Made by a program: the position numbers and the translations under genes. A stretch of 64,000 nt of DNA from Aliiroseovarius zhejiangensis (lineage in GTDB: Bacteria; Pseudomonadota; Alphaproteobacteria; Rhodobacterales; Rhodobacteraceae): the NCBI RefSeq assembly GCF_014656375.1, contig NZ_BNCH01000001.1, positions 372,001 through 436,000 of the forward strand. Direction: 5' to 3'. Below the pieces are notes generated by a model that saw only the letters and a list, made by a program, of their open reading frames with translations, did no database searches and was not told the DNA's origin. Shown here in pieces: positions 1-64,000 of this stretch. Each line of letters begins with the position of its first letter. The first letter of the stretch is position 1.

Positions 1-95
1 CCGCCGGGGCTGTGAAAGGCTGATGAGCAGCCGGGCACGACATAATGCGCGGTCAAGCCATCCGGCCCTGAACCGAATGCCGCGGGATTTCCTGC

Positions 96-113
96 TGGGG
101 CGTCCGCGCCCCA
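96..113. promoter_or_regulatory. Short GC hairpin upstream of the catabolic cluster
   Basis: TGGGGCG and CGCCCCA form a perfect 7-bp stem with a TCCG loop about 33 bp before the first start codon. No T-run follows, so it is not a convincing intrinsic terminator. It could be an operator or the end of an upstream transcript. The rest of 1-146 shows no gene that I can support. Confidence 0.3.
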
Positions 114-146
114 CACAATCCCAACGTATTTGACAGGAGAGACAGA

Positions 147-2018
147 ATGAAAGGTTCCCGCCCCGAACAAGCGGTCCTGACCCGTGACACGGATATGAAG
201 AAAACCGACGATACCCGCCAGGTGATCGAAGCCATGGTGGACGGCCTGAATGACCACCGCATCAGTGATATCGGCGAGTTTTTCGCCGATGGGTTCCGCT
301 GGATGGGCAATCAAGGCTGCGGCACCAAGACGGGCCTGAAAGAGTTTCAGGACAACTGGCAGCGCCCGTTTCAAGCGGCGTTTTCGGACAAGGTCTGTAT
401 CGACGAAGCGCGGCTTTACATGGGCGAATGGGCGGCCGCCTTCGGTCGCCAGGAAGCCACCCATTCGGGTGAGTTTCTGGGCATCGCCCCCACCGGCAAG
501 CGGGTCGAGATCCGATATATGGATTTCTGGAAGGTCGTCGATGGCAAGATCGTCGACAACTGGGTGAATGTCGATTTCGCCCATGTGGCCGCGCAGCTGG
601 GCGTGGACCTGTTTGGCGGCGAAGGGTGGGAAGCATTTGACCGGGGCGAGCGTCAGCCCCCCGGCCCGAACAAGCGAGGAAGTGACATGACAATCGAATA
701 CCTGAAACGCGGCAAACCCGAAGCCGATCGCGCCGAGGATGATGCCAAGACCGCCTCGGTTGTCGCCGCGACCCTGAAAGACATCGAAACCCGCGGCGAT
801 GCCGCCGTGCGCGATTTGGCGGTAAAGTTCGACGGCTATGACCGCGACAGCTATCGCCTGACGCCGGGTGAGATCGACGCGCTGATCGCCAAGGTCAGCC
901 CGCGCGAGCTGGACGACATCAAATTCGCACAGGCTCAGGTCACGAATTTCGCGCAGGCGCAGCGCGACAGCATGCTGGACGTCGAGGTCGAGACCCTGCC
1001 GGGCGTCATCCTGGGTCACAAGAACATCCCGGTACAGTCGGTCGGCTGCTATGTGCCGGGCGGCAAGTTCCCGATGGTCGCCTCGGCGCATATGTCGGTG
1101 GCCACCGCCAAGGTCGCGGGCGTGCCGCGCATCATCGCCTGCACCCCGCCCTTCAACGGTGAACCCAACCCCGCCGTGATCGCGGCGATGCATCTGGGTG
1201 GCGCGGATGAAATCTATGTTCTGGGCGGTATTCAGGCCGTGGGCGCGATGGCGCTTGGCACGGAAACCATCGACCCCGTACACCTGCTGGTCGGCCCCGG
1301 CAACGCGTTCGTGGCCGAGGCCAAACGGCAGCTTTTCGGCCGTGTCGGCATCGACCTGTTCGCAGGCCCGACCGAGACGATGGTGATTGCTGACGACACC
1401 GCCGCCGACGCCGAGCTGTGCGCCACCGACCTGCTGGGTCAGGCCGAGCACGGCTATAACAGCCCCTGCGTGCTGCTGACGAACTCGCGCAAGCTGGCCG
1501 AAGACACGATGGTCGAGATCGACCGCCTTCTTAAGATCCTGCCCACCGCCGGCACCGCGAAAGTGTCGTGGGAGGATTATGGCGAGGTCATTGTCTGCGA
1601 CACCTATGAAGAAATGCTGAAGGTCGCCGATGACATCGCGTCCGAGCACGTGCAGGTGATGACCGACCGCGACGACTGGTTCCTTGAGAACATGACCTGC
1701 TATGGCGCGCTGTTCCTTGGGCCGCGCACCAACGTGGCCAATGGCGACAAGGTGATCGGCACCAACCACACGCTGCCCACCAAGAAAGCGGGGCGTTACA
1801 CCGGCGGGCTATGGGTGGGCAAGTACCTGAAAACACACAGCTATCAGAAGGTCACAACAGACGAGGCCGCAGCAATGATCGGGGAGTATGGATCGCGCCT
1901 GTGCATGTTGGAAGGCTTCGTCGGCCACGCCGAACAATGCAACATCCGCGTGCGCCGTTATGGCGGCGTGAATGTCCCCTATGGCGAAGGTGCGCCTTAT
2001 CGCGACGCAGCAGAGTAG
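147..2018 (+). CDS. SnoaL-like domain fused to histidinol-dehydrogenase-family (HpsN-like) enzyme
   Basis: 623 aa. Residues about 15-160 are an NTF2/SnoaL-like fold. Residues 181-623 are a complete histidinol-dehydrogenase-family protein, an NAD-dependent zinc enzyme that oxidises an alcohol in two steps to a carboxylate. The family's zinc ligands appear as Gln432 and His435 (GQAEHG), Asp534 (NGDK) and His594 (GHAEQ); Glu500-His501 match the catalytic pair. The body resembles HpsN (sulfopropanediol dehydrogenase) more than biosynthetic HisD, but no hpsO or hpsP lies nearby, so I give no symbol. The start at 147 follows AGGAGA. Met181 (base 687) follows GAGGAAG and is where stand-alone relatives begin, so a separate dehydrogenase may also be made. 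The N-terminal domain is clearly related to the C-terminal half of the next gene. Confidence 0.85.
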
Positions 2019-2073
2019 CAACAACGAGCGGGGATTGTGACACGACACCCCGCCAACACATGAGACAACAAAA

Positions 2074-3123
2074 ATGGATGTGCAGACCAAGAACAAAGCA
2101 CTGATCGCGCCCGTTCGGGCCGCGATGTATGATTTTGACGAGGCGATGGTGCGCAAGGCGCTAGCAGATGTAACGGCACCTGATGCAGTGTTTCACCTGT
2201 GTTTCCCCTTTGGTGACAGCATCGGGGCGGATGCGTTCTATGACACAGCCTATCGCGACCTGCTGGACGCCTGGCCGGATCTGGAGCGGCGCGATTACAT
2301 CGTCGTGGCCGGGCCGGATCAGGATGGGGCGGAATGGGTTGGCTGCGGTGGCTACTACACCGGCTCGTTCGAGGCCCCGTGGCTGGACATCCCCCCCACC
2401 GGCCATCAGGTGCACATGCGGTTTCACGAGTTCTTCCGCATCGAAAATGACAAGATCGTCGAGTTTCAGGCGCTGTGGGACATTCCCGAGGTCATGATGC
2501 AGGCCAATGCCTGGCCGCTGGCGCCCTCGCTTGGGCGCGAATGGCATGTGCCGGGCCCGGCCACCTGTGATGGCATCGTCCCCGGCCCCTATGACATGGA
2601 AAAAAGCACCGCCTCGCGCCAGCACATCATCGACATGCTGGACCATATGAAGCGTCACCCCAGCCAGGGCGGCCCCGAAGTGATGGAGATGGACAGGTTC
2701 TGGCACGACAAGATGAGCTGGTATGGCCCTTCCGGCATCGGCACAGGGCGCGGTATTCGTGGGTTTCGCAACTGGCACCAGATCCCGTTTCTGGCGGGTA
2801 TGCCGGATCGCGGGCAGTATGTGGATAAAATCGACTATCACTTCTTCGGCGATGGCGACTATGCCGCGGTCACAGGCTGGCCCGACATGATCCAGACCGT
2901 GACCCATGGCGGCTGGCTGGGGATTGCGCCTGCGGGCAAGAAGATCACCATGCGCAGCCTTGATTTCTGGCGCATTGAAAACGGCAAGATCCGTGAAAAC
3001 TGGGTGTTGGTCGATCTGCTGGACGCGTATGACCAATTGGGTGTGGACGTGTTTGCGCGTCTGCGGGAATTCAACAAGGTGCGCCATATGGAACGCCTGA
3101 ACATACCTGATGGAATGAGCTGA
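2074..3123 (+). CDS. Protein with two SnoaL-like domains
   Basis: 349 aa, built of two NTF2/SnoaL-like domains (about residues 10-150 and 190-340) joined by a short linker. The C-terminal domain matches the N-terminal domain of the preceding fusion around GIAPAGKKITMRSLDFW and QLGVDVF, which indicates duplication within the cluster. SnoaL-like folds serve as cyclases, isomerases, dehydratases or binding proteins; the active chemistry here cannot be read from sequence. It starts 56 bp after the dehydrogenase fusion with only a weak ribosome-binding site. Its TGA overlaps the ATG of the SDR gene by one base (TGATG), so the two are probably translated together. No signal peptide; cytoplasmic. 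Confidence 0.82.
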   Translation: MDVQTKNKALIAPVRAAMYDFDEAMVRKALADVTAPDAVFHLCFPFGDSIGADAFYDTAYRDLLDAWPDLERRDYIVVAGPDQDGAEWVGCGGYYTGSFEAPWLDIPPTGHQVHMRFHEFFRIENDKIVEFQALWDIPEVMMQANAWPLAPSLGREWHVPGPATCDGIVPGPYDMEKSTASRQHIIDMLDHMKRHPSQGGPEVMEMDRFWHDKMSWYGPSGIGTGRGIRGFRNWHQIPFLAGMPDRGQYVDKIDYHFFGDGDYAAVTGWPDMIQTVTHGGWLGIAPAGKKITMRSLDFWRIENGKIRENWVLVDLLDAYDQLGVDVFARLREFNKVRHMERLNIPDGMS

Positions 3124-3890
3124 TGACCGGACTGCCCAAAACCCCTTCGTTTAGACTGGATGGCAAGCGTGCGCTTGTGGCCGGGGCCAGTTCCGGCATC
3201 GGTCTGGCCTGTGCGGCAGCTCTGGGCGAGGCGGGGGCCGAAGTGACCTTGGCAGCCCGCCGCGCCGATGCGTTGGAGGCTTTGGTCAGTGACATGACAG
3301 CCGCGGGCATGTCCGCCAGCGCGTTGCCTTTGGATGTGGCAGATATTGCAGGCACGCAGGCCGCGATTGCCGAGAACGGGCCGTTTGACGTGCTGGTGAA
3401 CTCGGCCGGTCTGGCGCGTCACAGCCCGGCCAGTGAAACGACAGAAAAGGATTTCGACGCCGTTTCGGACCTGAACATCAAAGGAGCATACTTCCTGACG
3501 CAGGCCGTCGCCAAAGGGCTGATTGCAGCCGGAAAACCCGGCAGCCTGATCAACATCTCATCGCAAATGGCCCATGTGGGTGGGCTGGATCGCGCCGTCT
3601 ATTGCGCGACCAAACACGCGGTGGAAGGTTTCACCAAGTCTATGGCGATCGAATGGGGCAAGGCGGGGATCCGCGTCAACACGATCTGCCCGACCTTCAT
3701 CCTGACCGACCTGACGCGATCCACCTTCGACCAACCCGACAAACGCGCCTGGATCGAGGACAAGATCAAGCTGGGCCGCGTGGGCGAGGTCGAGGATATC
3801 ATGGGCGCTGTGCAATTCTTGGCCTCGGACGCGTCCAGCCTTGTCACCGGTACGGCCTTGATGATTGACGGCGGGTGGACGGCGGAATGA
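3123..3890 (+). CDS. Short-chain dehydrogenase/reductase (SDR)
   Basis: 255 aa, the usual length of a classical SDR. The cofactor motif GASSGIG is at 21-27, NSAG at 93-96, Asn118 and Ser146/147 are in place, and the catalytic YCATK has Tyr160 and Lys164. The C-terminal GTALMIDGGWTAE is typical of the 3-oxoacyl-ACP-reductase-like subfamily. It should oxidise or reduce a secondary alcohol or ketone with NAD(P). The end of beta2 (AARR) gives no decisive cofactor preference, although the arginines would suit NADP. It overlaps the previous stop by one base and the LacI regulator by four (ATGA). The context suggests an intermediate of the cluster's pathway; the substrate is unknown. Confidence 0.92.
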   Translation: MTGLPKTPSFRLDGKRALVAGASSGIGLACAAALGEAGAEVTLAARRADALEALVSDMTAAGMSASALPLDVADIAGTQAAIAENGPFDVLVNSAGLARHSPASETTEKDFDAVSDLNIKGAYFLTQAVAKGLIAAGKPGSLINISSQMAHVGGLDRAVYCATKHAVEGFTKSMAIEWGKAGIRVNTICPTFILTDLTRSTFDQPDKRAWIEDKIKLGRVGEVEDIMGAVQFLASDASSLVTGTALMIDGGWTAE

Positions 3891-4903
3891 GCAAAGTGAC
3901 CTCAGCCCAAGTCGCCGAACGCGCAGGCGTCAGCCAGTCGGCAGTCAGCCGGGTGTTCACGCCGGGTGCGTCGGCGTCGAAGCGCACGGTCGAGAAGGTC
4001 AGGAAAGCCGCCGAAGAACTGGGCTATCGCCCCAACTCGCTGGCGCGCGCGATGGTGTCGGGCAAAAGCCGGATCATCGGGCTGGTCGTGGCCTATCTGG
4101 AAAACCACTTTTACCCCGAGGCTTTGGAAAAACTGTCCAATGCGTTGCAGGAACAGGGCTATCACATCCTGATTTTCATGGCCTCCAGCACATCGGGCGA
4201 CATTGAAAGCGTCGTTGATGAAATTCTGGATTATCAGGTGGATGGGATCATCACCGCCTCGGTCGCCATGTCGTCTGATCTGACCGCACGCTGCCGCAAA
4301 GCCGGTGTGCCGATCGTCATGTTCAACCGCTCTCAGGACGGGCCGAACCTGTCCTCGGTCGCGTCGAACAATTTTGCGGGTGGACGCAAGGTGGCCGAGT
4401 TCCTGCTTGCGGGCGGCCACAGGAAGATCGGCTATATCGCGGGCTGGGAAGGGGCGTCGACCCAACGCGACCGCGAAGCGGGTTTCCTTGCCGGGTTGGC
4501 AACGGGCGGACAGTCCTTGCACAGCCGGGCCATCGGCGATTTTCATGCCGACCGCGCTGCCGATGCCGCGCGGCACATGTTCTCGGCCAAAGACCGGCCC
4601 GACGCGGTGTTCGTCTGCAATGATCACATGGCCTTCGCGGTGATGGATGTGTTGCGCTCGGAACTGGGACTGTCGGTGCCGGGCGATGTCTCGGTCATCG
4701 GCTATGACGACGTGCCGATTGCCGCCTGGCCCGCCTATGACCTGACCACGGTGCGCCAGCCTGCCAACCGCATGGTGGCGGAAACTGTTGAGCTATTGCT
4801 GGGTGAAATCGACGGCACCGGGCGCGGCCCGCAGAAAATTGAAATTGATGGGCCGCTTGTCGTGCGCGGCTCGGCCCGTATCCCGGAAGGATGGAGCACA
4901 TGA
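3887..4903 (+). CDS. LacI-family transcriptional regulator
   Basis: 338 aa. An N-terminal LacI helix-turn-helix (about 4-24, VTSAQVAERAGVSQSAVSRV) with hinge (YRPNSLARAMVSGKS) is followed by a periplasmic-binding-protein-like effector domain. I chose ATG 3887, which overlaps the SDR stop as ATGA; an in-frame GTG at 3875 adds only four residues. Members of this family usually repress sugar or small-molecule catabolic genes and release DNA on binding an inducer. Lying inside the operon, it most likely controls these genes and itself. An imperfect 21-bp dyad at 5874-5894 is a candidate operator. Confidence 0.93.
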   Translation: MSKVTSAQVAERAGVSQSAVSRVFTPGASASKRTVEKVRKAAEELGYRPNSLARAMVSGKSRIIGLVVAYLENHFYPEALEKLSNALQEQGYHILIFMASSTSGDIESVVDEILDYQVDGIITASVAMSSDLTARCRKAGVPIVMFNRSQDGPNLSSVASNNFAGGRKVAEFLLAGGHRKIGYIAGWEGASTQRDREAGFLAGLATGGQSLHSRAIGDFHADRAADAARHMFSAKDRPDAVFVCNDHMAFAVMDVLRSELGLSVPGDVSVIGYDDVPIAAWPAYDLTTVRQPANRMVAETVELLLGEIDGTGRGPQKIEIDGPLVVRGSARIPEGWST

Positions 4904-5874
4904 AGGGTTTTGACCCCAAGTTCAAGGATTTCCCCGACTATATCATCGGTATCACCAAGGAAATCTGGGAAGATCGCGGTATTGCAACACTGCATGATTA
5001 CTATGCGCCCGATATCGTCGTGCGCTCACCCGCCTCGGTCGTGGTGGGCAATAAGGATGTGATCGGGGCGACCATGGCCACGCTGGCAGAGTTTCCTGAC
5101 CGCACCCTGCTGGGCGAGGATGTGATCTGGTCGGGCACGCCGGAAGAGGGAATGCTGTCCTCGCACCGGTTGTTTTCGACCGCGACGCATCTTGGCGATG
5201 GGGTTTACGGCAAGGCGACGGGCAACAAGTTGGCCTATCGCATCATCGCAGACTGTCATGCGATCAACAACCAGATCAACGATGAATGGTTGATCCGGGA
5301 TCAGGGCGCCATCGTGCGTCAGATGGGGTGGGAGCCGAAGGACTATGCCCGCTATCTGATCGTGCGCGAGGGCGGGCCGGAGCAATGCGTGCAGCCGCTC
5401 ACCCCTGCCAATGACAAACCCGGCCCCTATAAGGGCACCGGCAATGACAATGAATGGGGTCAGAAATACGCTGATATTGTGACCCGGATCATGAATGCCG
5501 ACATGACAGCGATTGAATCCGAGTATGACCGCGCGGTGCAGTCTGAATATCCCGGCGGCGCCACGGGCCACAGTTGGGGGCCGGTTGACCGGTTCTGGAT
5601 GGGGCTGCGCGCGTCCTTCCCGAACGCCACATTCACCATCCACCACCAGATCGGGCGCGATGATCCGATGATGCCGCCCCGCGCCGCGCTGCGCTGGACG
5701 CTGCATGGCAAGCATGACGGTTGGGGCGTGTTTGGCGTGCCAACCGGGGCCGAGGTCTTTGTGCTGGGCGCCAGCCATGCCGAATTCGGGCCGTGGGGCT
5801 TGCGGCGCGAGTTTACGTTGTTCGATGAAACCGCGATCTGGAAACAAATCCTGCTTCAAACAGGCGAGCTCTGA
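4900..5874 (+). CDS. Second double SnoaL-like (NTF2-fold) protein
   Basis: 324 aa from ATG 4900, which overlaps the LacI stop (ATGA) with AAGGA eight bases upstream; ATG 4891 sits directly against that motif and is less likely. Two NTF2/SnoaL-like halves are visible (about 10-150 and 185-310), separated by a proline/glycine-rich linker. Overall similarity to the other double SnoaL protein of the cluster is low, so this is not a recent copy. No signal peptide. Its function is unknown; a lyase, isomerase or hydrolase role for the pathway is inference only. Confidence 0.78.
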   Translation: MKGFDPKFKDFPDYIIGITKEIWEDRGIATLHDYYAPDIVVRSPASVVVGNKDVIGATMATLAEFPDRTLLGEDVIWSGTPEEGMLSSHRLFSTATHLGDGVYGKATGNKLAYRIIADCHAINNQINDEWLIRDQGAIVRQMGWEPKDYARYLIVREGGPEQCVQPLTPANDKPGPYKGTGNDNEWGQKYADIVTRIMNADMTAIESEYDRAVQSEYPGGATGHSWGPVDRFWMGLRASFPNATFTIHHQIGRDDPMMPPRAALRWTLHGKHDGWGVFGVPTGAEVFVLGASHAEFGPWGLRREFTLFDETAIWKQILLQTGEL

Positions 5875-5894
5875 TGTCCAACGGCGTCCGACAT
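5874..5894. promoter_or_regulatory. Imperfect 21-bp dyad, candidate LacI-type operator
   Basis: Around a central G, 16 of 20 positions are symmetric: ATGTC and GACAT outside, ACG and CGT inside. It begins at the stop codon of the upstream gene and precedes the bicupin transcription block. Odd-length pseudo-palindromes of about 21 bp suit LacI-family proteins, and such a regulator is encoded just upstream. This is inference. Confidence 0.3.
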
Positions 5895-5979
5895 ATGGGT
5901 GTCAGTCAGGCCGCGCGCCGGTTTCATTGCTTCCTTGCCTCGCGCCGAGCACGGCGGCTGAACAATCGCCCGCCCGGCA

Positions 5980-6006
5980 TTTGGGTTTGATCCATTCTGA
6001 CCCAAA
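5980..6006. promoter_or_regulatory. Inverted repeat before the bicupin gene
   Basis: TTTGGGT and ACCCAAA are perfect 7-bp arms with a 13-bp spacer, ending just before the AGGAGA ribosome-binding site of the next gene. It could be a regulator site or a 5'UTR hairpin. The 150-bp gap 5875-6024 is the only sizeable break in the cluster, so a promoter here is plausible. Confidence 0.3.
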
Positions 6007-6024
6007 CCAATAGGAGACAGACCA

Positions 6025-6987
6025 ATGAGCACCATCCAAGACCGCATCGTTCGCTATGGCGACCTGAAGCCCTGCAAAACTGCTTTCATCGACGCCCATA
6101 CGCCGGGCTCGGACCAGAAGGAAAACTTCACCATCATCGGCGGGGGCGTCAGCGAAAGCCCCGACCAGCACGTGCATATCACCGACCAGATCGGCTTCAA
6201 CATCGGCGCGGCGGGGCAACCGCCGAAATGCCGCAACTCTCTGCACAGCCACACCACCGCCGAGGTGTTTTTCGTCCTCAAAGGCCGCTGGCGGTTCTTT
6301 TGGGGCCGCTATGGCGACGCAGGGGAGTTTGTGGCCGAGGAAGGCGATATCTTCAACATCCCAACGGGCATCTTCCGCGGGTTTGAGAACATCGGCACCG
6401 ACTATGGCATGATCATGGCCGTGTTGGGCGGCGATGATGCGGGCGGCGGCGTAACATGGGCGCCGCAAGTGATCGAGGACGCTAAGGATCACGGGCTCGT
6501 GCTGGGTGACAACGGCGCGCTTTACGACACGAAAAAGGGGCAAAGCCTACCCGATGGTGTGAAACCCATGCCGCTTTTGACCGAGGAACATTTGAAAGCC
6601 TTCCCCGAGGTGCCGGTTGAGAATGTCGTGCGGGATTATGTGGCGCGGTATTGGGATTTGATGGCGCTGGCAGGCAAGAAACCTGCGAAGGTCATTGGTG
6701 AAGACGCCTTGCTGCGTGACAAGCCGGGGTTCGAAGTTGATTTCCTGACCCGTGGCTCGATTCCCGACGAGATGCACAGCCATGACAAGCCAACCGTTCT
6801 GATGCCCATGCGGGGTCACTGGAAGCTGCGCTATGATGGCGGGGAAACCGTGCTGAACCCCGGCGACACCTGCCTGATCAATCCGGGCGAGGCGCACGCG
6901 CTTGCGCCCTCGATGACGGGTGAGGCGAGCCTGTATCGCGTGCGCACCACTGACGATCCCGCTGGCCTGACCTGGACCGGCAAGTAA
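6025..6987 (+). CDS. Bicupin metal-binding protein
   Basis: 320 aa with two cupin barrels. The first has HSH (His74, His76) plus Glu80, followed by FVLKGRWRFFWG and GDIFNIPTGIFRGFEN. The second has HSH (His251, His253), then MPMRGHWKLRYDGG and GDTCLINPGEAHAL. Tandem cupins with both metal sites resemble the layout of gentisate-1,2-dioxygenase-like and oxalate-decarboxylase-like enzymes, but the specific signature of neither is evident. It starts after AGGAGA and lies 19 bp before the MetE-like gene. It is probably a metal-dependent oxygenase, isomerase or decarboxylase of the cluster. Confidence 0.82.
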   Translation: MSTIQDRIVRYGDLKPCKTAFIDAHTPGSDQKENFTIIGGGVSESPDQHVHITDQIGFNIGAAGQPPKCRNSLHSHTTAEVFFVLKGRWRFFWGRYGDAGEFVAEEGDIFNIPTGIFRGFENIGTDYGMIMAVLGGDDAGGGVTWAPQVIEDAKDHGLVLGDNGALYDTKKGQSLPDGVKPMPLLTEEHLKAFPEVPVENVVRDYVARYWDLMALAGKKPAKVIGEDALLRDKPGFEVDFLTRGSIPDEMHSHDKPTVLMPMRGHWKLRYDGGETVLNPGDTCLINPGEAHALAPSMTGEASLYRVRTTDDPAGLTWTGK

Positions 6988-7006
6988 GCAAACCGGAGGC
7001 GCCCAT

Positions 7007-8131
7007 ATGACGCATATCAAGACAACCCATGTGGGCTCTCTTCCCCGCAGTCAGGCGGTGGTGGATTTCATCTTCGCCCGCGAAAACGGCACGCCCTATA
7101 ATCCGGCAGAGTTTGACGCCTGCATGACGCAGGCTGTGTCCGACACCGTGCGCAAACAGGTGGAAGCCGGGATCGACATCGTGTCGGACGGCGAGACGTC
7201 CAAGATCTCGTATGCCACCTATGTCAAGGATCGCTATACCGGGTTTGACGGCGACAGCCCCCGCAATGCACCGGCGGACCTGAAGATGTTTCCCGGCTTT
7301 CTGAAGCGGCTGGCGGATGATGGCGGAACGCCTCATTACGCCCGCCCCATGTGCGTGGGCGAGGTGAAATCGAAAGGCCAGGGCGAGCTTGAGAAGGACA
7401 TCGCGAACCTGAAAGCAGCGATGGCCGAACACGGGGCCGAACGCGGTTTCATGAACGCCGCCAGCCCGGGTGTGATCTCTCTGTTCCTGCAAAACGACTA
7501 TTACAATACGCGCGAGGCGTATCTGGCCGCGCTGGCCGACGCGATGAAGGCGGAATACGAGACCATCGTGGCCTCGGGGTTGGATCTGCAACTGGATTGC
7601 CCGGATCTGGCCCTGTCACGCCACATGCTGTTCACCGACCTCAGCGATGACGCGTTCATCAAGGTCGCCAACATGCATGTCGAGGCATTGAACCACGCGC
7701 TGGCGGATGTGCCTGCCGACAAGGTGCGTGTGCATATCTGCTGGGGCAATTACGAAGGCCCGCATTGCTGCGATATTCCGATGGCCAAGATGTTCGACAC
7801 CTTAATGGCGACGAAATCGCGTTATGTGTTGTTTGAAACGTCGAACCCGCGTCATGGGCATGAATGGACGACGTTTCGCGACCGCAAAGCGGATATTCCC
7901 GAAGACAAGGTTCTGGTGCCCGGTGTGGTCGATACCACGACCAATTTCGTTGAACATCCCGAGCTTGTCGCCCAACGCATTCAGCGATTTACCGATATTG
8001 TCGGGGCAGATCGCGTGATCGCGGGCAGCGATTGCGGCTTTGGCACCTTTGCGGGCTTTGGCGCGGTGGACCCTGACATTGCTTATGCCAAACTGTCGGC
8101 TTTGGCCGAGGGGGCGGCGTTGGTCAAATGA
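7007..8131 (+). CDS. MetE-like (cobalamin-independent methionine synthase II family) zinc protein
   Basis: 374 aa, matching only the catalytic C-terminal barrel of MetE and the stand-alone COG0620 group. HVGSLPR (8-14) is the conserved N-terminal motif. Zinc ligands appear as His243 and Cys245 (HICWGNYEG), Glu277 (FETSN) and Cys343 (GSDCGFG). The zinc activates a thiolate. Relatives include core-MetE methyltransferases and epoxyalkane:coenzyme M transferases, which share the HxC...C site. Without the MetE N-terminal half, folate-dependent methionine synthesis is unlikely. Placed in a catabolic cluster, it may demethylate, or add a thiol to, a pathway intermediate (inference). RBS is GGAGG; the stop overlaps the hydrolase start (ATGA). 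Confidence 0.85.
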   Translation: MTHIKTTHVGSLPRSQAVVDFIFARENGTPYNPAEFDACMTQAVSDTVRKQVEAGIDIVSDGETSKISYATYVKDRYTGFDGDSPRNAPADLKMFPGFLKRLADDGGTPHYARPMCVGEVKSKGQGELEKDIANLKAAMAEHGAERGFMNAASPGVISLFLQNDYYNTREAYLAALADAMKAEYETIVASGLDLQLDCPDLALSRHMLFTDLSDDAFIKVANMHVEALNHALADVPADKVRVHICWGNYEGPHCCDIPMAKMFDTLMATKSRYVLFETSNPRHGHEWTTFRDRKADIPEDKVLVPGVVDTTTNFVEHPELVAQRIQRFTDIVGADRVIAGSDCGFGTFAGFGAVDPDIAYAKLSALAEGAALVK

Positions 8132-8820
8132 CGCCCCTTGTGCTGCTTCCCGGAATGATGTGCGATGCGCGGCTGTTTGCGCCGCAGTTTGCTGCGTTTT
8201 CGGGGCGGCGCATGGTGGTGTCTGCGCCCCTGACTGACCACGCCAGCATCAAGGGGTTGGCGCAGGCCGTGCTGGCCGATGCGCCGCCACGCTTTGCGCT
8301 GGCGGGCCTGTCGATGGGCGGGATCGTCGCGATGGAGGTGTTGCGTCAAGCCCCGGACCGGGTGGACCGCATCGCCCTTCTGGACACCAACCCGCTGGCC
8401 GAGGCGGACGCGGTCAAGGCGCGGCGCTTGCCACAAATGCAGAAGGTGCGCGAGGGCGAACTGGCCCGCGTCATGCGCGACGAAATGAAGCCAAATTACC
8501 TGAGCGATGGACCCCACCGTACCGAAATTCTTGACCTGTGCATGGAGATGGCGCTGGACCTTGGGCCGCATGTGTTTTTGACACAGTCGCGCGCCTTGAT
8601 GGACCGCCCCGAACAGAGTGAAACCTTGCGGGCGGCGCAGCTTCCGGCGCTGGTTCTGTGCGGGCGGGATGACACTTTGTGTTCCGTTTCCCGCCATGAA
8701 CTGATGGCCGATCTGATTCCGGGTGCCCGGTTGGAGATCATCGAGAATGCGGGGCATCTGCCCACTCTGGAACACCCTGAACAAACCAATGCGGCGCTCA
8801 TGCGCTGGCTGGAGGATTAA
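8128..8820 (+). CDS. Alpha/beta hydrolase, cluster copy
   Basis: 230 aa with a standard alpha/beta hydrolase core: LLPGMMCDARLF near the N-terminus (oxyanion region), nucleophile Ser62 in GLSMGG, a candidate acid in GRDDT and His210 in NAGHLP. It is likely an esterase or C-C hydrolase acting on a pathway intermediate. It overlaps the MetE-like gene by four bases and abuts the RraA gene. A clear paralogue lies at 39373-40086 on the other strand, sharing PGMMCDAR and PPRFALAGLSMGGIVAME. No signal peptide. Confidence 0.9.
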   Translation: MTPLVLLPGMMCDARLFAPQFAAFSGRRMVVSAPLTDHASIKGLAQAVLADAPPRFALAGLSMGGIVAMEVLRQAPDRVDRIALLDTNPLAEADAVKARRLPQMQKVREGELARVMRDEMKPNYLSDGPHRTEILDLCMEMALDLGPHVFLTQSRALMDRPEQSETLRAAQLPALVLCGRDDTLCSVSRHELMADLIPGARLEIIENAGHLPTLEHPEQTNAALMRWLED

Positions 8821-9516
8821 TTGGACAACTCGCTTCTGACCCTGCTGTCGCAGGTCGACACCCCAACCGTGTGCAACGCTATCGAAGTGGCGCAGGGCAA
8901 GCGCGGCTTTGATGCGTTTACCCGTGGCACAATGCTGGCCTCGCACCCTGATGCCCCCGCCATCGTGGGCTATGCCCGCACCGCGCGCATCGCCGCCGTC
9001 GCCCCGCCGTCCGAGGCGCCCGATGTGATCAAGGCGCGGCGCATGGACTATTACCGTCATATGGCGGAAGGCCCGCGCCCTGCCCTTGCGGTGATCGAGG
9101 ACGTGGATTTCCCCCATTGCATCGGGGCCTATTGGGGCGAGATCAATACCACGGTGCACAAGGGCTTCGGCCTGTCAGGGGCGCTGACCAATGGCGTCAT
9201 GCGCGACTTGGGCGACTTGCCGGATGGGTTTCCGGTGATCGCAGGGTCTATCGGTCCCAGCCACGGGTTCGTGCATGTGCGGGATATCGCAAAGCCGGTC
9301 ACCGTGTTCGGGTTGAACATTGCCGACGGCGATCTGGTCCATGCCGACCGCCACGGCGCGCTGGTCATTCCATCCGAGGTGCTGCCCGCGCTCGAGGCTG
9401 CGATCCGGCGCTTGCTGGACACCGAAAAGCTGGTCCTTGATCCAGCACGGCAAGACGGGTTCGATTTCGAAAAGTTCGAAGCGGCCTGGTCCGCCTTCGA
9501 GGCCGCGCGCACCTGA
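8821..9516 (+). CDS. RraA-family protein (HMG/oxaloacetate-type aldolase or decarboxylase), TTG start
   Basis: 231 aa. The start is TTG directly after the hydrolase stop, supported by GGAGG six bases upstream. The RraA fold is shown by GALTNGVMRDLGDL with Arg128-Asp129, the residues used for metal and substrate binding in class II HMG/CHA aldolases. The family cleaves 4-hydroxy-4-methyl-2-oxoglutarate or decarboxylates oxaloacetate; other members inhibit RNase E. In this cluster a retro-aldol or decarboxylation step at the end of a degradative pathway is the best guess. It is the last gene of the cluster. Confidence 0.85.
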   Translation: MDNSLLTLLSQVDTPTVCNAIEVAQGKRGFDAFTRGTMLASHPDAPAIVGYARTARIAAVAPPSEAPDVIKARRMDYYRHMAEGPRPALAVIEDVDFPHCIGAYWGEINTTVHKGFGLSGALTNGVMRDLGDLPDGFPVIAGSIGPSHGFVHVRDIAKPVTVFGLNIADGDLVHADRHGALVIPSEVLPALEAAIRRLLDTEKLVLDPARQDGFDFEKFEAAWSAFEAART

Positions 9517-9573
9517 GCACCCTTGCCACCGTCGCGTCGAAGGTCGCAACGGTGCCGGGCCAACCGCGCCCGA

Positions 9574-9795
9574 TCAGAACAGCTTTCGCGTCACACGGCG
9601 TGCCTTGCGGGCGCGTTTTGCCATATCCTTCCCCTGACGCGACTGGCTGTCGGCGCGGGCGCGTTCTTCATTGGTCATCTCCTCGCGTGACTTGCCACGA
9701 CGCGAGGCCATGTCGATGCCCGCATCCACGCCCTTGTTGACCAAACGGCGCGTCACCTGGCGAACGATCATATTGATGATTTGATTAAGGTTCAT
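9574..9795 (-). CDS. Small basic protein of unknown function
   Basis: 73 aa from the ATG preceded by AGGAG. A hydrophobic/basic start (MNLNQIINMIVRQVTRRLV) is followed by a strongly charged tail rich in Arg and Lys. No known domain is recognised. It sits downstream of scpB in the same direction, with 84 bp between. It could be a nucleic-acid-associated or membrane-peripheral protein; I assign no function. Confidence 0.6.
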   Translation of the reverse strand: MNLNQIINMIVRQVTRRLVNKGVDAGIDMASRRGKSREEMTNEERARADSQSRQGKDMAKRARKARRVTRKLF

Positions 9796-9879
9796 ATCAA
9801 CTCTCCTGCCCTTTCGGCGGATAGTAACCGCAGTTTCGGGCAAATTCACGGCGGTTTTCCAACCTGACGGCAGATATCC

Positions 9880-10569
9880 CTAGTCTTCAAACAACTCGGA
9901 CTGACCTTCGGGGCTTTCGTCCTCGTCTTCGGTCTCGGGGCCGGGCATGGCGCCGGGCGGGGGGCGGCTTTCCAGCAGGCCCGCCGACCGCAACTCCTTC
10001 AACCCCGGCAGATCGCGGGCGCTTTCCAATCCGAAATGATCCAGAAACTCCGACGTCACAACAAAAGTAACTGGACGGCCCGGTGTCATTCGGCGGCGCC
10101 CAAAGCGGATCCATTCCATCTCGATCAACTGGTCAATGGTGCCACGGCTGACAGAGACACCGCGAATTTCCTCGATCTCGGCGCGGGTGACAGGCTGGTG
10201 ATAGGCGATGATGGCCAGGGTCTCGATCGCGGCGCGGGACAGTTTGCGGGTCTCGACCGTTTCCTTCTGCATCAGATAGCCCAGATCGGGCGCCGTCCGA
10301 ATGGCCCACGCATCCCCCACCTTGACCACCGACACCCCACGCCCTTCATATCGTTTGCGCAGATACACCAGCGCCTCGGCGGCGTCCGAACCATGCGGCA
10401 TCCGCCCCTCAAGCTCTTTCACTGTCACCGGCTCGGCGGACGCAAACAGAATGGCTTCGACCATGCGTTCCTGTTCGCCCATGGGCGGCGCTTCGAACAG
10501 GCTGTCATTGTCCCGTTTGTCGTCATGGTTCTGGGCGACAGATTCGTCGCGCGTCACGTCATCCGTCAT
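9880..10569 (-). CDS. scpB: Segregation and condensation protein B
   Basis: 229 aa, using the ATG that overlaps the end of scpA by 11 bp; an upstream in-frame extension is not conserved in appearance. ScpB is a winged-helix kleisin-associated subunit of the SMC-ScpAB condensin. It shows the hallmark stretch from MVEAILFASAEPVTV through IETLAIIAYHQPVTRAEIE and the RGVSVSRGTI region. The C-terminus is an acidic tail. It acts on the nucleoid in chromosome compaction and segregation. It is translationally coupled to scpA. Confidence 0.96.
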   Translation of the reverse strand: MTDDVTRDESVAQNHDDKRDNDSLFEAPPMGEQERMVEAILFASAEPVTVKELEGRMPHGSDAAEALVYLRKRYEGRGVSVVKVGDAWAIRTAPDLGYLMQKETVETRKLSRAAIETLAIIAYHQPVTRAEIEEIRGVSVSRGTIDQLIEMEWIRFGRRRMTPGRPVTFVVTSEFLDHFGLESARDLPGLKELRSAGLLESRPPPGAMPGPETEDEDESPEGQSELFED

Positions 10570-11353
10570 TCGGTTTCCTGCGGATTTGGATGGGGGCGAA
10601 GATCTCACCCTGTCTCAGTTCGATTGCCCCGCGCTTGGCCAGTTCCAGCGTGGCCGCGAAATTGGCAGCTGTCGCAGAGCGACGCCGCACCGGATCCGTT
10701 TCCCAGCCTTCGGGAAGATACGAGGTCAGGTCGGTCCAGTCGCCCGCATATCCGATCAGGCCACGCATCCGGTCCAGTGCCTGTTCCATCGTCATCACCG
10801 CATCGCGGTCCATGACGAAGGGGCGAAACTCGTCCTTGGTGCGGATGCGGGCATAGCCTTGCATCAGGTCCAGAAGATTGGCGGTATAGGTCACGCGGCG
10901 CACCCGCGTCACATCCTCGGGAATGCCGCGGGCAAAGAAATCGCGCCCCAACTGATCGCGCGCCATCAGCTTTGCGGCCACATCGCGCATCGCCTGCAAA
11001 CGCTCAAGCTGGAACGCCAGATGCGCGGCCAGTTCTTCGCCGGATGGGCCATCTTCGGTCGGATCGGGCGGCAGCAACAAGCGGGATTTCAGAAACGCGA
11101 GCCACGCGGCCATCACCAGATAATCAGCCGCCAGTTCGATGCGCAGATGCCGTGCCTTTTCGACAAAGCCCAGATACTGTTCGGCCAGTTCCAGAACCGA
11201 GATCTTGCGCAGGTCGACCTTCTGCGTGCGGCTGAGCGTCAGAAGCAGGTCAAGCGGTCCCTCGAACCCCTCGACATCGACGATCAGCGCCTCGGCCGCC
11301 AAACGCGCCGAGACCGACATCGCGTCGCTTTCAAATTCCTCAGTCTCGCTCAT
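10559..11353 (-). CDS. scpA: Segregation and condensation protein A
   Basis: 264 aa kleisin of the SMC complex. The signature FEGPLDLLLTLSRTQKVDL is near residue 30, followed by YLVMAAWLAFLKSRLLLP. The C-terminal winged helix (about 190-260) should contact the SMC head, and the N-terminal helices the SMC neck. It overlaps nagZ by 14 bp and scpB by 11 bp, so the three genes form one tightly packed operon. Confidence 0.96.
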   Translation of the reverse strand: MSETEEFESDAMSVSARLAAEALIVDVEGFEGPLDLLLTLSRTQKVDLRKISVLELAEQYLGFVEKARHLRIELAADYLVMAAWLAFLKSRLLLPPDPTEDGPSGEELAAHLAFQLERLQAMRDVAAKLMARDQLGRDFFARGIPEDVTRVRRVTYTANLLDLMQGYARIRTKDEFRPFVMDRDAVMTMEQALDRMRGLIGYAGDWTDLTSYLPEGWETDPVRRRSATAANFAATLELAKRGAIELRQGEIFAPIQIRRKPNDG

Positions 11354-12371
11354 CCGCAGCCCGTTCAGACCCCTGACCTGTCATCAGGCTCTGAAACTCT
11401 GCGTCAAGCGCGGAAATGTCAACAGGATCGGGCGCGCGCCGCCAGTCCAGCGCAGTATTGGCGCGGTCCAGGGCTTGCCCTTTCAAGGGGCCGGCGGCCT
11501 CGGCCACCTCTTCCATCTGCTCCAGCACGCCATTGCAATGCAGGACCATGTCGCATCCGGCCTGAAGCGATCGCCGCGCCCTGAGAGTAAGCGGACCCTC
11601 CAGCGCCTGCATCGACAAATCGTCCGTCATCAGAAGCCCGCCGAACCCGATCTGCTCGCGGATCAGCGTGATGATGGCCGGGCTTTGTGTCGCCGGGTGG
11701 TCCGGGTCGATATCGTCATAGACAACATGCGCCGTCATCCCAAGCGGCAGACCGGCCAGAGGCTCGAACGCCATGAAATCGGTGCGGCCCAGTTCCTTGG
11801 CCTTGGTTTTGACGCGGGGCAGTTCCTTGTGACTGTCCAGATTGGCGCGGCCCTGTCCGGGAATGTGCTTGACCACCGGCAATACGCCACCTTCCAGCAG
11901 CGCCTGTGCCACCATGCCCGCCCGTTCCGCCACGCGCACCACGTCTTCGCCATAGCAGCGATTGCGCAGGATGGGATGTGTGTCGGCATTGGCGATATCC
12001 GCCACCGGCGCACAGTTTCCGTCAATGCCAACCGCCAAAAGCTCGTCCGCGATCAGGCGATAACGCAGATAGAGTGTGCGCAGCGCATCGCGCCTGTTCA
12101 ATGCCACCTGATCCAAGGCGGGCAACCATTCGCGCCAATGCGGCCCCGCCATTCGCGCCACCCGCCCGCCTTCCTGATCAATGAAGATGGGCACGTCACG
12201 CCCGACCGCGCCGCGCAGTTCAGCCGTCAGCGCCCGAAGCTGATCGGGGTTGTCCACGTTGCGGGCAAACAGGATGAAACCCCAGGGCTGGACGCGTTCG
12301 AAAAAATCGCGCTCAGAGGGCAGAAGCTGCGTCCCTTCGCACCCGAAGATATACGCGCCCTGCCCTTGCAT
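11340..12371 (-). CDS. nagZ: Beta-N-acetylhexosaminidase
   Basis: 343 aa GH3-family NagZ, which removes GlcNAc from anhydromuropeptides in cytoplasmic peptidoglycan recycling. FIDQEGGRVARM and the catalytic-loop motif KHIPGQGRANLDSH are visible; the DSH loop carries the catalytic Asp-His pair. The usual third His of KH(F/I)PGHG is Gln here, an uncommon variant. The nucleophile Asp lies in the LLMTDDLSMQAL segment. It starts one base after the SPOR gene stops and overlaps scpA. Confidence 0.94.
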   Translation of the reverse strand: MQGQGAYIFGCEGTQLLPSERDFFERVQPWGFILFARNVDNPDQLRALTAELRGAVGRDVPIFIDQEGGRVARMAGPHWREWLPALDQVALNRRDALRTLYLRYRLIADELLAVGIDGNCAPVADIANADTHPILRNRCYGEDVVRVAERAGMVAQALLEGGVLPVVKHIPGQGRANLDSHKELPRVKTKAKELGRTDFMAFEPLAGLPLGMTAHVVYDDIDPDHPATQSPAIITLIREQIGFGGLLMTDDLSMQALEGPLTLRARRSLQAGCDMVLHCNGVLEQMEEVAEAAGPLKGQALDRANTALDWRRAPDPVDISALDAEFQSLMTGQGSERAADERD

Positions 12372-12372
12372 G

Positions 12373-13554
12373 TCAGCGGTTCACGACCGGAATACAGGCC
12401 GCCTTGGACGCCATCAGAACTGAACAGAACCGGCGCGCATCGGCCAGATCCTCGAACCCGACGGCGCGCAGGCGATAGAAGGTCTTGCCGCCCGACTGAG
12501 CTTTCTGAACGACGCGCGACTTGTCGGTGAAATACTCGTCGAACCGGGCCACCAGACGGTCCCATTCGGCGCGGGCCACGTCTTCGCTGTCAAAGGCGCC
12601 CAGTTGGACCAGCCGCGTGCCCGCTGAAATCTGGTCAGGGGCCACTTCCTGCGCGACCTGAGCCGGAGCCGGCGGTGCTGCGACAACACGGGTCGTCAGG
12701 TCTGCCGGACGGACCAAGGGGCGCGGCGACTGGCGGACACCGGGGACCGATGCCGGGATGATTTTCACGGCATTTACGACCGGCGCATCGGCGGTGGCGT
12801 CATCCAACGCGGCCTGCACCGTGTCATCAGACCCTGCGTCTGAAAGCGGTGCAGCATCGGCTGCGATCTGTTCTGCAATGGCAAGGGCTGCGGCCACCGG
12901 GTCAACCTGCCCGGGCGCACGATCCGGCAGGATGGCTGCGGCCTCGTGCAGCGGCAGTTCCGCGCCCGGCGCCGTGTCCGCGCGCGCTGCGACCTCGGTC
13001 GCCATATCCTCGTCCGCGAGGTCCTCGGGAGCAGGGGCCAACACCAATCGGTCGGCGGGGGCCGCGGCCTGACCTTCGGATTGAACATTGTTCACGGCAA
13101 AGCCCTGATGCGCGGCGGATTGGCCGCCGGGGTTGTCCGGCTGCACACGCATCGGCCCTTCCAGCGCACGCACCACCGGAATGCCGGTCACATCGCGCAC
13201 CGCCAGCTTGTAACCCCAAACACCCAACCCGACAATCAGCGCCAGCGACAGCGCCGCACCCGCATAATTGAACATTGTGCTGAACCCGCCTTGGCCAGAG
13301 CTGGGCAAAGGCGCGTCTTCGGTCATATCCGCCATCGGAGCATCATAAAGACCATGCTGGCCATCATATGCAGCCGAACGGGCTTGCAGAGGGTGCACAT
13401 CCAGCGGCTGAGCTCCACCATGCGCCGGATGCACATACTGCGGCGAAGGCGCGACCAAAGGCGGCTCGGTCCGATGCGCGGACTGATACCCGTGATCATA
13501 CTGATTGCTGAACGTCGCCTGCCGGGTCCCGGGACCCCAATGTGCTTCTGCCAT
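12373..13554 (-). CDS. SPOR-domain cell-envelope protein
   Basis: 393 aa. A cytoplasmic N-terminus of about 100 residues is followed by one membrane helix (AGAALSLALIVGLGVWGYK, about 105-130), a long Ala/Pro/Asp-rich periplasmic linker and a C-terminal SPOR domain (about 315-390, RLVQLGAFDSEDVARAEW). SPOR domains bind denuded glycan strands at the division septum. It sits between argS and nagZ, as in other Rhodobacteraceae. RBS is GGAGG. Confidence 0.9.
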   Translation of the reverse strand: MAEAHWGPGTRQATFSNQYDHGYQSAHRTEPPLVAPSPQYVHPAHGGAQPLDVHPLQARSAAYDGQHGLYDAPMADMTEDAPLPSSGQGGFSTMFNYAGAALSLALIVGLGVWGYKLAVRDVTGIPVVRALEGPMRVQPDNPGGQSAAHQGFAVNNVQSEGQAAAPADRLVLAPAPEDLADEDMATEVAARADTAPGAELPLHEAAAILPDRAPGQVDPVAAALAIAEQIAADAAPLSDAGSDDTVQAALDDATADAPVVNAVKIIPASVPGVRQSPRPLVRPADLTTRVVAAPPAPAQVAQEVAPDQISAGTRLVQLGAFDSEDVARAEWDRLVARFDEYFTDKSRVVQKAQSGGKTFYRLRAVGFEDLADARRFCSVLMASKAACIPVVNR

Positions 13555-13658
13555 AATGCCTCACCTCCGGTTGCGGACGCGTCGGCCATTGATGGCTCTT
13601 TCTGCGTCCCGGTCCGGTTACTGCGTCAACCTCTTGCCCGCCGAAGCTGCCCTTGTGA

Positions 13659-15380
13659 TCAGCGCATTTCCTCGGCAGGAGTGACCCCCAAAATACCCAA
13701 GCCTGACGAAATGACAACGGCTACGGCACGCGGCAGGGCGATTTTCGCTGCTGATGAGTCATTCTTGCCATCCTGAAGAAAGCGCAATTCCGGCTTGTCA
13801 TTGCCCCGGTTCCACAGCGCGTGGAAGTCCGAGGCCAGTTCATACAGGTAAAACGCGATGCGATGCGGCTCATGCGTGCGCGCCGCGATCTCGACCAGGC
13901 GCGGCCATTCGGCCAGCTTTTTCGCCACCGCGATCTCGGCCTCGTCCTCGATCTTGGGCGTATCGGTCAGGGTGATCCCCTGATCCGCGGCCTTGCGCAG
14001 AACCGAACGCACCCGGGCATGGGCGTATTGCACATAGAACACGGGGTTGTCGCGACTCTGCTCCAACACCTTGTCGAAATCGAAATCCAGGGGCGCGTCG
14101 TTTTTGCGTGTCAGCATAACAAAACGGGTCACGTCCGGCCCAACTTGCTCGACGACATCTCGCAGGGTCACAAAGGTGCCCGCCCGTTTCGACATCTTGA
14201 ACGGCTCGCCATTCTTGTAGAGTTTCACGAGTTGCGTCAGCTTGATATCCAACGGCACACGCCCATCCGACAGCGCCGACACCGCCGCCTTCATCCGCTT
14301 GACATAGCCACCATGATCGGCACCAAACACGTCGATCAGCGCGTCAAACCCGCGTTCGATCTTGTCGAAATGATAGGCGATGTCTGGCGCAAAATAGGTC
14401 CAGCTGCCGTCCGATTTTTTCACCGGGCGGTCCACATCGTCGCCATGCTCGGTGGACTTGAACAGCGTTTGCTCACGCGGCTCCCAATCTTCGGGCTTCT
14501 TGCCTTTGGGCGGCTCAAGCACACCCTCATAGATCAGACCCTTGCCTTCCAGCGATGCCAACGCAGCTTCAATCCGACCCGTGCCATAGAGCGATTTTTC
14601 CGAGAAAAAGACATCCATCTTCACCCCCAGCATCGCCAGATCTTCGCGGATCAGGTCCAGCATCTTCCCGGTTGCAAACTCACGAATTTCCGCCAGCCAG
14701 AACTGTTCGCCCTTGCCAACGAACGCATCGCCCACTTTGTCCTTCAACGCCTGCCCGACAGGCACCAGATAATCGCCGGGATAGGTGCCGTCCTCGAACG
14801 CCACGTCCTGCCCATGCGCCTCCAGATAGCGCAGGTAAACCGAACGGGCCAACACATCGACCTGCGCGCCGCCATCATTGATGTAATATTCCCGCGTCAC
14901 CTCGTGACCGGCATAGTCCAGCAGGCTTGCCAACGCATCGCCAAACACCGCGCCGCGCGTGTGACCCACATGCAAAGGCCCCGTGGGGTTGGCAGACACA
15001 TATTCCACATTGACCTTCTGTCCCGCCCCCATGGACGAGCGGCCATAACCGTCACCACCAAGAATGCCCTCGACCAGTTTTGCCCAGATTGATGCATTCA
15101 GCCGCAGGTTCAAAAACCCCGGCCCGGCCACTTCGGCCACGTCGATGCGGTCATCGGCGGCCAGCTTTCCTGCCAGCACGTCAGCAATGTCGCGCGGCTT
15201 CATCCTGGCAGGCTTGGCCAGAACCATCGCCGCATTGGTTGCCATATCCCCATGCGCCGCATCGCGCGGCGGCTCGACCGCCACGTTGTCAAAGCTCAGC
15301 CCCTCGGGCAAGGTACCCTCGGCCACCATCGCGTTCAGCGCGTCGATCACAAGGCTGCGAATATCGGCAAACAGGTTCAT
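13659..15380 (-). CDS. argS: Arginyl-tRNA synthetase
   Basis: 573 aa, the normal size. The class I HIGH motif appears as LHVGHTRGA and the KMSKS region as [10 protein letters not shown]. The N-terminal additional domain and the C-terminal DALR anticodon-binding domain (from about 455) are present. It charges tRNA-Arg in the cytoplasm. The gene is followed by the SPOR gene after about 100 bp; upstream, a 139-bp gap with palindromes separates it from dgt. Confidence 0.97.
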
Positions 15381-15491
15381 GGATATGGTCCTTTTCTCTC
15401 AGGCGCACTCCTAGCACCCCCGCCCCAAAGGTCAAGCAACCCGATGCGCGAAACTGCCCGTTTCTTCTGGCCCGAAATATCCCGGGGGTGA

Positions 15492-15520
15492 GGGGCAACG
15501 CCCCGAGGGGGCAGGCCCCC
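15492..15520. repeat. Two adjacent GC palindromes after dgt
   Basis: GGGGC-AAC-GCCCC (15492-15504) and GGGGGC-AG-GCCCCC (15507-15520) sit side by side, the second touching the dgt stop codon. Next to them is a CCCGGG core with an AAATATCCC segment. It looks like an intergenic repeat that may end the dgt message. No clear U-run follows. Confidence 0.4.
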
Positions 15521-16662
15521 TACCCGCCCAATCCCAGCCGCTTGTGTTCCTGCAAGGCGAAACGATCCGTCATTCCGGCGATATAATCCGCCACCAAACG
15601 CGCCAGGCGACGGTCGCTGGTGGCCGCTTCGATCTCGGCCCGCCATTCACCCGGCAGGTCGGATGGGACAGCGCGGTAATGGGCAAACAGATCTTCCACC
15701 ACGTGGGTGACCCGCGCACGCATCGCAACCACCGATGGGGCGCGGTACATCCGGGTGAACAAAAACTCTCGAATAACCTTCAGATCCGCCCACAGCGCGG
15801 GCGAAAAGCGGATGACCGCGTGATCCAGCACGCGCACCTCTTCGACCGATTGCGGCGCCGCATCCACCAACAACGCCTGCGAGGTGGTCAGTACATCCTC
15901 CACCATCACGCCAAACACCCGGCGCAATGCCTCGTGTCGGCGTCGTCCCGCATCCAGACCGGGATAGGTCGCGTCCACCTCGGCAATCGCCGGGCCAATG
16001 ATGGGCAATTCGGCAATCTCGTCCATGTCAAACAGCCCCGCCCGCAAGCCATCATGCAGATCGTGGTTGTTATAGGCGATATCATCGGCCAGCGCGGCGG
16101 CCTGAGCTTCGGCGCTCGCGTGGGTGTGCAATTCCAGATCGTGGCGCGCGTTGTATTCCGCCAGTGCGGGCGGCAGATCACCCACCACCGGCCCATTATG
16201 TTTGGCAATCCCTTCAAGGGTTTCCCAGGTCAGGTTCAACCCGTCCCATTCGGCATAGTGCCGTTCAAGCGAGGTGACGATCTTCAACGCCTGCGCGTTG
16301 TGATCGAACCCACCAAACGGGGCCATCATGGCGTCCAGCGCATCCTCGCCGGTATGTCCAAACGGCGTGTGCCCCAGATCATGGGCCAGAGCCACGGCCT
16401 CGGTCAGGTGGCTGTTCAGCCCCAGCGCGCCCGCGATGGTGCGCGCCACCTGCGCCACCTCGATCGAGTGGGTCAGCCGTGTGCGGAAATAATCGCCCTC
16501 GTGTTCCACAAACACCTGCGTCTTGTGTTTCAGACGGCGAAAGGCCGAGGAATGAATAATTCGGTCGCGATCCCGCTGAAACGGCTCGCGAAACGCGCTT
16601 TCGTCCTCAGGGTAAAGCCGACCCCGGCTGCCACCGGGATGCGTTGCGTAATTGGCGAGCAT
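15520..16662 (-). CDS. dgt: Deoxyguanosinetriphosphate triphosphohydrolase-like protein
   Basis: 380 aa from ATG 16662; an upstream in-frame start is possible but lacks a better RBS. It is an HD-domain dNTPase with the motif set RRLKHKTQVF, RTRLTHSIEV and ALAHDLGHTPFGHTGE (H..HD..D metal site). Such enzymes hydrolyse dGTP or other dNTPs to nucleoside and tripolyphosphate. It lies divergent from the Fe-S carrier gene with about 130 bp between, and upstream of argS. Confidence 0.94.
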   Translation of the reverse strand: MLANYATHPGGSRGRLYPEDESAFREPFQRDRDRIIHSSAFRRLKHKTQVFVEHEGDYFRTRLTHSIEVAQVARTIAGALGLNSHLTEAVALAHDLGHTPFGHTGEDALDAMMAPFGGFDHNAQALKIVTSLERHYAEWDGLNLTWETLEGIAKHNGPVVGDLPPALAEYNARHDLELHTHASAEAQAAALADDIAYNNHDLHDGLRAGLFDMDEIAELPIIGPAIAEVDATYPGLDAGRRRHEALRRVFGVMVEDVLTTSQALLVDAAPQSVEEVRVLDHAVIRFSPALWADLKVIREFLFTRMYRAPSVVAMRARVTHVVEDLFAHYRAVPSDLPGEWRAEIEAATSDRRLARLVADYIAGMTDRFALQEHKRLGLGG

Positions 16663-16792
16663 ACCTGCCCCTTTCTGCCTGTCACCGCAGATGTGCCCAG
16701 TTGTCCCGACCAAGGCACACCGTCCGGGCGTCTTGTCGCGCCCGCATGGCCCCCCTATATTCCGTTATGCGCGAACATGAAATGGATTTCCA

Positions 16793-17122
16793 ATGGACCT
16801 GACCCTGCCCCCCACCGTCACAGACCGTGCGTTTGCCCGCCTGGCCGAGATTGGCGCAGGTGCCCAAGGCAAGGCCCTGCGCGTCGCCGTCGAAGGCGGC
16901 GGCTGTTCAGGGTTTCAATATGACATCTCGCTGGATGACCCGGCCGAGGGCGATCTGGTGCTGGAAGGGTCCGGCGAACAGGTGGTGGTCGACGAGGTGT
17001 CGCTGCCATTTCTGGCCAACGCGACAATTGATTTCAGCGAAGAGCTGATCGGTGCGCGGTTCATCGTGAATAACCCGAACGCGTCGGCGTCCTGCGGGTG
17101 TGGCACGTCCTTTTCGATGTAA
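16793..17122 (+). CDS. A-type iron-sulfur carrier (HesB/IscA/ErpA family)
   Basis: 109 aa. The three conserved cysteines are Cys38 (GGCSGFQY) and the C-terminal CGCG pair. It accepts Fe-S clusters and passes them to apo-enzymes in the cytoplasm. Whether it is ErpA- or IscA-like cannot be decided without alignment. It diverges from dgt and is followed 41 bp later by the flavoprotein gene. Confidence 0.94.
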   Translation: MDLTLPPTVTDRAFARLAEIGAGAQGKALRVAVEGGGCSGFQYDISLDDPAEGDLVLEGSGEQVVVDEVSLPFLANATIDFSEELIGARFIVNNPNASASCGCGTSFSM

Positions 17123-17163
17123 TCCCCCTTTTCTTGTCCCAACCAACCGGCTAGGTGCAGCCC

Positions 17164-18357
17164 ATGCACACGGACTGGGACACTATCATCATTGGCGCGG
17201 GCGCGGCGGGCCTGTTCTGCGCGCCCTTCGCGGCTGCGCATGGCGGTCGCGTGTTGGTCATCGACCATGCCGCCAAACCCGGCGAAAAAATCCGTATTTC
17301 CGGCGGTGGGCGCTGCAATTTCACCAATATGCACACAGAGCCTGCGAATTTCACCGGCCAGAACCCGCATTTCCACAAATCCGCTTTGGCGCGTTACACC
17401 CAATGGGATTTCGTCGAGTTGATCGACCGCGCTGGGATCGCGTGGCACGAGAAAACGCTGGGGCAGTTGTTTTGTGACGGTAAGTCGACGCAAATCATCG
17501 ACCTGCTGGTGCAAAACCTGAAGGACGCCGGGGCCGAGTTGCGTTTGTCGACCACCGTTCAGGCGGTCGATCGAACAGACACGGGCTTCGCGCTGGACAC
17601 CACTGCGGGCGAGTTGAGGTGCAAGAACCTCGTCCTTGCCACGGGCGGCAAGTCGATCCCCAAGATGGGCGCGACCGGTTTTGCCTATGATATCGCTCGC
17701 CAGTTCGGGCACGAGGTCATCGCCCCCCGCCCCGCGCTCGTTCCCCTGACCTTCCCAGACGGTCGCTTTGCGGCCCTGTCCGGCGTGTCCCTGCCTGTCC
17801 GCATCTGGACCGACCGTGCGCGCTTTGACGAGGCGATGCTGTTCACCCATCGCGGGCTGTCCGGGCCTGCGATCCTGCAAATCTCGTCCTTCTGGCGCGA
17901 GGGCGAGGCGATCCATATCGACCTGACGGGTGGACGCGACCTGTTCACCACGCTCCGCGATCAACGCCAGACCGAGGGGCGGCGGCAACTTTCGACCGAG
18001 CTGGCGCGTCACCTGCCTGCACGACTGGTCGAGTTTCTGACAACCGAATGGGCAGACCGCTTCGACCTGACCGCGCGTCTTGCTGACCAGTCAGATACGG
18101 CGTTGCGCGCGCTGACCGATCAACTGTCCGATTGGGCGCTGATGCCCGCCGGGTCCGAGGGCTACCGCACCGCCGAAGTCACCCTTGGCGGCATCTCGAC
18201 CGACGGGATCGACAGCAAATCGATGATGTCGAAAACCGTTCCTGGCCTTTACTTCATCGGCGAATGTGTCGACGTGACGGGCTGGCTCGGCGGGTTCAAT
18301 TTCCAATGGGCGTGGTCCAGCGCCCACGCCGCCGGGCGGCATATCGCCGAACGCTGA
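17164..18357 (+). CDS. NAD(P)/FAD-dependent flavoprotein of the YhiN/HI0933 family
   Basis: 397 aa from ATG 17164 (AGGTG six bases upstream); an in-frame GTG at 17155 is the alternative. The Rossmann motif IIIGAGAAGLFCAP opens the protein, KIRISGGGRCNFTN is the family signature, and the C-terminal GECVDVTGWLGGFNFQWA completes the FAD site. The family is conserved but its reaction remains unsettled. It separates the Fe-S carrier from xthA on the same strand. Confidence 0.92.
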   Translation: MHTDWDTIIIGAGAAGLFCAPFAAAHGGRVLVIDHAAKPGEKIRISGGGRCNFTNMHTEPANFTGQNPHFHKSALARYTQWDFVELIDRAGIAWHEKTLGQLFCDGKSTQIIDLLVQNLKDAGAELRLSTTVQAVDRTDTGFALDTTAGELRCKNLVLATGGKSIPKMGATGFAYDIARQFGHEVIAPRPALVPLTFPDGRFAALSGVSLPVRIWTDRARFDEAMLFTHRGLSGPAILQISSFWREGEAIHIDLTGGRDLFTTLRDQRQTEGRRQLSTELARHLPARLVEFLTTEWADRFDLTARLADQSDTALRALTDQLSDWALMPAGSEGYRTAEVTLGGISTDGIDSKSMMSKTVPGLYFIGECVDVTGWLGGFNFQWAWSSAHAAGRHIAER

Positions 18358-18422
18358 ACGGCTTTGCTTGCACCCCCGCCCGTTTGCGCCCACATTGGCC
18401 GCCACGAACAGAAGGGGGCCGC

Positions 18423-19202
18423 ATGAAAATCGCCAGTTTCAATATCAACGGCATCAAGGCGCGTTTGCCCGCGCTGATGGACTGGCTGGACGAGGCGCAG
18501 CCCGACGTCGCCATCTTGCAGGAGATCAAGTCGATTGACGAGAACTTCCCCCGTGAGACCTTTGAAGACAAAGGATATAACGTCGAAACCCACGGACAGA
18601 AAAGCTTCAACGGTGTCGCCCTTCTGTCCAAGCTGCCGCTTGAGGATGTGACCCGCGGCCTGCCCGGTGACGACGCGGACGAACAGGCCCGGTATATCGA
18701 AGCAACCGTGGTGGGCGATCACGCCGTGCGCATCTGTGGGCTTTACCTGCCCAACGGCAACCCGGTACCGGGTCCGAAATACGATTACAAACTGGCATGG
18801 ATGGACCGCCTGCGCGCCCGTGCCGAGGACCTTCTGGCCACTGAAGAAGCGTTCCTGATGGCGGGCGATTACAACATCATTCCCCAACCCGAGGACGCTG
18901 CCCGCCCCGAGGACTGGATCGACGATGCGCTCTTCCGTCCCGAAAGCCGCGAGGCATGGCGCAAGATCACAAACCTTGGCCTGACCGAAGCCTTCCGCGC
19001 CCGCAACCAGGCCCCTGAACATTACACGTTCTGGGATTTCCAGCGCGGCGCGTGGCAGCGCAATGACGGCATTCGCATCGATCATTTCCTGCTGTCGCCA
19101 GAATGCGCCGATCTTCTGACCGACTGCCAGATTGATAAAGAAGTGCGCGGGCGCGAGAAGCCTTCGGACCATGTTCCAATCTGGATTGAGCTAGCGGCAT
19201 AA
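18423..19202 (+). CDS. xthA: Exodeoxyribonuclease III
   Basis: 259 aa EEP-fold AP endonuclease / 3'-5' exonuclease in base-excision repair. Visible: KIASFNINGIKARL (metal-site Asn), LQEIKS (Glu), GDYNI (Asp/Asn) and the C-terminal SDHVPIWIEL (catalytic Asp-His). The correct ATG is 18423; reading further upstream only runs into the shadow of the flavoprotein gene. It is followed by the nucleoside hydrolase after 9 bp. Confidence 0.95.
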   Translation: MKIASFNINGIKARLPALMDWLDEAQPDVAILQEIKSIDENFPRETFEDKGYNVETHGQKSFNGVALLSKLPLEDVTRGLPGDDADEQARYIEATVVGDHAVRICGLYLPNGNPVPGPKYDYKLAWMDRLRARAEDLLATEEAFLMAGDYNIIPQPEDAARPEDWIDDALFRPESREAWRKITNLGLTEAFRARNQAPEHYTFWDFQRGAWQRNDGIRIDHFLLSPECADLLTDCQIDKEVRGREKPSDHVPIWIELAA

Positions 19203-19211
19203 AGATCTGAC

Positions 19212-20150
19212 ATGAAAAGAAAAATCATCATCGACACCGATCCCGGGCAGGACGACGCGGTTGCCATGCTTCTGGCCTTCGCCAGCCCTGAGGAGGTCGA
19301 CGTTGTGGGCATCACTGCCGTTGCTGGCAACGTGCCACTGGAGCTTACGGCCAAGAATGCGCGGATCATCTGCGAGTTGGCGGGCAAGCCCGACACCAAG
19401 GTTTTTGCCGGCTGCGACCGTCCCCTGCGCCGCGATCTGGTCACGGCGGAATATGTGCATGGCAAGACCGGGTTGAACGGCCCGGTGCTGCCCGACCCGA
19501 CCATGCCGCTGCAAGACCAGCACGCGGTTGATTTCATCATCGACACACTGTGCGCCCATGATCCCGGCACCGTCACGCTCTGCCCGTTGGGGCCGCTCAC
19601 CAACATCGCCACCGCCTTTGAACTTGCGCCCGAGATCATCGAGCGCGTGCAGGAAATCGTCCTGATGGGCGGTGCCTATTTCGAGGTGGGCAATGTCACC
19701 CCGGCGGCCGAGTTCAACATCTATGTCGACCCGCAAGCCGCTGATATTGTGTTTAGATCGGGCGTCCCTCTGGTCGTGATGCCGCTGGATGTGACCCACA
19801 ATGCCCTGGTGACGAAAGCCCGCAATGACGCGTTCCGCGCCCTGCCCGGTGAGGTGGGCCACGCGGTCGCCGAGATGACGGATTTCTTCGAACGGTTCGA
19901 CAAGGAAAAATATGGCTCGGACGGCGCGCCTTTGCATGACCCGACCGTGATCGCCTATCTGATCCAGCCTGATCTGTTCCGCGGGCGGCATATCAACGTC
20001 CAGATCGAGACACAGTCCGAGCTGACCATGGGCATGACCGTCGCCGATTGGTGGGGCGTCACCGACCACCCGCCCAATGCTCTGTTTGTCGGGGACGTGG
20101 ACAGCGACGCCTTCTTTGCCCTTCTGACCGAAAGGATTGCCCGGTTATGA
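19212..20150 (+). CDS. Inosine-uridine preferring nucleoside hydrolase
   Basis: 312 aa. The calcium-binding signature DTDPGQDDA is at the N-terminus, with LMGGAYFEVGN and HDPTVIAYL further on, as in IunH/RihA-type enzymes. It cleaves ribonucleosides to base and ribose for salvage. Purine/pyrimidine preference is not clear. Its stop overlaps the GNAT start (ATGA), so both are probably co-translated. Confidence 0.93.
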   Translation: MKRKIIIDTDPGQDDAVAMLLAFASPEEVDVVGITAVAGNVPLELTAKNARIICELAGKPDTKVFAGCDRPLRRDLVTAEYVHGKTGLNGPVLPDPTMPLQDQHAVDFIIDTLCAHDPGTVTLCPLGPLTNIATAFELAPEIIERVQEIVLMGGAYFEVGNVTPAAEFNIYVDPQAADIVFRSGVPLVVMPLDVTHNALVTKARNDAFRALPGEVGHAVAEMTDFFERFDKEKYGSDGAPLHDPTVIAYLIQPDLFRGRHINVQIETQSELTMGMTVADWWGVTDHPPNALFVGDVDSDAFFALLTERIARL

Positions 20151-20593
20151 GCAGCCTGCGTCTTGCCACCCCTGACGATCTTGACCGCCTGACGACGCTT
20201 GTCGCCGGCTTTCACGCGGAAAACGGGATCGAACAGGACGACGCCACCCGGCGCGGTGCCCTTCAGCCGCTGCTGGATGGCTCGCCCCACGGGGCGATCT
20301 GGATGATCGGGCCGCGCACCGCGCCCGTGGGCTATATCGCGGTCAGCTTTGGCTGGTCGATCGAGTTCGGCGGGCTGGACGCCTTTCTGGACGAGATTTT
20401 CGTGCGCGAACGCGTCCGCAGTCGTGGCATGGGCAGCGAGGCATTGGCGTCGCTGGTCCGTGCGCTGGCCGATCAGGGTGTGGGAGCGATGCATCTTGAA
20501 GTTGGCGCCGACCAAGATCGCACGCGCCGCCTGTATGAACGCATCGGCTTTCGGTCCCGCAATCGCTATCACTTGATGACGCGGGTGATGTAG
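20147..20593 (+). CDS. GNAT-family N-acetyltransferase
   Basis: 148 aa from the ATG overlapping the nucleoside hydrolase stop. Acetyl-CoA binding loop VRSRGMGSEAL is near residue 87, and the C-terminal LYERIGFR is the usual GNAT beta6-beta7 motif. Substrate unknown; it probably acetylates an amine of a small molecule or protein in the cytoplasm. Confidence 0.88.
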   Translation: MSSLRLATPDDLDRLTTLVAGFHAENGIEQDDATRRGALQPLLDGSPHGAIWMIGPRTAPVGYIAVSFGWSIEFGGLDAFLDEIFVRERVRSRGMGSEALASLVRALADQGVGAMHLEVGADQDRTRRLYERIGFRSRNRYHLMTRVM

Positions 20594-20623
20594 CGGGCGA
20601 GAAACTCTGATAGGGTCCGGGTC

Positions 20624-22033
20624 ATGCGCGACATCTTTGACAATTCCTATGCCCGCCTGCCCGACAGGTTCTATACCAAACTGCCGCCCGTTCCGGTGGC
20701 TGATCCGCAGGTGTTGCGGGTCAATGACGCCCTTGCGCTCGAGCTTGGGCTGGACCCCGCAACCCTGACCGCCGAGGTTCTGACCGGCAACACGCTTTTG
20801 CCCGGCTCGGACCCGCTGTCGCAGGTCTATGCGGGGCACCAGTTCGGCGGATGGGTGCCGCGTCTGGGCGACGGACGCGCGATTTTACTGGGCGAGGTCA
20901 CGGGTGATTTCGGGCGGCGGGACATTCAGTTGAAAGGGTCCGGCATCACGCCTTACAGCCGCAATGGCGACGGGCGGGCCTGGGTCGGGCCGGTGATGCG
21001 CGAATATATCGTGTCCGAGGCGATGCACGCCCTTGGCATCCCCACCACCCGCGCGCTTGGGGCGGCTTTGACCGGCGAAGGGGTGCAGCGCGAACGGCGC
21101 TATCCCGGTGCGGTGCTGATGCGGGTGGCGTCCAGCCATATTCGCGTCGGCACGTTCCAGTACTTTGCCGCACGGGGTGACACGGCGGGGCTGCGCCTGT
21201 TGCTGGATCACGCCATCGCCCGACACTATCCAGACGCCGATGGTCCGATGACCTTTCTGGCGGGGGTGGTGGCCGCTCAGGCGCGGTTGGTGGCGCAATG
21301 GATGAGTATCGGATTCATCCACGGTGTGATGAACACCGACAACATGGCCGTGTCGGGTGAAACCATCGACTATGGCCCCTGCGCGTTCATGGATGCCTAT
21401 CATCCCGGGACGGTCTTTTCATCCATCGACCAACAGGGGCGCTATGCGTTTCAGGCGCAGCCCAACATGGCGGTGTGGAATCTGGCACAACTGGCAACCG
21501 CGCTTCTGCCCCTGATGGATGGCGACCCGAACCACGCCGCCGAGAAAGCGACGCAGGTGTTGGAAGGGTTTGCCGACCATTTCAGCCCTGAATGGATGCG
21601 CCTGTTCCGTGCCAAGATCGGCCTGACCACCGAAGAAGACGGCGACGAGGCGCTGATCACCGGGCTGCTGGCGCGCATGGCCAGTTCGCAAGCCGACTTC
21701 ACCGCGACTTTCACAGCCCTGACCGGGGGCGACGCCAGCGATCACATCACAGATGAGGGTGCGTGGGACAGCTGGGCGCCCGACTGGACCGCCCGACTGG
21801 AGCGCGAACCGGGCTACCCGAAGGCAGTGATGCGCGCGGCCAACCCCGTTCTGATCCCGCGCAATCACCGGATCGAACAGGCCATTCAGGCCGGGATCGG
21901 CGGGGATTATGCCCCCTTTCACCGGCTGGTCGATGCGCTGGTGCGGCCCTTTGATCCGCGAGCGGAAGATCTTGACCTTGCCACCCCGCCTAAGCCGGAA
22001 GAACGCGTGTCGCGCACCTTCTGCGGCACCTGA
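20624..22033 (+). CDS. selO: Protein adenylyltransferase SelO (YdiU/UPF0061)
   Basis: 469 aa pseudokinase-fold enzyme that transfers AMP to protein Ser/Thr/Tyr residues. Conserved blocks seen: YAGHQFGGWVPRLGDGRA, LKGSGITPYSR, VLMRVASSHIRVGTFQY and GVMNTDNMAVSGETIDYGPC. The C-terminus ends FCGT, so the redox-active position that is selenocysteine in animals is Cys here. Start 31 bp after the GNAT gene. Confidence 0.95.
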   Translation: MRDIFDNSYARLPDRFYTKLPPVPVADPQVLRVNDALALELGLDPATLTAEVLTGNTLLPGSDPLSQVYAGHQFGGWVPRLGDGRAILLGEVTGDFGRRDIQLKGSGITPYSRNGDGRAWVGPVMREYIVSEAMHALGIPTTRALGAALTGEGVQRERRYPGAVLMRVASSHIRVGTFQYFAARGDTAGLRLLLDHAIARHYPDADGPMTFLAGVVAAQARLVAQWMSIGFIHGVMNTDNMAVSGETIDYGPCAFMDAYHPGTVFSSIDQQGRYAFQAQPNMAVWNLAQLATALLPLMDGDPNHAAEKATQVLEGFADHFSPEWMRLFRAKIGLTTEEDGDEALITGLLARMASSQADFTATFTALTGGDASDHITDEGAWDSWAPDWTARLEREPGYPKAVMRAANPVLIPRNHRIEQAIQAGIGGDYAPFHRLVDALVRPFDPRAEDLDLATPPKPEERVSRTFCGT

Positions 22034-22076
22034 AGCGGCTCTGTCGCTGGAAATTCCGCACAGCGTTGACTAGTTT

Positions 22077-22781
22077 ATGAACATGAATGCCGACGACCTG
22101 AATCTTAAACTGGTCACCTACAACATGCGCAAGGCGATCGGCCTTGACCGGCGGCGCGATCCGCATCGCATTCTGGACGTGATCAACCACCTTGATGCCG
22201 ATGTCGTCGTCTTGCAAGAAGCCGACCGCCGCCTTGGTCCGCGCCCCGCAGCCTTGCCCCGCCATTTGCTGGAAGACGAAACCGATTTCGTCGCCGTGCC
22301 CTATGATCGCAAGGGCATATCGCTGGGCAGTCACGGCAACGCGATCCTTGTGCGCAAGGGCCTGACCTTCCATCACGCAGAGCAGTTGGAATTGCCGGGG
22401 CTAGAGCCGCGCGGCGCGGTCTCGGTCGAGATCGAGGGCCGCCTGAAACTGGTTGGCACCCATCTGGGCCTCCTGCGTCCATATCGCCATCAGCAGATGC
22501 GCCAGCTTGCGCAGAAGCTTGCCATTACCCCCCTGCCAACAATGATAATGGGTGATTTCAACGAATGGTCACCGAAACGCGGGTTCGAACCGTTGGAGCA
22601 TAACTTCGACATCATCTCGCCCGGTCGATCCTTTCACGCCTCGCGCCCGATGGCCGGGCTGGACCGTCTGGCGCTGAGCAAAGGGGTCGAGTTGCGCGAC
22701 GCTGGCGTCGAACAGTCGCCGCTGGCAAAGGTGGCGTCCGACCATTTGCCGGTCTGGGCCAAGGTCCGCATCAAAGAGTGA
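22077..22781 (+). CDS. Endonuclease/exonuclease/phosphatase-family hydrolase
   Basis: 234 aa EEP fold: KLVTYNMRKAIG, VVLQEADRR, GDFNEWSP and the C-terminal SDHLPVWAKV with its Asp-His pair. Similar small EEP proteins are predicted phosphodiesterases for lipids or nucleic acids; the target is not evident. No strong RBS is seen, and a second ATG lies six bases in. It ends about 20 bp from the convergent TetR gene. Confidence 0.85.
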   Translation: MNMNADDLNLKLVTYNMRKAIGLDRRRDPHRILDVINHLDADVVVLQEADRRLGPRPAALPRHLLEDETDFVAVPYDRKGISLGSHGNAILVRKGLTFHHAEQLELPGLEPRGAVSVEIEGRLKLVGTHLGLLRPYRHQQMRQLAQKLAITPLPTMIMGDFNEWSPKRGFEPLEHNFDIISPGRSFHASRPMAGLDRLALSKGVELRDAGVEQSPLAKVASDHLPVWAKVRIKE

Positions 22782-22800
22782 TGTGTCACCCCGGCTTGTG

Positions 22801-23487
22801 TCAGGAGGCGTCGGGCCCTGCAGGGCTGCGCGCCGTCTGATTGGGGCCGACCACCGCCCCCAGGATCAACTCGGCCGCCGGGCGGAAATTTCGGGCATAT
22901 TCGTTGATCGCGAAGGCCTCGCGCATGTCATCGGGCAGGCCATCGGGGTCACGGTCCGAGGTCAGATCGAACTGCGCCGCACCTTGCATGACATTCATCA
23001 GGGTCCGCGCCACCAGCATGGCCTGCTCGGCATTCAGATGAAGCCGTTTGGCAAGCTGGATTGCGACGCGTTCGAAATTTGCCAACATGCGGCGCTTTGC
23101 GGCAAACAGCGCCTCGTCGGCCACATTTGCCTCGATCACCGCGACAAGGCGGGCAAACAGGGGCAGAAACAAAGGCGTTTCTTGCGACAGGCGGGTCAGG
23201 AAATCGGCCAGATACACGGGGTCCAAGTCCCGTTCGGGTTCGGCTTCGAAGCGGTTCACAAGGTTTTCCAACGCTTCGCCGAACAACATCAGGAACAGTT
23301 CTTCCTTCGACCGCACATACAGATACAACGTTCCCTTGGCGAGTTTGGCGCGACCGGCCAGCGCGCTCATCGTCACGCCATCAAATCCAACGTCTTCGAT
23401 AAGAGCACGTGCGGCGGCCAATATCTCGGCCTGCCGCTGCAGTTTCTGATCCTCGGACCGTGCTCGTTTCCCCGATCGTGTCGTCAA
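22801..23487 (-). CDS. TetR-family transcriptional regulator, TTG start
   Basis: 228 aa. The N-terminal TetR helix-turn-helix (about 20-65) reads ILAAARALIEDVGFDGVTM then AKGTLYLYVRSKEELF. The C-terminal ligand domain has no recognisable specificity. The only workable start before the DNA-binding domain is TTG 23487, with a weak GGCGGG upstream. It is divergent from the Fur-family gene; the 247-bp gap between them holds a 12-bp palindrome. Confidence 0.9.
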   Translation of the reverse strand: MTTRSGKRARSEDQKLQRQAEILAAARALIEDVGFDGVTMSALAGRAKLAKGTLYLYVRSKEELFLMLFGEALENLVNRFEAEPERDLDPVYLADFLTRLSQETPLFLPLFARLVAVIEANVADEALFAAKRRMLANFERVAIQLAKRLHLNAEQAMLVARTLMNVMQGAAQFDLTSDRDPDGLPDDMREAFAINEYARNFRPAAELILGAVVGPNQTARSPAGPDAS

Positions 23488-23657
23488 GAATGCCCGCCAT
23501 TGTTGCCTGTCGCGGGTCGCGCCCGCGCTGTCGAACGACTATCGGACGATCTTGCCGTGGTTGGCAAGACAGGGATTGCACAATTCCGCGCCACCGACCT
23601 GCCGCAACCGGCCATCGGACATGACTGTTCTGCCTTGCGGAGAGGCAACAGGGTTCG

Positions 23658-23669
23658 GTTGGGCCCAAC
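23658..23669. promoter_or_regulatory. Perfect 12-bp palindrome between the TetR and Fur-family genes
   Basis: GTTGGGCCCAAC lies about 65 bp before the Fur-family start and about 170 bp from the TetR start. It is a possible repressor site. The rest of the gap 23488-23734 shows no gene I can support. Confidence 0.3.
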
Positions 23670-23734
23670 TGAGCATTCCCCCCGCGTGGATTTCACGGCA
23701 TAAGGGGGCAGGCAGAGCGAGTATCGGAGGCATA

Positions 23735-24163
23735 ATGTCCGACCCATCCATTCTGAAACGGTGCGAGGAACTGGGGCTGCGCATGACCGGACAGCGCCGG
23801 GTGATCGCGCAAATCCTGGAAGAGGCCCATCGCGACCATCCAGATGTCGAAGAGTTGCATGCCCGCGCCGTTGGTCTGGACAGCCGCATTTCACTGGCGA
23901 CGGTCTATCGAACCGTCAAACTGTTTGAAGAGGCGGGGATCCTTGTCAAAAACGAATTTGGTGACGGGCGCGCGCGCTATGAAAGCGCGGACCGGGACCA
24001 TCACGACCACCTGATCGACCTGACCTCCGGGCAGGTGATCGAATTTCTGGACCCCGAGATCGAAGCCCTGCAGGAAAAGATCGCGGCCAAGCTGGGATAC
24101 GAGTTGAAAGGCCATCGGCTGGAACTTTACGGCGTCCGCAAGAAGGACAGGAAAGACACGTGA
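23735..24163 (+). CDS. Fur-family metalloregulator (Fur/Mur type)
   Basis: 142 aa from the ATG after CGGAGG. The winged helix (LGLRMTGQRRVIAQIL... SRISLATVYRTVKLFEEAG) is followed by the dimerisation/metal domain with DRDHHDHLIDLTSG. It lacks the CxxC structural zinc motifs and is not Irr-like at the N-terminus. In alphaproteobacteria such proteins are often manganese- or iron-responsive repressors (Mur/Fur). The DMT permease follows. Confidence 0.9.
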   Translation: MSDPSILKRCEELGLRMTGQRRVIAQILEEAHRDHPDVEELHARAVGLDSRISLATVYRTVKLFEEAGILVKNEFGDGRARYESADRDHHDHLIDLTSGQVIEFLDPEIEALQEKIAAKLGYELKGHRLELYGVRKKDRKDT

Positions 24164-24279
24164 CAGGCGCAACCGATCACGCCCGCTGATCGGCTCCATC
24201 ACCGATCATATCTTGTCTTGGCGCGGAAAACCGGGTCTTGTCGCCGGGTTGTTTTTCTCAGACCGCGAAACGTCACCCA

Positions 24280-25152
24280 ATGCAGAACTTGCGTGGAATT
24301 CTTCTGATCATCTTTGCCATGGCAGCTTTTGCCCTGGAGGATGTGTTCATCAAGTCGATGACGCAGGGCATGCCGGCGTCACAGACTTTGTTTCTGCTGG
24401 GCGTGGGCGGTTCGGTGGCCTTTGCCATCATCACCTATGTGCAACGCGGCACGCTGGCTCCGCTCGTGCATCGGGACATGCGGTCGCGGATCATGCTGTG
24501 GCGCAACGCCTCGGAAGCCGTGTCGGCCATGTTCTTCGTCACCGCCCTGTCCCTCGTTCCACTGTCGACCGTGCTGGCCGTCTTTCAGGCCATGCCGCTG
24601 GCCACTACGGCGGGAGCGGCCCTGTTTCTGGGTGAACAGGTCGGCTGGCGACGGTGGAGCGCCATCGGCATCGGCTTTCTGGGCGTTCTTCTGATCATCC
24701 GGCCGGGTGCCGAGGGCTTCCAACTGGCCGCCCTTCTGCCCATCGCGGCGGTGTTCGGCATCGCGCTGCGCGACCTTCTGACCCGTCAGCTTGACCCGAC
24801 GATCCCGTCCAGCAGCGTGGCGTTCTATGCGTTCCTGATCTGTATTCCAGCGGGCGCGCTGATGATCCCGGTCAGCGGCGGTTTTGTCGTCCCGGAACCC
24901 ATCGGATGGCTCTTGATGCTGGGAGCGACGGTCTTCGGTGTCTCGGGGTATTACGCCATCGTCAGCGCGCTGCGGGTGGCCGAAACCTCGATCATCATGC
25001 CGTTTCGGTACACGCGCCTGATCTTCTCGATTGTGCTGGGGATCATCGTGTTCGGCGAAGACCCCGACAATCTGACCTATCTGGGCGCCATGATTGTGAT
25101 CGGCACCGGGATATATACGTTCCTGCGCGAACAACGGATCCGTGCGCGCTAA
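24280..25152 (+). CDS. DMT-superfamily (EamA) permease
   Basis: 290 aa from ATG 24280; a TTG upstream would add 14 non-hydrophobic residues. About ten membrane helices in two EamA repeats (about 5-135 and 145-285), the first starting ILLIIFAMAAFALEDVFIKS. Inner-membrane exporter of small metabolites; substrate unknown. It follows the Fur-family gene by 116 bp. Confidence 0.9.
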   Translation: MQNLRGILLIIFAMAAFALEDVFIKSMTQGMPASQTLFLLGVGGSVAFAIITYVQRGTLAPLVHRDMRSRIMLWRNASEAVSAMFFVTALSLVPLSTVLAVFQAMPLATTAGAALFLGEQVGWRRWSAIGIGFLGVLLIIRPGAEGFQLAALLPIAAVFGIALRDLLTRQLDPTIPSSSVAFYAFLICIPAGALMIPVSGGFVVPEPIGWLLMLGATVFGVSGYYAIVSALRVAETSIIMPFRYTRLIFSIVLGIIVFGEDPDNLTYLGAMIVIGTGIYTFLREQRIRAR

Positions 25153-25208
25153 CATTTTTCAATCCTGTTGTCGTGACGCCTGCAACACGCTAAAGACGCC
25201 TCAACTGA

Positions 25209-26510
<1,302 letters not shown>

Positions 26511-26532
26511 ATCGCTCGTTGGACAGAAACGA

Positions 26533-26567
26533 GAAAGGCCGGGGCGATGCTCCGGCCTTTCTTTTTT
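26533..26567 (+). terminator. Intrinsic terminator of eno
   Basis: GAAAGGCCGGGGC and GCTCCGGCCTTTC pair (13-bp arms with one mismatch, GAT loop), followed by six T. It lies 22 bp after the eno stop. Confidence 0.93.
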
Positions 26568-26623
26568 ATTGACTTGCAAAGCTTTGCGCGAAGGGCCGCA
26601 GAGACCCGCGGGGTGGCGCGATC

Positions 26624-26672
26624 GCGCCGCCCCATGGGGGCGGGTCGGCGCTGCCCGGTCTGGCGACCGGGC
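26624..26672. repeat. REP-like double hairpin, copy A
   Basis: Stem 1 is GCGCCG/CGGCGC enclosing a CCCC-ATG-GGGG core plus CGGGT. A single T leads to stem 2, GCCCGGTC-TGGC-GACCGGGC. Copy B at 47426-47474 has the same plan (same ATK-GGGGCGGGT core and the same T linker) with matching changes in both arms. A 14-bp palindrome, GGCGCGATCGCGCC, lies at 26615-26628 just before it. It sits downstream of the small minus-strand gene at 26729. Confidence 0.65.
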
Positions 26673-26728
26673 AACCAGACAGCCTAAACTTAGCTACGCG
26701 CCAATTCAGCAGCGTGTATTTACTCTGG

Positions 26729-26926
26729 TCAAAGCACTTCGCAATCTTCAGGTCGCGCAATCGCTGTTTTGCCATCACCAACCCCGCAAAGCTCGAAAGA
26801 GACAAAGCGCTTGTGAATCACCTCTCTAACAAACAGCCACGATTGACCACGCCACTTTATCTTATCGTAGCCTGAGATTGGCACGATGCCATTACTGGCC
26901 TGACAGCCCGTTACTAGGTTATCCAT
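26729..26926 (-). CDS. Small protein of unknown function, AT-richer than surroundings
   Basis: 65 aa from an ATG with GGAG seven bases upstream. The sequence (IKWRGQSWLFVREVIHKRFV, then a tail ending RPEDCEVL) has ordinary protein-like composition with two Cys; no domain is recognised and no membrane helix is seen. Base composition from about 26690 to 27000 is visibly lower in GC than the flanks, which suggests transfer. It is the only gene I can support in the eno-to-DUF985 interval. Confidence 0.45.
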   Translation of the reverse strand: MDNLVTGCQASNGIVPISGYDKIKWRGQSWLFVREVIHKRFVSFELCGVGDGKTAIARPEDCEVL

Positions 26927-27009
26927 TGATGATCTCCGCCGTAGTGATTTCAGAACCTGCTGATAACTTGAGCTTGCCACGCTGTGCGGCAAATCTTCAT
27001 GAGGCCCCA

Positions 27010-27435
27010 ATGACCCCCGACCAGATCATCACCCACCTGAACCTCAGCCCACATCCCGAGGGCGGGCATTATCGGCAGACATGGGTCGACACCGACGCCA
27101 AGGGGCGGCCCTCGGGCACCTGCATCTATTTCCTTTTGAAAAACGGCGAGCGGAGCCATTGGCACCGGGTCGATGCGACCGAGATATGGCTATATCACGC
27201 GGGCGCGCCGCTGGTTCTGTCGATGGCAGATACCGACGCGGGACCGGCACAGGATCATCTGCTTGGCCCGGACCTCGCCACCGGTCAGTCGCCTCAGTTG
27301 ATCGTGCCGAAAGACCACTGGCAGGCTGCGCGCTCGACCGGGGCCTATACGCTGGTCAGTTGCACCGTGTCACCGGGGTTTCGGTTCGACGGTTTCACCC
27401 TGGCGCGTGATGAGTTCGAAATCCCACGCGCCTGA
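27010..27435 (+). CDS. DUF985-family cupin
   Basis: 141 aa from the ATG after GAGG. Family marks: LNLSPHPEGGHYRQTW, IYFLLKNGERSHWHRVDATEIW and HWQAARSTGAYTLVSCTVSPGF, as in the YML079w/DUF985 cupin family, whose structure resembles sugar epimerases and auxin-binding protein. The reaction is not established. It is convergent with the YibQ-like gene; five bases separate the stops. Confidence 0.9.
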   Translation: MTPDQIITHLNLSPHPEGGHYRQTWVDTDAKGRPSGTCIYFLLKNGERSHWHRVDATEIWLYHAGAPLVLSMADTDAGPAQDHLLGPDLATGQSPQLIVPKDHWQAARSTGAYTLVSCTVSPGFRFDGFTLARDEFEIPRA

Positions 27436-27440
27436 GTGGT

Positions 27441-28802
27441 TTATCCGCCCAGCAACAGTGCCGAAACCGGCGCCATCGCGACGGTTTTCGCCCGGTTCCC
27501 CAGGCTCCATTCGATCAGGGCTTGCAATGTCTCGGCCCGGGCGTGTCCCAACAGGATCACCCCACTGTCCTGCCCGGCCTTGAAGGCTGCGTTGTCAAGG
27601 AAACGGCGCATGACCTGGCTGTCCTGCCCTTCCCCGTCCAGTTCGCGGAACACAGTGCCTGCGGCAACGCCGGTTTTCAGCGCCGTCTTGTGACCGGTGT
27701 TCAGCCCCTGCGGCTCGGACACCAGACCGTGTCCGCTGGCAACCAGAATCTCGGCGATTTGCGCGGCCAGCTGGCTGTTGCCCTGAAAGCCGCTTTCTTC
27801 GGCCATGAAGATCGCGACGGCCTGATCCAGAAGCGGGGCCTGAGCCTGAAAGATCACTTCGGCATCCTTGGGGGTGGCGTTGGCGGGCAGCGAGGGCACG
27901 ATCAGCACCTCGGCCCCGGTACTGCGATAGAAGGCGACCGCCTGCTCGGCGTCGGGCGCGCTGGCTTCGACGATGAAACTGACCGGAAAGGGCAGATTGT
28001 TCAGGTCGCCCAGAGATTGGCGCGTTCTACCCAGATCCATCAGAACGACCGACATCAACGGCCGCCCTTCGGGGTTGGAAAAGGCGGCGGCGTTCTGGTC
28101 GATGGCAAGCATGAACTGATCGGTCAGCACCGCCCCCGCTTCCGCCGGGGCCTGATTTTCGTCTGCGGGCTGTTCGATGGTGGGCAGACGGTTGGTCGTC
28201 ACCCCATCGGCCTGATCGTCAAACGGCGCAACAGGGTCGCTTTTGATTTGCGGCGTGTTGGCCAGTTCGGGAATGGATTGCGGCAGCTTCGGGGCTGCGG
28301 CCTCGTCCGCCTGACTGGTCTCGGCATCTGTACGGGCCGCATCGTCACCGGTGGCATCCGGGTTCGCATCTGCGCTGTCCTGAACGGCAGGTTCTGGCGC
28401 GGCGTCCGGTGCAGGCACGGGCGGCGCGTCGGTGTCCAGCGGTGCCTCGTCCGCCGGCACGGCAGGTTCCGGCGGAGGCGCGGGCGCGTCGGCCACAGGC
28501 ACGTCGGTGTCGGGCGCAACGTCCGCGATGTCCATTTCGGCCGGGCTGTCTGGCGCACTGATTGCATCGGGCGGTGTGTCGTTGACCTCTGGCGCGGCGG
28601 CTTGCGCGTCCCCGGCCTCTGATGATGCTCCTGATGCTCCATCGGGCGTGGTGGGCGCATCGGGCGCGGGGGCACCCTGATCCACAGGTGGCGGGTCAAC
28701 CCGCCCCGGTTGCACTGGCGCCAGTTGCAGCGACACAACCCCAAGCCCCAGAACGGACACGACCGTTCCGGCCAAAACACCTGACACGAAGCCTTTTGCC
28801 AT
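27441..28802 (-). CDS. Divergent polysaccharide deacetylase (YibQ/DUF610) family protein
   Basis: 453 aa from ATG 28802 (GGGGAGA upstream). An N-terminal membrane/signal helix ([19 protein letters not shown]) is followed by an unusually long Ala/Pro/Asp-rich linker (about 30-220) and a C-terminal deacetylase-like barrel (about 250-450, [13 protein letters not shown]... [13 protein letters not shown]). Predicted envelope protein acting in the periplasm; catalytic metal residues are not obvious, as is common in the divergent group. It diverges from trpG across about 130 bp. Confidence 0.85.
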
Positions 28803-28932
28803 GGCTTTCTCTCCCCGAAACCTCATCTTTGCCTGTGCCGCTCTTGACCGTCGGCACCTGCGTGGATCATGTATAGCCCGACAATCGCGGGACGTAACCC
28901 CCGCTGAGACATTCCTGGCGAAAGGCCGCATC

Positions 28933-29514
28933 ATGATCCTGCTGATCGACAATTATGACAGCTTTACCTACAACCTCGTCCACTATTTCGGTGAATTGGG
29001 CGCCGATGTGGTGGTGCGCCGCAACGATGCGTTGAATGTGCAGGAGGCGATGGGCATGGGTGCGGCCGGGATCGTGCTGTCCCCCGGCCCCTGCGATCCG
29101 GCACAGGCCGGGATCTGTCTGCCCCTGACATTGGCCGCCGCCGAAGCGGGTGTGCCGCTGTTTGGCGTCTGTCTTGGTCATCAGGCCATTGGCGAAGCAT
29201 TTGGCGGCAAGGTCGTGCGCGCGCCTGAAATCGTGCACGGCAAGATGGGCGAGATCGTGCATCACGGCAAAGGCGTGTTCGAAGGCCTGCCCTCGCCGCT
29301 TTTGGCCACGCGGTATCATTCGCTGGTGGTGGATCGCGACACCCTGCCCGACTGTCTTGAAATCACCGCCGAGCTGGACAACGGGCTGATCATGGGCCTG
29401 CGCCACAAAGAACTTGAGGTGGAAGGCGTGCAGTTCCACCCCGAAAGCATCCGGTCCGAGCACGGACACGCGATGCTGCAAAACTTCCTGAAGAAAACAA
29501 AGGTGGCGGCATGA
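28933..29514 (+). CDS. trpG: Anthranilate synthase component II (glutamine amidotransferase)
   Basis: 193 aa class I amidotransferase. It supplies ammonia to TrpE for anthranilate synthesis. [18 protein letters not shown] opens it; the nucleophile Cys is in [15 protein letters not shown], and the His-Glu pair in VQFHPESI. It could also serve PabA. trpE is not in this window. The stop overlaps trpD (ATGA). Confidence 0.95.
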
Positions 29515-30527
29515 GCGACGCAATGAAACCCCTGATCTTTGCCGCGACCGAAGGCCCGCTGTCCCGCGCTCAGGCCGAAGCTGCCTTCGAAGAACTGTTT
29601 GAAGGCCGTGCCACCCCCGCCCAGATCGGTGCCCTGCTGGCTGCCATGCGGGCGCGTGGGGAAAGCGTCTCGGAATATGCGGCCGCCGCTGCCGTGATGC
29701 GCGCCAAATGCGCCAGGGTGTCCGCGCCGGAAGGCGCGATGGACATTGTCGGCACGGGGGGCGACGGGATGGGCACGCTGAACATCTCGACCGCGACGGC
29801 CTTTGTCGTGGCGGGCGCGGGTGTGACTGTGGCCAAGCATGGCAACCGCAACCTGTCATCCAAATCGGGCGCGGCGGATGCGCTGACCGAAATGGGCGTG
29901 AACGTGATGGTCGGGGCAGATGTGGCAGAACGCGCGATCAACGAGGTCGGGATCGGCTTCATGATGGCCCCCATGCATCACCCGGCGATGAAACATGTCA
30001 TGCCGGTGCGTCAGGAACTGGGGTGCAAGACGATCTTCAACATTCTTGGCCCGCTGACCAACCCGGCAGGGGCCAGGCGCCAATTGACCGGCGCGTTTGC
30101 GTCCGACCTGATCTTCCCGATGGCGGAAACCTTGCAGTCTTTGGGGTCAGAAAAGGCGTGGCTGGTGCACGGGGCGGACGGGATGGACGAAATCTCGATC
30201 ACCGGTGTGACCTCCGTGGCTGCCTTGGAGAACGGCAAAATACATGCGCGCGAAATTCACCCCGAAGATGCGGGTCTGCCCGTGCATCGGCTCGCGTCGA
30301 TCCTTGGGGGCGAGCCCGCCGAAAACGCTGCGGCCTTCCGCGCGCTTCTGGCGGGCGAGGCATCTGCCTATCGCGATGCTGTGCTTCTGAACGCGGCGGC
30401 GGCGCTGGTGATTGCGGACAAGGCGGCAAACCTGAAGGAAGGCGTCGGACTGGCTGCGGAAAGCATCGACAGCGGAGCTGCAAAAGCGAAGATCGACGCC
30501 TTGGCCGCACTGACATCGCCGGCATAG
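29511..30527 (+). CDS. trpD: Anthranilate phosphoribosyltransferase
   Basis: 338 aa. Transfers phosphoribosyl from PRPP to anthranilate, the second tryptophan step. The PRPP-binding [34 protein letters not shown] and [13 protein letters not shown] motifs are intact. It overlaps trpG by four bases and precedes trpC by 36 bp. Confidence 0.97.
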
Positions 30528-30563
30528 CTTGCCCCTGCCCCCACAAGGAATTAGACCACCCCC

Positions 30564-31364
30564 ATGAGCACCGTTCTGGACAAAATCAAAGCCTACAAAC
30601 TGGATCATGTGGCCGCGTGCAAAACCGCCCGCCCCCTGTCCGAGGTTGAGGCCGCCGCCCGTGAGGCATCCCCCACGCGCGGCTTCGCGCAGGCGCTGAT
30701 GAAGGCTGCAGAAACCGGCTATGGCCTGATCGCCGAGGTCAAGAAGGCCAGCCCGTCGAAGGGGTTGATCCGCGCCGATTTCGACCCGCCCGCGCTTGCC
30801 CGCGCTTATGAGGCGGGCGGTGCGACCTGCCTGTCGGTTCTGACGGACACACCGTCCTTCCAAGGCGCGGATGACTATCTTGTTGCAGCTCGGTCGGCGG
30901 TCCGTCTGCCGGCGCTGCGCAAGGATTTCATGTATGACACTTATCAGGTGGCCGAGGCCCGCGCGCTTGGCGCCGATTGTATCCTGATCATCATGGCATC
31001 GGTCGAGGACGCACAGGCGCAAGAGCTTGAAGAGGCCGCCTTTTCCTGGGGCATGGATGTGCTGATCGAGGTGCATGACGAGGCCGAGCTGGACCGCGCC
31101 CTGGCGCTGAAATCGCCGCTTCTGGGCGTGAACAACCGCAACCTCAAAACCTTCGAAACCACGCTCGACACCACCCGCCGCCTGTCGAAACTGGCCCCCG
31201 CCGACCGCCATCTGGTGTGCGAAAGCGGGCTTTTGACGCCGCAAGATCTGGCCGACATGGCCGAATATGGGGCGCGCAGCTTCCTGATTGGGGAAAGCCT
31301 GATGCGACAGAATGATGTCGAGGCCGCCACCCGCGCACTGCTCGCCAACCCGGTGCCGGCATGA
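30564..31364 (+). CDS. trpC: Indole-3-glycerol phosphate synthase
   Basis: 266 aa single-domain TrpC, not fused to TrpF. It closes the indole ring from Cd[43 protein letters not shown] and [11 protein letters not shown] mark the active site. It overlaps moaC by four bases. Confidence 0.97.
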
Positions 31365-31849
31365 GCGACAAATCCCCCCTGACCCATTTTGACGCAGACG
31401 GACAGGCCCATATGGTCGACGTGTCCGACAAAGCCGTGACCGACCGCATCGCCCTGGCCGAAGGGTTCGTCAAGATGACGCCCGAGACACTGGCACTGGT
31501 CATGTCCGGATCGGCCAAGAAAGGCGACGTGCTGGGCGTGGCACGGCTGGCCGGGATCATGGGGGCCAAGCGCACCTCGGACCTGATCCCGTTGTGCCAT
31601 CCGCTGCCCATCACCAAGGTCGCACTTGAACTGACGCCGCAGCCCGACCTGCCCGGCGTCCGCGTCACCGCGACCGTCAAGACCGGTGGACAAACCGGGG
31701 TCGAGATGGAGGCGCTGACCGCTGTCTCGACCGCCTGCCTGACCGTCTATGACATGCTGAAAGCGGCGGAAAAGGGGATGGAGATCACCGGCATCCGCCT
31801 GTTGCGCAAGGAAGGCGGGAAGTCGGGCATATACGAGGCCGACAGATGA
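31361..31849 (+). CDS. moaC: Cyclic pyranopterin monophosphate synthase
   Basis: 162 aa. With MoaA it makes cPMP, the first intermediate of molybdenum cofactor. [30 protein letters not shown] and the C-terminal KSGIYE are characteristic. Coupled to trpC (ATGA) and moeA (ATGA). Confidence 0.97.
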
Positions 31850-33018
31850 TCACCGTGACCGATGCGCTGGATGCGATCTTCAAGCTGGTCGAACCGCTTG
31901 GCACGGAAGACGTGCCGCTGGCCGACGCTGCGGGGCGCATCCTTGCCCAGCCCGTCACGGCCACCCGCCTGCAACCGCCCTTCGCCGCCTCGGCCATGGA
32001 TGGATATGCTTTGAACGGTGTCGAGGCCGATCCCGAAGCAATGTTTCACGTGATCGGCGAAAGCGCGGCGGGGCATGGGTTCGACGGTCAGGTGGGTCCG
32101 GGGGAATGCGTGCGCATCTTCACCGGCGCGCCAATGCCGGACGGAACCGATCGGGTGATCATTCAGGAAGATGTGGAGCGCAAGGGCGATCTGATCACGC
32201 TGGCGCGCGCGCTGGACAAGGGCCCGCATGTGCGCCCCGCAGGCGCCGATTTCACCCCCGGTGACACAATCCCTGCCCCGCGCATCCTGTCCCCCGCCGA
32301 TCTTGCACTGGCGGCGGCGATGAATGTGCCGGCACTGACGGTTACCCGCAAACCCGTCGTGGCCCTTCTGGCTACCGGGGACGAGTTGGTCATGCCCGGC
32401 GAGATGCCCGGCCCGGACCAGATCATCGCCTCGAACGCTTTTGGGTTGAAAGCCCTGATCGAGGCCAATGGTGGACACGCCCGCATGTTACCCATCGCGC
32501 GCGACAACGCAGCCAGCCTGCGCATGGCGTTCGACCTGGCCTCGGACGCCGATCTGATCGTCACGATCGGGGGGGCGTCGGTGGGCGATCATGACCTTGT
32601 GGGCGACGTGGCCGCCGACATGGGGATGGAACAGAGTTTCTATAAGGTCCTGATGCGCCCCGGAAAGCCGTTGATGGCCGGGCGCCTGGGTGACGCGGTG
32701 ATGATCGGCCTGCCTGGCAACCCCGTCTCGTCGATGGTCTGCGGGCATGTGTTCCTGGTACCTGCGCTGCGGGCGCTTCTGGGTCTGGGCACTGCGGCTG
32801 CACCGCGCAAATCGGCGACCCTGGCCGCGCCCGTCACAGCCAATGGCCCGCGTGAACATTATATGCGCGCCCGAGTTGATGACGACCAGATCACCATCTT
32901 TGACAGCCAGGACAGTGCACTGCTGAGCGTGCTGGCACAGGCCAACGCATTGGCGATCCGCCCTGCCTCTGACCCGGCGCGCGATGCGGGGGCGCAGCTG
33001 GACTATTTGCCGATCTGA
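31846..33018 (+). CDS. moeA: Molybdopterin molybdotransferase
   Basis: 390 aa. Inserts molybdate into adenylylated molybdopterin. [56 protein letters not shown] and [10 protein letters not shown] show a complete MoeA with all domains. It overlaps moaC and ends 156 bp before lexA. Confidence 0.97.
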
Positions 33019-33058
33019 CACGATTTTCTGTGCCCATGTTCCCGCCAGACGTGCGCAG

Positions 33059-33087
33059 TTGACACAAAAAGGGAACAGGGATAGAAC
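33059..33087 (+). promoter_or_regulatory. Predicted lexA promoter
   Basis: TTGACA (33059-33064), a 17-bp spacer and TAGAAC (33082-33087) make a sigma-70-like promoter. The LexA boxes cover the -10 region. Confidence 0.6.
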
Positions 33088-33098
33088 ATTCCTTGAAC
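33073..33098 (+). promoter_or_regulatory. Two overlapping LexA boxes (GAAC-N7-GAAC-N7-GAAC)
   Basis: Three GAAC blocks at 33073, 33084 and 33095 are spaced by exactly seven bases, giving two boxes of the alphaproteobacterial LexA type that share the middle half-site. They overlap the predicted -10, as expected for autorepression of lexA. Confidence 0.85.
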
Positions 33099-33174
33099 GC
33101 CCAGACGCAAGGGCCATCCCGAACCGTCGTCCCAACGACGGCCACGGATTACAAAACGACGGAGGAATGAGCAG

Positions 33175-33873
33175 ATGCTGACCCGCAAGCAGTTGGAACT
33201 TCTGGATTTTATTCACAAACGGATCCAACGCGACGGCGTGCCCCCGTCCTTTGACGAAATGAAAGAGGCGCTGGACCTGCGATCCAAATCCGGCATTCAC
33301 CGGCTGATTACGGCTCTGGAAGAACGCGGCTTCATCCGCCGTCTGGCCCATCGTGCCCGCGCCATCGAAATCGTGAAACTGCCCGAGCCTTTGGAAAACT
33401 CCGGTCGTGCCGGGTTCGAGCCGCGCGTGATTAAGGGCGACCGCCCCGAACAGACGCCACCAAGCGCCATCCCTCTGGAAGGGCTGGGCGTCAGCGACCT
33501 GCCCCTGATGGGGCGCATCGCCGCCGGACAACCGATCGAGGCCATTACAGACGGCGCTCAGCACGTGTCGGTGCCCGAAACCATGCTGGGCACGGGCGGG
33601 CGCCACTATGCGCTTGAGGTCAAAGGCGATTCCATGATCGACGCCGGGATCAACAACGGCGACATCGTGGTCATCCGTGAGACCAGCCAAGCGCAGAATG
33701 GCGACATTGTCGTGGCGCAGGTGGATGGGTATGAGGCGACGTTGAAACGCTTTCGCAAGACCGATGGGATGATCGCGCTGGAAGCGGCCAATCCGGCGTA
33801 TGAAACCCGCTTGCTGCCCGAAGGTCAGGTCAGCGTTCAGGGCAAACTTGTCGGGCTGATCCGCACTTATTGA
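33175..33873 (+). CDS. lexA: LexA repressor
   Basis: 232 aa SOS repressor. The N-terminal winged helix ([17 protein letters not shown]) precedes the S24 autoprotease domain. Self-cleavage site is Ala117-Gly118 (IAAGQP), nucleophile Ser153 (GDSMID), general base Lys191 (TLKRF). RBS GGAGG. DNA damage with RecA triggers cleavage. Expression is likely self-controlled through the tandem boxes upstream. Confidence 0.97.
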
Positions 33874-33914
33874 TCCGCCTCATCCGGGCGGGTCAAGGCA
33901 GCTTGCAAACGCAA

Positions 33915-33946
33915 AAGGGACGCGACTGATGCGCGTCCCTTGTCTT
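33915..33946. terminator. Bidirectional terminator between lexA and phaR
   Basis: AAGGGACGCG and CGCGTCCCTT form a perfect 10-bp stem with a 7-base loop. T-rich sequence follows on the plus strand (GTCTTTT) and on the minus strand (TTTTGC). It serves the two converging genes. Confidence 0.8.
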
Positions 33947-33985
33947 TTGCGGCCCGACTCTCGGGCACCAGTCATAGGGCGGGTG

Positions 33986-34555
33986 TCATCCAAGCCCGGA
34001 CAATTTCTTCTGCAAATCTGCCAACTGCTTCTTGATCGCCTCCAACTCGTCCTTGGCACCGCCATCGGACGCCTCTGACGTGTCGTCCTCGTCCTCATCA
34101 GAGGTGGTGCCACCGGGGAACCCGCTCATCATCGCTTTCATGAAGGCTTCCTGCTGCGCGCGCATGGCTTCGAACCCCGGCATCTGCGCCATCGGATTGC
34201 CCATGGCCCCGAAGTTCTCCATCATCTTGGATTGCCCGTCGCGCAGCATCTCGAAGCTGGCGGCCAGAAATTGCGGCACGACACTTTGCGCCTGCGTGGT
34301 GTAAGACCGCACAAGGTCCGTCAGCACATCCACCGGCAACACGCTTTCGCCGCGGCTTTCATGTTCGGCAACAATCTGAAGCAGGTACTGGCGCGTCAGA
34401 TCATCCCCGGACTTCAGGTCGATGATCTGCACCTCGCGTCCATCGCGGATGAACCCGGCGATGTCGTCCAAGGTCACGTAATCTGACGTCTCGGTGTTGT
34501 AAAGCCGCCGACTGGCGTAGCGCTTGATCAGCAGCGGTTCATTTTTCTGAGCCAT
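33986..34555 (-). CDS. phaR: Polyhydroxyalkanoate synthesis repressor
   Basis: 189 aa from the second of two adjacent ATG codons behind GGGGAGG. The PHB/PHA accumulation DNA-binding domain is at the N-terminus (KRYASRRLYNTETSDYVTLDD), followed by a granule-associated middle part and an acidic, coiled-coil tail. PhaR represses phasin and its own gene and lets go when PHA granules form. Half-conserved operator CTGC-N3-GCA lies just upstream, and strong operators stand before phaP. Confidence 0.95.
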   Translation of the reverse strand: MAQKNEPLLIKRYASRRLYNTETSDYVTLDDIAGFIRDGREVQIIDLKSGDDLTRQYLLQIVAEHESRGESVLPVDVLTDLVRSYTTQAQSVVPQFLAASFEMLRDGQSKMMENFGAMGNPMAQMPGFEAMRAQQEAFMKAMMSGFPGGTTSDEDEDDTSEASDGGAKDELEAIKKQLADLQKKLSGLG

Positions 34556-34582
34556 CATACCTCCCCGCAGCATCTAGGGTAT

Positions 34583-34594
34583 GCTGCACTGCAA
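34583..34594. promoter_or_regulatory. Putative PhaR site upstream of phaR
   Basis: CTGC-ACT-GCAA differs from the CTGC-N3-GCAG consensus at the last base. It lies about 30 bp before the phaR start, which would allow autoregulation. Confidence 0.5.
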
Positions 34595-34669
34595 AAGCCT
34601 AACAGCGCACGGCCCAAAGGCAAGTCTTTTGACCAAAAGTTTACGTCACGACCGCTGGCGCACCGGGCA

Positions 34670-34701
34670 ACGAAAAAGGGCGAGCCCAAGGCTCGCCCTT
34701 T
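34670..34701 (-). terminator. Intrinsic terminator of phaP
   Basis: AAAGGGCGAGCC and GGCTCGCCCTTT pair perfectly over 12 bp with a 3-base loop; on the minus strand a run of five T follows, 42 bp after the phaP stop. Confidence 0.9.
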
Positions 34702-34742
34702 CGGAAATTGCCGGGAGGGAGGTTGACCCCGGCGAGATCCGC

Positions 34743-35186
34743 TTACTTCGCAGTCGCTTTTTTGGCGGCTTTCTGAACTTCGTCAGTGGCTTTTTTGACA
34801 GCAGCCTGAGCGTCGTCGCCCATTTCCTTGCCGGCAGCCATCAGCAGCTCAACGGTTTCAGCCTGAACTTTTTTGGCAACTTCAGCGAAAGCAGCCAGGT
34901 TCTCGGCAGCCATTTCAGCCTGAGCCGAAGCGAAATCGCTGACGGCTTTGCCATACTCGGCGGCTTCTTCTTTGGCGGTGGTCACGTCGCCCATTTTGGC
35001 CAGAGTTTCTTTGGTCCATTTGGTCGAAATTTCGGCCGACTGGTCAGCAGCTTGCAGAGCAACTTTCGACAGTTTCTCGCCCAGGGCAGCCTGGTTTTTG
35101 AAAGCGTCTTGAGCAACCGACATGTCAACAGGGAAGTTGCCCAGCATGTCTTGGAACATCTTGGTGAAGTCTTGGGTCTTGGTCAT
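34743..35186 (-). CDS. phaP: Phasin
   Basis: 147 aa from the ATG at 35186 (GGAG nine bases upstream); starts at 35192 and 35201 are possible. Amphipathic, Ala/Lys/Glu-rich helical protein of the phasin_2 type (TKMFQDMLGNFPVDMSVAQ... ending AAKKATAK). It coats PHA granules. Its own terminator and a strong PhaR operator pair upstream suggest high, granule-dependent expression. Confidence 0.9.
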   Translation of the reverse strand: MTKTQDFTKMFQDMLGNFPVDMSVAQDAFKNQAALGEKLSKVALQAADQSAEISTKWTKETLAKMGDVTTAKEEAAEYGKAVSDFASAQAEMAAENLAAFAEVAKKVQAETVELLMAAGKEMGDDAQAAVKKATDEVQKAAKKATAK

Positions 35187-35254
35187 TGTCATATTCTCCA
35201 TGGTTTGGCGCCGGGAGGAGGAGGACGCCTGAATTTGTTATGAGGAGAATATGC

Positions 35255-35298
35255 ATGCTGCGGTGCAGAAAATCAAGTCTTTTTCTGCACTGCAGCAT
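35255..35298. promoter_or_regulatory. Paired PhaR operators upstream of phaP
   Basis: Two perfect CTGC-N3-GCAG sites (35258-35268 and 35285-35295) sit in an 18-bp inverted repeat with 17 matching positions and an 8-bp spacer. The centres are 27 bp apart. They lie about 70-110 bp before the phaP start. Such sites are bound by PhaR in Paracoccus and Rhodobacter. Confidence 0.8.
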
Positions 35299-35321
35299 AA
35301 ACTATTTTAAGTTGTTGAAAA

Positions 35322-37115
35322 TCAAGTGTTTGGCTTGCTTACAACATATGTTCCGGGGGCCGGGGCAAGGGGTTTGTGCGAAGAATCGCCTATTTTTCTT
35401 GCCTCGATCTGCTTCCCGGACCGCTTGGAGAGCCATTGATCCCAGCGCCCCCACCATGACCCTTCGTTGAATGTCGCGCCCTCCATCCAGTCATCGGATG
35501 CCGCTGGCCAGTCATCATTGGTATAGTGGCCGTATTTCTTTTTCGATGGCGGGTTCACAATCCCGGCGATATGGCCGCTTTGCGACACGATGAAGGTTTT
35601 GTCCTTCGATCCCATCTGCCGGATGCCGTCATAGGATGACTTCCAGGCCGCGATATGGTCGGTTTCACAGGCAATGGCACAAAGCGGCACATCGACATCC
35701 TTGATTGACAGATGCTCGTCCAGCAGTTCGAAATCGCCTTTGGCAAAGCGATTGTCCTGGCACAGCCCGCGCAGATATTCGACGGTCATTTTCGCAGGCA
35801 GGTTGGTGCTGTCACCGTTCCAATACAGAAGATCGAACGCCGGCGGGGTCTTGCCCAGCATGTAACTGTTGATCGCGGGGCCATAGATCAGGTCATTGGG
35901 CCGCAGATACGAAAATGTGCGCGACATGAAGAAACTGTCCAGATAACCCTTTTCCTGTACTTCCTCCTCGATCCCGCCCACGAAATCGTCATTCAGGAAA
36001 ACGCCGACTTCGCCCTGATCTTCAAAATCGGTCAGGGTGGTGAAGAACGTGGCCGAGTTGACGGATTTGTCACCGCGCTTCTTCATCAGCGACAGGGTCA
36101 GAGACAATGTGGTGCCGGCGATGCAATACCCGACGACATTGACTTTTGTCTGCTTCGTGATCGCCTTCACCTCGCGCATGGCGGCCAGATAGCCATCTTC
36201 GATGTAATCACCCATCCCGACATCGGCATAAGAGGCATCGGGGTTCACCCAGCTGACCACAAACAGCGTATAGCCCTGATCGACAATCCATTTGATCAGG
36301 CTGTTCTGCTCTTTCAGATCGAGAATATAGAACTTGTTGATCCATGGCGGAAAGATGATCAGCGGTGTGGCATGCACCTTTTCGGTTGTCGCCTCGTACT
36401 GGATCAGCTCCATCATCCTGTTGCGAAAGACGACCTGTCCCGGCGTCGTGGCGATATTGCCGCCCACTTCGAACGCGCTTTCATCCACCAGTTTGACCAG
36501 AAGTTCCCCGTCATTGGCTTCCAGATCAGCGACCAGGTTCTCCAGCCCCTGCACCAACGACTGCCCGTTTGTCTCAACCGCCCGCTCCAACGCGTCAGGA
36601 TTGGTGGCAAGAAAGTTCGTGGGGCTCATCATATCGACGATCTGCTGGGTGAAGAATTCCATCCGCTTGGCTTCGTCAGGATCTAGCCCCTCGACGTCCT
36701 TCAGGGCATTTTCGATCGTCTGGGACGAAATCAGATACTGTTTCTTGACATAGTTGTAATACGGGTGCGTGTCCCACAGCGGATTGGAAAAGCGCCGGTC
36801 TTTCGGGCCGGGATCTTCGGGTGCTGTGAAGTCTCCGCTGGTCAGGGATGCCTGTGCTTCGATGGCGTGTTCCAACGTCTTAGACCAAAACGCGATCTGG
36901 TGTTCGAACATTTTCGACGGGTTGGCCATCATGTCGGCCCAGACCGCTCCCGCCGCCTTGGCATAGAAATCGTGCCCCGGCGCCTGAAGGCTGGGACGCA
37001 CGGGTTTGCGATGGGCCATGATATTGGCCAGCCGCTTCGACAGCTCTTCGATGCGGGCGAGGTTGTTGTTCAGTTCACTCAGTTCCTGGCCTTTGTTAAC
37101 TTGGTCAGTTGTCAT
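35322..37115 (-). CDS. phaC: Class I poly(3-hydroxyalkanoate) synthase
   Basis: 597 aa. Polymerises (R)-3-hydroxyacyl-CoA on the granule surface. The lipase-box-like GYCIAG holds catalytic Cys331. The N-terminal PhaC domain (about 90-265) and the alpha/beta core (PPWINKFYILDL, SWVNPD, FDLLYWNGDSTNLP, SGHIAGIVNPP) are intact. RBS is a run of G with GGGGGA. Divergent from phaZ; same strand as phaP and phaR. Confidence 0.97.
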   Translation of the reverse strand: MTTDQVNKGQELSELNNNLARIEELSKRLANIMAHRKPVRPSLQAPGHDFYAKAAGAVWADMMANPSKMFEHQIAFWSKTLEHAIEAQASLTSGDFTAPEDPGPKDRRFSNPLWDTHPYYNYVKKQYLISSQTIENALKDVEGLDPDEAKRMEFFTQQIVDMMSPTNFLATNPDALERAVETNGQSLVQGLENLVADLEANDGELLVKLVDESAFEVGGNIATTPGQVVFRNRMMELIQYEATTEKVHATPLIIFPPWINKFYILDLKEQNSLIKWIVDQGYTLFVVSWVNPDASYADVGMGDYIEDGYLAAMREVKAITKQTKVNVVGYCIAGTTLSLTLSLMKKRGDKSVNSATFFTTLTDFEDQGEVGVFLNDDFVGGIEEEVQEKGYLDSFFMSRTFSYLRPNDLIYGPAINSYMLGKTPPAFDLLYWNGDSTNLPAKMTVEYLRGLCQDNRFAKGDFELLDEHLSIKDVDVPLCAIACETDHIAAWKSSYDGIRQMGSKDKTFIVSQSGHIAGIVNPPSKKKYGHYTNDDWPAASDDWMEGATFNEGSWWGRWDQWLSKRSGKQIEARKIGDSSHKPLAPAPGTYVVSKPNT

Positions 37116-37147
37116 GAAACAATTTCCCCCCTATGTTTTTTCGCAAG

Positions 37148-37168
37148 TGCAGCATCGAAGAAACTGCA
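37148..37168. promoter_or_regulatory. Possible PhaR-related site between phaC and phaZ
   Basis: TGCAG and CTGCA are 5-bp inverted arms 11 bp apart in the 105-bp region between the divergent phaC and phaZ. They resemble half-sites of the CTGC-N3-GCAG operators. Weak on its own. Confidence 0.35.
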
Positions 37169-37220
37169 TGTGTTATCTGACTATGCAAATGCAAAGCGAC
37201 AAATCAAAGGCTAATATAAA

Positions 37221-38540
37221 ATGCGGTACATGGCGACATACGATCTGATGGAGACACTCCGCAATACGAATCAGTGGCTGGGGGCGACCGCCGCTGCCAT
37301 GGGGTCGTATCCCGCAACAGCCTTGGTCCCGAACCCCTTCTTTCAGCTTATGTCTGCCTGGGGTGAAGTGACCGAGCGCAGTTTTGAACGCATGGTCGCC
37401 AAACCGGACTGGGGTATTCTGAGCGTTGTCGGCGAAGACGGACGCGATCATGTGGTCCAGGTGGAAAAACGAGTCGAGCGTCCTTTCGGCGACCTGATCA
37501 AGTTCAACGTGGCGGGTCGTGCCGAGATGAAGCGCCGCATCCTGCTGGTGGCGCCGATGTCCGGTCACTATGCAACGCTTTTGCGATCGACGGTGGCCAG
37601 CCTTCTGCCCGATGCCGATGTGTATATCACCGACTGGCACAACGCCCGCGACATTCCCGTCAGCAAAGGCAAGTTCGATATCGAGGACTACACGCTCTAT
37701 CTGGTCGATTTCATGCGCTATCTCGGCCCTGACATCAACGTGGTTGCCGTGTGCCAGCCTGCCCCGCTGACACTCGCGGCAACCGCCTATCTGGCCGAGC
37801 TGGATCCCGAAGCACAGCCCCAGACCCTGACCCTGATCGGTGGGCCGATCGACCCCGATGCCGCCGCCACGGACGTGACCGATTTCGGCCGCCGAGTCAC
37901 GATGGGACAGCTGGAAGGCCTTGCCCTGCAACGGGTGGGGTTCAAATACAAGGGCGCCGGGCGCAAGGTCTATCCGGGCCTGATGCAACTGGCCGGGTTC
38001 ATGTCGATGAATGCCGAAACCCACAGCAAGGCGTTTTCCACCCAGATCCTGCGCGTCGCCAAGGACGAAGCGTCGGACAGCGACAAGCACAACCGGTTCT
38101 ATGACGAATATCTTGCCGTGATGGACATGACGGCCGAATTTTATCTGTCCACGGTCGAGCGCGTCTTCAAGAACGGCGAGATCGCTAAGAACGATTTCAT
38201 CGTCGATGGTCACAAGGTCGACATCGGCGCCATCACCGATGTTGCGGTCAAGACCGTCGAAGGCACCAAGGACGACATCACCGCCCCCGGCCAGTGCATC
38301 GCCGCGCTTGACCTTCTGACCGGCTTGCCTGCGGACAAGAAGGCCAGCCACGTCGAAGATGGCGCGGGCCACTACGGTATCTTTGCCGGGAAAAGCTGGC
38401 GCAACAACATCCGCCCGCTGGTCCTGGATTTCATCGACCAGAATGCCGGACGTCACGACCGACAGGCTGCCAAGACGCGTGCCAAGCGGGACGCTGCAAG
38501 GAAGGCGAAGCTGAAGGTCGTGAAGGCCGCCGGGAAATAG
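37221..38540 (+). CDS. phaZ: Intracellular poly(3-hydroxybutyrate) depolymerase
   Basis: 439 aa. Breaks down stored PHB inside the cell. The lipase-box-like VCQPAP carries the Cys nucleophile typical of i-PHB depolymerases of the PhaZ1 type; MSGHYATLLRSTV and DWHNARDIP are family blocks, and EDGAGHYGIFAG holds the catalytic His. A Lys/Ala-rich basic tail ends the protein. Divergent from phaC, so synthesis and breakdown share one control region. Confidence 0.95.
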   Translation: MRYMATYDLMETLRNTNQWLGATAAAMGSYPATALVPNPFFQLMSAWGEVTERSFERMVAKPDWGILSVVGEDGRDHVVQVEKRVERPFGDLIKFNVAGRAEMKRRILLVAPMSGHYATLLRSTVASLLPDADVYITDWHNARDIPVSKGKFDIEDYTLYLVDFMRYLGPDINVVAVCQPAPLTLAATAYLAELDPEAQPQTLTLIGGPIDPDAAATDVTDFGRRVTMGQLEGLALQRVGFKYKGAGRKVYPGLMQLAGFMSMNAETHSKAFSTQILRVAKDEASDSDKHNRFYDEYLAVMDMTAEFYLSTVERVFKNGEIAKNDFIVDGHKVDIGAITDVAVKTVEGTKDDITAPGQCIAALDLLTGLPADKKASHVEDGAGHYGIFAGKSWRNNIRPLVLDFIDQNAGRHDRQAAKTRAKRDAARKAKLKVVKAAGK

Positions 38541-38703
38541 GCTGACACCCCGCATGCATCTACTGCAAGCGGCACCGGCTGATGGCAGGCCGCAAGGTTG
38601 GGTCCTGACGGGTCAGAGGGCGACACAAGGCTTTCGGCGCATGGATGCGTCGATCTGCTCATCGCCCTTGCGAACTCCAACGCGGGCAATCGGGGTCAGC
38701 CGA

Positions 38704-39123
38704 TCAGCAATCTGAATAGCCATCGCCATCTGCCGGATCAATCCGCAGATGGGTGACACGCCCGCCGGCACCGCAGATCTGGACAAGCCAGGTCTGGGCA
38801 TGGCCCTGCCACCCGCCTCCTAGCAACGTCTGAAGGTATCGGTCGACCCCACCCGCGTGCACCAGATCCGGGATTCTGGCGCGCATCGCCCGATCACCGA
38901 AAAAGGGATCCGCTTCATCGCCGGGATGGCGAAGCCCAAAGCGATGAAAGTTGGCGCGATCCTGCTGGACAACCGCACCGACATCCCTGAGCGGTTGACC
39001 ACGAGAGTTGAAGAAATCTTCTTTGCCAATGGTGGTGTAGTATGAGGCAAGATTGGGACCGGCAAAGGCGGATTGGGCCGTCCAGAAAACAAATGCCGAA
39101 AGCATCAATGAAATCTTGAGCAT
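38704..39123 (-). CDS. Secreted protein of unknown function
   Basis: 139 aa from the ATG preceded by AGGAG. A clear signal peptide (MLKISLMLSAFVFWTAQSAFA) should be cut after residue 21. The mature part is about 118 aa with two Cys near the C-terminus (QICGAGG, DGYSDC), possibly a disulfide. I recognise no domain. It lies alone between phaZ and the hydrolase genes; the 249 bp upstream (39124-39372) show no gene. Confidence 0.65.
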   Translation of the reverse strand: MLKISLMLSAFVFWTAQSAFAGPNLASYYTTIGKEDFFNSRGQPLRDVGAVVQQDRANFHRFGLRHPGDEADPFFGDRAMRARIPDLVHAGGVDRYLQTLLGGGWQGHAQTWLVQICGAGGRVTHLRIDPADGDGYSDC

Positions 39124-39372
39124 CTGGAAATCTCCTGTGCAGTAGAACATACCAAGCATAGCCCAGCTCGGTTCTTCACGAAACGCACGCAGGACATGTC
39201 GTCCGTGCCGCGGTTTCTCGACAGGATAGACACGGCAAAAGCGGTGCGCGTTCAGATCAGATGCAGGCCAAGGACATTGAACATCCTGCCGATGAGCAGG
39301 GTTCGATCTGGCCGCGACCATCCGCAGGCATGAGAAGCGAAGCGGTTCAGCGGCTTTGTTGAAACAGGGTCG

Positions 39373-40086
39373 TCAGCGCAGTTCCAGCGGCATGTCCAGC
39401 CAGGCGCGCATTCCGATATTGACCTGATGGGGGACTTCGACCGTGGGCAGATGCCCGGCTTCCGGCAAGATGACAAGCTCGGCCCCCGGGATCAGCGCGG
39501 CCATGGTTTCATGCCGCTTGGGGGGCGTCAGCCCATCATGGGCCCCGCACATCACCATGGTCGGGATCTTCAGCCGTTGCAGGCTGCGCTGCGCGTCCGG
39601 GCGCCGTTGCAGGGCGCGGGATTGACGCACGAACATCTCGGCCCCCAGGCGGTGCGCCATGTCATGGACCAGCGCCATCACCGCATCGCGCCCCGGGCCG
39701 GGGGCCATGTGATCGGGTGACAGGCTTTCGGCCATCGCCTCGTCCAGCCGCCCGGCGCTGGCGCGCACGATCTGCGGCTCGCGCCATGCTGCCTGTGCGG
39801 GCGTATCCGGCAGGGGTGTGGTCGAAATCAGCGCCAGTCGCGACACCCGGTCTGGCGCGCGGCGGGCGATCTCCATCGCGACGATACCCCCCATGCTCAG
39901 CCCGGCCAGCGCAAAACGCGGGGGCAACTGATCCAGAATGTGCCCGGCCATGTCGCGGATTGTCTCGCCATGCACCGGCGGGGCGACGATGACCACGTGG
40001 TCACGCGACAAATCCTCGATCTGCGGGCCGAACACCCGCGCATCGCACATCATTCCGGGGATCAGAACCACAGGTTCCTGCATCAT
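39373..40086 (-). CDS. Alpha/beta hydrolase, paralogue of the catabolic-cluster copy
   Basis: 237 aa. Same layout as the gene at 8128: LIPGMMCDARVFGP, GLSMGGIVAME with the nucleophile Ser, CGAHDGLTP and EAGHLPTVE. The two proteins are close in sequence over most of their length. Function as an esterase is likely but the substrate is not known. It stands alone on the minus strand, 87 bp after the start of the second hydrolase gene in the same direction. Confidence 0.9.
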   Translation of the reverse strand: MMQEPVVLIPGMMCDARVFGPQIEDLSRDHVVIVAPPVHGETIRDMAGHILDQLPPRFALAGLSMGGIVAMEIARRAPDRVSRLALISTTPLPDTPAQAAWREPQIVRASAGRLDEAMAESLSPDHMAPGPGRDAVMALVHDMAHRLGAEMFVRQSRALQRRPDAQRSLQRLKIPTMVMCGAHDGLTPPKRHETMAALIPGAELVILPEAGHLPTVEVPHQVNIGMRAWLDMPLELR

Positions 40087-40173
40087 CTGCTCGTTTCTTC
40101 TATCGTGCCTCGACGGGGAGTTTGACGCCCCGCCGCCGGTTGCGCAAGCGCGAAGCCGGCAGCGCAGCGCAGA

Positions 40174-40923
40174 TCAGATGCGGGCCAGCACCACCTTGAC
40201 CATTTTTTGGATGGTGCGCAGGCATTCGTCGTCCGAGAAACGGTGATCGGCGCCCTTGACCAATGTCAGCCTGATATCATCGCCCTCAACATGCTCCAGC
40301 AGCTTCACCGCCTGGGCGGTTGGCACCGCCGTATCCTCGGTCCCTTGCAAGAAGCGCACGGGCATGTCGAGAATCAGAGGGCTGCGCAGGACCAGATTGT
40401 CGCGCCCGTCTTCGATCAGCCGCCTGGTGATGATGTAATCGTCGTCATAGTCCGACGGGAGGGACACGAAGCCTTCGCGCTCCAACTCTGCCTTTTGTGC
40501 GTCTGAGAAACCCGCCCAATACCCATCTTCGGTGAAATCCGGCGCGGCGGCGATGGTGACAAGGCCCACCACCCGACCGGGCCGCGCCCGTGCCAGAAGC
40601 AGCGCCTGCCAGCCGCCCATCGAACTGCCCACCACCAGAACCGGACCGTCGATCAGCGTATCGACCACCGCCAAAGTATCCTCGTGCCAGTCACCGATCG
40701 CGCCATCGGTGAAGTCGCCCGAGCTTTGCCCGTGACCGGAATAATCGAACCGCAGAAACGCGCGCCCTTGCGCCTTTGCCCATGCCTCCAGCGCCACAGC
40801 TTTCGTGCCCTCCATGTCCGATTTCAGCCCGGACAGGAACAGGATCGTCGGCCCCTTCCCTTCCGTTTTCACATAGGCAATACGGCGGCCCATCGCGGTT
40901 TCAAGAAACTGTGTATCGGACAT
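40174..40923 (-). CDS. Alpha/beta hydrolase
   Basis: 249 aa from ATG 40923 (GGGGGAC upstream). RFDYSGHGQSSG (oxyanion strand), nucleophile Ser in VGSSMGGWQAL, acid in LQGTEDTAVP and His in KGADHRFSDDE. It resembles palmitoyl-thioesterase ABHD10-like or carboxylesterase-type proteins. Not closely related to the neighbouring hydrolase gene. Divergent from thrS by 170 bp. Confidence 0.9.
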   Translation of the reverse strand: MSDTQFLETAMGRRIAYVKTEGKGPTILFLSGLKSDMEGTKAVALEAWAKAQGRAFLRFDYSGHGQSSGDFTDGAIGDWHEDTLAVVDTLIDGPVLVVGSSMGGWQALLLARARPGRVVGLVTIAAAPDFTEDGYWAGFSDAQKAELEREGFVSLPSDYDDDYIITRRLIEDGRDNLVLRSPLILDMPVRFLQGTEDTAVPTAQAVKLLEHVEGDDIRLTLVKGADHRFSDDECLRTIQKMVKVVLARI

Positions 40924-41093
40924 GCTGTCCCCCGGTCTGATGTGTCGCGCAAACCATACCGGGCGCAAACCGCTCTGCAATCCCCAACTTTGCCCACGGG
41001 CCGTTGACAGCACGCAGGCAAGGGTTCAAAAGGCACCCACACATAACCCGCAACCGGGCGTTCCGTGGGCGCCAAAACGACGAGGAGAAGGCC

Positions 41094-43040
41094 ATGAGCC
41101 AGATTTCCCTTACATTTCCTGACGGCAATTCGCGCGCATTCGACGCGGGCGTAACCCCTGCCGAGGTTGCCGCTGGCATCTCGAATTCCTTGGCCAAGAA
41201 GGCTGTTTCGGCCACGGTGGGCGGCAAGCATTGGGACCTTCAATGGCCGATCAACGAGGATGCCCAGATCGCCATTCACACCATGAAGGACGAGGTGCAG
41301 GCGCTGGAACTGATCCGCCACGACTTCGCCCACGTGATGGCGCGTGCGGTGCAGGAAATTTGGCCCGACGTGAAGGTCACCATCGGCCCGGTCATTGAGA
41401 ACGGCTGGTATTATGACTTCGACCGCGAAGAGCCGTTCACCCCCGAAGATCTGGGCGCGATTGAAGCCAAGATGAAAGAGATCATCAACAAACGCGATCC
41501 TGTGACGACCGAGATCTGGGACCGCGACCGCGCGGTCAAGTTCTACGAGGCCAATAACGAGCCCTACAAGGTCGAGTTGATCGAGGCGATCCCCGGGGAC
41601 GAACCGCTGCGCATGTATTGGCACGGGCATTGGCAGGATCTGTGCCGTGGTCCGCATCTGCAACACACGGGCCAGTTGCCCGCCGATGCCTTCAAACTGA
41701 TGAGCGTCGCCGGGGCCTATTGGCGCGGTGATTCAGATCGCGCGATGTTGCAGCGTATCTATGGCGTTGGCTTCCAGAACAAAGAGCAGTTGAAGAAACA
41801 CCTGCACATGCTGGAAGAGGCCGCCAAGCGCGACCACCGTAAGCTGGGCCGCGAGATGGACCTGTTCCACATGCAGGAGGAAGCGCCGGGCCAGATCTTC
41901 TGGCACCCCAATGGCTGGACGATCTACACCGAGTTGCAGGACTACATGCGCCGCCAGCAAAAACGCGGCGGCTATGTCGAGGTGAACACGCCGCAGGTCG
42001 TGGACCGAAAGCTGTGGGAAGCCTCGGGCCACTGGGACAAGTATCAGGAGCATATGTTCATCGTCGAGGTGGACGAAGAACATGCGCGCGAGAAATCGGT
42101 GAACGCGTTGAAGCCGATGAACTGTCCCTGCCACGTGCAGGTCTATAACCAGGGCCTGAAATCCTATCGCGACCTGCCCCTGCGGATGGCCGAGTTCGGG
42201 TCGTGCAACCGCTATGAGCCGTCAGGCGCCCTGCACGGCATCATGCGGGTGCGCGGGTTCACGCAGGACGACGCCCATATTTTCTGCACCGAAGCGCAGA
42301 TCGAGGAAGAAACGAAAATCTTCATCGAATTTCTGTCCGCAATCTACAAGGATCTGGGCTTTGAGAACTTCGCGATCAAGTTCTCGGATCGCCCCGAAAA
42401 GCGCGCCGGGTCGGACGCGGTCTGGGACAAGGCCGAGACTGCGCTTCTGGACGCGACCAAGGCCGCCGGGTACGACTGCGAGTTGAACCCCGGTGAAGGC
42501 GCGTTCTATGGTCCGAAGCTGGAATTTGTGCTGACCGACGCCATCGGGCGCGACTGGCAATGTGGCACGCTTCAGGTGGATTTCGTGCTGCCAGAGCGGC
42601 TGGACGCCAACTATATCGGCGAGGATGGTGCCAAGCACCGCCCGGTCATGCTGCACCGTGCCACGCTTGGGTCGTTTGAACGTTTCATCGGCATTCTGAT
42701 CGAAAGCCACGCGGGCAAGCTGCCCTTCTGGCTGGCACCGCGTCAGGTCGTCGTCGCCTCGATCGTGTCGGATGCCGATGACTATGTGCGGCAGGTGGTC
42801 GACGCGCTGAAAGCCAAGGGCATCCGGGCCGAGGCCGACACCCGCAACGAAAAGATCAACTACAAGGTCCGCGAACACTCGGTCGGCAAAGTGCCGGTGA
42901 TCCTGGCCTGCGGCATGAAAGAGGTCGAGGACGGCACGGTGTCGATGCGCCGTCTGGGCGAAAAACAGTCCAAGGTGCTGCCGCTGGACGAGGTGTCCAC
43001 CACCCTTGCCGCCGAGGCCACACCGCCGGACCTGGTCTGA
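41094..43040 (+). CDS. thrS: Threonyl-tRNA synthetase
   Basis: 648 aa, full length. N-terminal TGS domain, the editing (SAD) domain with HDFAHVMA and [13 protein letters not shown], the class II core ([41 protein letters not shown]) and the C-terminal anticodon-binding domain are present. RBS GAGGAGA; the ATG at 41094 is the natural start. A terminator follows. Confidence 0.97.
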
Positions 43041-43057
43041 TCGACAAACAGCTCTCA

Positions 43058-43084
43058 AACCCCCGCCACCGTGCGGGGGTTTTT
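43058..43084 (+). terminator. Intrinsic terminator of thrS
   Basis: AACCCCCGC and GCGGGGGTT pair over nine bases with a 6-base loop and run into five T. It begins 17 bp after the stop. Confidence 0.9.
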
Positions 43085-43134
43085 CGTGGGGCCGGGTGTT
43101 AAACCCCCATCACGCAGACCGTCCCCCACGCGGC

Positions 43135-43156
43135 GTTACAACCAAATATTTGTAAC
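43135..43156. promoter_or_regulatory. GTTACAA-N8-TTGTAAC dyad upstream of the bufferin operon
   Basis: Perfect 7-bp arms with an AT-rich 8-bp spacer, about 290 bp before the precursor gene. It could bind a dimeric regulator. No regulator is encoded next to it. Confidence 0.35.
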
Positions 43157-43444
43157 AATCACGCTGCCAACGGCATGTTCTTTGTAATTTTTCGCATCAC
43201 ACCCAGCCGCGGATTTGACAATCATGTCGCTCCTGACACACCGAAAGGCGCGAAAACCCCTTGAATCCCGGCGCTTGGCCGCTGGGCTGATCGAATTTCT
43301 GCAGGGGCAAAACAACTGCTGCTGTTCACTCGCGTTAACGGAGGCGTGAATTACGCGTTCGTGAGTGGAGCGTGTGACCACCCACCCCTTACCTTTCCCC
43401 TACCGCCCCTCAGAGGCGTGAACGAAAAACCGAAAGGAAACTCG

Positions 43445-43753
43445 ATGTCCAACAACATGAAAACCGTCGCCGTTCTTGGTGCTGTTTCGGCCGCTGTGGC
43501 TGCCAATGCCGCCCCGGCCTTCGCCGATGGCGAGCAGGAAAAATGCTTCGGCGTGGCCCTTGCCGGTCAGAATGACTGCGCCGCCGGTCCTGGCACCACA
43601 TGCGCCGGCACCTCGACCGTCGATTACCAGGGCAATGCCTGGAAACTGGTTCCAGCCGGAACGTGCGAAACAATGGAAATCACCGATGCATCCGATGGCG
43701 AAAAGCGCATGGGCTCGCTGGAAGCGTTGGAGCGTGACCTGCCCGCCAGCTGA
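43445..43753 (+). CDS. bufA: Bufferin-type RiPP precursor (DUF2282)
   Basis: 102 aa from the ATG after AAAGGAAA. A signal peptide (about 1-27, ending AAPAFA) leads to a mature part with exactly four Cys at 34, 45, 53 and 74. The core matches the DUF2282 bufferin pattern: [37 protein letters not shown] and GTC, then an acidic 28-residue tail. In Caulobacter, bufferins carry cysteines converted to thiooxazole by a DUF692 enzyme, are exported and bind copper. The modifying enzyme lies next door. A stem-loop follows the stop. Copper as the metal here is inference from the family. Confidence 0.9.
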
Positions 43754-43771
43754 TCCGGGTCTCTTGTAACT

Positions 43772-43802
43772 GGGGGCTGGCCATGTGTGATGGCCACCCC
43801 TT
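43772..43802 (+). promoter_or_regulatory. Intercistronic stem-loop between bufA and bufB
   Basis: GGGG-(GC)-TGGCCAT, a GTGTG loop and ATGGCCA-CCCC form an 11-bp stem with a small bulge, followed by only two T. It lies 19 bp after the precursor stop. It probably stabilises the precursor mRNA or partly ends transcription, so more precursor than enzyme is made. Confidence 0.55.
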
Positions 43803-43847
43803 CCCGCCTTCGGCACCCGGTCCCCGACCGTTTCAATGGAGCTTTCA

Positions 43848-44717
43848 ATGCGCGACGTTCAGCACGACAACAGCCTGCCAATCGGGGCGGGTGTCGGATA
43901 CAAGCCACAGCATTTTGCCGCGCTGACCGATGATCCCGGCAGTGTAAGCTGGCTTGAGATCCACGCCGAAAACTTCATGGGCGATGGTGGCCGTCCTTTG
44001 GCGCAGTTGCGTCATCTGGCCGAACGTTTCCCCATCTCGGTCCATGGGGTTGGCCTGTCCATCGGCGGCGAAGAGCGACTGGACCCTGAGCATCTGGCCC
44101 GCCTGAAAAAACTGACGGATTGGCTCAACCCGGCGATGTTCTCTGAGCATCTGGCATGGTCGACCCATGACGGCGCGTTTCTGAACGACCTGCTGCCGCT
44201 GCCCTATACGGCCGAGACCCTGTCGCGTGTCACCGCCCATATCGATCAGCTGCAAGACCATCTTGGCCGCAAAATGCTGCTTGAGAACCCGTCCTCCTAT
44301 CTGGCATTTGTTGGAAGCACATGGTCCGAACCGGACTTCCTGCGCGAAATCGCCCGGCGCACGGGCTGCGGGCTGCTGTTGGACGTGAACAACGTCTTTG
44401 TGTCCGCCACCAATCTGGAATTCGACCCGCGCGCCTATATCGACGCCTATCCGCTTGATCTGGTGGAAGAATTTCATCTGGCCGGTCATGACGAAGACGC
44501 AGACGAGCTTGGGCGCAAACTGCTGATCGACAGCCATGGCAGGCCGGTCGACGAACCGGTTTGGACCCTGTTCGATCACGTGATCGCCCGTGCGGGCGCC
44601 CGCCCGGCCCTTGTGGAATGGGACAACGACGTACCCGAATGGGACGTGTTGGAAGCCGAGGCTGCACGCGCCACGCAGCATATGAAACCCGCATTAGCCG
44701 CAGCGGTGTCCGCATGA
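43848..44717 (+). CDS. bufB: DUF692 multinuclear non-heme iron oxidase (bufferin maturase)
   Basis: 289 aa from ATG 43848 with GGAG six bases upstream; the ATG at 43836 lies before that site. The MNIO fold binds two or three irons: EIHAENF (Glu41, Asn42 region), His66 in VHGVGLS, SEHLAW, LLENPSSYL, LLDVNNVFVS, HLAGH, DSHG and LVEWDNDVPEWD are all kept. It is predicted to oxidise precursor Cys to heterocycles in the cytoplasm, before export. It overlaps the partner gene by four bases. Confidence 0.93.
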   Translation: MRDVQHDNSLPIGAGVGYKPQHFAALTDDPGSVSWLEIHAENFMGDGGRPLAQLRHLAERFPISVHGVGLSIGGEERLDPEHLARLKKLTDWLNPAMFSEHLAWSTHDGAFLNDLLPLPYTAETLSRVTAHIDQLQDHLGRKMLLENPSSYLAFVGSTWSEPDFLREIARRTGCGLLLDVNNVFVSATNLEFDPRAYIDAYPLDLVEEFHLAGHDEDADELGRKLLIDSHGRPVDEPVWTLFDHVIARAGARPALVEWDNDVPEWDVLEAEAARATQHMKPALAAAVSA

Positions 44718-45502
44718 ACGATAGCGTAACCTTTTCAAGCACGGGCGACGTAACCGTCACGCAAACAGCGTTTCGCAAGGCCCTGCTTGATCCGCAACAA
44801 GACGTGCCAGAAGGCTTGACCAACCCCGACGGCCAGCATGCCGACAAACGCTTCTCGGTCTATCGCAACAACGTGGCGCACGGGTTGTCCGAAGCCATGC
44901 TGACCGGCTTTCCGGTGCTTGCCAAACTGGTCGGTGACGAATTTTTCCGTGAAATGGCGAAGGTTTACCTGCGTATTCACCCACCAGCCTCGCCCTTGAT
45001 GATGCATTACGGGGCGGCCCTGCCCGGATTTCTGGAGAGCTTTCCCGGCACGCTGCACCTGAAATATCTGCCTGATGTGGCCCGGTTGGAGCTGGCCTTG
45101 CGCCGCGCTTACCACGCTGCCGATGCCCTGCCCATTGACCCCACCCTTCTGACCCGACTTGACCAGCCCGCCCTGATGCGCGCGCGCCTGCATATGTCAC
45201 CCGCTTGCGAGGTGCTGATCACCAAGTGGCCCGCTAAGGCGATCTGGGATTACAACATGAAGGATGGACCGCAACCCACCGGTGGCGCGGAAAATATCCT
45301 GATCAGCCGTGTTGGCTTTGATCCGGTGGCCGAGCGGTTGCCGCAGGGCGGCGCGCCGTTCGTCAGGTCCCTGATCAAAGGGCGCAGCTTCGGCACCGCG
45401 TTGGGGTTGGCCACAGCTGACACGCCCGATTTCGACCTGACCGAAACGCTAAGCGTTCTGATCGCGACGCACGCGATAACCGGCGCCGACAAACCAGACT
45501 AA
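44714..45502 (+). CDS. bufC: DUF2063 partner protein of the MNIO enzyme
   Basis: 262 aa. The N-terminal HvfC/BufC-type DUF2063 domain is seen in FRKALLDPQQDVPEGL, FSVYRNNVAHGLSEAMLTGFP and HPPASPLMMHYGAALPGFL. These proteins bind the precursor leader and hand it to the DUF692 enzyme. A second, mostly beta domain follows from about residue 150. The start overlaps the bufB stop (ATGA). Confidence 0.92.
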   Translation: MNDSVTFSSTGDVTVTQTAFRKALLDPQQDVPEGLTNPDGQHADKRFSVYRNNVAHGLSEAMLTGFPVLAKLVGDEFFREMAKVYLRIHPPASPLMMHYGAALPGFLESFPGTLHLKYLPDVARLELALRRAYHAADALPIDPTLLTRLDQPALMRARLHMSPACEVLITKWPAKAIWDYNMKDGPQPTGGAENILISRVGFDPVAERLPQGGAPFVRSLIKGRSFGTALGLATADTPDFDLTETLSVLIATHAITGADKPD

Positions 45503-45522
45503 CACTTCGGAAGGATACCGTC

Positions 45523-46071
45523 ATGCGCGCCTTGGCAAACCTCTATAACCCGCTTGTCAATCTGGCCGAGCGGCTGGCCCCGGCGACCTTGCCAACGCTG
45601 GCCCGGTTCACCTTTGCCGCCACACTGCTGGGGTATTTCTGGGCCTCTGCTCTAACCAAGACCGGTGACGGCGTGCTGGGCATTTTCCAGCCCTCGCTGG
45701 GCGCCTATGCACAGATATTCCCGAAGGCGATGGAGGCTGCGTCCTATGATGTCGGCCAGTTGGGCCTGTTTCACTGGGCGGTGGTGGTGGCCGGCACCCT
45801 GGCCGAGTTCATCCTGCCGCTGCTGATCACCGTCGGGCTTCTGACACGTCTGGCCGCGCTGGGAATGATCGGTTTTGTCGCCGTGCAAAGCCTGACAGAC
45901 CTTTATGGCCATGGCGGCATTGATCAGCCCGAAACGCTGGGCGCCTGGTTTGACCGGATCCCCGACAGCGTGATCCTGGATCAAAGGCTGTTCTGGATGG
46001 TCGTGCTGGTGACTTTGCTGCTGAAAGGCGCAGGGCCATTGTCGGTCGACCGGCTGCTTGGCATCCGCTGA
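45523..46071 (+). CDS. DoxX-family membrane protein of the bufferin operon
   Basis: 182 aa, about four membrane helices (FTFAATLLGYFWASALT, FHWAVVVAGTLAEFILPLLI, RLAALGMIGFVAVQSL, LFWMVVLVTLLLKG). DoxX proteins commonly close DUF2282-DUF692-DUF2063 operons. The role is unproven; respiratory-chain or redox support in the inner membrane is the usual suggestion. It starts 20 bp after bufC. Confidence 0.88.
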   Translation: MRALANLYNPLVNLAERLAPATLPTLARFTFAATLLGYFWASALTKTGDGVLGIFQPSLGAYAQIFPKAMEAASYDVGQLGLFHWAVVVAGTLAEFILPLLITVGLLTRLAALGMIGFVAVQSLTDLYGHGGIDQPETLGAWFDRIPDSVILDQRLFWMVVLVTLLLKGAGPLSVDRLLGIR

Positions 46072-46078
46072 ACGACGG

Positions 46079-46435
46079 TCAGTGCGGGTCGGGTTTCAAG
46101 GCAAACAGCGCAAGCAAGCCACCCAATCCGGCCAGAGCAATCGGGAACATGGTGAACACGCCATACCCGAAGGCGAAATACATGCCTGCTGCTGACAACA
46201 GCAACAGCACGCCGCCCACTTGTGCCACCGACCGCGCCATCGCGCCCCCGGCCAGCGCCAATACCGGCGCGATCAGGGCAAAGGCCCGCACACGCCCCGG
46301 ATGGTCAACCTGTTCGGCCAGATCGGGCAATTCACCCATCCGCGCGATCACCTCGGTATAGCCATAGCCGAAAAACCCGACGATCATGCCCCAGATCCCG
46401 GCGATGATCCCCAAAACCAATGCAGCGTTGCGCAT
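46079..46435 (-). CDS. Small multi-helix membrane protein of unknown function
   Basis: 118 aa with four predicted membrane segments (ALVLGIIAGIWGMIVGFFGYG, VRAFALIAPVLALAGGA, VGGVLLLLSAAGMYFAFGYG, MFPIALAGLGGLLALFAL). It resembles the DUF4064-like small membrane proteins. It is convergent with the DoxX gene, seven bases apart, so it is not part of that operon. Confidence 0.75.
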   Translation of the reverse strand: MRNAALVLGIIAGIWGMIVGFFGYGYTEVIARMGELPDLAEQVDHPGRVRAFALIAPVLALAGGAMARSVAQVGGVLLLLSAAGMYFAFGYGVFTMFPIALAGLGGLLALFALKPDPH

Positions 46436-46469
46436 GCAGATACCTCCTACTTTCCGAACAGATAGGCGC

Positions 46470-46805
46470 TCAGGCGGTGTGCTCCAACCAGTCCTCGCGC
46501 GTTTTTGCGTCCCAACCTAAAGTCAACTTTTCGCCGTCCTCGATCACGGGACGCTTCATAAGGGTCGGGTGTTCTGCAAGCAAATCAAGGGGATCAACTG
46601 TGCGCTCAGCCTCGCTCAGCCCGCGCCAAGTGGTGGAGCGCCGGTTGATCAGCGCCGCGCCGAACGCCTGATGAAACCGCGCCAGATCCGCCGGGGCGAC
46701 CCCATCCGCGCGCACGTCCACATACTCGACCACGGCCCCTGCCCCTTCCAGGGCCTTCACCGCCTTGCGGCAGGTATCACAGGTCTTCAACCCCCAAAAA
46801 CGCAT
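46470..46805 (-). CDS. Spx/ArsC-family thioredoxin-fold protein
   Basis: 111 aa from ATG 46805. The N-terminal LKTCDTCRKAVKAL has a CxxC pair, and VDVRADGVAPADLARF, RRSTTWRGL and PTLMKRPVIEDG follow the ArsC/YffB pattern. The arsenate-reductase Arg triad is not convincingly seen, so a glutathione-linked oxidoreductase role like YffB is more likely than arsenate reduction. Confidence 0.85.
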   Translation of the reverse strand: MRFWGLKTCDTCRKAVKALEGAGAVVEYVDVRADGVAPADLARFHQAFGAALINRRSTTWRGLSEAERTVDPLDLLAEHPTLMKRPVIEDGEKLTLGWDAKTREDWLEHTA

Positions 46806-47089
46806 CAATCCCGTCCTTCTGTCATGGTCCCGTTGCAAGCGGGCTGCACCCTGCTGCACGACGCCTGCCCGATGCCTATATGCCCCGATCAGGCCGGAAA
46901 CGGAAGGACGCCGATTGATGCCCATTGCCCCGGACCAAAAAGGAATCCCTTGCTTTTTTCAGAACATGGCCCAAATCTTAGGGTGTAAGACAGCACTATC
47001 TACCGCCTCCTTCCCGGCAGTCGGACGATACCTGACTGTACGATGAAGGCCTCGCACGTTGCGGGTGCCCATACCAAGGAGAGACGGAA

Positions 47090-47308
47090 ATGGCCGACAA
47101 GCAAAGCGGCACCGTAAAATGGTTCAACACCACCAAGGGCTATGGTTTCATCGCCCCCGAAGCGGGCGGCAACGATGTGTTCGTGCACATCTCGGCGGTC
47201 GAACGCTCGGGTCTCACAGGCCTCGCCGACAACCAAAAGGTCCGCTATGACCTGCAAGAGGGCCGCGACGGGCGCCAATCAGCCGTGGACCTTGAACTGG
47301 TCAGCTGA
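47090..47308 (+). CDS. Cold-shock-domain protein
   Basis: 72 aa OB-fold protein that binds single-stranded RNA/DNA. RNP1 is KGYGFIAPE and RNP2 is DVFVHISAVE. RBS AAGGAGA. The gene stands alone with a 284-bp leader region, as is usual for regulated csp genes, and has its own terminator. Confidence 0.95.
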   Translation: MADKQSGTVKWFNTTKGYGFIAPEAGGNDVFVHISAVERSGLTGLADNQKVRYDLQEGRDGRQSAVDLELVS

Positions 47309-47333
47309 TCGGACGACCGGTTAGAGAATAGCG

Positions 47334-47367
47334 AACCCCGCGGAGTGGACGCTCGGCGGGGTTTTTG
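47334..47367 (+). terminator. Intrinsic terminator of the cold-shock gene
   Basis: AACCCCGC and GCGGGGTT pair, with an inner GAG/CTC pairing in the loop, and run into a T tract. It lies 25 bp after the stop. Confidence 0.85.
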
Positions 47368-47425
47368 TTTGGGGGATTACGCTCAGGGTTCGGAGAGCAG
47401 CGCCCGGCACGTGGGTGGGCGAGAA

Positions 47426-47474
47426 GCGCCCGCCCATTGGGGCGGGTCGGGCGCTGCCCGTGCTTGGCACGGGC
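47426..47474. repeat. REP-like double hairpin, copy B
   Basis: Stem 1 is GCGCCCG/CGGGCGC around the CCC-ATT-GGGG core plus CGGGT; one T; stem 2 is GCCCGTGC-TTG-GCACGGGC. It ends on the stop codon of the minus-strand gene at 47474. Compared with copy A (26624-26672), stem 2 differs in three positions on each arm and pairing is kept. Confidence 0.65.
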
Positions 47475-48277
47475 TAATTCAGCTTTTCAGTCGACAGATG
47501 ATTATCAACTATAAACCTGAGAAAATTTCGTCCAGTTTCAGTAATCTTGAAGGTGTCACCCTGCACAATGACAAATTCTGCATTCAGCAGGTAAGCCATG
47601 TACATGTCTAAGTTCCAGCCATCCAAGATTCCCCGTTCGGCTTTCACACGCTCAAACATCTCGACTGCTTCTTTATGAGATACATCTCGGGCGTTCAAAA
47701 CCTGTAGCGCCTCGATCTGACTTCCAAAGATATTGGAATACAATCGCTCAAAAGCCCGGAGCATCCGTGCCTCAGTCAAGCTCCTTACGAGAATCTTGAG
47801 GTGATCTGTGTCAGGATAGTTCCGTAGAGCATCCAATGTCTCCTGCTCAATTCGCTGCGCAACAGGATCATGAAGCTCAGTGAGGTCTACGTCCTCAAGT
47901 TTCGCTACCTCACCGGGTCGGAAGGCTTCCGGTTGGAGTTTTCCTTCGAACTCCGCGCCAGTAGGTCCAACCCTAGTCAGTCGCGGGAGCAATCCCTTTA
48001 ACTCACCGCTAAAGAGCCAGACAACGGCGATCGCCGCGAATGGCCAAGCTACTGCTTTGGCAAGATCGTTTAGAAATGAAAGAGTGGCCAAGACAATCTC
48101 GGGGCTCTCGCCGCAAAACCATAGTGTGGATTGTTCCGGCTCGCATGCCGACACATTCAAGTAAAAACCGGTCGCTATGGCAACACCAATGAAAAGCCCA
48201 AATGCGAAATATCCTCCAGAAATTCGCATCCCTCGACTCGCTAGTGTGTCTACCATGACGGTTTGCTCGCTTTTCAC
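47474..48277 (-). CDS. Unknown membrane protein with C-terminal winged-helix-like region, GTG start
   Basis: 267 aa. GTG 48277 overlaps the thyX stop (GTGA). Two membrane helices are near the N-terminus (about 18-41, [18 protein letters not shown]; and about 73-90, [15 protein letters not shown]), then a charged cytoplasmic part and a C-terminal region (about 215-262, [19 protein letters not shown]) that looks like a winged helix. GC content is lower than in its neighbours, a sign of recent acquisition. No family recognised. A downstream ATG (Met8) is the alternative start. Confidence 0.7.
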
Positions 48278-49182
48278 CCCCGCAACTCCGCCTCAAACTC
48301 GCGCCATTCCCCCTTCGACATGCCGGAGGTCTCCTGCGTGACCTCTTCGCCTTTCAGCATACGGCGCACGCAGTCCATGGCGCGGCCCGACAGGTTGGCG
48401 CCGCCAAGGCGGTAATCCTCGAACGCGCCGTATGCGGCGGGGACCCAGTCGGCGACGATGTTGCAGATCGCGTCGGCATAGACGCGGATTTCATACTGGG
48501 CGTGGTGGTCGGCGCGCAGGCGCAGGAAGTGGAACAGGTTGTGCAGATCGACCTTCCAGTACCACTGGGTATAGACGTTGGCGGGCAGGTTCATCCGCGC
48601 GAGTTCCCGCGCCAGCCCCTGTTGGCCTTCGTCCGAGATCATCGCCTCGTAATTGTCATAGCAGCGGTTGCTGTCGGCCTTCAGGATTTCCAGCACGCGG
48701 GCGGCTTCCTCGCCTTCCAACGTGGCGCCACGGCCCTGATTGTTCACCACCGACTGCGCGGCGATGTGTTCGGGCGCGGGGATATAGAACTCGCGGTCCA
48801 GGATCGAATAGCGCGCCGAGTATTCGTTCACATTCGCGGTGCGGTGGCGGATCCACTGGCGGGCGACAAAGACGGGCAGCTTGACGTGCAGCTTGATCTC
48901 GCACATCTCGAACGGGGTCGAATGCCAGTGGCGCATCAGGTAACGGATCAGCCCTTCGTCGTTCTGCACCGATTTGGTGCCCTTGCCATAGCTGACCCGC
49001 GCGGCCTGACAGATCGCGGCGTCGTCACCCATATAGTCGATAACGCGGACGAACCCGTGGTCCAGCACCTCATGCGCGGTATAGAGGTGTTTTTCCATCC
49101 CTGGGCTGACCGCACGCAAGGTCGGTTGCGGGGTGCTGCGCTGGTCTTCGATTTCGCGGATCTGCTCGGGGCTCAGGGGCAT
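48274..49182 (-). CDS. thyX: FAD-dependent thymidylate synthase
   Basis: 302 aa. Makes dTMP from dUMP using methylenetetrahydrofolate, FAD and NADPH. The ThyX motif appears as [15 protein letters not shown], with SFTPFEMCE-type upstream block ([14 protein letters not shown]) and [19 protein letters not shown]. Start at ATG 49182. Divergent from the glyoxalase gene; coupled to the unknown membrane protein downstream. Confidence 0.96.
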
Positions 49183-49337
49183 GTCGAATCTCTCGTCTCG
49201 TGGTTGCCCGGCCACTATATATAGTCGCGGCCCGTGGCAAAACACCCATATGGCGTGGAGGCTGCGTTTCTGCTTTTCTCACCCGCCCGACCTGATAGGC
49301 TGGCGGCATATCCACCGGAACCACGAAGAGAGAGCAG

Positions 49338-49766
49338 ATGAGACTTCGATACCTGCACACGATGGTGCGCGTGAAGAACCTGGAAGAGAGCATGCGGTTC
49401 TATGAGCTTCTGGGGCTTGAGAAAACCCGGCAGATGGATTCGGAACAGGGGCGGTTTTCGCTGATCTTCATGGCCCCGCCGGGCCAGCCGGACTGCCCCA
49501 TCGAGCTGACCTATAACTGGGATGGCGATGACGGATTGCCGTCAGACAGCCGCCATTTCGGGCATCTGGCTTATGAGGTCGAGAATATCTATGAGATGTG
49601 TCAGCACCTTATGGACAACGGTGTGACGATCAACCGCCCGCCGCGCGATGGGCGCATGGCGTTCGTGCGGTCGCCCGACAACATCTCGGTCGAATTGTTG
49701 CAGGCCGGCGATCCCCTGCCTAGCCAAGAGCCATGGGCCAGCATGGACAACACCGGTCACTGGTGA
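49338..49766 (+). CDS. gloA: Lactoylglutathione lyase (glyoxalase I)
   Basis: 142 aa VOC-fold enzyme converting the methylglyoxal-glutathione hemithioacetal to S-lactoylglutathione. YLHTMVRVKNLEESMRFYEL begins it; metal ligands are expected at His5-region (LHT), Glu in IELTYNW, His in FGHLAYEV and Glu in SVELLQ. Its TGA shares a base with the ATG of the next gene (TGATG). Confidence 0.92.
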   Translation: MRLRYLHTMVRVKNLEESMRFYELLGLEKTRQMDSEQGRFSLIFMAPPGQPDCPIELTYNWDGDDGLPSDSRHFGHLAYEVENIYEMCQHLMDNGVTINRPPRDGRMAFVRSPDNISVELLQAGDPLPSQEPWASMDNTGHW

Positions 49767-50497
49767 TGCGCGCAGGGCGGATCACACAATGGGCGCTGGC
49801 CTTGGTGACCCTCGTTTGGGCGGGGACTGCCGCCGCCCAAAGCGATGCGCCGTGCCGTCAGGCGTTGGCGCTGGGGTTGGATGTGTCCGGGTCGGTTGAT
49901 GAAGGGGAATACCGGCTGCAACTGGACGGGCTGGCCGCCGCGCTGGAACAGCCCGAGGTTTTGCGCGCCCTGCTGTCCCAACCCGCCCGCCCGATCCAGA
50001 TCGCGGTTTATGAATGGAGCGGCCCATCCCATCAACGCCTGTTGCAGGATTGGGTGTCGATCACGGCGCGCGAGGATGTGAGTGCCGTGGCGGATCGTCT
50101 GCGCCGCACCACCCGCATCAAAGCCGACCCGTCGACCGGGATCGGGGCCGCAATGATCTTTGGTCAACGTCTTCTGGCCGGGCGCCGGTGCGAAACACTG
50201 ACCCTGGATATCTCTGGTGACGGGCCTGCCAATACCGGGCCACGGCCGCAGGATGTACGTTATCTGTCCGGTTTTGACGGGATCACCATCAACGGGCTGG
50301 TGATCGGTGCGGGCGATGCGAACACCGATCTTGTTGCCTATTTCAAGGAACTGGTCATTCACGGGTTCGGGCGCTTCGTCGAACAGGCCGCCGATTTTCG
50401 GGACTATGAAGACGCGATGGCCCGCAAGCTGCTGCGCGAGTTGCGCGGCGTCGTCGTATCAAACCTGCAGCCACCCCATCCGCCCACGGGTCAATAG
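49766..50497 (+). CDS. DUF1194 protein with VWA-like fold, secreted
   Basis: 243 aa from the ATG overlapping gloA. A signal peptide (about 1-24, ending TAAAQ) leads to a von Willebrand A-like domain with the MIDAS motif DVSGSVDEGEY; Thr/Asp positions are in STGIGAAM and DISGDGPANTG. Such proteins are periplasmic or surface binding modules in Rhodobacteraceae; partners are not known. The 3' end overlaps the convergent MarR gene by seven bases. Confidence 0.88.
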   Translation: MRAGRITQWALALVTLVWAGTAAAQSDAPCRQALALGLDVSGSVDEGEYRLQLDGLAAALEQPEVLRALLSQPARPIQIAVYEWSGPSHQRLLQDWVSITAREDVSAVADRLRRTTRIKADPSTGIGAAMIFGQRLLAGRRCETLTLDISGDGPANTGPRPQDVRYLSGFDGITINGLVIGAGDANTDLVAYFKELVIHGFGRFVEQAADFRDYEDAMARKLLRELRGVVVSNLQPPHPPTGQ

Positions 50498-50988
50498 ATA
50501 TACCGGATCTGATCCGTCCAGTATCGTTCGACCCGTTTCAGCGCGACATTGATCTCCTCGATCCCTGATGACGTCAGCACATCGCGGGATTGCAGACCGT
50601 CTGCGTGGCGTTCGAACAGGCCGGCGACGATGTCACGGATCCCGCGCCCTTTCTCGGTCAGGCGCACCCTTACGCTGCGGCGATCCACCTCGCACCGCTG
50701 ATGATGCATATAACCCATTTCGACGAGTTTCTTGAGGTTGTAGGACACGTTCGACCCCTGGTAATAGCCGCGCGTTTTCAATTCGCCTGCCGTCACCTCG
50801 TTGTCGCCGATATTGAACAAAAGCAGCGCCTGCACCGCGTTCACTTCCAACACGCCGACCCGTTCAAACTCGTCCTTGATCACGTCCAGCAGCAGACGAT
50901 GCAGCCTTTCAACCAACGCCAGTGCTTCAAGATACTGATACACAAATGTCTGATTGCTTGTCTGCCCAATGGGGGAGTGCATGCTCAT
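50491..50988 (-). CDS. MarR-family regulator (LdtR-like)
   Basis: 165 aa from ATG 50988 with GGAG six bases upstream. Winged-helix core GELKTRGYYQGSNVSYNLKK and wing CEVDRRSVRVRLTEKG. The long N-terminal helix and the GYYQGSNVSYN recognition helix are like LdtR of alphaproteobacteria, which controls an L,D-transpeptidase and stress genes. No target gene is adjacent. Confidence 0.9.
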   Translation of the reverse strand: MSMHSPIGQTSNQTFVYQYLEALALVERLHRLLLDVIKDEFERVGVLEVNAVQALLLFNIGDNEVTAGELKTRGYYQGSNVSYNLKKLVEMGYMHHQRCEVDRRSVRVRLTEKGRGIRDIVAGLFERHADGLQSRDVLTSSGIEEINVALKRVERYWTDQIRYIY

Positions 50989-51092
50989 CCGTTTCTCCGA
51001 CCTAGTTACCAAGGTGACTATTCGGTCCGAAATGAGAACATTCAGTTAAATGCGTGCATCAGTTGCGGAAAATTTTCGTCAAACCCGCTGGG

Positions 51093-53113
<2,021 letters not shown>

Positions 53114-53122
53114 GGGGGCGGA

Positions 53123-53500
53123 ATGGATCAGGCAAGGATCACCGCCAACCTGCCCAGCCGCAGTTTTGACGCCACTTTGTCCTTCTATGAGGGGCTTGGG
53201 TTTCAACTGGTCTGGCGCAGTGATGGCTGGATGATCTTCGGGTTTGGCACCACCCGGATCGAGTTCTTTCCGCATCCCGAGCTTGATCCAAAATCCAGTT
53301 GGTTTTCGGCCTGCCTGCGCCTGCCCGATATTGACACGCTCCACAAGGCATGGCGCCGGCAGGGCATCGCCGCGGACGCCGCCGCAATTCCACGACTGAC
53401 CGACATTGCGCCCGCCACCGCCAGCGCACCGCGCATGTTCTACATGGTGGACCCGGATGGCAGCCTGTGGCGCGTGATCGAAGACAAGGACATCAGATGA
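53123..53500 (+). CDS. VOC-family (bleomycin-resistance-like) protein
   Basis: 125 aa. Glyoxalase/bleomycin-binding fold: ANLPSRSFDATLSFYEGLGF, IEFFPHPELDP, then VDPDGSLWRVIE. BRP-like binding proteins of this type need no catalytic metal. It may bind a hydrophobic toxin or metabolite; resistance is not proven. Overlaps the next gene (ATGA). Confidence 0.88.
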   Translation: MDQARITANLPSRSFDATLSFYEGLGFQLVWRSDGWMIFGFGTTRIEFFPHPELDPKSSWFSACLRLPDIDTLHKAWRRQGIAADAAAIPRLTDIAPATASAPRMFYMVDPDGSLWRVIEDKDIR

Positions 53501-53898
53501 GCATCTCTCTGCCCGACTATTACTTTCGCGTGCGTGAAAACGGTGCGTTCGTCTTTCGTGTGAACACCGAAAACCGGCAACGCCCGTTGGAGTTGGATCA
53601 GATCGCCGCAGTGAACATCCGAAACGGCGAGGTCAAGCCGCAGGGCGCATATGAACTGACCGACGCGGATCAGGCCGCCATCGCCGCCTGGATGGAAGAG
53701 CGAAAAGCAACGCTTGAGGCACGCGATCTGGATGACATCCTGCGCAGCATCGACCACCTGAACCTAACGGCCCATTGGGCGCAAACCCGTGCAACTCCCG
53801 AAGCGTTGGAGCAGGTCACGGATGCGCTTCTGTTGGCGATGCATGATCTGCGCACGGTGCTGGTGCGCAAGAAAGCAGACCGGCTGAAACAGGGTTAG
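53497..53898 (+). CDS. Conserved protein of unknown function
   Basis: 133 aa from the ATG overlapping the VOC gene. The N-terminal half is beta-rich (YYFRVRENGAFVFRV, RPLELDQIAAVNIRNGEV), the C-terminal half helical (MEERKATLEARDLDDIL... LEQVTDALLLAMHDL). No signal peptide or known domain. It converges on the MATE gene with a four-base overlap. Confidence 0.75.
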   Translation: MSISLPDYYFRVRENGAFVFRVNTENRQRPLELDQIAAVNIRNGEVKPQGAYELTDADQAAIAAWMEERKATLEARDLDDILRSIDHLNLTAHWAQTRATPEALEQVTDALLLAMHDLRTVLVRKKADRLKQG

Positions 53899-55271
53899 AC
53901 GGCAGGACCCGGTTGCATCTCGCCAATCCGGGACGAACTTTTCCAGAACCGCCACGACATGAAGATACCGGCACAGACAAGACCCAGCAGCAATCCGACC
54001 CAGACACCCGGCGCACCGAAGCCCAACGTGATCCCCAGCACATAGGACATGGTCATGCCAACCCCCCAATAGCTGAGCGTGGCAATGATCATCGGCACCC
54101 GCGTGTCCTGCACCCCGCGCAACAGGCCCATCGCGATGGCCTGTGCCCCGTCGGCAAATTGGAACAGGGCCGCGACGATCAGAAGGACCGAGCCCAGCGT
54201 GACGATCTCGTCCCGTCTTACCTCGCTTGGGTTCAGGAACAGTTTGATCATCGGTTCAGGCGCACCAAGGAACAGGATCACGGTCAACCCGCCAAACACG
54301 ACCGATGCCAAAGTCACGGCCAGAGCCCCACGCCGCAAGCTGGCCTCGTCGCGACGCCCCAAAGCGCGTCCTGCCCGGACGGTCGCGGTGTTTGACAGGC
54401 CCAGATGCACCATGAAGAAGGCGGCCGTGATTTGCAGCGCGATCCCGTGGGCGGCCAGCTCCAGGGTGCCGATCAGTCCGACAACCACCGTCGAGGCCGA
54501 GAACATCCCAACCTCGGCCAAAGTGGTCAGGCCGATCGGAATGCCAAGGCGCAAAAGCTGGCGCAACGCCTCCCAATCCGGTTTCCACAGCCGCCGGAAC
54601 AGGCTGGCCTCGGCATTCAGCCGCGCGGCATAGACGACCAGCACCAGTCCGGACGCGATCTGGATCAGGACCGAGGCAATGGCCGCCCCGCGCACGCCCA
54701 GTTCCGGCGCGCCCCAATTGCCGAAGATCAGCGCATAGTTGATAAACCCGTTCATCACCGCGGCCAGCACCGTTGCCCATAACACGATCCGGGTATGTTC
54801 CAAGGCAGCCAGATAACTTTTCAGCGCCATGACCAAAAGCGCAGGCACCAGCCCGACCCCGGCGATGCGCAGGTAATCCTGTGCCAGAAGGCTCAGATCG
54901 GGATCCTGCCCGATGGCCCGCAGAATTGGCGCTGACATCCACATCAGAGGCAGGACCAGCAGCGCAAACCCGACCGAGAACCACATCGACATACGGGTCA
55001 GCCTGCGCACCCGCACATCATCACGCGCCTCGGAGGCTTCGGCCACCATCGGCATCAAGGCCCAGGCCGGACCCGACCCCATGATCAGGAACATGAAAAA
55101 GAACGTGCCGGCCAGTGTGACGGCGGCCAGTTCCTCGACCCCGTACCAGCCCAGCATGATCGTGTCGATGATCTGCACCGCGAACTGCGCCAGATGCGAG
55201 GCAACCAGCGGAAGTCCCAAAACAAGGACTGCGCGAAAATGCTGTGACAGGGTGAGCGTTTGCAACATCAC
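53895..55271 (-). CDS. MATE-family efflux transporter
   Basis: 458 aa with about 12 membrane helices in two MatE halves (from LVLGLPLVASHLAQFAVQIIDTIMLG). NorM-like: exports cationic compounds out of the inner membrane against Na+ or H+. The C-terminal tail is charged. Substrate unknown. Starts about 70 bp after the lytic transglycosylase end on the same strand. Confidence 0.93.
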   Translation of the reverse strand: MMLQTLTLSQHFRAVLVLGLPLVASHLAQFAVQIIDTIMLGWYGVEELAAVTLAGTFFFMFLIMGSGPAWALMPMVAEASEARDDVRVRRLTRMSMWFSVGFALLVLPLMWMSAPILRAIGQDPDLSLLAQDYLRIAGVGLVPALLVMALKSYLAALEHTRIVLWATVLAAVMNGFINYALIFGNWGAPELGVRGAAIASVLIQIASGLVLVVYAARLNAEASLFRRLWKPDWEALRQLLRLGIPIGLTTLAEVGMFSASTVVVGLIGTLELAAHGIALQITAAFFMVHLGLSNTATVRAGRALGRRDEASLRRGALAVTLASVVFGGLTVILFLGAPEPMIKLFLNPSEVRRDEIVTLGSVLLIVAALFQFADGAQAIAMGLLRGVQDTRVPMIIATLSYWGVGMTMSYVLGITLGFGAPGVWVGLLLGLVCAGIFMSWRFWKSSSRIGEMQPGPAV

Positions 55272-55340
55272 CCAGACCTATGCCGGAATATCGGCATGGG
55301 CAAGATGCCGAACAACCCGGACCGTCCGCCTGTACCCAGC

Positions 55341-56489
55341 CTAGCGCAACAGCGCCAGCAGCGCCCGCGAGGGGTCGCCTGTGACCGGAAGACCCCGCGC
55401 GCGCTGAAACGCCTCGATCGCTTGCAGGGTTTTCCTGCCGATCACCCCGTCGGCTTCGCCCACCTCGTATCCTGCCCGGGTCAGGCCGCGTTGCAGCGCT
55501 TTGCGGTCCTCAAGTGTCAGCCCGTATTTGTCGGGACCGAACGTGCCTCGCAGCGGCGGGCGCCCCAACAGACGGTCCGAAAGATGTCCGACGCCGATGA
55601 TGTATTTCTGCGCATTGTTGTACCGCCCGAGCACATTGTAGTTGTGATAGACCTCGAACACCGGGCCGTTGTCCCCTGCCGGTTTCACGACCCGTCCACG
55701 ACCTGACGGCGCACGTCCCGTGATCTCGTCCCCCCAACGCTGCCCACGCCGCCAGCCCGACCGGCTGAGATATGCCGCGGTTGACGCCAGCGCATCGGTC
55801 GGATCGTCTGACCAGATGTCGCGTTGCCCATCGCCACGGAAGTCCACCGCATAGGCCAGATAGGATGTCGGAATGAATTGCGTATGCCCCATGGCACCCG
55901 CCCAGCTTCCCTTCATGCGCGCGGGCGTCACGTCGCCACGTTCCAGAATTTTCAGGGCCGCCATCAACTGCCCGTCAAAGAACCGCCCGCGCCGTCCGTC
56001 AAAGGCAAGCGTCGACAGGGCCGAGATCACAGGCACATCCCCGCGCCGTTCGCCATAGCGGCTTTCCAGCCCCCAGACGGCCACGATCACCTCTTTCTCG
56101 ACGCCATACTTTGTCTCGATCTGCGTCAGCAATCCTGCGTGGCGCCGCAGCATCTCGCGCCCCTTGGCAATCCGTTCGTCAGAAGCCGCGATCGCCATAT
56201 AATCCTCGAACGAGCGGACGAACTCAGTCTGGTTGCGGTCCCGTTCCACGACGCCGGGCAGATAGCCGACATCGCGGAAGGCACGTGTTACGGTGGATGC
56301 GCTGATCCCGGCCGCCCGCGCCCGGGCTTTTGCCCCGTCGACCCAGGTGTCGAAGGCGGCGTTCGGAACGGCGCGCATGGTTGATCCTGCACCGGGTCGC
56401 GACGCGGGCCGGGTGGTTGCGCCGGACTGGCAGGCGGTCAGGTAAAGCCCGGCAAGGCCGAAGGCAATGAAGCGTCTGGAATAGGTCAT
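55341..56489 (-). CDS. Lytic murein transglycosylase, MltB-type, lipoprotein
   Basis: 382 aa from ATG 56489. A lipoprotein signal (AFGLAGLYLTAC, Cys about 20) anchors it in the envelope. The SLT_2/MltB catalytic domain spans about 45-310, with catalytic Glu in WGLESRYGERRG and GAMGHTQFIPTSYL. A C-terminal peptidoglycan-binding domain (about 325-380, LTRAGYEVGEADGVIGRKTL) completes it. It cleaves glycan strands to anhydro-muropeptides. Confidence 0.94.
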   Translation of the reverse strand: MTYSRRFIAFGLAGLYLTACQSGATTRPASRPGAGSTMRAVPNAAFDTWVDGAKARARAAGISASTVTRAFRDVGYLPGVVERDRNQTEFVRSFEDYMAIAASDERIAKGREMLRRHAGLLTQIETKYGVEKEVIVAVWGLESRYGERRGDVPVISALSTLAFDGRRGRFFDGQLMAALKILERGDVTPARMKGSWAGAMGHTQFIPTSYLAYAVDFRGDGQRDIWSDDPTDALASTAAYLSRSGWRRGQRWGDEITGRAPSGRGRVVKPAGDNGPVFEVYHNYNVLGRYNNAQKYIIGVGHLSDRLLGRPPLRGTFGPDKYGLTLEDRKALQRGLTRAGYEVGEADGVIGRKTLQAIEAFQRARGLPVTGDPSRALLALLR

Positions 56490-56581
56490 GGGGTGCCCCT
56501 GCTCTTGTTTTGAGCTGAGAGTATAGGGCTGCGATGCGAAGGCAAGCACCTCGTTCATGTTCCCACCGGACCAGCGGCAAG

Positions 56582-56615
56582 AAGCAGGAAAGGGGCCGGT
56601 TTCCCGCCCCTTTCC
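56582..56615 (-). terminator. Terminator-like hairpin after the PPK2 gene
   Basis: GGAAAGGGGC and GCCCCTTTCC are perfect 10-bp arms with a 9-base loop. On the minus strand a T-rich but interrupted stretch (TGCTTCTT) follows, 22 bp after the PPK2 stop. Confidence 0.65.
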
Positions 56616-56637
56616 CGGTGAACACACCACGCGCAGG

Positions 56638-57621
56638 TCAGCCGCTGCGCCGTTGATCCGGGTGCAGACTGGCCCCCAGGATATGGTCCGCCTTGTGAAT
56701 CACCTGGCTGGCATGTCCGACGATCAGCGGGTCGGGTTGACCCACAAGCTCGTGATCCTTGTCGGGGTACTCCAGCGTCGACAGGAAATGCCGCATACAT
56801 TCCAGACGCGCGCGTTTCTTGTCGTTGGACTTGATGATCGTCCAGGGCGCATCCGCCGTGTGGGTATAGAAGAACATCGCCTCTTTCGCTTCGGTGTAGT
56901 CATCCCATTTCGACAGGGATGCCACATCCACCGGGCTGAGCTTCCAACGTTTCAGGGGATCATCCTTGCGGCTGTCAAAGCGGCGTTTCTGCTCGGGCTG
57001 CGTGACCGAGAACCAGTATTTGTAAAGCTGAATGCCCGATCGGGTCAGCATGCGTTCAAACTCCGGCGTCTGTCGCATGAACTCAAGATATTCGTTGGCG
57101 TTGCAGAACCCCATGACCCGTTCGACACCGGCGCGGTTATACCAAGAGCGGTCATAAAACACCATTTCGCCCGAAGTCGGCAGGTGCGAGATATACCGCT
57201 GATAAAACCATTGCCCGCGCTCTTCGTCCGTGGGTTTGTTCAGCGCCACGATACGCGCCTCACGCGGGTTCAAATGCTCCATGAAGCGTTTTATCGTACC
57301 GCCCTTGCCCGCGGCATCGCGACCTTCAAACAGCAGCACGAATTTCTGCCCTGTTTCGCCCACCCAACGCTGGACCTTCAGAAGCTCTGCCTGCAACTTG
57401 GCCTTCGTGGCTTCATATTCCCGACGCCCGAGTTTCGTGCTGTAAGGGTATTTGCCGTTCTCAAAAGTCTGGCGGATCTTGTCTTCGGTCACGGTCGGAA
57501 ACCCGCTTCTGCCCTTGCTCACCTGTGGCGCAGTCTGGGATGATGCCGCCGCAGATGTCTTCGCCTGCGCGTTCGCAGTTGTCGGGGCGGATTTCGATAC
57601 GCGGGTTGCTTTTGTTGTCAT
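56638..57621 (-). CDS. ppk2: PPK2-family polyphosphate kinase
   Basis: 327 aa. Walker A GRDAAGKGGTIKRF, Walker B-like DRSWYNRAGVE and the lid SVTQPEQKRRFDSRKDDPLK mark a single-domain PPK2. The family moves phosphate between polyphosphate and nucleotides; class I members act on NDPs. The first 40 residues are a Thr/Ala/Ser-rich, basic extension. Confidence 0.95.
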   Translation of the reverse strand: MTTKATRVSKSAPTTANAQAKTSAAASSQTAPQVSKGRSGFPTVTEDKIRQTFENGKYPYSTKLGRREYEATKAKLQAELLKVQRWVGETGQKFVLLFEGRDAAGKGGTIKRFMEHLNPREARIVALNKPTDEERGQWFYQRYISHLPTSGEMVFYDRSWYNRAGVERVMGFCNANEYLEFMRQTPEFERMLTRSGIQLYKYWFSVTQPEQKRRFDSRKDDPLKRWKLSPVDVASLSKWDDYTEAKEAMFFYTHTADAPWTIIKSNDKKRARLECMRHFLSTLEYPDKDHELVGQPDPLIVGHASQVIHKADHILGASLHPDQRRSG

Positions 57622-57711
57622 GAGCCAATCTCCATTTCGGGGTTCGAAAACCTGTTATCATCTTGCGCCGTCAGGCGCTTTGATCCGGGTCAATGGAAAT
57701 TGCTATTGTCC

Positions 57712-57744
57712 AAGAAGAAAGGCCCGCCGCGATGCGGACCTTTC
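57712..57744 (-). terminator. Intrinsic terminator of the beta-helix gene
   Basis: On the minus strand GAAAGGTCCGC and GCGGGCCTTTC pair over 11 bp with one G-U, loop of 6, followed by TTCTT. It lies 19 bp after the stop. Confidence 0.8.
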
Positions 57745-57763
57745 AACAAGCAGGCGACAGCCG

Positions 57764-60055
57764 TTAAACGGGGCGATCCACCCGCATCGTCACATGCGCG
57801 GTTCCGCGCACGGCACGTGACCATTTCAGTTGTACCTGCTTGTAAGTTGCCCCCCGGTTCACCAACACATGCGGATTGTCCCAGACCTGAGCGTTCGAGC
57901 CGTCACGCAGATCGCCCTCGATCGTCACGCTGGACACGGTGCGCGCATTGCCACCAAAGGGGAAATAGGCGGACCCGTCCAGCGTCCAGGTCGCAGCGGA
58001 TGTGTTCTGGTTGAACTCCAACGTCACCGGAGAGACGGTCGCTTGCGTCACACCTGTGAAGGCGTTGTTCTCGAACGTCACGTCCTTCATGCTCCAGTAA
58101 TCCAGACCGGCATGGGTAGTCGACACCCCCTCGACCCGGTCGATCCAGCCAGCCAGCGTGCGGAAGGTGTTGTTGGTCACGTGCAGGCCAGACACATAAT
58201 GGCCGTTGCCGAAGGGTTTGATCAGGATCCATTTGAACCACGACGCCACGTCATTGGCGGTAAAGATATTGCCGGTGATGGTCATGCCTCCGAACGAGTA
58301 TTCGGACCCGTGATCGGGAACGGCGTCATGTTCGTTGTTCCATTCGATGAAACAGTTGTCGACGTAATTCCCATTCAGAACCGTCTTGTTGTTCTCGTAA
58401 GTGAACACCATACCGGCCACACGCGGCCCGTCCGTGACCTCATCCCCCTGAAACAAGTGGTTCCCCTGGATGATATGCCCCGACCCGTGCAGCACCATCG
58501 AGGTGCCCATCCGCTGAAACCGGTTGTCGCGGATCTTGGCGTCATTGGCATTCACGTTGAAGGCAACCGACTGTCGCGTGGTGGCGGGCTGGCTTTGTTC
58601 GTTCGAGACAAACTGGCAGCGATCCAGATGCAGATCCTGGCACCCACGCCCGACGGAACTGATGCCGCGGTTCTTCGGTTTGATGAAGAAACAGTCCTGA
58701 AAGACGAAGTTCTCGCCATCCCTTGGCAGCAAAACCGCCGACGCATGGCCGTTGCACTGAAACTCGACCTCGGTCAGGTTCATCCGGTTCACCTGGGCAA
58801 ACCCGCCGAAATCCAGCACGTATTTGTGCCGCGTGAACGTGTAGCTCTGGTTGGCGGCAGCCCCCCAAAGCGGCTGGCTCAGTTCGACCTCTGAGGCACT
58901 GATGTTCACTTCTTTGACGTAGACTTCGCGCCCCACGCCCGCGCCGGTCACGACAGAACCCGCCTGAACCGCCGCGACATTGGTGACATTGGTCAGCTTG
59001 TAGGGGTTGGCGGGGTTGTATTTGGCAGTGGAATTGGTGGTCTCACTATCCCAGGCTGACCCGCCGATCACATAGAACTGCCCGTTCTTGATCACGCGCC
59101 GGATCAGGAATGTGTCACCAGCGCTATAGGCCGCCTGCATGTCGATGGGCGCCGTGACATCGACCCGCCGCCCGCACATATCCAGTATCTCGTGATCGGC
59201 ATAGTGCAGAAGCGCTTGAAAAGCCTTGCGAAAGCCCAACTGCTCGTCGCCAAAGGCGTCGGCATAAGTGGGCAAATCGAAACTGCGGGTCAGAGAAAGA
59301 TAGACGTTATCGGCCATGGTCATCGTGCCCTCGAACCGAATATCTGCGTGAAGTGTCAGGTTCGACCCGATAAGGTAGCTGCCTTCAGGCACCAGAAGCG
59401 TGCGCCCGTTGGCGGCAGCATCGGCGGCTTCGAAGGCGGGTTTGTCATCGGTGACACCGTCACCTGCGGCCCCGAAATCACGCACATCGACCCAATCCAT
59501 CATGTCGCGCAGATAGGCCCCGGTCACATCCTCGACCACCAGGTCGTCAATCCGTACGACACCTCCGCTTGATCCGATCAGATCCAGTCCGACATGGGCA
59601 TACGCCACATCCGCCCCCCAGATGATATTGACACCATTGCGGCTGCCGGACCCGATAATGGCCGACACTTCGACCACCTCGCCATAAGCGGTGAGTGCCG
59701 TCACCGGGCCGGTTTCCAGGTTGCCGCCCGCATGGGCGCCACCGCTTTGTGCGGGCCACGCCGCCACCCGCACCGACGGCAGCGGGCCCGAGATCGCCTT
59801 CACCTTCGCGGACACACGCAGATAGCATCCCTGTTCATAAGGCGTCTGCCCCATATAACGCAGCTTTTGCGTGGAGTCGGTTTTCAGAAGTTCAAGGCAA
59901 CCGTCGAAATCCTGGTCTGCCGGTACAAGGGCGGCGTTGCCTGCCCCCGCATAGGTCAACGACCCCGGCGTTCCATCCTCGCTTGACCAGACCGTCAACC
60001 CATCTTCGAATGCTGGGGGCATGAAAACCACCCCATCGGTAAGCGCCTTGTTCAT
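57764..60055 (-). CDS. Large right-handed beta-helix (pectate-lyase-3 / GH28-related) protein
   Basis: 763 aa from the ATG after AAAGGGAAATC. Residues about 1-185 form a beta-rich module with a carbohydrate-binding look. From about 186 the pectate-lyase-3 motif WVDVRDFGAAGDGVTDDKPA begins a long parallel beta-helix with many N-rich turns (VTNNTFRTLAG, ITGNIFTAND, TFENNAFTG). No classical signal peptide. Polysaccharide binding or depolymerisation at the surface, or a tailspike-like role, are options; catalytic residues are not clear. No phage genes are nearby. Own terminator. Confidence 0.82.
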   Translation of the reverse strand: MNKALTDGVVFMPPAFEDGLTVWSSEDGTPGSLTYAGAGNAALVPADQDFDGCLELLKTDSTQKLRYMGQTPYEQGCYLRVSAKVKAISGPLPSVRVAAWPAQSGGAHAGGNLETGPVTALTAYGEVVEVSAIIGSGSRNGVNIIWGADVAYAHVGLDLIGSSGGVVRIDDLVVEDVTGAYLRDMMDWVDVRDFGAAGDGVTDDKPAFEAADAAANGRTLLVPEGSYLIGSNLTLHADIRFEGTMTMADNVYLSLTRSFDLPTYADAFGDEQLGFRKAFQALLHYADHEILDMCGRRVDVTAPIDMQAAYSAGDTFLIRRVIKNGQFYVIGGSAWDSETTNSTAKYNPANPYKLTNVTNVAAVQAGSVVTGAGVGREVYVKEVNISASEVELSQPLWGAAANQSYTFTRHKYVLDFGGFAQVNRMNLTEVEFQCNGHASAVLLPRDGENFVFQDCFFIKPKNRGISSVGRGCQDLHLDRCQFVSNEQSQPATTRQSVAFNVNANDAKIRDNRFQRMGTSMVLHGSGHIIQGNHLFQGDEVTDGPRVAGMVFTYENNKTVLNGNYVDNCFIEWNNEHDAVPDHGSEYSFGGMTITGNIFTANDVASWFKWILIKPFGNGHYVSGLHVTNNTFRTLAGWIDRVEGVSTTHAGLDYWSMKDVTFENNAFTGVTQATVSPVTLEFNQNTSAATWTLDGSAYFPFGGNARTVSSVTIEGDLRDGSNAQVWDNPHVLVNRGATYKQVQLKWSRAVRGTAHVTMRVDRPV

Positions 60056-60199
60056 TGATTTCCCTTTCAGGTCCAGACATGCAGCCCCCTTTGGCGATGC
60101 ATCATAGACGCACCGCCCATCGCGCATGGGCGACGGGGCAGAAAACAGCGAAAGAGCTATCAATCAGGCGTTAACGAGACGGAACAGGAGCGAACGCTG

Positions 60200-60237
60200 G
60201 CCTGTTTGCGCAACGCAAAACGGCGCACCAAACAGGC
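60200..60237. promoter_or_regulatory. Stem-loop between lysS and the beta-helix gene
   Basis: GCCTGTTTG and CAAACAGGC form a 9-bp stem, with possible inner CGC/GCG pairing in a 20-base loop. No T-run follows on the minus strand, so termination would not be intrinsic. The rest of the 213-bp gap shows nothing. Confidence 0.35.
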
Positions 60238-60268
60238 ACGCCGTGTGTTGGGTCGGGACAGGAAATCC

Positions 60269-61915
60269 CTATTTCATCAACTCGCCCGCAAGACCCTGAT
60301 CAATCAGGGTGGCGGTTTCCGCGACTCCATAAAGGGCGGCGAAACTGCCGAAACGCGGCCCTTGGCTTGCGCCCAGAAACACCTCGTACAGCGCCTTGAA
60401 CCAGTCGCGCAGGTTGTCGAACCCATGCAACTTGCCCACAGCAAAAACGATGGATTGCAGGAACTCGTCCGAGGTGAAATCAACCTCGGGTGCCGGGTCG
60501 TCATTGCCCATCTGGGCGTTTTTGCGCGCGATCACGTCCAGCGCCTTATCCCCATCGCGAAACGCCGCCGCAAGTTCTTCCATCGCGGCACGTTCCTGAT
60601 CGGTCGGCGCGCGGAAGGTGCGTGCAGGCGCCACGAAGTCCTGAAAGTACTTCACGGCATAGCCAGCCGCCGCGTCCAGATCAGGATGCGTCTCAGGCGA
60701 GGCCTCGGGTGCGTACCGCTTGATGAACCCCCAAAGCTGATCCTTGTCATCCGCCGATGCAACCGACGCCAGGTTCAACAGCATCGAGAACGAAACCACC
60801 ATGTTGGATTGCGGCACGTCGCCGCCATGGATGTGCCAGACCGGGTTGTTCAACTGCCCTTTCAGGTCTTGCTTGTGATAGGCATTCAGTTGCTGATGAT
60901 ATTCATCCATCGCCTTCGGTATCACGTCGAAATGCATCCGTTTCGCGGTCTTCGGCTTCAGATACATGAAATACGCAAGACTCTCGGTCGAGGCATAGGT
61001 CAGCCACTCATCAATCGACACCCCATTGCCGCTGGTCTTGGAAATCTTCTGCCCGTTCTCGTCGAGAAACAGCTCATAGGTGAAGTGCTCGGGTGCAGGC
61101 CAGCCAAGGATGCGGCAGATCTTGTCATAGATCGGCGTGTTGGTGGAATGGTCCTTGCCATACATCTCGAAATCGACTTCCAGCGCCGCCCAGCGCGCGC
61201 CGAAATCGGGTTTCCATTGCAGCTTCACATTGCCACCCGTCACCGGCAGGGTCCACTCGCGCCCATCCTCGTCGTCGAAAGTGATCGTGTGGTTTTCAGC
61301 GTTCACCTCTTTCATCGGCACATAGAGCACCCGCCCCGTTTCGGGGTGGATCGGCAGGAAAATGGAATAGGTCTGACGACGTTCTTCACGCAGGGATTTC
61401 AGCATCACCTCCATGATCGCGTCATATTTCTCAACTGCGCGTTTCAGCACTTCGTCAAACTGACCAGAGCCATAGAACTCAGTTGCCGAGTAGAACTCGT
61501 ATTTAAACCCGAACGTGTCCAGAAAGCGGCGCAACATGGCGTTGTTGTGATGGCCGAAACTCTCATACTCACAAAACGGATCGGGCACCGAGGTCAGCGG
61601 TTTTTGCAAATGTGCCTTCAACCCCTCGGCATTGGGCACGTTGCCGGGGATCTTACGCATCCCGTCCAGATCGTCGGAAAAACAGATCAGTTTGGTCGGA
61701 ATGTCCGAGATCACTTCGAACGCGCGCTGGATCATCGTGGTGCGCGCCACCTCGCCAAAGGTGCCGATATGGGGCAGACCCGACGGGCCATAGCCCGTTT
61801 CAAACAGCACGTATCCCTTTTCGGGCGGCGCCTTTTGATAGCGTTTGAGCACCCGGCGCGCCTCTTCAAAGGGCCAGGCTTTCGAACTCATCGCGGCGTC
61901 TCGCATCTCGGACAT
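60269..61915 (-). CDS. lysS: Class I lysyl-tRNA synthetase
   Basis: 548 aa from ATG 61915 (GGAA nine bases upstream); ATG 61924 and 61951 are alternatives. This is the archaeal-type class I enzyme also used by alphaproteobacteria. HIGH motif as [11 protein letters not shown] and KMSKS as KISKTSGNG. It charges tRNA-Lys. No class II LysRS is in the window. Divergent from the TerB-like gene. Confidence 0.95.
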
Positions 61916-62036
61916 ATGCTTCATTCCTTGATTGGCGCGGCCATATGGCACGCGCGGCTATGTACAGGTGTTCTCCCTATTGCGATGGACGCGCCGGGTC
62001 AATATTCTGCACTGCAACAGACAGGAGCGAACACAC

Positions 62037-62459
62037 GTGCAACAGACCCCCCATTCGATGACCGCCGAAGACAGCCTGATCGCTGTGATGGTGGCGGTCT
62101 CCGCCTCGGACGAACAGATCACGTCGGCCGAACTGGTCACGATCGAAAGTATCGTCAATCACCTGCCGGTGTTTGCGAAATACGATCCGGACCGCATCAA
62201 GACCGTGTCGCAAACAGTGTTCGACCTGTTCGGCGTCGAAGACGGGCTGGATGCCCTGTTCGGACTGGTTCGTGAAAACCTACCTGAACCGCTTTGGGAA
62301 ACCGCCTATGCGCTGGCCTGTGACGTGGCAGCCGCCGATGGCGAGCTTCAGGGGCCGGAATTGCGTATCCTGGAAGAAATCCGATACGAGTTGAACATCG
62401 AACGCCTGCACGCCGCGGCGATCGAACGCGGTGCGCGGGCGCGGCATATGACGATTTGA
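62037..62459 (+). CDS. TerB-family protein, GTG start
   Basis: 140 aa from GTG 62037, with AGGAG nine bases upstream; ATG 62058 is an alternative. All-helical TerB-like fold: AEDSLIAVMVAVSASDEQI and ACDVAAADGELQGPELRIL hold the acidic metal-binding repeats. Often linked to stress response. No ter operon partners are here, so tellurite resistance is not implied. Confidence 0.88.
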   Translation: MQQTPHSMTAEDSLIAVMVAVSASDEQITSAELVTIESIVNHLPVFAKYDPDRIKTVSQTVFDLFGVEDGLDALFGLVRENLPEPLWETAYALACDVAAADGELQGPELRILEEIRYELNIERLHAAAIERGARARHMTI

Positions 62460-62540
62460 CCCAACGATCGGTGCGGCGCGTTGCACCCGCCCGTATCTCT
62501 CCCGGCATCAACCCAATCCGCCTTATTTGAAGGGACCGAC

Positions 62541-63242
62541 ATGCTCGACCAGTTCGACATTACCAAACGCTGGCCGGCGAAAGACGCCAGCGTCATTCAG
62601 CTGTATTCATTGCCAACGCCCAACGGCATCAAGGTCTCGGCCATGCTGGAGGAAACTGGGCTGCCCTATGAGGCACATCTGGTCAGCTTCGCAGCCGACG
62701 ACCAGCACACACCAGAATTCCTGTCACTGAACCCCAACAACAAGATCCCGGCGATCATTGACCCAAACGGCCCGAATGGCGCCCCGCTGCCCTTGTGGGA
62801 AAGCGGCGCGATCCTGATCTATCTGGCAGAAAAATCCGGAAAGCTACTGCCGTCAGACGCCGCGAAGCGCGCCGAGGTGCTGCAATGGCTGATGTGGCAG
62901 ATGGGAGGCTTCGGCCCAATGCTCGGACAGTTCGGTTTTTTCTATGCCTATGGCGGGAAAGAGATCGAAGACCCGCGCCCTCTGGACCGCTACAAGGCCG
63001 AGGCCAAGCGCCTGCTTTCTGTACTGGATCAGCGGCTTGACGGTCGCTCGGTGGTGGCGGGCGACGCATACTCGATTGCCGACATAGCGATCTGGCCCTG
63101 GGTGCGGGCGCTGTTCACCGGATACAAGGCATCCGAGGTTCTGGGGTTGGAAAAATACGCCAATGTCCTGCGTTGGCACACCGAATGCGCGGATCGGCCC
63201 GCGTCTCAGGCGGCTGTCAATATTCCGGCATCACCGGAGTAA
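62541..63242 (+). CDS. Glutathione S-transferase (Ure2p/YghU-like)
   Basis: 233 aa from the ATG after AAGGGAC. N-terminal thioredoxin fold (IQLYSLPTPNGIKVSAMLEE, NKIPAIIDPNG, ESGAILIYLAEKSG) and C-terminal helical domain (WQMGGFGPMLGQ, YSIADIAIWPW). The TPNGIKV active-site segment is like YfcG/YghU, disulfide-bond reductases using glutathione. Located 81 bp after the TerB-like gene. Confidence 0.92.
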   Translation: MLDQFDITKRWPAKDASVIQLYSLPTPNGIKVSAMLEETGLPYEAHLVSFAADDQHTPEFLSLNPNNKIPAIIDPNGPNGAPLPLWESGAILIYLAEKSGKLLPSDAAKRAEVLQWLMWQMGGFGPMLGQFGFFYAYGGKEIEDPRPLDRYKAEAKRLLSVLDQRLDGRSVVAGDAYSIADIAIWPWVRALFTGYKASEVLGLEKYANVLRWHTECADRPASQAAVNIPASPE

Positions 63243-63271
63243 CGACCAGCCACCAGGGCGGCAGCCCCCGA

Positions 63272-64000
63272 TCAGGTGCCATATTCCAGGGCCCAGCGGG
63301 ACAGAAGCTGGTGTTGCAACACGCGCGAGCGGCGGCTCCAGCCCTTTGCGCCTGGGGGTCGTTCGCGGTTGGCCCGTGGAATGGCGGCGCGTCGCTCCAG
63401 ATCCGCCGTAAAGATGGCAAAGCTCAGCAGTCGCCCCTCCGGTGCTGTCAGGTATCCGGCCAGCGAACTGACGAAATTCAAGGTGCCGGTCTTTGCCTTG
63501 ACCGCATAGGCGGCGTCATTGATCGCCCGTCCCCTTGCATCCAGAGGGGTCACATTCTTCATCAAATCCTGCAAATACCCCTCGGGCCCGGCGCTGTTCA
63601 GCGCCTTCACCATGTCACTTGCGGACAGGCGAGATTGATCGCTCAACCCACTATGATCCTTGAAGAACGCGCGCTTGGCACCCAGTTCGGTGTTCATCCA
63701 GTCGGCCATGGCCGCACCCGAGGCTGCCAGACTGTCCGGCCTGCCGTCGCGGGTCGCACTGGCAGAAAGTCCGATCAATTCGGCCGTCAGGTTGGTTGAG
63801 TATTTCAGCATCCCCTGCGCCACCTCCCTCAGCGGACGCGAACGATGCGCCGCCAGCACGGTGCCGCCGGGCAGCGAAGGACGCGCCGTAGGGCTGGGCA
63901 AACGGATGCCTTCGCTGCGGGCCAGAACCTGAAAGACCTCGCCTGCGTAAAGGTCGGGGCGCCGCACCGGAAGCCAGCGAGACCCACCCTTTCCCAAAGC
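63272..64000 (-). CDS. dacB: D-Ala-D-Ala carboxypeptidase/endopeptidase (PBP4, peptidase S13), partial
   Basis: The last 242 residues or so; the gene continues past the window edge. SxN motif as YSTNLTAELIG and the KTG motif as KAKTGTLNFVSSLAGYL identify a class C penicillin-binding protein. The SxxK nucleophile lies in the missing N-terminal part. It trims peptidoglycan cross-links in the periplasm. Confidence 0.9.
   Translation of the reverse strand, partial: ALGKGGSRWLPVRRPDLYAGEVFQVLARSEGIRLPSPTARPSLPGGTVLAAHRSRPLREVAQGMLKYSTNLTAELIGLSASATRDGRPDSLAASGAAMADWMNTELGAKRAFFKDHSGLSDQSRLSASDMVKALNSAGPEGYLQDLMKNVTPLDARGRAINDAAYAVKAKTGTLNFVSSLAGYLTAPEGRLLSFAIFTADLERRAAIPRANRERPPGAKGWSRRSRVLQHQLLSRWALEYGT

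Follow-up and report, generated by a model that had tools for sequence, protein, structure and literature searches.

A Buf1-type bufferin operon of Aliiroseovarius and the conserved tandem inverted repeats upstream of its precursor gene

The window analyzed here, a stretch of 64,000 nucleotides from a member of the Roseobacter group, of the genus Aliiroseovarius, carries four genes on its forward strand between positions 43445 and 46071, placed just as an earlier note on this DNA had them. These are bufA (43445..43753), encoding a DUF2282 precursor of 102 aa, bufB (43848..44717), encoding a DUF692 (MNIO) bufferin maturase of 289 aa, bufC (44714..45502), whose start overlaps the end of bufB by four bases and which encodes a DUF2063/RRE-type partner protein of 262 aa, and, as the last gene of the operon, a gene for a DoxX-type membrane protein of 182 aa (45523..46071). 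Alternatively, bufB could start from an in-frame ATG at 43836. The same order of DUF2282, DUF692, DUF2063 and DoxX is described for the Buf1 operon CC3254-CC3257 of Caulobacter vibrioides (PMC3511200). On the forward strand after thrS, a terminator-like hairpin with a T run (43059..43084), recognized by eye and not listed by the terminator scan, would separate the buf transcript from thrS.

For comparison, named loci were taken from the best 80 of 575 matches to a family-derived query, so that the loci are mutually related; after dropping L142 (no precursor by pattern) as well as L138 and L162 (too little upstream DNA), 77 remained. Proteins of unexpected length were left out of the alignments, which cover BufB from 76 of 78 loci and BufC from 64 of 78. 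As the named loci and the genomes of the host's family overlap (L117/G015 and L158/G025), counts from the two sets are kept apart.

BufB matches PF05114 (E 9.5e-105) and reaches 377.3 bits with the NCBIfam bufferin maturase model NF050167 (MNIO_BufB, cut-off 310), and its scores with the HvfB, ApyH, MbnB and ChrH models lie below each cut-off. By alignment with TglH, whose iron ligands are described in PMC10880893, the ligands H66, H101, E146, D179, N182, H210, D228, H230 and E257 can be assigned. Each of these nine residues is identical in 77 of 77 BufB sequences from the best 80 of 575 loci, the window's own included, which bears out the kept iron site previously claimed for the DUF692 enzyme. 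BufC matches PF09836 (E 5e-25), and its structure model (262 residues, pLDDT 94.3) is closest in the PDB to 8hi7_A and 8hci_A, both TglHI entries, thus resembling TglHI chain A, and to 3dee, while a sequence search against the PDB gave a chance match only (0.33). The DoxX label has little sequence support and relies on gene position, since the last protein stays below the cut-offs of both PF07681 (22.7 versus 23.6 bits) and HvfX (23.7 versus 80 bits); a DoxX-type gene is present in 73 of 79 named loci from the best 80 of 575.

The precursor BufA is assigned by PF10048 (DUF2282; E 1.3e-25, 89.6 bits, cut-off 22.4) and bears the four cysteines already noticed at first reading, at positions 34, 45, 53 and 74, the corresponding columns being invariant across 43 aligned precursors. 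Residues 1-27 (43445..43525, forward strand), ending in APAFA, form a putative signal peptide, delimited by eye and not by a predictor, with a hydrophobic pattern kept in the 43 precursors. A structure model of BufA was set aside at a mean pLDDT of 50, and the sequence search at E 1 gave no solved relative. Beyond the last cysteine, a tail of 28 residues follows (43667..43750, forward strand) with a net charge of -5. The earlier note had suggested this acidic tail as a recognition or follower part. The tail is indeed there, but comparison of the 79 named precursors (from the best 80 of 575 loci) reveals that its length is ordinary, with 27-28 residues in 65 of 79 being the norm, and that its acidic middle varies, whereas G[SA]L or GSM is found in 79 of 79 and [RK][DN][LIVMP][PA] close to the C-terminus in 78 of 79. 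Judged from this alignment, the fixed part of the tail is its end motif GSLEALxRDLP and the acidic stretch is variable. The tail is longer than that of the C. vibrioides precursor. For DUF2282 precursors in general, a recent survey is described as having found no clear motif (PMC12710340).

The present analysis shows the family assignment, the integrity of the iron ligands, the fold of BufC, the order of the genes and the vertical conservation of the operon behind thrS. The bufferin-type filing proposed before is backed by curated family models, the iron ligands, the BufC fold and the arrangement of the genes; the operon is a Buf1 bufferin operon, a member of a described family. As in C. vibrioides Buf1, four cysteines are combined with an MNIO and a DUF2063 partner. 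The gig operons of Cupriavidus and Legionella, compared here through the literature only, are likewise described as bufferin gene clusters (PMC12452194). The captophorins (fontiphorin, oxazolin, gonophorin and bulbicupramide) also employ an MNIO with a DUF2063 partner, with 5-thiooxazoles and copper binding described for them (PMC13097082, PMC12538549). However, their precursors consist of EGKCG repeats, whereas the Aliiroseovarius precursor is a DUF2282 protein with four spaced cysteines, and BufB and BufC stay below the HvfB (236.5 versus 360) and HvfC (37.8 versus 142) cut-offs. Across the host's family, an identical set of genomes, 33 of 37, carries the DUF2282 and the MNIO genes, so this pairing is not due to chance. 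Synteny with thrS was found in 14 of 20 neighborhoods retrieved and, separately, in 67 of 79 named loci from the best 80 of 575.

Upstream of the region covered by the earlier note, which does not mention it, lies a tandem operator of 14-bp inverted repeats with a period of 15-16 bp, found 80-140 bp before bufA. Both sites, defined by conservation and given without strand, follow the pattern TNACR-N4-YGTGA: site 1 (TAACGGAGGCGTGA) at 43336..43349 and site 2 (TTACGCGTTCGTGA) at 43351..43364, the latter followed by RTGG at 43365-43368. The GTGA columns of site 2 are kept in 56-61 of 62 aligned loci and the T of RTGG in 58 of 62. A weak extra half site, TCAC (43326..43329, forward strand), 10 bp upstream of site 1, is indicated by column bias (T in 38, A in 41 and C in 41 of 62 loci). 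Downstream, column conservation (T 37, A 39 and T 46 of 62) points to a -10-like hexamer TAnnnT, here TACCTT (43390..43395, forward strand), with no -35 match before it; the sigma-70 promoter scan listed no promoter upstream of bufA.

The operator is kept in 19 of 19 loci of the genus with enough upstream sequence. In the SigF-less named loci (from the best 80 of 575), the tandem site is present in 61 of 71, or 64 of 71 when a period of 16 is allowed, compared with 6 of 1408 control windows; it is missing in 7 of 71, including four of the five not located behind thrS. Four family genomes retrieved after the motif had been defined score 15-17, and 27 other loci 9-14. A degenerate composite pattern, drawn from the logo of aligned bufA-upstream loci, was also searched for genome-wide. 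With up to two mismatches allowed, all of its occurrences lie before bufA, where 9 of 9 genomes with this gene have it, and the relative G012, lacking both bufA and bufB, has none; at three mismatches it is also found at four other places in the ten genomes as well as in the reverse reading of the G008 site. Narrower site patterns gave mixed results in whole genomes, with other matches too: one exact match elsewhere in G011 and, in G023, another match with a single mismatch, the genome's own bufA site having two.

The geometry of the operator, as read from its sequence, resembles that of CusR/AgrR boxes, which combine an inverted repeat with a 14-bp core, four free central bases and a flanking half site. 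The repeat TNAC-N6-GTNA, characteristic of CusR/CopR/AgrR-type sites, is present at 43336 and 43351. The block might be bound by a response regulator of this type, a copper-responsive member of the OmpR family. In favor of this, the 14-bp 5-4-5 geometry is shared by the E. coli CusR box TGACAAnnTTGTCA, with a half site directly repeated upstream of it (PMC11195947), and the AgrR box ATKACA-N4-TGTMAT has a flanking half site, its footprint extending from -74 to -40 at copA2 (PMC7380067); the buf operator is similarly placed upstream of the -10 box. In contrast to these boxes, the buf operator consists of two whole repeats in tandem with a period of 15-16 bp and GC-rich letters, the inner ones being G/C and not A/T. 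Moreover, in 10 of 10 genomes no copper response regulator passed the TIGR01387 cut-off; near-cut-off matches (241-261 bits) occur in G008, G023 and G029, whereas the host has none of these and yet possesses the operator. Its best match reaches 190.2 versus 279.2 bits and is a protein passing the PhoB model, two of the host's seven OmpR-type regulators passing the PhoB and CtrA models. None of these seven genes has a 9-of-9 site upstream. Overall, a regulator of this type is rather doubtful. Two OmpR-type regulator promoters have an 8-of-9 site, which was not counted as evidence, and UzcR of Caulobacter was considered as candidate regulator as well. Thus, neither the TIGR01387 search in 10 genomes nor the inspection of the host's OmpR-type promoters yielded a protein binding the tandem operator or a CusR/AgrR-type regulator matching it.

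As to the product, BufA would be synthesized with a Sec signal peptide, and the multinuclear iron enzyme BufB together with the partner/RRE protein BufC would probably convert Cys 45 and Cys 53 to 5-thiooxazoles in the cytoplasm, before export. Following export of the peptide, a disulfide between Cys 34 and Cys 74 would form and the product would bind excess copper in the periplasm. We infer modification, disulfide formation, export and copper binding from described relatives, and the proposed role as a periplasmic metal buffer likewise from the family. The Caulobacter precedent that the earlier note had invoked is in print, copper chelation by Cys-derived thiooxazoles being described for Buf1 (PMC12452194). 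Copper protection, however, is not universal across this RiPP group. An EGKCG-type system of Microbulbifer is reported as not detected at 0.1-0.2 mM copper, and those who described it are reluctant to regard it as protective (PMC12538549), and for the gig operon of C. metallidurans no effect on copper resistance is stated (PMC8224329). The operon might answer another metal or oxidative or sulfur stress instead of copper, the peptide being a buffer of that metal or a stress protein. Induction of Caulobacter relatives by chromate and cadmium (PMC3511200, PMC8224329), induction of C. metallidurans relatives by gold and silver (PMC8224329) and the DoxX gene, which hints at other stresses (PMC12452194), fit such a function. 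Nevertheless, it appears improbable given that Caulobacter Buf1 is described as binding Cu(I) and Cu(II) and helping growth in excess copper (PMC12452194) and that disruption of sigF is reported to cause copper sensitivity (PMC8224329).

Least convincing of all is a reading of the upstream block not as operator but as an RNA element with two leader hairpins or as part of an ECF promoter. In its favor, each 14-bp dyad could fold into a hairpin of five pairs closed by a loop of four bases, and the window contains TAAC and CGTT letters similar to ECF boxes. Against it, arm pairing is not kept (site 1 pair 2 standard in 25 of 62 loci, site 2 outer pair in 10 of 62) and Rfam has no family at gathering score (two weak matches, one at 22.6 bits with a gathering score of 42, the other at 21.2 with one of 80), and on these grounds the hairpins were rejected; in addition, the conserved gap from TNAC to YGTGA is 20 nt versus 16 nt in the SigF promoter (PMC3511200) and NrsF is absent from the host genome.

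The last point marks a difference from C. vibrioides, where Buf1 is accompanied by sigF and nrsF and the SigF promoter sequence is given as GTAACC-N16-CGAA (PMC3511200). Alongside the Aliiroseovarius operon neither gene is found, and PF06532 detected NrsF in 0 of 1 host genome, the Caulobacter control being positive. In the 420 nt upstream of bufA, a search for the SigF-type ECF promoter GTAAC[CG]-N15-18-CG[AT] gave no match, the tandem inverted repeats taking its place. Across the host's family, NrsF occurs in 3 of 37 genomes, each time adjoining bufA. In 5 of 9 SigF-type loci, a palindrome TCAC-N6-GTGA lies 5-6 nt upstream of GTAAC-N16-CGAA; two more of the nine have the relaxed form TCAC-N6-GCGA, which was defined post hoc, once the sequences were known.

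Taken together, we regard it as very probable that the four genes form a Buf1-type bufferin operon in Aliiroseovarius, with the proposed product pathway and an activator-type promoter of its own. In the regulation model suggested by sequence conservation, the tandem 14-bp inverted repeats would act from a position immediately before a TAnnnT -10 box that has no -35. Activation of the buf genes, elsewhere the task of the sigma factor, probably depends here on the conserved paired site, where a putative transcription factor would replace, or would originally have worked with, the SigF/NrsF pair of the homologous Caulobacter operon. In view of the single palindrome retained by SigF-type relatives, 5-6 nt before the SigF -35, this factor may be an old SigF partner. 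Tentatively, and with somewhat more doubt than confidence, we propose that the Rhodobacterales bufferin operon was rewired from SigF/NrsF to this new factor at a full tandem operator found only before bufA, and that GSLEALxRDLP is the recognition sequence of the BufC RRE.

With the Aliiroseovarius operon, a family already described gains a further, well-conserved bufferin, and the comparison shows vertical inheritance of the copper-buffer system behind thrS in most of the marine Rhodobacterales sampled. The conserved end of the precursor provides a concrete candidate for what the recognition domain of BufC reads. Likewise, the operator makes it testable how bufferins may be switched on without SigF/NrsF and which protein would sense the metal there.

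The four plus-strand genes at 43445-46071, filed in the earlier note as a bufferin-type metal-binding RiPP operon, were confirmed at these positions in the window, and the filing proved right, with the DUF2282, MNIO and DUF2063 families as well as the NCBIfam model NF050167 scoring above cut-off. The precursor gene bufA (43445-43753) matches Pfam DUF2282 at 89.6 bits (cut-off 22.4), the MNIO gene bufB (43848-44717) MbnB_TglH_ChrH at 350 bits (cut-off 25) and the partner gene bufC (44714-45502), overlapping bufB by four bases, DUF2063 at 88 bits (cut-off 27.2); the DoxX-type gene (45523-46071) reaches 22.7 bits against Pfam DoxX, below the cut-off of 23.6. Within NCBIfam, bufB scores 377.3 bits against the bufferin-maturase model NF050167, whose cut-off is 310, and stays under the cut-off of each of the HvfB, ApyH, MbnB and ChrH models. 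Buf1 precursors are described as DUF2282 proteins with four Cys, the central two being modified and the outer two forming a disulphide, and the core of the Buf1 cluster as precursor, MNIO, DUF2063 and DoxX genes (PMC12452194); judged from sequence, the window would fit every visible Buf1 trait. Transfer of the TglH iron ligands (PMC10880893) through alignment with the solved chain gave H66, H101, E146, D179, N182, H210, D228, H230 and E257 in BufB, all nine being identical in 77 of 77 BufB sequences (loci from the best 80 of 575 matches), which bears out the kept iron-site motifs noted for the DUF692 enzyme. Compared with the PDB, the BufC structure model (pLDDT 94.3) matches three entries at E ≤0.001; two belong to TglHI, and the third, 3dee, is the structure from which the PME type 1 partner family is described (PMC12452194).

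The window genome holds one DUF2282 and one MNIO gene. Both families co-occur in the same 33 of 37 genomes of the window's family and are missing together from G012, the sole genus member without them; the 77% complete genome G047 has an MNIO gene and no DUF2282 match, which may reflect another precursor type or a gap. With thrS located upstream of the operon in 14 of the 20 neighbourhoods fetched and in 67 of 79 named loci of relatives (from the best 80 of 575 matches, mostly Rhodobacterales), the buf neighbourhood behind thrS is old. An ArsC/Spx-like reductase (46470-46925) and a cold-shock protein (47090-47308) adjoin the operon in most thrS-linked neighbourhoods, and tandem bufA pairs precede a single bufB at loci L108, L120 and L098 (genome G027). 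MNIO/DUF2063 clusters are already on record from Ruegeria (PMC12538549), so that the Roseobacter group was known to have them. Taken as an operon, the window's set is a typical and well-conserved representative of a described family.

The acidic 28-residue tail after the fourth Cys of BufA, previously singled out, is ordinary in length (27 or 28 residues in 65 of 79 named precursors), and the net charge of the tail ranges from −6 to +2 (median −4); its middle varies, while the fixed part is the motif at its end. Among these same precursors, from the best 80 of 575 matches, G[SA]L (or GSM) is found in all 79 tails and a [RK][DN][LIVMP][PA] end in 78, so that the tail represents the normal precursor end. 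Across the phylum more broadly, tails are shorter, and GSL occurs at 13 of 29 loci, of which the search pattern misread or missed two or three. Excerpts of a recognition-element survey give DUF2282 precursors as lacking a clear motif (PMC12710340), and preliminary results assign the signal peptide to the recognition sequence (PMC12452194); the BufA tail could be a second part of it. The BufA structure model (pLDDT 50) is too poor to inform on the tail.

When aligning the genus sequences ahead of bufA, one block stands out, a putative operator of two inverted repeats T-N-A-C-R-N4-Y-G-T-G-A (43336-43349 and 43351-43364) that recur with period 15 and have RTGG directly after them. The whole block (43336-43368) falls outside the coordinates of the earlier note and is kept across Rhodobacterales. 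All 19 genus loci whose upstream sequence is long enough have it, 108-158 bp ahead of the start codon, and 62 of 77 named loci (best 80 of 575 matches) score at least 13 of 18 at −140 to −80, including the SigF-type locus L168 with a chance-like match. Among the 71 loci from these matches without SigF nearby, 61 show period 15 and three more period 16 (64/71); at the two-bufA loci L098 and L120, the operator ahead of the first bufA has period 16. Control windows of 250 bases from elsewhere in the same loci passed in 6 of 1408 cases under the position rule; when this rule was dropped, a score of 13 was reached by 14 of 1392 windows and by 26 of 3080 sequences obtained by resampling. Four later-fetched family genomes score 15-17 with the degenerate form, 27 other loci 9-14. 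Scanning ten whole genomes with the degenerate composite (≤2 mismatches) returned the site before bufA as the sole one in all nine bufA genomes and none in G012, narrower site patterns giving a less clean outcome. In the named-locus alignment (best 80 of 575 matches), a TAnnnT box follows the tandem sites at fixed distance with no -35 element, which suggests an activator-dependent bufA promoter, the two sites having their centres some 45 and 60 bp before the predicted start.

The Caulobacter operon is under SigF, with the promoter GTAACC-N16-CGAA (PMC3511200). The SigF partner NrsF was not found in the window genome and occurs in only 3 of 37 family genomes, each time adjoining bufA. Of nine SigF-type loci, five carry TCAC-N6-GTGA ahead of the GTAAC box at a gap of 5 or 6 nt, a further two have TCAC-N6-GCGA at 5 nt, and the last two have neither form; from base composition, the chance of the exact TCAC-N6-GTGA at one of four gaps is about 6e-5 per locus. 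An ECF match is also present at 11 additional loci; three of these, L235, L244 and L255, from genomes of the same class, show by eye a similar palindrome 11-12 nt upstream, ending in GTGT in two of them, and the remaining eight have no such palindrome. L153 has its SigF and NrsF genes after bufA and in the same orientation, rather than upstream and divergent. The plain reading would be a single factor, an old partner of SigF at bufA, that acts via a doubled site in loci that have lost SigF and NrsF.

Binding of the putative operator by an OmpR-family regulator is conceivable, albeit rather doubtful: the 14-bp geometry and flanking half site are reminiscent of the CusR box TGACAAnnTTGTCA (PMC11195947) and the AgrR box ATKACA-N4-TGTMAT with its flanking half sites (PMC7380067), whereas no regulator in the ten genomes exceeds the TIGR01387 cut-off, near-cut-off proteins occur in three genomes and are absent from the window genome, and none of the latter's seven OmpR-type regulators is preceded by a full site. 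At L213 (genome G000, contig C2, ~389600), paired genes for an OmpR-type regulator and a kinase come after a small gene encoding a protein with a twin-arginine-like signal at its start. That the upstream block forms an RNA hairpin is unlikely, as pairing in the arms is not conserved (25 and 10 of 62 loci for the two weakest pairs) and no Rfam family matches at gathering level.

Overall, the bufferin operon is a real finding, rightly filed, whose parts of use to the specialist are the conserved operator and the conserved precursor end.
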